From assembly GCA_030628225.1 (NCBI GenBank), contig DAOVRJ010000051.1:1-11858 (forward strand): a DNA stretch of 11,858 bases. Reading direction: 5' to 3'. Positions 1 to 11,858 of the stretch are shown here, piece by piece. This stretch comes from Candidatus Zixiibacteriota bacterium (GTDB lineage Bacteria; SM23-81). Below the pieces are notes generated by a model. It worked only from the letters and a program-made list of their open reading frames with translations, was not told the origin of the DNA and searched no databases. The stretch's first letter is position 1. Each line of letters starts with the position of its first letter. Made by a program: the position numbers and the translations under genes.

Positions 1-569
1 AGAACAGCTACTCCACCCGCGGAGTGGATGAGCTCTATGGCCTCTCGGGCAGAGGATCCTGATCTGGGAACGTAGGCCGGAGCGTGGTAGCCCAGGTACC
101 GGGCAAAGGCCTCACGATAGCTGTCCACGTACTCCTCGCGGACCATGGCATCGGCCACGTGAGGTCGCCCAACAGGCGCCTCCCCGGCGACAGCCATCAC
201 CGTCTCCATCTGCAGATCAAGACCCAGCCGGTTGAGCTTGTCGACGATCTTCTCCCCCCGCCGGTATCTGATCCGTTGAAAACGCTGCAGTTCCCGAAGC
301 AGAGCCGGAGCCCGGTAATCTATCAGATACCCCAGCAGATGAACATCCACGCCTTCGTGATCGACGCCCAGCTCCATCCCGGGGATGATCTCCAGCTCCC
401 TTCCAAAAGCGGCGCGAATAGCTGGATCGATGGCCGCCACGCTGTCGTGATCGGTTATGGCAATAGCCGCCAAGCCCCTGTCCAGGGCCATCTGCACAAT
501 TTCCTGGGCAGTGTGCTGTCCATCCGATGCAACGCTGTGAATATGAAGGTCAACTCTTTTTTCAACCAT
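1..569 (-). CDS. PHP-domain metal-dependent phosphoesterase (YciV/TrpH-like), 3' end beyond the window
   Basis: The gene starts with ATG at 569 and runs off the left edge, so 189 codons are visible. The protein opens with the PHP signature: DLHIHS (His9, His11), Asp16, ITDHDS (Asp40-His41), GMEL (Glu66), His77 in VHLLGY, and GRPHVAD with His137. These are the metal-binding positions of the PHP family in the arrangement seen in YciV/TrpH-type enzymes. Members of that group are 5'-3' exonucleases or 3',5'-nucleotide bisphosphate phosphatases; which activity applies here cannot be read from the sequence. Family members are usually about 270-290 residues, so roughly 90 residues are missing. No in-frame ATG lies just upstream, and the Shine-Dalgarno is weak (GGGAA about 12 nt upstream). 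It lies 100 nt downstream of the HD-GYP gene on the same strand and is probably co-transcribed. Family assignment is firm, substrate is not. Confidence 0.88.
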   Translation of the reverse strand, partial: MVEKRVDLHIHSVASDGQHTAQEIVQMALDRGLAAIAITDHDSVAAIDPAIRAAFGRELEIIPGMELGVDHEGVDVHLLGYLIDYRAPALLRELQRFQRIRYRRGEKIVDKLNRLGLDLQMETVMAVAGEAPVGRPHVADAMVREEYVDSYREAFARYLGYHAPAYVPRSGSSAREAIELIHSAGGVAV

Positions 570-669
570 ACGGTTTGTCTTTTCCCGTCCCGGGAAGTTC
601 CAGCTCACCCATTTGCAGCCTGAGATTGTCGATCCGCAGTCAAAACAGATCAGACAGTGATCTTTCCAT

Positions 670-1323
670 TCAGGCTTCGCCATGGGAAGAAACTGGAATT
701 TCCCCTTTCTCAAAAGCTATGCAAAAAGCCTGCACTACTCGCGGGTCAAATTGGGTTCCAGCCTTTTCCTGCAACTCCCCAATCGCTGTCTGTGGTGTCA
801 TGGCCTTTCGGTACGGACGATTTGAGGTCATGACCTCAAAAGAATCGGCCACGGTCAATATGCGCGCTTCCAGGGGAATCTGATCTCCCCGAATGCCATC
901 CGGGTAACCGCTCCCATCGTAGTGCTCGTGATGATGCCGGATGAAGGGAATCACATCGGCTAACTGTTTCACCGGCTCCAGCATTCGAACGGCCAGAAGG
1001 GGATGGTACCTGATGGCCATTATTTCCAGATCATCCAAAGCAACTGACTTTCTTAAAATGAAAGTCTCCACGCCTATCTTTCCGACATCGTGAAGCAAGG
1101 CGGCGATCTCCAGCTGTTTCAGTTTCTTATGTGAAAAACTCAACTCGGCGCCAATGGCCAGGGCGTATTGACATACGTGAACTGAGTGGCTTCTGGTATA
1201 AGAATCCCGGGCATCAATTATCTGGCAAAGGCTTTTCAGTAGACTGATGAACTGCATCTCCAGGTTCTTAACCTTTTGCCGCAGCTTAAGCTTCTCGTCC
1301 ACCACTGGCGAGCTGCCACTCAT
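670..1323 (-). CDS. HD-GYP domain protein, probable cyclic-di-GMP phosphodiesterase
   Basis: The 217-residue protein is almost only an HD-GYP domain. After a charged N-terminal stretch of about 25 residues that may form a short coiled coil come DARDSYTRSHS (His46), the metal-binding HD pair in LLHDVGK (His78-Asp79), a second histidine cluster at 130-132, and the defining HHEHYDGSGYPDG segment (131-143). TVADSFEVMTSNRPYR follows at 157-172. All hallmark residues are present, so an active bimetal hydrolase of cyclic di-GMP is expected; related HD-GYP proteins can instead act on cGAMP. No receiver, PAS or membrane segment is attached, so it would be a cytosolic stand-alone enzyme needing a partner for input. 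A strong Shine-Dalgarno (AGGAGG, 6 nt before ATG) fixes the start. A promoter-like element lies 37-65 nt upstream, and the PHP gene follows. Confidence 0.93.
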   Translation of the reverse strand: MSGSSPVVDEKLKLRQKVKNLEMQFISLLKSLCQIIDARDSYTRSHSVHVCQYALAIGAELSFSHKKLKQLEIAALLHDVGKIGVETFILRKSVALDDLEIMAIRYHPLLAVRMLEPVKQLADVIPFIRHHHEHYDGSGYPDGIRGDQIPLEARILTVADSFEVMTSNRPYRKAMTPQTAIGELQEKAGTQFDPRVVQAFCIAFEKGEIPVSSHGEA

Positions 1324-1359
1324 CCTGCCCCTCCTGATTGGCCATACTCACTGGTCAAT

Positions 1360-1388
1360 AATATATGCTCGACCTGAGAAAACTGCAA
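1360..1388 (-). promoter_or_regulatory. Sigma70-like promoter of the HD-GYP gene
   Basis: On the minus strand TTGCAG (1388-1383) is followed after exactly 17 nt by TATATT (1365-1360). The -10 matches the consensus at five of six positions, the -35 at three. Initiation would fall near 1353, giving a leader of about 30 nt that holds the AGGAGG ribosome site. The element lies downstream of the terminator at 1476-1421, so the HD-GYP/PHP pair would be an independent transcription unit. Prediction from sequence alone. Confidence 0.55.
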
Positions 1389-1420
1389 CTCTTTTCTTCC
1401 ATCAAACGGCTTCCCAGAGC

Positions 1421-1476
1421 ACAGAAAAGCCGGGTTGCCGAAATTCACATTAAAAAAGAGATCTCGACAACCCGGC
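1421..1476 (-). terminator. Intrinsic terminator at the end of the gene-free segment
   Basis: On the minus strand the arms GCCGGGTTGTCGAGAT (1476-1461) and ATTTCGGCAACCCGGC (1444-1429) form a 16-bp stem with two G-U pairs around a 16-nt loop, followed at once by TTTTCTGT (1428-1421). The G-U pairs form only in minus-strand RNA; plus-strand RNA would have A-C mismatches at those places and no T-tail. This fixes the direction. No recognised gene ends just before it: the cyclodeaminase already has its own terminator at 2069-2031. It must end some other transcript, or act as an attenuator. Confidence 0.75.
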
Positions 1477-2030
1477 CGTCATATCAAGCCCAAAGCAGGA
1501 GTTTGAGCGGACCTCAACTCTTCCGAGCTGAAAGGGAACCCCTGATTTGCGCCTGATTTAGACCATAATTTGCATGTATTGTCTGCCCAGGACAGATCGC
1601 CTCTTCTGTCCCTGGACTTTATAAGATCGTCCCTATTTGTATCTGCAAATATTGTGCCGTTCTCGGTCTCCCGGAAAATCAAATCTCTAAAAAATGAAGC
1701 ACCAGCTTTACTTGTTTATAATCATCGCAATTTCATAGAGTTAGGAAAAGATTCTGCCGGATTTGCCTCCGTCCATCTGCTCATTCCTCAGCTGTGTGCC
1801 TTCAAGAACCACCCCAACCACTGTCCAATGCCGGGAAAAAATACATGCACTCTCATCCATTCCTCTTTTTGCAAAGGACACGCCAAAAGGGTGAAAATCT
1901 CCTAATGCTCTGCTAAGATAACACTTAGCGTTTATGTACAGAAGCTGCACCGGTATAGTAGCACTCCCCGGGGTTCAGATTGCAATTCCCTAATGCAAAT
2001 TACACGTTCTTCCCCTAACCTTTGGCGTAT
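1477..2030. other. Gene-free segment between two minus-strand terminators
   Basis: About 550 nt of AT-richer DNA with no protein I believe in. The possible reading frames here are at most 111 codons, lack good ribosome sites and resemble no family I know. The segment has several inverted repeats: CCAGGACAGA/TCTGTCCCTGG with an 8-nt loop and one bulged C (1587-1615), GCTAAG/CTTAGC with a 6-nt loop (1912-1929), and TTGCATT/AATTGCAA with one bulged base and an AGGG loop (1980-1998). There is also a short direct repeat (CCTGATTT twice, 3 nt apart, near 1541-1559). Because an intrinsic terminator lies at its downstream end on the minus strand, it may encode a small RNA or a decayed gene. I do not recognise a known riboswitch class. 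Confidence 0.4.
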
Positions 2031-2069
2031 TAACAGAAAAGGCCGAGCCAGCACTTCTCTGACTCGGCC
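2031..2069 (-). terminator. Intrinsic terminator of the eight-gene operon
   Basis: Minus-strand arms GGCCGAGTCAG (2069-2059) and CTGGCTCGGCC (2051-2041) form an 11-bp stem with one G-U pair around a 7-nt loop, followed by TTTTCTGTTA (2040-2031). It begins 34 nt after the stop codon of the cyclodeaminase gene and is a textbook Rho-independent terminator for the operon that ends there. Confidence 0.9.
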
Positions 2070-2103
2070 ATGAGAAAAGGGCGATCTTCCTGCGAAATGA
2101 GAT

Positions 2104-2733
2104 CTAAGTCACCTTATCCTCAACCATTCTGGAAACAGAATCGTATAACTCATTAACCTCAGCGGCTATCTCAGACAATCTCTGCCGCACTCCGGCCACA
2201 AAAACTTCGTCTTTGAGACTGCCCAGGTTGATCATGACGTTGAGGGTGGCCCCCCGAGCAGCCCCCCTGGCCATCTCTGCCGCTACGCCGGCATCGCTCA
2301 CGGAGTTCACGTTGCCCTTCTCAGCAACCACACGGGAAATCTCCAACAGACGGGCTGAGAGGGAAAGGACTTCCAGGGGAACCTCGGTAGCCCGACGGGT
2401 AGCCTGCTGAATGGCGGAGGATCTCTCCCGTTTCTGATCCTCCGTCTCCCTGGGCAGCCTGAAGGCCGACATCACAGCATTAAAGGCTTCGGTGTCGCTC
2501 TCCACCAGGCCGGAGAACTTTTGACGCAGATCATCCGCCTGGGACATGATGCCCTGAAGTTGTTCCCTGACATCGGCATACTTGGGTTTGTCAATCGTCA
2601 GACGGCAAACCATAGCCACCAGCGCCGCACCCAGCGCCGCGGAAAGGGCAGCCACACTTCCTCCCCCGGGTGCAGGAGAGTCAGAGGCCAGCTCCTGGAG
2701 AAACCGGTCTACCTTTAGCTCCATCAGCATCAT
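2104..2733 (-). CDS. Formiminotransferase-cyclodeaminase C-terminal family protein (methenyl-THF cyclodeaminase/cyclohydrolase type)
   Basis: This 209-residue protein belongs to the FTCD_C/FchA family. Markers are PAPGGGS at 20-26, the helix-rich small-residue stretch after it, SDTEAF around Asp80, and GNVNSVSDAGVAAEM at 140-154. Family members convert 5-formimino-THF to 5,10-methenyl-THF with release of ammonia, or hydrolyse methenyl-THF; the first fits because the formiminotransferase gene lies directly upstream. In animals the two activities sit on one bifunctional protein; here they are split. The ATG overlaps the upstream TGA in ATGA, so translation is coupled. AGGAG lies 4 nt before that ATG and 7 nt before a second ATG, so the start may be codon 2 (position 2730). 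It is the last gene of the operon. Confidence 0.92.
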   Translation of the reverse strand: MMLMELKVDRFLQELASDSPAPGGGSVAALSAALGAALVAMVCRLTIDKPKYADVREQLQGIMSQADDLRQKFSGLVESDTEAFNAVMSAFRLPRETEDQKRERSSAIQQATRRATEVPLEVLSLSARLLEISRVVAEKGNVNSVSDAGVAAEMARGAARGATLNVMINLGSLKDEVFVAGVRQRLSEIAAEVNELYDSVSRMVEDKVT

Positions 2734-3773
2734 ACGGCTCCTATCTGAAATTCTATGATTTTTTGGTCTGCATCAAAGATCTGCAGCTGACTGAGGCCCA
2801 GATAGTCCACCGCCACAGCCACCAGCTCCCTCTCGGCAAGGTCCACGCTCCTGCCCTGGGAGCTCAGATAGTGCCGAGCAGCCAACAACAGGGCCTCCAG
2901 GGGCGTCAGCCCAACGATCTCGCTCCCCGTGACCCGGACGCCCAGCTTGGCACTCTCTTTCTTTACCTCCTCGAAGGCCACGTGCGGAGGGGTTACCTCA
3001 TAGTTGACCAGATTGATGGAAACCTGGGTGATGTCGTGCTCCTCCAGAAACACTCCCATAGCCTTCACGGCCTTGAGGGTACCTGGTATCCGTTTCGCCT
3101 TTCCCATCTCGTCGCGGACGATCTGCCCCTTCTCGTCTTTTAGGATTCGTCCGCTTTCCCGGATGCTTTGGGCGATGGTCTGGGCAATCTGCACATCATT
3201 GGTGTCCAGGTTCACGTTGTAGGCTATGAGGAAGACCCGGGCGCCGGCGATGATGCCCCCTGATTTGGCATTGAAGGCTGTGGGCCCGTAATCAGGCTTC
3301 CACTGAGCATCCTTGAGCTTCTCGGCCAAGCCCTCGTACTCGCCCTTGCGCACCTTGGCCAGGTTTCGCCGCTGGGGCACAGTGGCCGCCTCTTCGTAGA
3401 GGTAGACGGGAATACCCAATTCCTGCCCCACTCGCTGGCCGTACTGATGGGCCAGTTGCACACACTCCTCCATGGTCACCCCGGAAACGGGGACAAAGGG
3501 AACCACGTCAGTGGCCCCAAGACGGGGATGTTCCCCCTTCTGTTTGGTCATATCGATAAGCTGCGCGGCTTTCTTGGTGGCGGCAAATGCCGCCTGAACC
3601 ACCGCCCGGGGTTCCCCCACAAAGGTAACTACCGTCCGGTTGTAATCCTTGTCGGGATCCACACCCAACAACTTCACCCCTTTGGTGGCAGCGACCTCTG
3701 CCACGATGGCATCGATGATCTGTTGATCTTTACCCTCGCTGAAGTTGGGAACGCACTCGACGATCTTCTCCAT
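2730..3773 (-). CDS. ftcD: Glutamate formimidoyltransferase
   Basis: The 347-residue protein transfers the formimino group of N-formimino-L-glutamate to tetrahydrofolate, a step of histidine breakdown that feeds one-carbon metabolism. It starts with the family signature VECVPNFSEG (5-14), then DPDKDYNRTVVTFVG (39-53) and HPRLGATDVVPFVP (82-95), where His82 corresponds to the catalytic His82 of the porcine enzyme. The fold has an N-subdomain (about 1-180) and a C-subdomain (about 181-300); the last 45 residues go beyond the length of the shortest bacterial homologues. An excellent Shine-Dalgarno (AAAGGAGG, 4 nt before ATG) sets the start. It lies 18 nt after galT and overlaps the cyclodeaminase by 4 nt. 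No histidase, urocanase or imidazolonepropionase gene is in view, so the source of formiminoglutamate must be encoded elsewhere. Confidence 0.95.
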   Translation of the reverse strand: MEKIVECVPNFSEGKDQQIIDAIVAEVAATKGVKLLGVDPDKDYNRTVVTFVGEPRAVVQAAFAATKKAAQLIDMTKQKGEHPRLGATDVVPFVPVSGVTMEECVQLAHQYGQRVGQELGIPVYLYEEAATVPQRRNLAKVRKGEYEGLAEKLKDAQWKPDYGPTAFNAKSGGIIAGARVFLIAYNVNLDTNDVQIAQTIAQSIRESGRILKDEKGQIVRDEMGKAKRIPGTLKAVKAMGVFLEEHDITQVSINLVNYEVTPPHVAFEEVKKESAKLGVRVTGSEIVGLTPLEALLLAARHYLSSQGRSVDLAERELVAVAVDYLGLSQLQIFDADQKIIEFQIGAV

Positions 3774-3791
3774 GAGCCCTCCTTTCCGGTT

Positions 3792-4835
3792 TCAGGTGGT
3801 CACTGCCTCGCCCTCCAGCGAAACTGCCCGCAGGTCCTCCACGGCCCTCTCGGGAGCAACGGGGTTAATGTGAAAACCGCTTCCCCATTCGAAGCCCGCG
3901 GTGCGCATAATCCGTGGTATGATCTCAAAATGCCAGTGGTAATCTTTATCGATGGTCTTCCAGGCACCCTTTTGGGGAACGGTGTTGGGGGCGTCGTGGA
4001 GCATGCAGTTAAAAGGCGGATCCCTCAGCACCCGATGAAGCCGGGCAAAGGTTCTCTTGAATATCAGGGCCAGGTCTTTCAGCTCCCCCTCTCCCAGCTG
4101 GGAATACCGGGCTTGATGTTCCCTGGGCAGGATCCAGCACTCATACGGAAATCGAGATGCAAAGGGGGCCAGGCATAAAAATGTCTCATTCTGATCCACC
4201 AACCGCGTGCCGTCCCTTTCCTCCTGACGGATCACGTCGCAGAAAATGCAGCGCTCCTTCATCTTAAAATATCTGCGGGTGCCGGCCAGCTCCAGCTTCA
4301 CCTGAATGGGCACCACCGGGGTGGCGATGACCTGGGAATGGGCATGGGAGATGTCCCGGGAGCCGGCCCGCCGGCCCCGATTCTTGAAGACCAGAACGTA
4401 CTTCAGGCGCTCGTCCTTCTTCAGATCTACGATCCGTGCCTGGTAGGCGCTCAAGATCTTCTCCACCTGCTCCAGGCTGGAGTTGTGAAAATCCTGACCG
4501 TGATGCGGTGTCTCGATGATCACCTCGTGGGCCCCGATGCTGTTCATCAGGTCGAACAGGCCCAGGCCCCGCCGACCAAGCTCCGTGTTTGAGCTCAATA
4601 CCGGACGGATATTGGGGATACACCGGACGAACCATCCCGGGGTATTGGGATATGTGCCCCTGTTTCGGTACGAGAAGATCTCCGGAGAGGTATGATCCTC
4701 GCGGCCCTCGCAGAAGGGGCAGTCCTCCCGGTCGCCGTCGGTGTCGACAGGCTCTAAATCCGGCAGGCGACCATCCCCATCGACACAGACGATAACCCAT
4801 CTGCCCGTGATGGGATCCTTGCGCAACTCAGTCAT
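3792..4835 (-). CDS. galT: Galactose-1-phosphate uridylyltransferase family protein
   Basis: A 347-residue member of the HIT-superfamily nucleotidyltransferases that swap UMP between UDP-glucose and hexose-1-phosphate. Visible motifs are RKDPITGRWVI (5-15), the first metal site DCPFCEG (Cys39, Cys42) with HH at 111-112, the active-site SHAHSQ (163-168), a second CIFCD (196-200), and YHWHFEIIPR (299-308). His164, His166 and Gln168 line up by number with the E. coli residues, His166 being the uridylylated nucleophile. The reading frame is open upstream to 4874, but I chose ATG 4835: AGGAGG lies 6 nt before it and conserved sequence begins right there. It overlaps the upstream gene by 8 nt. No galK or galE is nearby, so a biosynthetic role with another sugar phosphate is possible. 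Confidence 0.9.
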   Translation of the reverse strand: MTELRKDPITGRWVIVCVDGDGRLPDLEPVDTDGDREDCPFCEGREDHTSPEIFSYRNRGTYPNTPGWFVRCIPNIRPVLSSNTELGRRGLGLFDLMNSIGAHEVIIETPHHGQDFHNSSLEQVEKILSAYQARIVDLKKDERLKYVLVFKNRGRRAGSRDISHAHSQVIATPVVPIQVKLELAGTRRYFKMKERCIFCDVIRQEERDGTRLVDQNETFLCLAPFASRFPYECWILPREHQARYSQLGEGELKDLALIFKRTFARLHRVLRDPPFNCMLHDAPNTVPQKGAWKTIDKDYHWHFEIIPRIMRTAGFEWGSGFHINPVAPERAVEDLRAVSLEGEAVTT

Positions 4836-5805
4836 CCGCTTCCTCCTCCGACCCATCCTCTTTGGCCAGCCCAAAACGTATTGCTCCCGCCAAAAGGGGG
4901 ATCATGATCTCGTGGTGGCCGATAATTTGAAAACCGCGACCACCGGCCTGGGTGGGTCGCTGGACCAGGTTCATCGTGGGACGATAGTGCCTGATCATGT
5001 CGAAATTGGCCGTGGTGAATCCCTTGATCTGCCCCCGAATATTCCTGGCCAGGGATAGCGATTTCAGAAAAACTTCCGGCAGCAGAACGGCCGAGCCAAA
5101 ATTCAGAACCACACCCCCACCACCAATCTGGGAGACACAATTGGCAAATATCTTAAAATCCCTGTAGCTTAACTCACCTATAGCTGCGCCATCGGCCGAG
5201 GGATGCTGATGGATCACATCTGTGCCCAGCGCCACGTGAACGGTCACCGGCAGGGAGAGCCGGTAACCGGTGGCCAAAATGCTGTGATCCTCGTTAAGTG
5301 GACTTATCTGGCATAACCGCTGGCCTAAACACTCGCCGAATCCCATCCCGGCGGGAGCATTGCAGATGGCCTTGTTGATCAGATCCGCTGTCTCGCCGGC
5401 CATCCCAAAGCTGCCTTTGGCCAGAGAGGCGGCCACATCCTCAGAAGTATGTCCCCACACGGCGATCTCCGTGTCGTGAATAGCTCCGGCGCCATTTAAA
5501 GCCACGGCGGAGATAATTCCTCGACGCATCAGATCCACGATGATGGCGGAAAGGCCGCATTTTATCACGTGGGCGCCCAACATAAAAATCACCGGTTTGT
5601 TCCTCTTCGCAGCAGCCAGGATACGGCGGACGATATCGCGAAAGTCCTTGCCCGCCAAAATATCAGGAAGAGCTTTATCCAGCTGAGCGAACCAGTCCTG
5701 TGGTTTTATGACCCGGGCAAAATCCTTCAGGTGGACTTTGCTCTGGCGATTTCCCATGGAGACGCTCTTGATCTTGCTCAAATCGATCTGCTGATGTTTC
5801 GACAT
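4828..5805 (-). CDS. Deoxyhypusine-synthase-like conserved protein, function unknown
   Basis: The 325-residue soluble protein has a Rossmann-like look: PVIFMLGAHVIKCGLS (71-86), an amphipathic helix, then ALNGAGAIHDTEIAVWGHTSEDV (102-124). The last segment sits where deoxyhypusine synthases have their TGxNxxHD motif. Further conserved-looking pieces are ALGTDVIHQHPSADGAAIGE (192-211) and GGGGVVLNFGSAVLLPEVFLKSLSLAR (228-254). I did not find the active-site lysine context of true deoxyhypusine synthases with certainty. A bacterium would have no eIF5A substrate, so another NAD-linked reaction is likely. ATG 5805 was chosen, 23 nt after the DUF3108 stop; the open frame reaches 5928, but that start would overlap the neighbour by 100 nt. 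The Shine-Dalgarno is poor (AGAGG too close to ATG). The acidic tail ends inside galT's ribosome site, giving coupling. The superfamily call is tentative; the gene itself is certain. Confidence 0.6.
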   Translation of the reverse strand: MSKHQQIDLSKIKSVSMGNRQSKVHLKDFARVIKPQDWFAQLDKALPDILAGKDFRDIVRRILAAAKRNKPVIFMLGAHVIKCGLSAIIVDLMRRGIISAVALNGAGAIHDTEIAVWGHTSEDVAASLAKGSFGMAGETADLINKAICNAPAGMGFGECLGQRLCQISPLNEDHSILATGYRLSLPVTVHVALGTDVIHQHPSADGAAIGELSYRDFKIFANCVSQIGGGGVVLNFGSAVLLPEVFLKSLSLARNIRGQIKGFTTANFDMIRHYRPTMNLVQRPTQAGGRGFQIIGHHEIMIPLLAGAIRFGLAKEDGSEEEADD

Positions 5806-5828
5806 ACCTCTGCCCGCCTTCAAGATAT

Positions 5829-6734
5829 TTATTTCAACTTGTAGCTCTTCAACTCGGCGTCGATAGACCCGATGAGCACCTTGCTCTTCATCAGCACCGG
5901 CATCTTCTGCTCGTCGGCGGTCAGCCACACCGTCAGTTTTCCCTCGTGCTTAAAGACCCCGCCGGCCTTCAGGATTGGCTGCACCACGAAACAGTCGAAA
6001 GACCCCGCCGGCACCTTTACCCACTCCCGCCGATGGACCTTCACCTCCAGGGGATATATCTTCTTCCCGGAGTGATTATCCACGTACAGGGACTGGCCCA
6101 CCACAATATCTTGTGTGCGAATGTAGTAGAGGGTGGAGAGCACGTCCTGCACATACGGCGGTATCTCCATCTCGCCCCTGTCGGTGGTGACGGTATGATT
6201 GATCTGATCGAAGTTGGCAAACCGATCAGCCTTGTACTTGCCCTCACGAAGGTGCTTCTCGAACCTCCAGGGGAAAAGACCCCTTGTATCGACAAAGGTC
6301 TCCGCCCTATCCTCTACCTTGAAAAAGGAGGAGAAAAACTTATTGGACCTGGCCGTGGATATGATGTGGTAGCAATCCCGATCTTGCAATTGAACGATCT
6401 GGCTGATCTCCATCACAGCAGTTCCGGCATTAATGGGCCCGTAGGAGATCTCGAAAACCAGCTTCTCCCCCAGGCCGAAAGCCCCGTTCTCGATCTCTCT
6501 TAACTCCCCGATACAGTTCTCCCCGGACCCCTGGCCGGGAGACCCCATCGACTTGGCATCCTGGCCCAGAGAATCGGCTGCCAGGGTATCTACCACCAGA
6601 GAATCTGTGGCTTCCGCGATAGATTTGGGGGTGTCCGCATCTGCCGGAAGCTCATCGGCAGCAAGCCCGCAGCAGAACGCCATGCCGCTAAGCGCCAGAA
6701 TGGTGAATATGCTCAGTCGAACGATTTTCTTCAT
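5829..6734 (-). CDS. Exported DUF3108-family protein
   Basis: The 301-residue protein begins MKKIVRLS followed by a hydrophobic run and a small-residue site (GLAA before DE, about residue 27), a signal peptide for secretion to the periplasm. Residues 28-80 are an acidic, low-complexity linker rich in Ala, Asp and Ser. The rest matches the DUF3108 pattern: FGLGEKLVFEISYGPINAGTA, then YHIISTARSNKFFSSFFKVEDRAETFVD, an FEKHLREGKYKADRFANFD stretch, and a late VWLTADEQKMPVLMKSK strand. The family is a beta-rich periplasmic domain of unknown biochemical role, often near envelope genes. ATG 6734 was chosen over upstream ATG 6770 because the signal peptide starts there and AGGAG lies 8 nt upstream. 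Its first 47 nt overlap the end of the GT9 gene, so translation is probably coupled. Confidence 0.85.
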   Translation of the reverse strand: MKKIVRLSIFTILALSGMAFCCGLAADELPADADTPKSIAEATDSLVVDTLAADSLGQDAKSMGSPGQGSGENCIGELREIENGAFGLGEKLVFEISYGPINAGTAVMEISQIVQLQDRDCYHIISTARSNKFFSSFFKVEDRAETFVDTRGLFPWRFEKHLREGKYKADRFANFDQINHTVTTDRGEMEIPPYVQDVLSTLYYIRTQDIVVGQSLYVDNHSGKKIYPLEVKVHRREWVKVPAGSFDCFVVQPILKAGGVFKHEGKLTVWLTADEQKMPVLMKSKVLIGSIDAELKSYKLK

Positions 6735-7758
6735 CCATAACTCTCCTGACCGCGGCACAGACCTCCCCAACGGAGATCAAGGCCATACAATCGTAATACG
6801 AACAGCGTTTCCCCCGGCACCGTTTGCATGGCGGCACCGGCGGCATAATCACGGCGTGGCCTGTTCCCCATGGACCCCACCGTTGCGGGGAACAAGAACG
6901 GATCGGGCTGAACAGAGCCACTACAGGGGTGCCCACAGCCGTGGCCATATGCATGGGCCCGGTGCTGTTGGTCACCACCAGTCGGCAGCGGGCGATGAGA
7001 GCGGCCAGTTCCTTCAGCGACAGGGTCCGTGGAAAAGTCAGCGGCCGCTGATGCATCAGCTCAGCTACCCGAGAGACCACGGCTTTATCTGATGGCCCTC
7101 CACTGAGAATGACCCGGGCAACCCCCTCCTCTATCAGCCGATCGGCCAGTCCGGCAAAACCATCCGCCGTCCAGTCCCGGGCTGAGCCGCCACTGCCCGG
7201 ATGTACCAGAACCAGCCTGGTCTCCGGCTTTGCTGACCAGTCGGCCAGCAGTTCTCCGGCGGTCCGGTCGTCCTTCTGAGAGAAGGCCATGAACGGAGCT
7301 GTCTCACCGCCCGAGGCGCCGATGGCCCGGGCCAGGGAGAGGTTATAGATCAGCTCATGCTTTCTTCCGGTACGCCTGTGCTCGTAAACCCGCCGGTTAA
7401 ACAGAAACTGATAGGCCCGATAGCCCGTTCCCACGCGTATCCCGATGCCCGCCCAGCAAACCAGCAGGGCAGTTCGCCAACTGGGGCGAAGGACCAGAGC
7501 GGTGTCAAAGCAGCGGCTCCTGACCTGGTGAACCAGCCGGAAAAACCCTCTCAGACCGGCATGTTCTTCCTGGCGATGATCGCAGAAAACCTCATCCAGA
7601 TGGGGATGTCCGCTGACCGCTTCCCGGGCATAAGGGCTGACCAGCATGGCGATGTGAGCCTGGGGGAACCTTCTGCGCAGAACGCTCAAGACCGGAGTGG
7701 AGAGCAATACATCGCCCACCCTGTCTGTGCGCACAACCAGAATCCGTTTGCTGCTCAT
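6688..7758 (-). CDS. GT9 family glycosyltransferase (ADP-heptose:LPS heptosyltransferase type)
   Basis: The 356-residue protein has the GT-B architecture of family 9. The N-terminal domain opens with ILVVRTDRVGDVLLSTPVL (6-24), the acceptor-side glycine/aspartate motif. The C-terminal domain has the donor-binding HPGSGGSARDW (186-196), an LSGGPSD turn (218-224) and NSTGPMHMATAVGTPVVALFSP (264-285). A four-cysteine cluster near the end (Cys311, 314, 319, 324) is usual in this branch. Such enzymes add heptose or a related sugar to lipid A-core or another surface glycan on the cytosolic face of the inner membrane. The donor cannot be inferred. It starts 28 nt after the Sua5 fusion gene, with a close purine-rich AGAGGGGG before the ATG, and its end overlaps the DUF3108 gene. 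Confidence 0.9.
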   Translation of the reverse strand: MSSKRILVVRTDRVGDVLLSTPVLSVLRRRFPQAHIAMLVSPYAREAVSGHPHLDEVFCDHRQEEHAGLRGFFRLVHQVRSRCFDTALVLRPSWRTALLVCWAGIGIRVGTGYRAYQFLFNRRVYEHRRTGRKHELIYNLSLARAIGASGGETAPFMAFSQKDDRTAGELLADWSAKPETRLVLVHPGSGGSARDWTADGFAGLADRLIEEGVARVILSGGPSDKAVVSRVAELMHQRPLTFPRTLSLKELAALIARCRLVVTNSTGPMHMATAVGTPVVALFSPIRSCSPQRWGPWGTGHAVIMPPVPPCKRCRGKRCSYYDCMALISVGEVCAAVRRVMDEENRSTEHIHHSGA

Positions 7759-7786
7759 GCCCCCTCTACCCCATACCAGCCATCCA

Positions 7787-8941
7787 TCAGGGAAGCCAGC
7801 TCTCGGGCGTTTTCACTAAAACTGGCAAAATTCGTTCCAATTCCCTCCTGATCTGTCTAAAAACTCTCTCATAGACCCGCCGTGATTGGCCCATGGGATC
7901 CTCAATATCGCCTAGGTCCTTGGAACCAGTGCTCGGAAAAGAGGTGAGCAGATGGATCTTTTGGGCAAACTGCCTGCCCATCCGCTCAATGTGCCTGGTC
8001 TGAGAGAGGGTCATGGTCAACACCAGATCCGATTTCCCAAGAAGGTCGCTGGTCAGCCGCCGGGCTCGGTGTTTTGAAATGTCGACCCCTTCCTCAGTAA
8101 AGGCAACCTTTTTAGCCCACAAGGATGCTGGATCTTTCTCCACGGCGTGAGTCCCAGCGGATAGAACACGGATCTGGCTGATTCCTTTGGCCGAAAGCAT
8201 CTTTTTCAGTAAGCCCCCGGCCATGGCGCTGCGGCAGGTATTTCCGGTGCAGACCATCAAGATGGTGACCAATCCGCAGGGTTTCCCCGCTGAAATGTGC
8301 CCAACGTCCACCACCCGCCGGATCTCGTCGGTGGGGACCCTTCCCTCGCGAAGCAGCGTGGCCGGCTCCTGCCGGACATCCAGGATGGTGGAGGGAATAA
8401 CCAGTGGGGCCCTACCCCCGTCTAAAATCAGATCAACTCGATCTCCCAGTTGCTTCTGGACCTCTCCGGCGGTCAGCGGAGGGGGGCGACCCTCAAGGTT
8501 GGCACTGGGCGCGGTAAGGGGAACACGGATCACATCCAGGAGGCTGCGGACCACACGGTTGCCGGAGATGCGCAGGGCGATTGTGGATCCTCCACCCAAT
8601 ACCTCCCCGGGAACCTCCGCGGAGGCCTCCATGACCAGAGTGAGGCCGTCGGGCCAGAAACGCCCCATCAGAGCCCTGGCCGGCGGAGGGATCTCTCTGA
8701 CCAAGGCTTTCAGCTGCCGGCGATTGCGCACCAACACGATGAGCGGCTTGTCTGGCGAGCGTCCCTTGATCTCGAACACCCGGCTCACCGCTCTCCTGTT
8801 CAGCGCATTGGCGCCCAAGCCGTACATCGTCTCCGTGGGGTAGGCCACCACGCCCCCGGCCAAGACGATCCTGGCGGCATGCTCGATGGCCGCCCGTAAG
8901 ATATATCGAGGGTTCACTGTGACCAGCGGTGCCTTGCTCAT
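7787..8941 (-). CDS. Fused threonylcarbamoyl-AMP synthase (Sua5/YrdC) and low-molecular-weight phosphatase
   Basis: One unbroken 384-codon frame encodes two domains. Residues 12-208 are a Sua5/YrdC/YwlC domain: GGVVAYPTETMYGLGANA (29-46), KGRSPDKPL (59-67), STIALRIS (119-126), TAPSANLEG (143-151) and IPSTILDV (182-189). This enzyme makes threonylcarbamoyl-AMP for tRNA t6A37. A short linker follows, and residues 226-384 are a low-molecular-weight phosphatase: P-loop VCTGNTCRS (230-238; Cys231 nucleophile, Arg237) and the general-acid aspartate in DIEDPMG (Asp348). Thr235 occupies the place of YwlE Thr11, which favours phosphoarginine; tyrosine phosphatases usually have Ile there. In Bacillus the two activities are the neighbouring genes ywlC and ywlE. 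I see no frameshift and no ribosome site before Met229. GGGGAG precedes the ATG. Residues up to SGTHAVE-like SAGTHAVE (261-268) follow the family pattern. Confidence 0.93.
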   Translation of the reverse strand: MSKAPLVTVNPRYILRAAIEHAARIVLAGGVVAYPTETMYGLGANALNRRAVSRVFEIKGRSPDKPLIVLVRNRRQLKALVREIPPPARALMGRFWPDGLTLVMEASAEVPGEVLGGGSTIALRISGNRVVRSLLDVIRVPLTAPSANLEGRPPPLTAGEVQKQLGDRVDLILDGGRAPLVIPSTILDVRQEPATLLREGRVPTDEIRRVVDVGHISAGKPCGLVTILMVCTGNTCRSAMAGGLLKKMLSAKGISQIRVLSAGTHAVEKDPASLWAKKVAFTEEGVDISKHRARRLTSDLLGKSDLVLTMTLSQTRHIERMGRQFAQKIHLLTSFPSTGSKDLGDIEDPMGQSRRVYERVFRQIRRELERILPVLVKTPESWLP

Positions 8942-8992
8942 CTCATCTCCCCGGCCAGGCCCCCCCAGAAAATTTCCCAGAGGCCAGGCAGA

Positions 8993-9511
8993 TCATCGCC
9001 GATCTGGCTCCTCGGGCACGCTTATCACGGTGTACACCAGCCAGGCCTCCTGATATCCGAAACGCCGGGCTATCTTCAACAGTTTTTCGCCATCCGACTC
9101 CGTCTGGCAGTCGCCCACCCGGACTTTGTAATAGGGCGCGTCATATTCCAGATAAACCTGTTCCTCAAACTTACTGCGGGCCTCGGCCATCATTCGCGAT
9201 GCCTCCCGCAAATCGTCGCAGAGAAAAATCTGCACACGATACCCCTGTGCCACCCCTGGCCGACCGGGATCGCTAAGCTTCTCCTGGAACCCCGGATCTT
9301 GGCTGTTCTCTTGGCCCATCCCCGATCTGCCACTCTCTCCCTCCTGTTCACCGATGACAATAGGCCTCTCTCGATCCTGGGCCAGGGGATCAAAATCTCT
9401 CTCTGCCTCGGCCAGGTCCACTGTTTGACCCTCCTGCATAGGCGGCATCGGAGTGCAGCCGAAATGCAGGGCCAGAAACAGAAGGGGGGTCAGAAATATC
9501 ATTCGTTTCAT
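8993..9511 (-). CDS. SPOR-domain lipoprotein
   Basis: The 172-residue protein begins with MKRM and a hydrophobic run ending in LHFGC; Cys19 would be lipidated by signal peptidase II. Residues 20-88 are a hydrophilic, probably disordered spacer rich in Glu, Asp, Gly and Gln. Residues 89-165 form a SPOR domain: GYRVQIFLCDDLREASRMM, then a YLEYDAPYYKVRVGDC strand pair and KLLKIARRFGYQEAWLVY. SPOR domains bind denuded peptidoglycan glycans, often at the division site. The absence of charge after Cys19 (Thr-Pro-Met) is compatible with outer-membrane sorting. AGGGAGA lies 7 nt before the ATG. It is the first gene of the operon, directly after the repeat-rich gap, and 51 nt before the Sua5 fusion. 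Confidence 0.85.
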   Translation of the reverse strand: MKRMIFLTPLLFLALHFGCTPMPPMQEGQTVDLAEAERDFDPLAQDRERPIVIGEQEGESGRSGMGQENSQDPGFQEKLSDPGRPGVAQGYRVQIFLCDDLREASRMMAEARSKFEEQVYLEYDAPYYKVRVGDCQTESDGEKLLKIARRFGYQEAWLVYTVISVPEEPDRR

Positions 9512-9553
9512 AAATGATCTCCCTTTATGATGAAATAACGCATTCTTGAATTA

Positions 9554-9589
9554 AGTTTAGAGAGTTTAATGAGTTTAGAGAGTTTGGAA
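9554..9589. repeat. Four tandem 9-bp units, left cluster
   Basis: Units AGTTTAGAG, AGTTTAATG, AGTTTAGAG and AGTTTGGAA follow one another without gaps. Read on the minus strand the same units take the form AACTCTCTA and AACTCATTA, matching the cluster at 9945-9980 in opposite orientation. Confidence 0.8.
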
Positions 9590-9594
9590 AGAAT

Positions 9595-9618
9595 AGCAAT
9601 AGCAATGGCAATGGCAAT
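9595..9618. repeat. Four tandem hexamers (AGCAAT/GGCAAT)
   Basis: AGCAAT occurs twice and GGCAAT twice, in tandem. A simple-sequence run of this size upstream of the SPOR lipoprotein gene (about 85-110 nt before its ATG) could vary in copy number by replication slippage. Confidence 0.75.
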
Positions 9619-9660
9619 AGAAAACCAGGAAGCAGTCGGCAGTGGGCAGCAGGCAGATCA

Positions 9661-9702
9661 AAAAATGTAGCGTCCTCACTCCTGTGAGGTCGAGCTTTTT
9701 TC
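9661..9702. terminator. Bidirectional terminator-like hairpin
   Basis: A run of A (9661-9666), the stem CCTCAC/GTGAGG with a 4-nt loop (9675-9690), and a run of six T (9697-9702) make a symmetrical element that could end transcripts on either strand. Spacers of 6-8 nt between stem and T-tract make it weaker than the other terminators. On the minus strand it could stop read-through from manC before the lipoprotein operon. It may equally be part of a dispersed intergenic repeat. Confidence 0.4.
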
Positions 9703-9840
9703 CTTCCGAGTCTCGAGTTTCGAATCTCTAGTCTCGGCCTTTCATCCAGGATCAAGGATCTGCCTTTCCTTTCCAGAGTCTTTAGTCTCAAGTCTCTGCC
9801 TTTGCATTGTATTTGCCTTTAACCAGGATCCACTTTTCCT

Positions 9841-9927
9841 GTCATGCCTGCGTATGCAGGCATCTCCGAAAGCAGAACAAGTGAAGGATACGACCAATGC
9901 GGAGATTCCGGCATTCGCCGGAATGAC
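9841..9927. repeat. REPIN-like element: two inverted REP-type hairpins
   Basis: Two 27-bp units face each other across a 33-nt spacer. Unit one (9841-9867) begins GTCAT, has the stem ATGCCTGC/GCAGGCAT with loop GTAT, and ends ATCTCC. Unit two, read on the minus strand (9927-9901), also begins GTCAT, has the stem ATTCCGGC/GCCGGAAT around a 4-nt loop, and also ends ATCTCC. The stems differ by paired, compensating changes, so base pairing is kept. This is the layout of REP doublets moved by RAYT (TnpA-REP) transposases, but no such gene is in the window. On either strand it could also slow or end transcription after manC. Confidence 0.75.
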
Positions 9928-9944
9928 AAAAGAGAGGTTCTCAC

Positions 9945-9980
9945 AACTCGCCTAACTCTCAAAACTCTCTCAACTCATTC
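9945..9980. repeat. Four tandem 9-bp units, right cluster, inverted relative to the left cluster
   Basis: Units AACTCGCCT, AACTCTCAA, AACTCTCTC and AACTCATTC run in tandem up to the manC stop codon. They share the AACTC core and the CTCT/CATT variants of the left cluster at 9554-9589, but on the opposite strand, so the two clusters bracket the gap as inverted copies. Confidence 0.75.
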
Positions 9981-11058
9981 ATAAAAAGTCCTTCAACTCA
10001 TCCTTCTCGGCCAACTTCTCCACCAATTCCCGCACATCCTGAGCCCGGCTGGCGTGGGCCACCAGTACGCAATCGGCGGTGCGGACCACAATAAGATCCG
10101 AGACCCCCAGGGTAGCGATGAGCCCCCCATCCTCGCTGGCCAGAATACACTCGAAGCTGTCCCTGGCCAACCCGGAACCAAGAATCACATTTCCGTCCCC
10201 ATCCGGTTTGTGAATGCGCTTCAGAGCCAACCAGGTGCCCACATCGTCCCACCGAAAGCCGCCTTTGACCACCACTACGTTGTCGGCCTTCTCCATAATG
10301 CCGTAGTCGATGGATATTGATTGAATCCGGTCATAGAGCTTCTCTGCGGCCCGGTCCCATCCCTCTTTGGTCTTTTCCTCAGCCACCTGTTCCAGGCCAC
10401 GGCTCAGGTCCGGCATATGAGTGTCCATGGCTTTGAAAATTGCATCCACTTTCCAGACGAACATGCCGCTGTTCCACAGATGGCCTTTGTCCAGATAGAA
10501 CTTCTGGGCCATCAACCGGTTTGGTTTTTCCTTAAACTCTTTCACCCGGTAGACAACGCCTCCCTCCTGGGCGCTGAGCTTCTCCCCCACCTCAATATAC
10601 CCGTATCCCGTTTCCGGCCGAGTGGGAGGAATGCCGAAGGTGACTAACCAATCTTCCTCCTGGGCACATTGGACCGCGGTGGAGATGGCGGCCAGAAATT
10701 TCTCCGATGGACCAATTTGGTGATCGGCGGAGAGCACGGCCATCACTGCCTGGGGATCTTTGGCCCGAAGGGAGATGGCAGCTAGTCCGATGGCTGCTGC
10801 AGTATTCCGGCCGATGGGCTCAGCGATGATGTTCTCAGCCTCAAGTTCGGGGCAGCCTTCGACGATGAACGGCACCAGGTCCCTGCCGGTCACTACCAGA
10901 ATCCGTTCTCCGGGAATCATGGGCATGACCCTGCTCACAGTTTCCTGCAACATCGTCTTCGTGCTGGTGATGGGCAACAGCTGTTTAGGCCTCTTGGCTC
11001 GACTCCATGGCCAAAATCTCTCCCCTTTGCCTCCAGCTAAAACCACTGCGTACAGCAC
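9979..11058 (-). CDS. manC: Mannose-1-phosphate guanylyltransferase
   Basis: The 359-residue protein makes GDP-mannose from mannose-1-phosphate and GTP, for surface polysaccharides or GDP-sugar derivatives. It opens with the nucleotidyltransferase signature LAGGKGERFWPWSR (7-20) and KRPKQLLPI (22-30), then LSADHQIGP, the FKEKPN sugar-binding loop, LWNSGMFVWK, SIDYGIMEKA and FRWDDVGTW. It lacks the C-terminal phosphomannose isomerase domain of bifunctional enzymes, so it is the short, single-function type. I chose GTG 11058 because conserved sequence (LYAVVLAGG) starts there and GGAGG lies 8 nt upstream. The open frame reaches a TTG at 11106 just after the iorA stop, but that extra segment has no family likeness. 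It lies 48 nt after iorA and ends against the repeat island. Confidence 0.93.
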   Translation of the reverse strand: MLYAVVLAGGKGERFWPWSRAKRPKQLLPITSTKTMLQETVSRVMPMIPGERILVVTGRDLVPFIVEGCPELEAENIIAEPIGRNTAAAIGLAAISLRAKDPQAVMAVLSADHQIGPSEKFLAAISTAVQCAQEEDWLVTFGIPPTRPETGYGYIEVGEKLSAQEGGVVYRVKEFKEKPNRLMAQKFYLDKGHLWNSGMFVWKVDAIFKAMDTHMPDLSRGLEQVAEEKTKEGWDRAAEKLYDRIQSISIDYGIMEKADNVVVVKGGFRWDDVGTWLALKRIHKPDGDGNVILGSGLARDSFECILASEDGGLIATLGVSDLIVVRTADCVLVAHASRAQDVRELVEKLAEKDELKDFL

Positions 11059-11106
11059 GATCCCACCCTCCTCTCCTGTATGAAATAGCCCTGGACGGGC
11101 CCTCAA

Positions 11107-11858
11107 TCAACCGATGGCCCCTTTAGGACAGACCTGCCGGCACAAACCGCAGCCAATGCACATGAACTCTTGAATCTGGGCGCGGCCGTCTTCCTGGCGC
11201 ACTATAGCCGGGCAGCCCAGACCCAGACACAGGCCGCAGGCACTGCAGACCGCCGGGTCAACTTTGGGGGGCCTGCCTTCCACTCGAAATTCCGGCAACA
11301 TCACGCAAGGACGACGGGCGATGATCACCGAGGGCCTCCGTCGCCTGGTGGCCTCTTTAACCGCCTTGCGGGTGGCCTTCAGGTCATGAGGGTCGACCAC
11401 CACCACATCCTTGACCCCTAAAGCTCGACAGATCGCCTCCAGATCGACCATAGGTGCGGGCTCGCCCTTGAGGTTGCGTCCCGTGCCCGGATGTTGCTGA
11501 TGTCCGGTCATGGCCGTGGTCCTGTTGTCCAATATAATGACGGTGGTCGTCCCCTGGTTGTAGACCACATCCAGCAGCCCGGTCATCCCGGAGTGCAGGA
11601 AGGTGGAATCGCCCAGGACGGCCACTATCTTCTCGGCTCCCTCCCGACCCATGGCCTTCTCCAGTCCCAGGGCATTTCCGATGCTGGCCCACATGCATAT
11701 GCATGTATCCATGGCGTTCAATGGCGGCATAGCTCCCAGGGTATAGCAGCCGATGTCTCCCGTAGACCCGATCTTCAACCTCTTCAAGGTGTAAAACAGG
11801 CCGGTGTGCGGACAGCCCGGACAGAGAACAGGAGGCCGGGGAACTATATCTTTTCGGA
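11107..11858 (-). CDS. iorA: Indolepyruvate:ferredoxin oxidoreductase alpha subunit, 5' end beyond the window
   Basis: The frame enters from the right edge, with 250 codons visible and no start. It begins within RPPVLCPGCPH, the conserved hinge before the thiamine-diphosphate-binding domain. Then come GDIGCYTLG, the cofactor motif LGDSTFLHSGMTGLLDVVYN, and LDNRTTAMTGHQQHPGTG. At the C-terminus are two 4Fe-4S ferredoxin motifs, CSACGLCLGLGCP and CIGCGLCRQVCPKGAIG. The enzyme oxidatively decarboxylates aryl-pyruvates from aromatic amino acids, passing electrons to ferredoxin with formation of acyl-CoA; it is oxygen-sensitive and typical of anaerobes. The usual length is about 580-620 residues, so more than half lies outside. 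The gene after it is manC, not the beta subunit iorB, which must lie upstream or elsewhere. Confidence 0.95.
   Translation of the reverse strand, partial: RKDIVPRPPVLCPGCPHTGLFYTLKRLKIGSTGDIGCYTLGAMPPLNAMDTCICMWASIGNALGLEKAMGREGAEKIVAVLGDSTFLHSGMTGLLDVVYNQGTTTVIILDNRTTAMTGHQQHPGTGRNLKGEPAPMVDLEAICRALGVKDVVVVDPHDLKATRKAVKEATRRRRPSVIIARRPCVMLPEFRVEGRPPKVDPAVCSACGLCLGLGCPAIVRQEDGRAQIQEFMCIGCGLCRQVCPKGAIG

Follow-up and report, generated by a model that had tools for sequence, protein, structure and literature searches.

A TsaC/Sua5 and YwlE-like phosphatase fusion gene in Candidatus Zixiibacteriota and its possible tie to protein-arginine phosphorylation

The t6A modification of tRNA is universal. 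Sua5 starts its synthesis by making the threonylcarbamoyl group, which TsaD transfers. HypF is a known acylphosphatase-YrdC fusion. The substrates of LMW phosphatases are phospho-monoesters and phosphoramidates. The TsaD protein of Bacillus subtilis was found to be phosphorylated at Arg282, to be destabilised by the loss of ywlE, and to be stabilised by the loss of mcsB or clpC; in addition, the R282K form was stabilised and the loss of ywlE no longer affected the reporter (PMC7546277). This regulation by McsB and YwlE was demonstrated in B. subtilis only, and ywlC, Sua5 and TsaC are not mentioned in that work (PMC7546277). For the phosphatases themselves, a study of YwlE and PtpB describes position PX5 as the determinant of preference, with Thr steering LMW phosphatases to phosphoarginine (pArg) and Ile to phosphotyrosine (pTyr), and with Thr lowering the pTyr-type activity of both enzymes (PMC8001253). 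A literature search returned no paper tying ywlC/Sua5 to ywlE or reporting a Sua5-phosphatase fusion, and in the accessible part of a paper on the synteny of t6A genes the fusions covered are those of TsaB/D/E, a Sua5-LMWPc fusion not being among them.

Architecture of the fused gene

The window analysed is the whole of an 11,858-nucleotide stretch of a Candidatus Zixiibacteriota genome (contig DAOVRJ010000051.1). The preliminary description had claimed one uninterrupted frame with two complete domains, and this was borne out: the ORF at 7787-8941 on the minus strand begins with ATG, comprises 384 codons with no internal stops, and matches PF01300 and PF01451 far over their cut-offs. The features are as follows.

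7787..8941, minus strand: fused gene, TsaC/Sua5 plus YwlE-like LMW phosphatase, 384 aa (ORF, Pfam, NCBIfam)
8318..8908, minus strand: TsaC/Sua5 (threonylcarbamoyl-AMP synthase) domain, residues ~12-208 (PF01300, TIGR00057)
8267..8317, minus strand: inter-domain linker, residues ~209-225 (AlphaFold pLDDT < 50 at 217-222)
7790..8266, minus strand: LMW phosphatase domain, residues ~226-384 (PF01451 and fold matches)
8228..8254, minus strand: P-loop V230-CTGNTCRS238 with nucleophile C231 and R237 (alignment)
8237..8239, minus strand: codon of Thr235, position PX5, equivalent to YwlE Thr11 (sequence, and role of PX5 from PMC8001253)
7898..7900, minus strand: codon of Asp348, which is the general acid in the motif D348-P349-M-G (DP motif) (invariant in 18 fusions)

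The assignment of the synthase half is supported by the following data. Pfam Sua5_yciO_yrdC (PF01300) was matched at residues 26-200 with 179.1 bits (cut-off 25.1), and the NCBIfam model for L-threonylcarbamoyladenylate synthase (TIGR00057) at 17-210 with 186 bits, over its equivalog cut-off of 123.2. All active-site motifs were present in the alignment (P35-T-E-T-M-Y-G41, K59/R61 and S146-A-N148), as were the further motif residues R124 and R198. When the predicted first domain was compared to solved structures, P. abyssi Sua5 was matched with a Z of 34, and the P. abyssi and T. maritima Sua5/TsaC2 structures with Z 32-34. The only other YrdC domain found in the source genome lies within a HypF gene. 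This HypF gene (L002; G000:C268, 346-2973) is split by one in-frame TAA into frames of 345 and 514 aa, and would be either a broken gene or an assembly error.

The AlphaFold model of the fused protein gave two confident domains (mean pLDDT 93.2, pTM 0.64), and linker residues ~217-222 were predicted to be disordered. The disorder of the linker together with the pTM suggests that the two predicted domains have no fixed contact.

It was considered whether assembly or sequencing had merged two neighbouring genes. The same architecture was found in Zixibacteria SM23_81, which was assembled separately, with 70% identity over residues 1-381 and a matching gene neighbourhood, and an intact fusion of 41% identity was found in G001, which belongs to a different family within the phylum. 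In G002, from the family of G001, the fused gene is interrupted solely by contig ends (C77/C15). A profile of the fused protein also retrieved genes spanning both domains in no fewer than 121 of the 199 Planctomycetota genomes sampled; the 120 planctomycete genes that were fetched all have the two domains in a single open frame. No sign of an artefact was found, and since SM23_81 and G001 share the fusion, it was deemed excluded for practical purposes, its probability being close to nil. Elsewhere in the window, a 366-aa ORF with no Pfam match (4828-5928, minus strand) is also kept in SM23_81 (L003 8669-9643).

The phosphatase half and the arginine phosphorylation genes of the genome

The LMWPc family (PF01451) was matched at residues 227-370 with 97 bits (cut-off 23.2), and the fold, the C(X)5R(S/T) P-loop and the DP general acid of the YwlE type were all present (C231, R237, D348-P349). 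Among the closest folds were T. tengcongensis LMW phosphatase (4egs, Z 25.4) and B. subtilis YwlE (4kk4, Z 25.3), with tyrosine phosphatase structures scoring just below YwlE at Z values that are near ties. In phmmer the T. tengcongensis enzyme was again first (6e-21), followed by YwlE (1e-15) and the PTPs (1e-10 or weaker). The scores of the Wzb and PRK11391 families were far under their cut-offs. An identity as ArsC arsenate reductase was rejected at 28.6-45.6 bits against curated cut-offs of 157.6-215. Apart from this domain, a single LMWPc was found in the source genome; it is ArsC-like, with IGNAARS. Since the other LMWPc is ArsC-like and the other YrdC domain is in HypF, the fused protein is probably the only threonylcarbamoyl-AMP synthase and the only YwlE-like phosphatase of the cell, as judged from the gene content of a genome of 92% completeness.

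The P-loop VCTGNTCRS, with Thr235 at the position of YwlE Thr11, was read on the sequence and the alignment as the preliminary description had given it; the Ile of the LMW protein-tyrosine phosphatase type is thus not present at PX5. As an arginine-phosphatase signature Thr235 stands for this protein, but it is not universal among the fusions. PX5 is Met in the sister-family genomes G001 and G002, although both encode McsB, and it is Leu, Ile, Arg or Met in 15 of the 120 planctomycete fusions, all in McsB-bearing genomes. Because the pattern used for collecting the first locus set includes MVCTGNTC, the conservation of Thr in that set was biased and was remeasured on sets found by profile. A separate variant, GN[TS]DRS, in which the second Cys of the P-loop is replaced by Asp, was seen in seven planctomycete fusions (in L110-L229, e.g. 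L154 and L174); the nucleophile and the Arg are kept, and two of the seven are in genomes with no detected McsB.

The source genome also carries genes for a McsA homologue, McsB and ClpC in a row on contig C190. The McsA homologue has CxxC motifs and a UVR motif, and its nearest NCBIfam model is McsA, with a score under the cut-off. McsB passed NF002194 (447.5 bits, cut-off 385) and missed NF053707 (423.3 bits, cut-off 500); its phmmer match to the solved protein-arginine kinase 6tv6 (4e-98) spans almost the full protein and takes in its C-terminal part. In each of the four genomes of the phylum (the source and three phylum-mates) mcsB is present, with mcsA and clpC adjoining. The McsB-type kinase that the preliminary description had proposed to look for is thus encoded here, and pArg signalling in this organism, which it had offered as conjecture, gains support from these predicted genes.

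Distribution of the fusion and its association with McsB

Beyond the Planctomycetota, 74 genomes of other bacterial families were sampled, and the LMWPc genes, Sua5 matches and PF00217 genes were listed for each. A fused gene was found in five (G252, G253, G273, G275 and G276), and the two genes were side by side and unfused in another 14. The two-domain architecture, whose mapping had been suggested at the outset, also has a form of ~520-600 aa in Fermentithermobacillaceae, in which the halves are separated by a retained segment as large as the Sua5 C-terminal domain; the remaining fusions lack that domain. The fusion is therefore common in public genomes and not special to the source genome, and the architecture may already be listed in domain databases. 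The statement that ywlC and ywlE are neighbours in Firmicutes was also confirmed, with separate adjoining ORFs in L021, L024, L027, L030 and L031, and in L036, L049, L051 and L054 as well. In one Negativicutes locus (L029 8900-9958) a YwlE-like phosphatase opens a 353-aa frame, perhaps as a fusion to RpiB; the solved homologue 4egs bears the name RpiB.

In the Sua5 tree the clade of the window's gene (99/91) is apart from the planctomycete fusions, which are separated by a branch (99/96) that unites the window's clade with Firmicutes and stand-alone Sua5. The Fermentithermobacillaceae fusion was deduced to be a separate event from its extra Sua5 C-terminal-domain-sized stretch. In a wider, weakly resolved Sua5 tree the fused label required 11 changes, of which well-supported branches force only two, and in the tree of the short LMWP domain the relations between groups were not resolved. 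From the wider Sua5 tree it was concluded that the fusion arose independently at least twice, and on these sequences probably more times.

For the cross-phylum comparison, the two genes were counted as linked when fused, or when on the same contig and strand and < 2 kb apart. The Fisher tests take the genomes as independent, which is true only approximately. On that basis, linkage was found in 16/24 McsB-positive and 3/50 McsB-negative genomes (p = 7e-8), in 15/22 and 2/44 when restricted to genomes of 90% completeness or more (p = 6.5e-8), and in 16/23 and 3/36 when restricted to LMWPc-bearing genomes (p = 1.3e-6). Position PX5 followed the same division, being Thr or Ser in 15/21 McsB-positive and 2/15 McsB-negative genomes examined (p = 8e-4). 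The three linked genomes that are McsB-negative have Ala or Ile at PX5, and one of these is only 59% complete. Within Planctomycetota the association of the fusion with McsB was weak (p 0.065 with fetched genes, 0.02 when rows spanning both domains were added); this phylum offers little contrast because McsB is nearly universal there (187/199 genomes).

McsB was not detected in four planctomycete fusion genomes of the 199-genome sample, nor in the fused genomes G005, G020 and G037; several fusion genomes without detected McsB are small or fragmentary. A PF00217 control gave no match in any of 14 genomes, B. subtilis included. The McsB of B. subtilis is known and its structure is solved. The miss implies that something is lacking from either the control genome or the search, and some McsB-negative calls may therefore be wrong; random misses of this kind would dilute the association, not produce it.

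Some exceptions within Planctomycetota were also recorded. Eight genomes have a short unfused TsaC with McsB still present; a group of this type is seen in L230-L236 (G216, G154, G097, G230, G170, G118 and G201), in four genomes of which no LMWPc was found. In others (L238-L242: G163, G194, G135, G209 and G200) the fusion co-occurs with a separate Sua5-domain ORF of ~350-470 aa, so that the synthase half of the fusion could diverge freely.

Since the genomes that hold both genes together almost always carry McsB, t6A synthesis and pArg tagging look linked well beyond Bacillus, as far as gene content can indicate. The old functional link suggested in the preliminary description is supported by this association and by the control of TsaD in B. 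subtilis (PMC7546277). Both the cross-phylum tie of the linkage with McsB and its fit to TsaD control look unreported.

Proposed function and comparison with known systems

The fused gene likely encodes a bifunctional threonylcarbamoyl-AMP synthase and protein-arginine phosphatase that tethers the removal of pArg to the t6A machinery; from the data above we infer the enzyme activities, the role of TsaD as client and the advantage of tethering. The N-terminal half would make threonylcarbamoyl-AMP for t6A37 modification of tRNA, while the C-terminal half, as a YwlE-type phosphatase, would reverse the pArg marks set by the genome's own McsA/McsB and read by ClpC. The fusion would most likely deliver the pArg eraser to TsaB/TsaD/TsaE, the partner complex of Sua5, and in this way TsaD, perhaps along with Sua5, would escape degradation by ClpC. 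Such delivery to the complex served by Sua5 would be useful because B. subtilis TsaD is under McsB/YwlE control. The minimum effect would be that co-expression of both activities is fixed.

That minimum could also be the whole of the matter: neighbouring genes may have fused for convenient co-expression, with both enzymes working and sharing neither functional coupling nor a client. The frequent adjoining unfused genes of the cross-phylum sample, the apparent lack of fixed contact between the domains and the eight Planctomycetota that keep McsB with a short unfused TsaC are consistent with this. Mere neighbourhood, however, leaves unexplained both the tracking of linkage with McsB and the separate fusion events, and in B. 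subtilis TsaD has been proven to be a client of McsB and YwlE (PMC7546277); this explanation was judged possible but doubtful.

The phosphatase could instead be a tyrosine phosphatase unrelated to pArg, for example one serving envelope polysaccharide synthesis, as a mannose-1-phosphate guanylyltransferase and a GT9 glycosyltransferase are among the genes next to it on the same strand. The Met at PX5 in the sister genomes and the closeness of the YwlE and PTP fold scores would fit this, but the Wzb and PRK11391 scores, the McsA-McsB-ClpC genes of the source genome, the tracking of PX5 Thr/Ser with McsB and the Thr at PX5 here, a residue that reduces the pTyr-type activity of both YwlE and PtpB (PMC8001253), make it improbable. 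It was deemed highly improbable that the domain is a quality-control hydrolase within the t6A reaction, acting for example on threonylcarbamoyl-AMP, pyrophosphate or a misformed adenylate. The domain is indeed joined to the synthase from which those compounds arise, with HypF as a precedent, but the substrates of LMW phosphatases are of other kinds, and the strong association with McsB would be given no reason.

The bifunctional reading can be extended to a broader proposal, which we regard as rather unlikely in its full form: the pArg circuit would be old and widespread, with Sua5 physically delivering the eraser to the t6A complex, shielding TsaD from McsB/ClpC and setting t6A output by protein-quality stress. 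If this is true, the translation of ANN codons would be set, via t6A output, according to that stress. Phosphoarginine has been studied almost only in Gram-positives, and McsB was found here in most Planctomycetota and about one-third of the 74 other-family genomes. Combined with the findings on TsaD in B. subtilis, the linkage offers a testable hypothesis for a gene neighbourhood that had no explanation: the pArg degradation system would have t6A synthesis as a conserved client.

With B. subtilis YwlE and S. aureus PtpB the protein shares the LMWPc fold, the C(X)5R P-loop, PX5 Thr and the DP acid, and McsA-McsB-ClpC are likewise encoded in the genome; it differs in that the phosphatase forms the C-terminal part of a fusion with Sua5, in its ~30% identity and in its pArg activity being predicted only. 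With TsaC/Sua5 proteins (YwlC, YrdC and T. maritima TsaC2) it shares the full domain and active-site motifs, but the Sua5 C-terminal domain is missing and the phosphatase occupies its place. A YrdC/TsaC domain is likewise joined to another enzyme in HypF and in TsaN (a TsaD-TsaC fusion), whose partner domains differ and include no LMW phosphatase. The Fermentithermobacillaceae fusions hold both activities in a single frame, as predicted here, and differ in the extra stretch between the halves. The Planctomycetota fusions have the same domain order and likewise lack the Sua5 C-terminal domain, with a tighter linker and a more variable P-loop than the fusion of the window.
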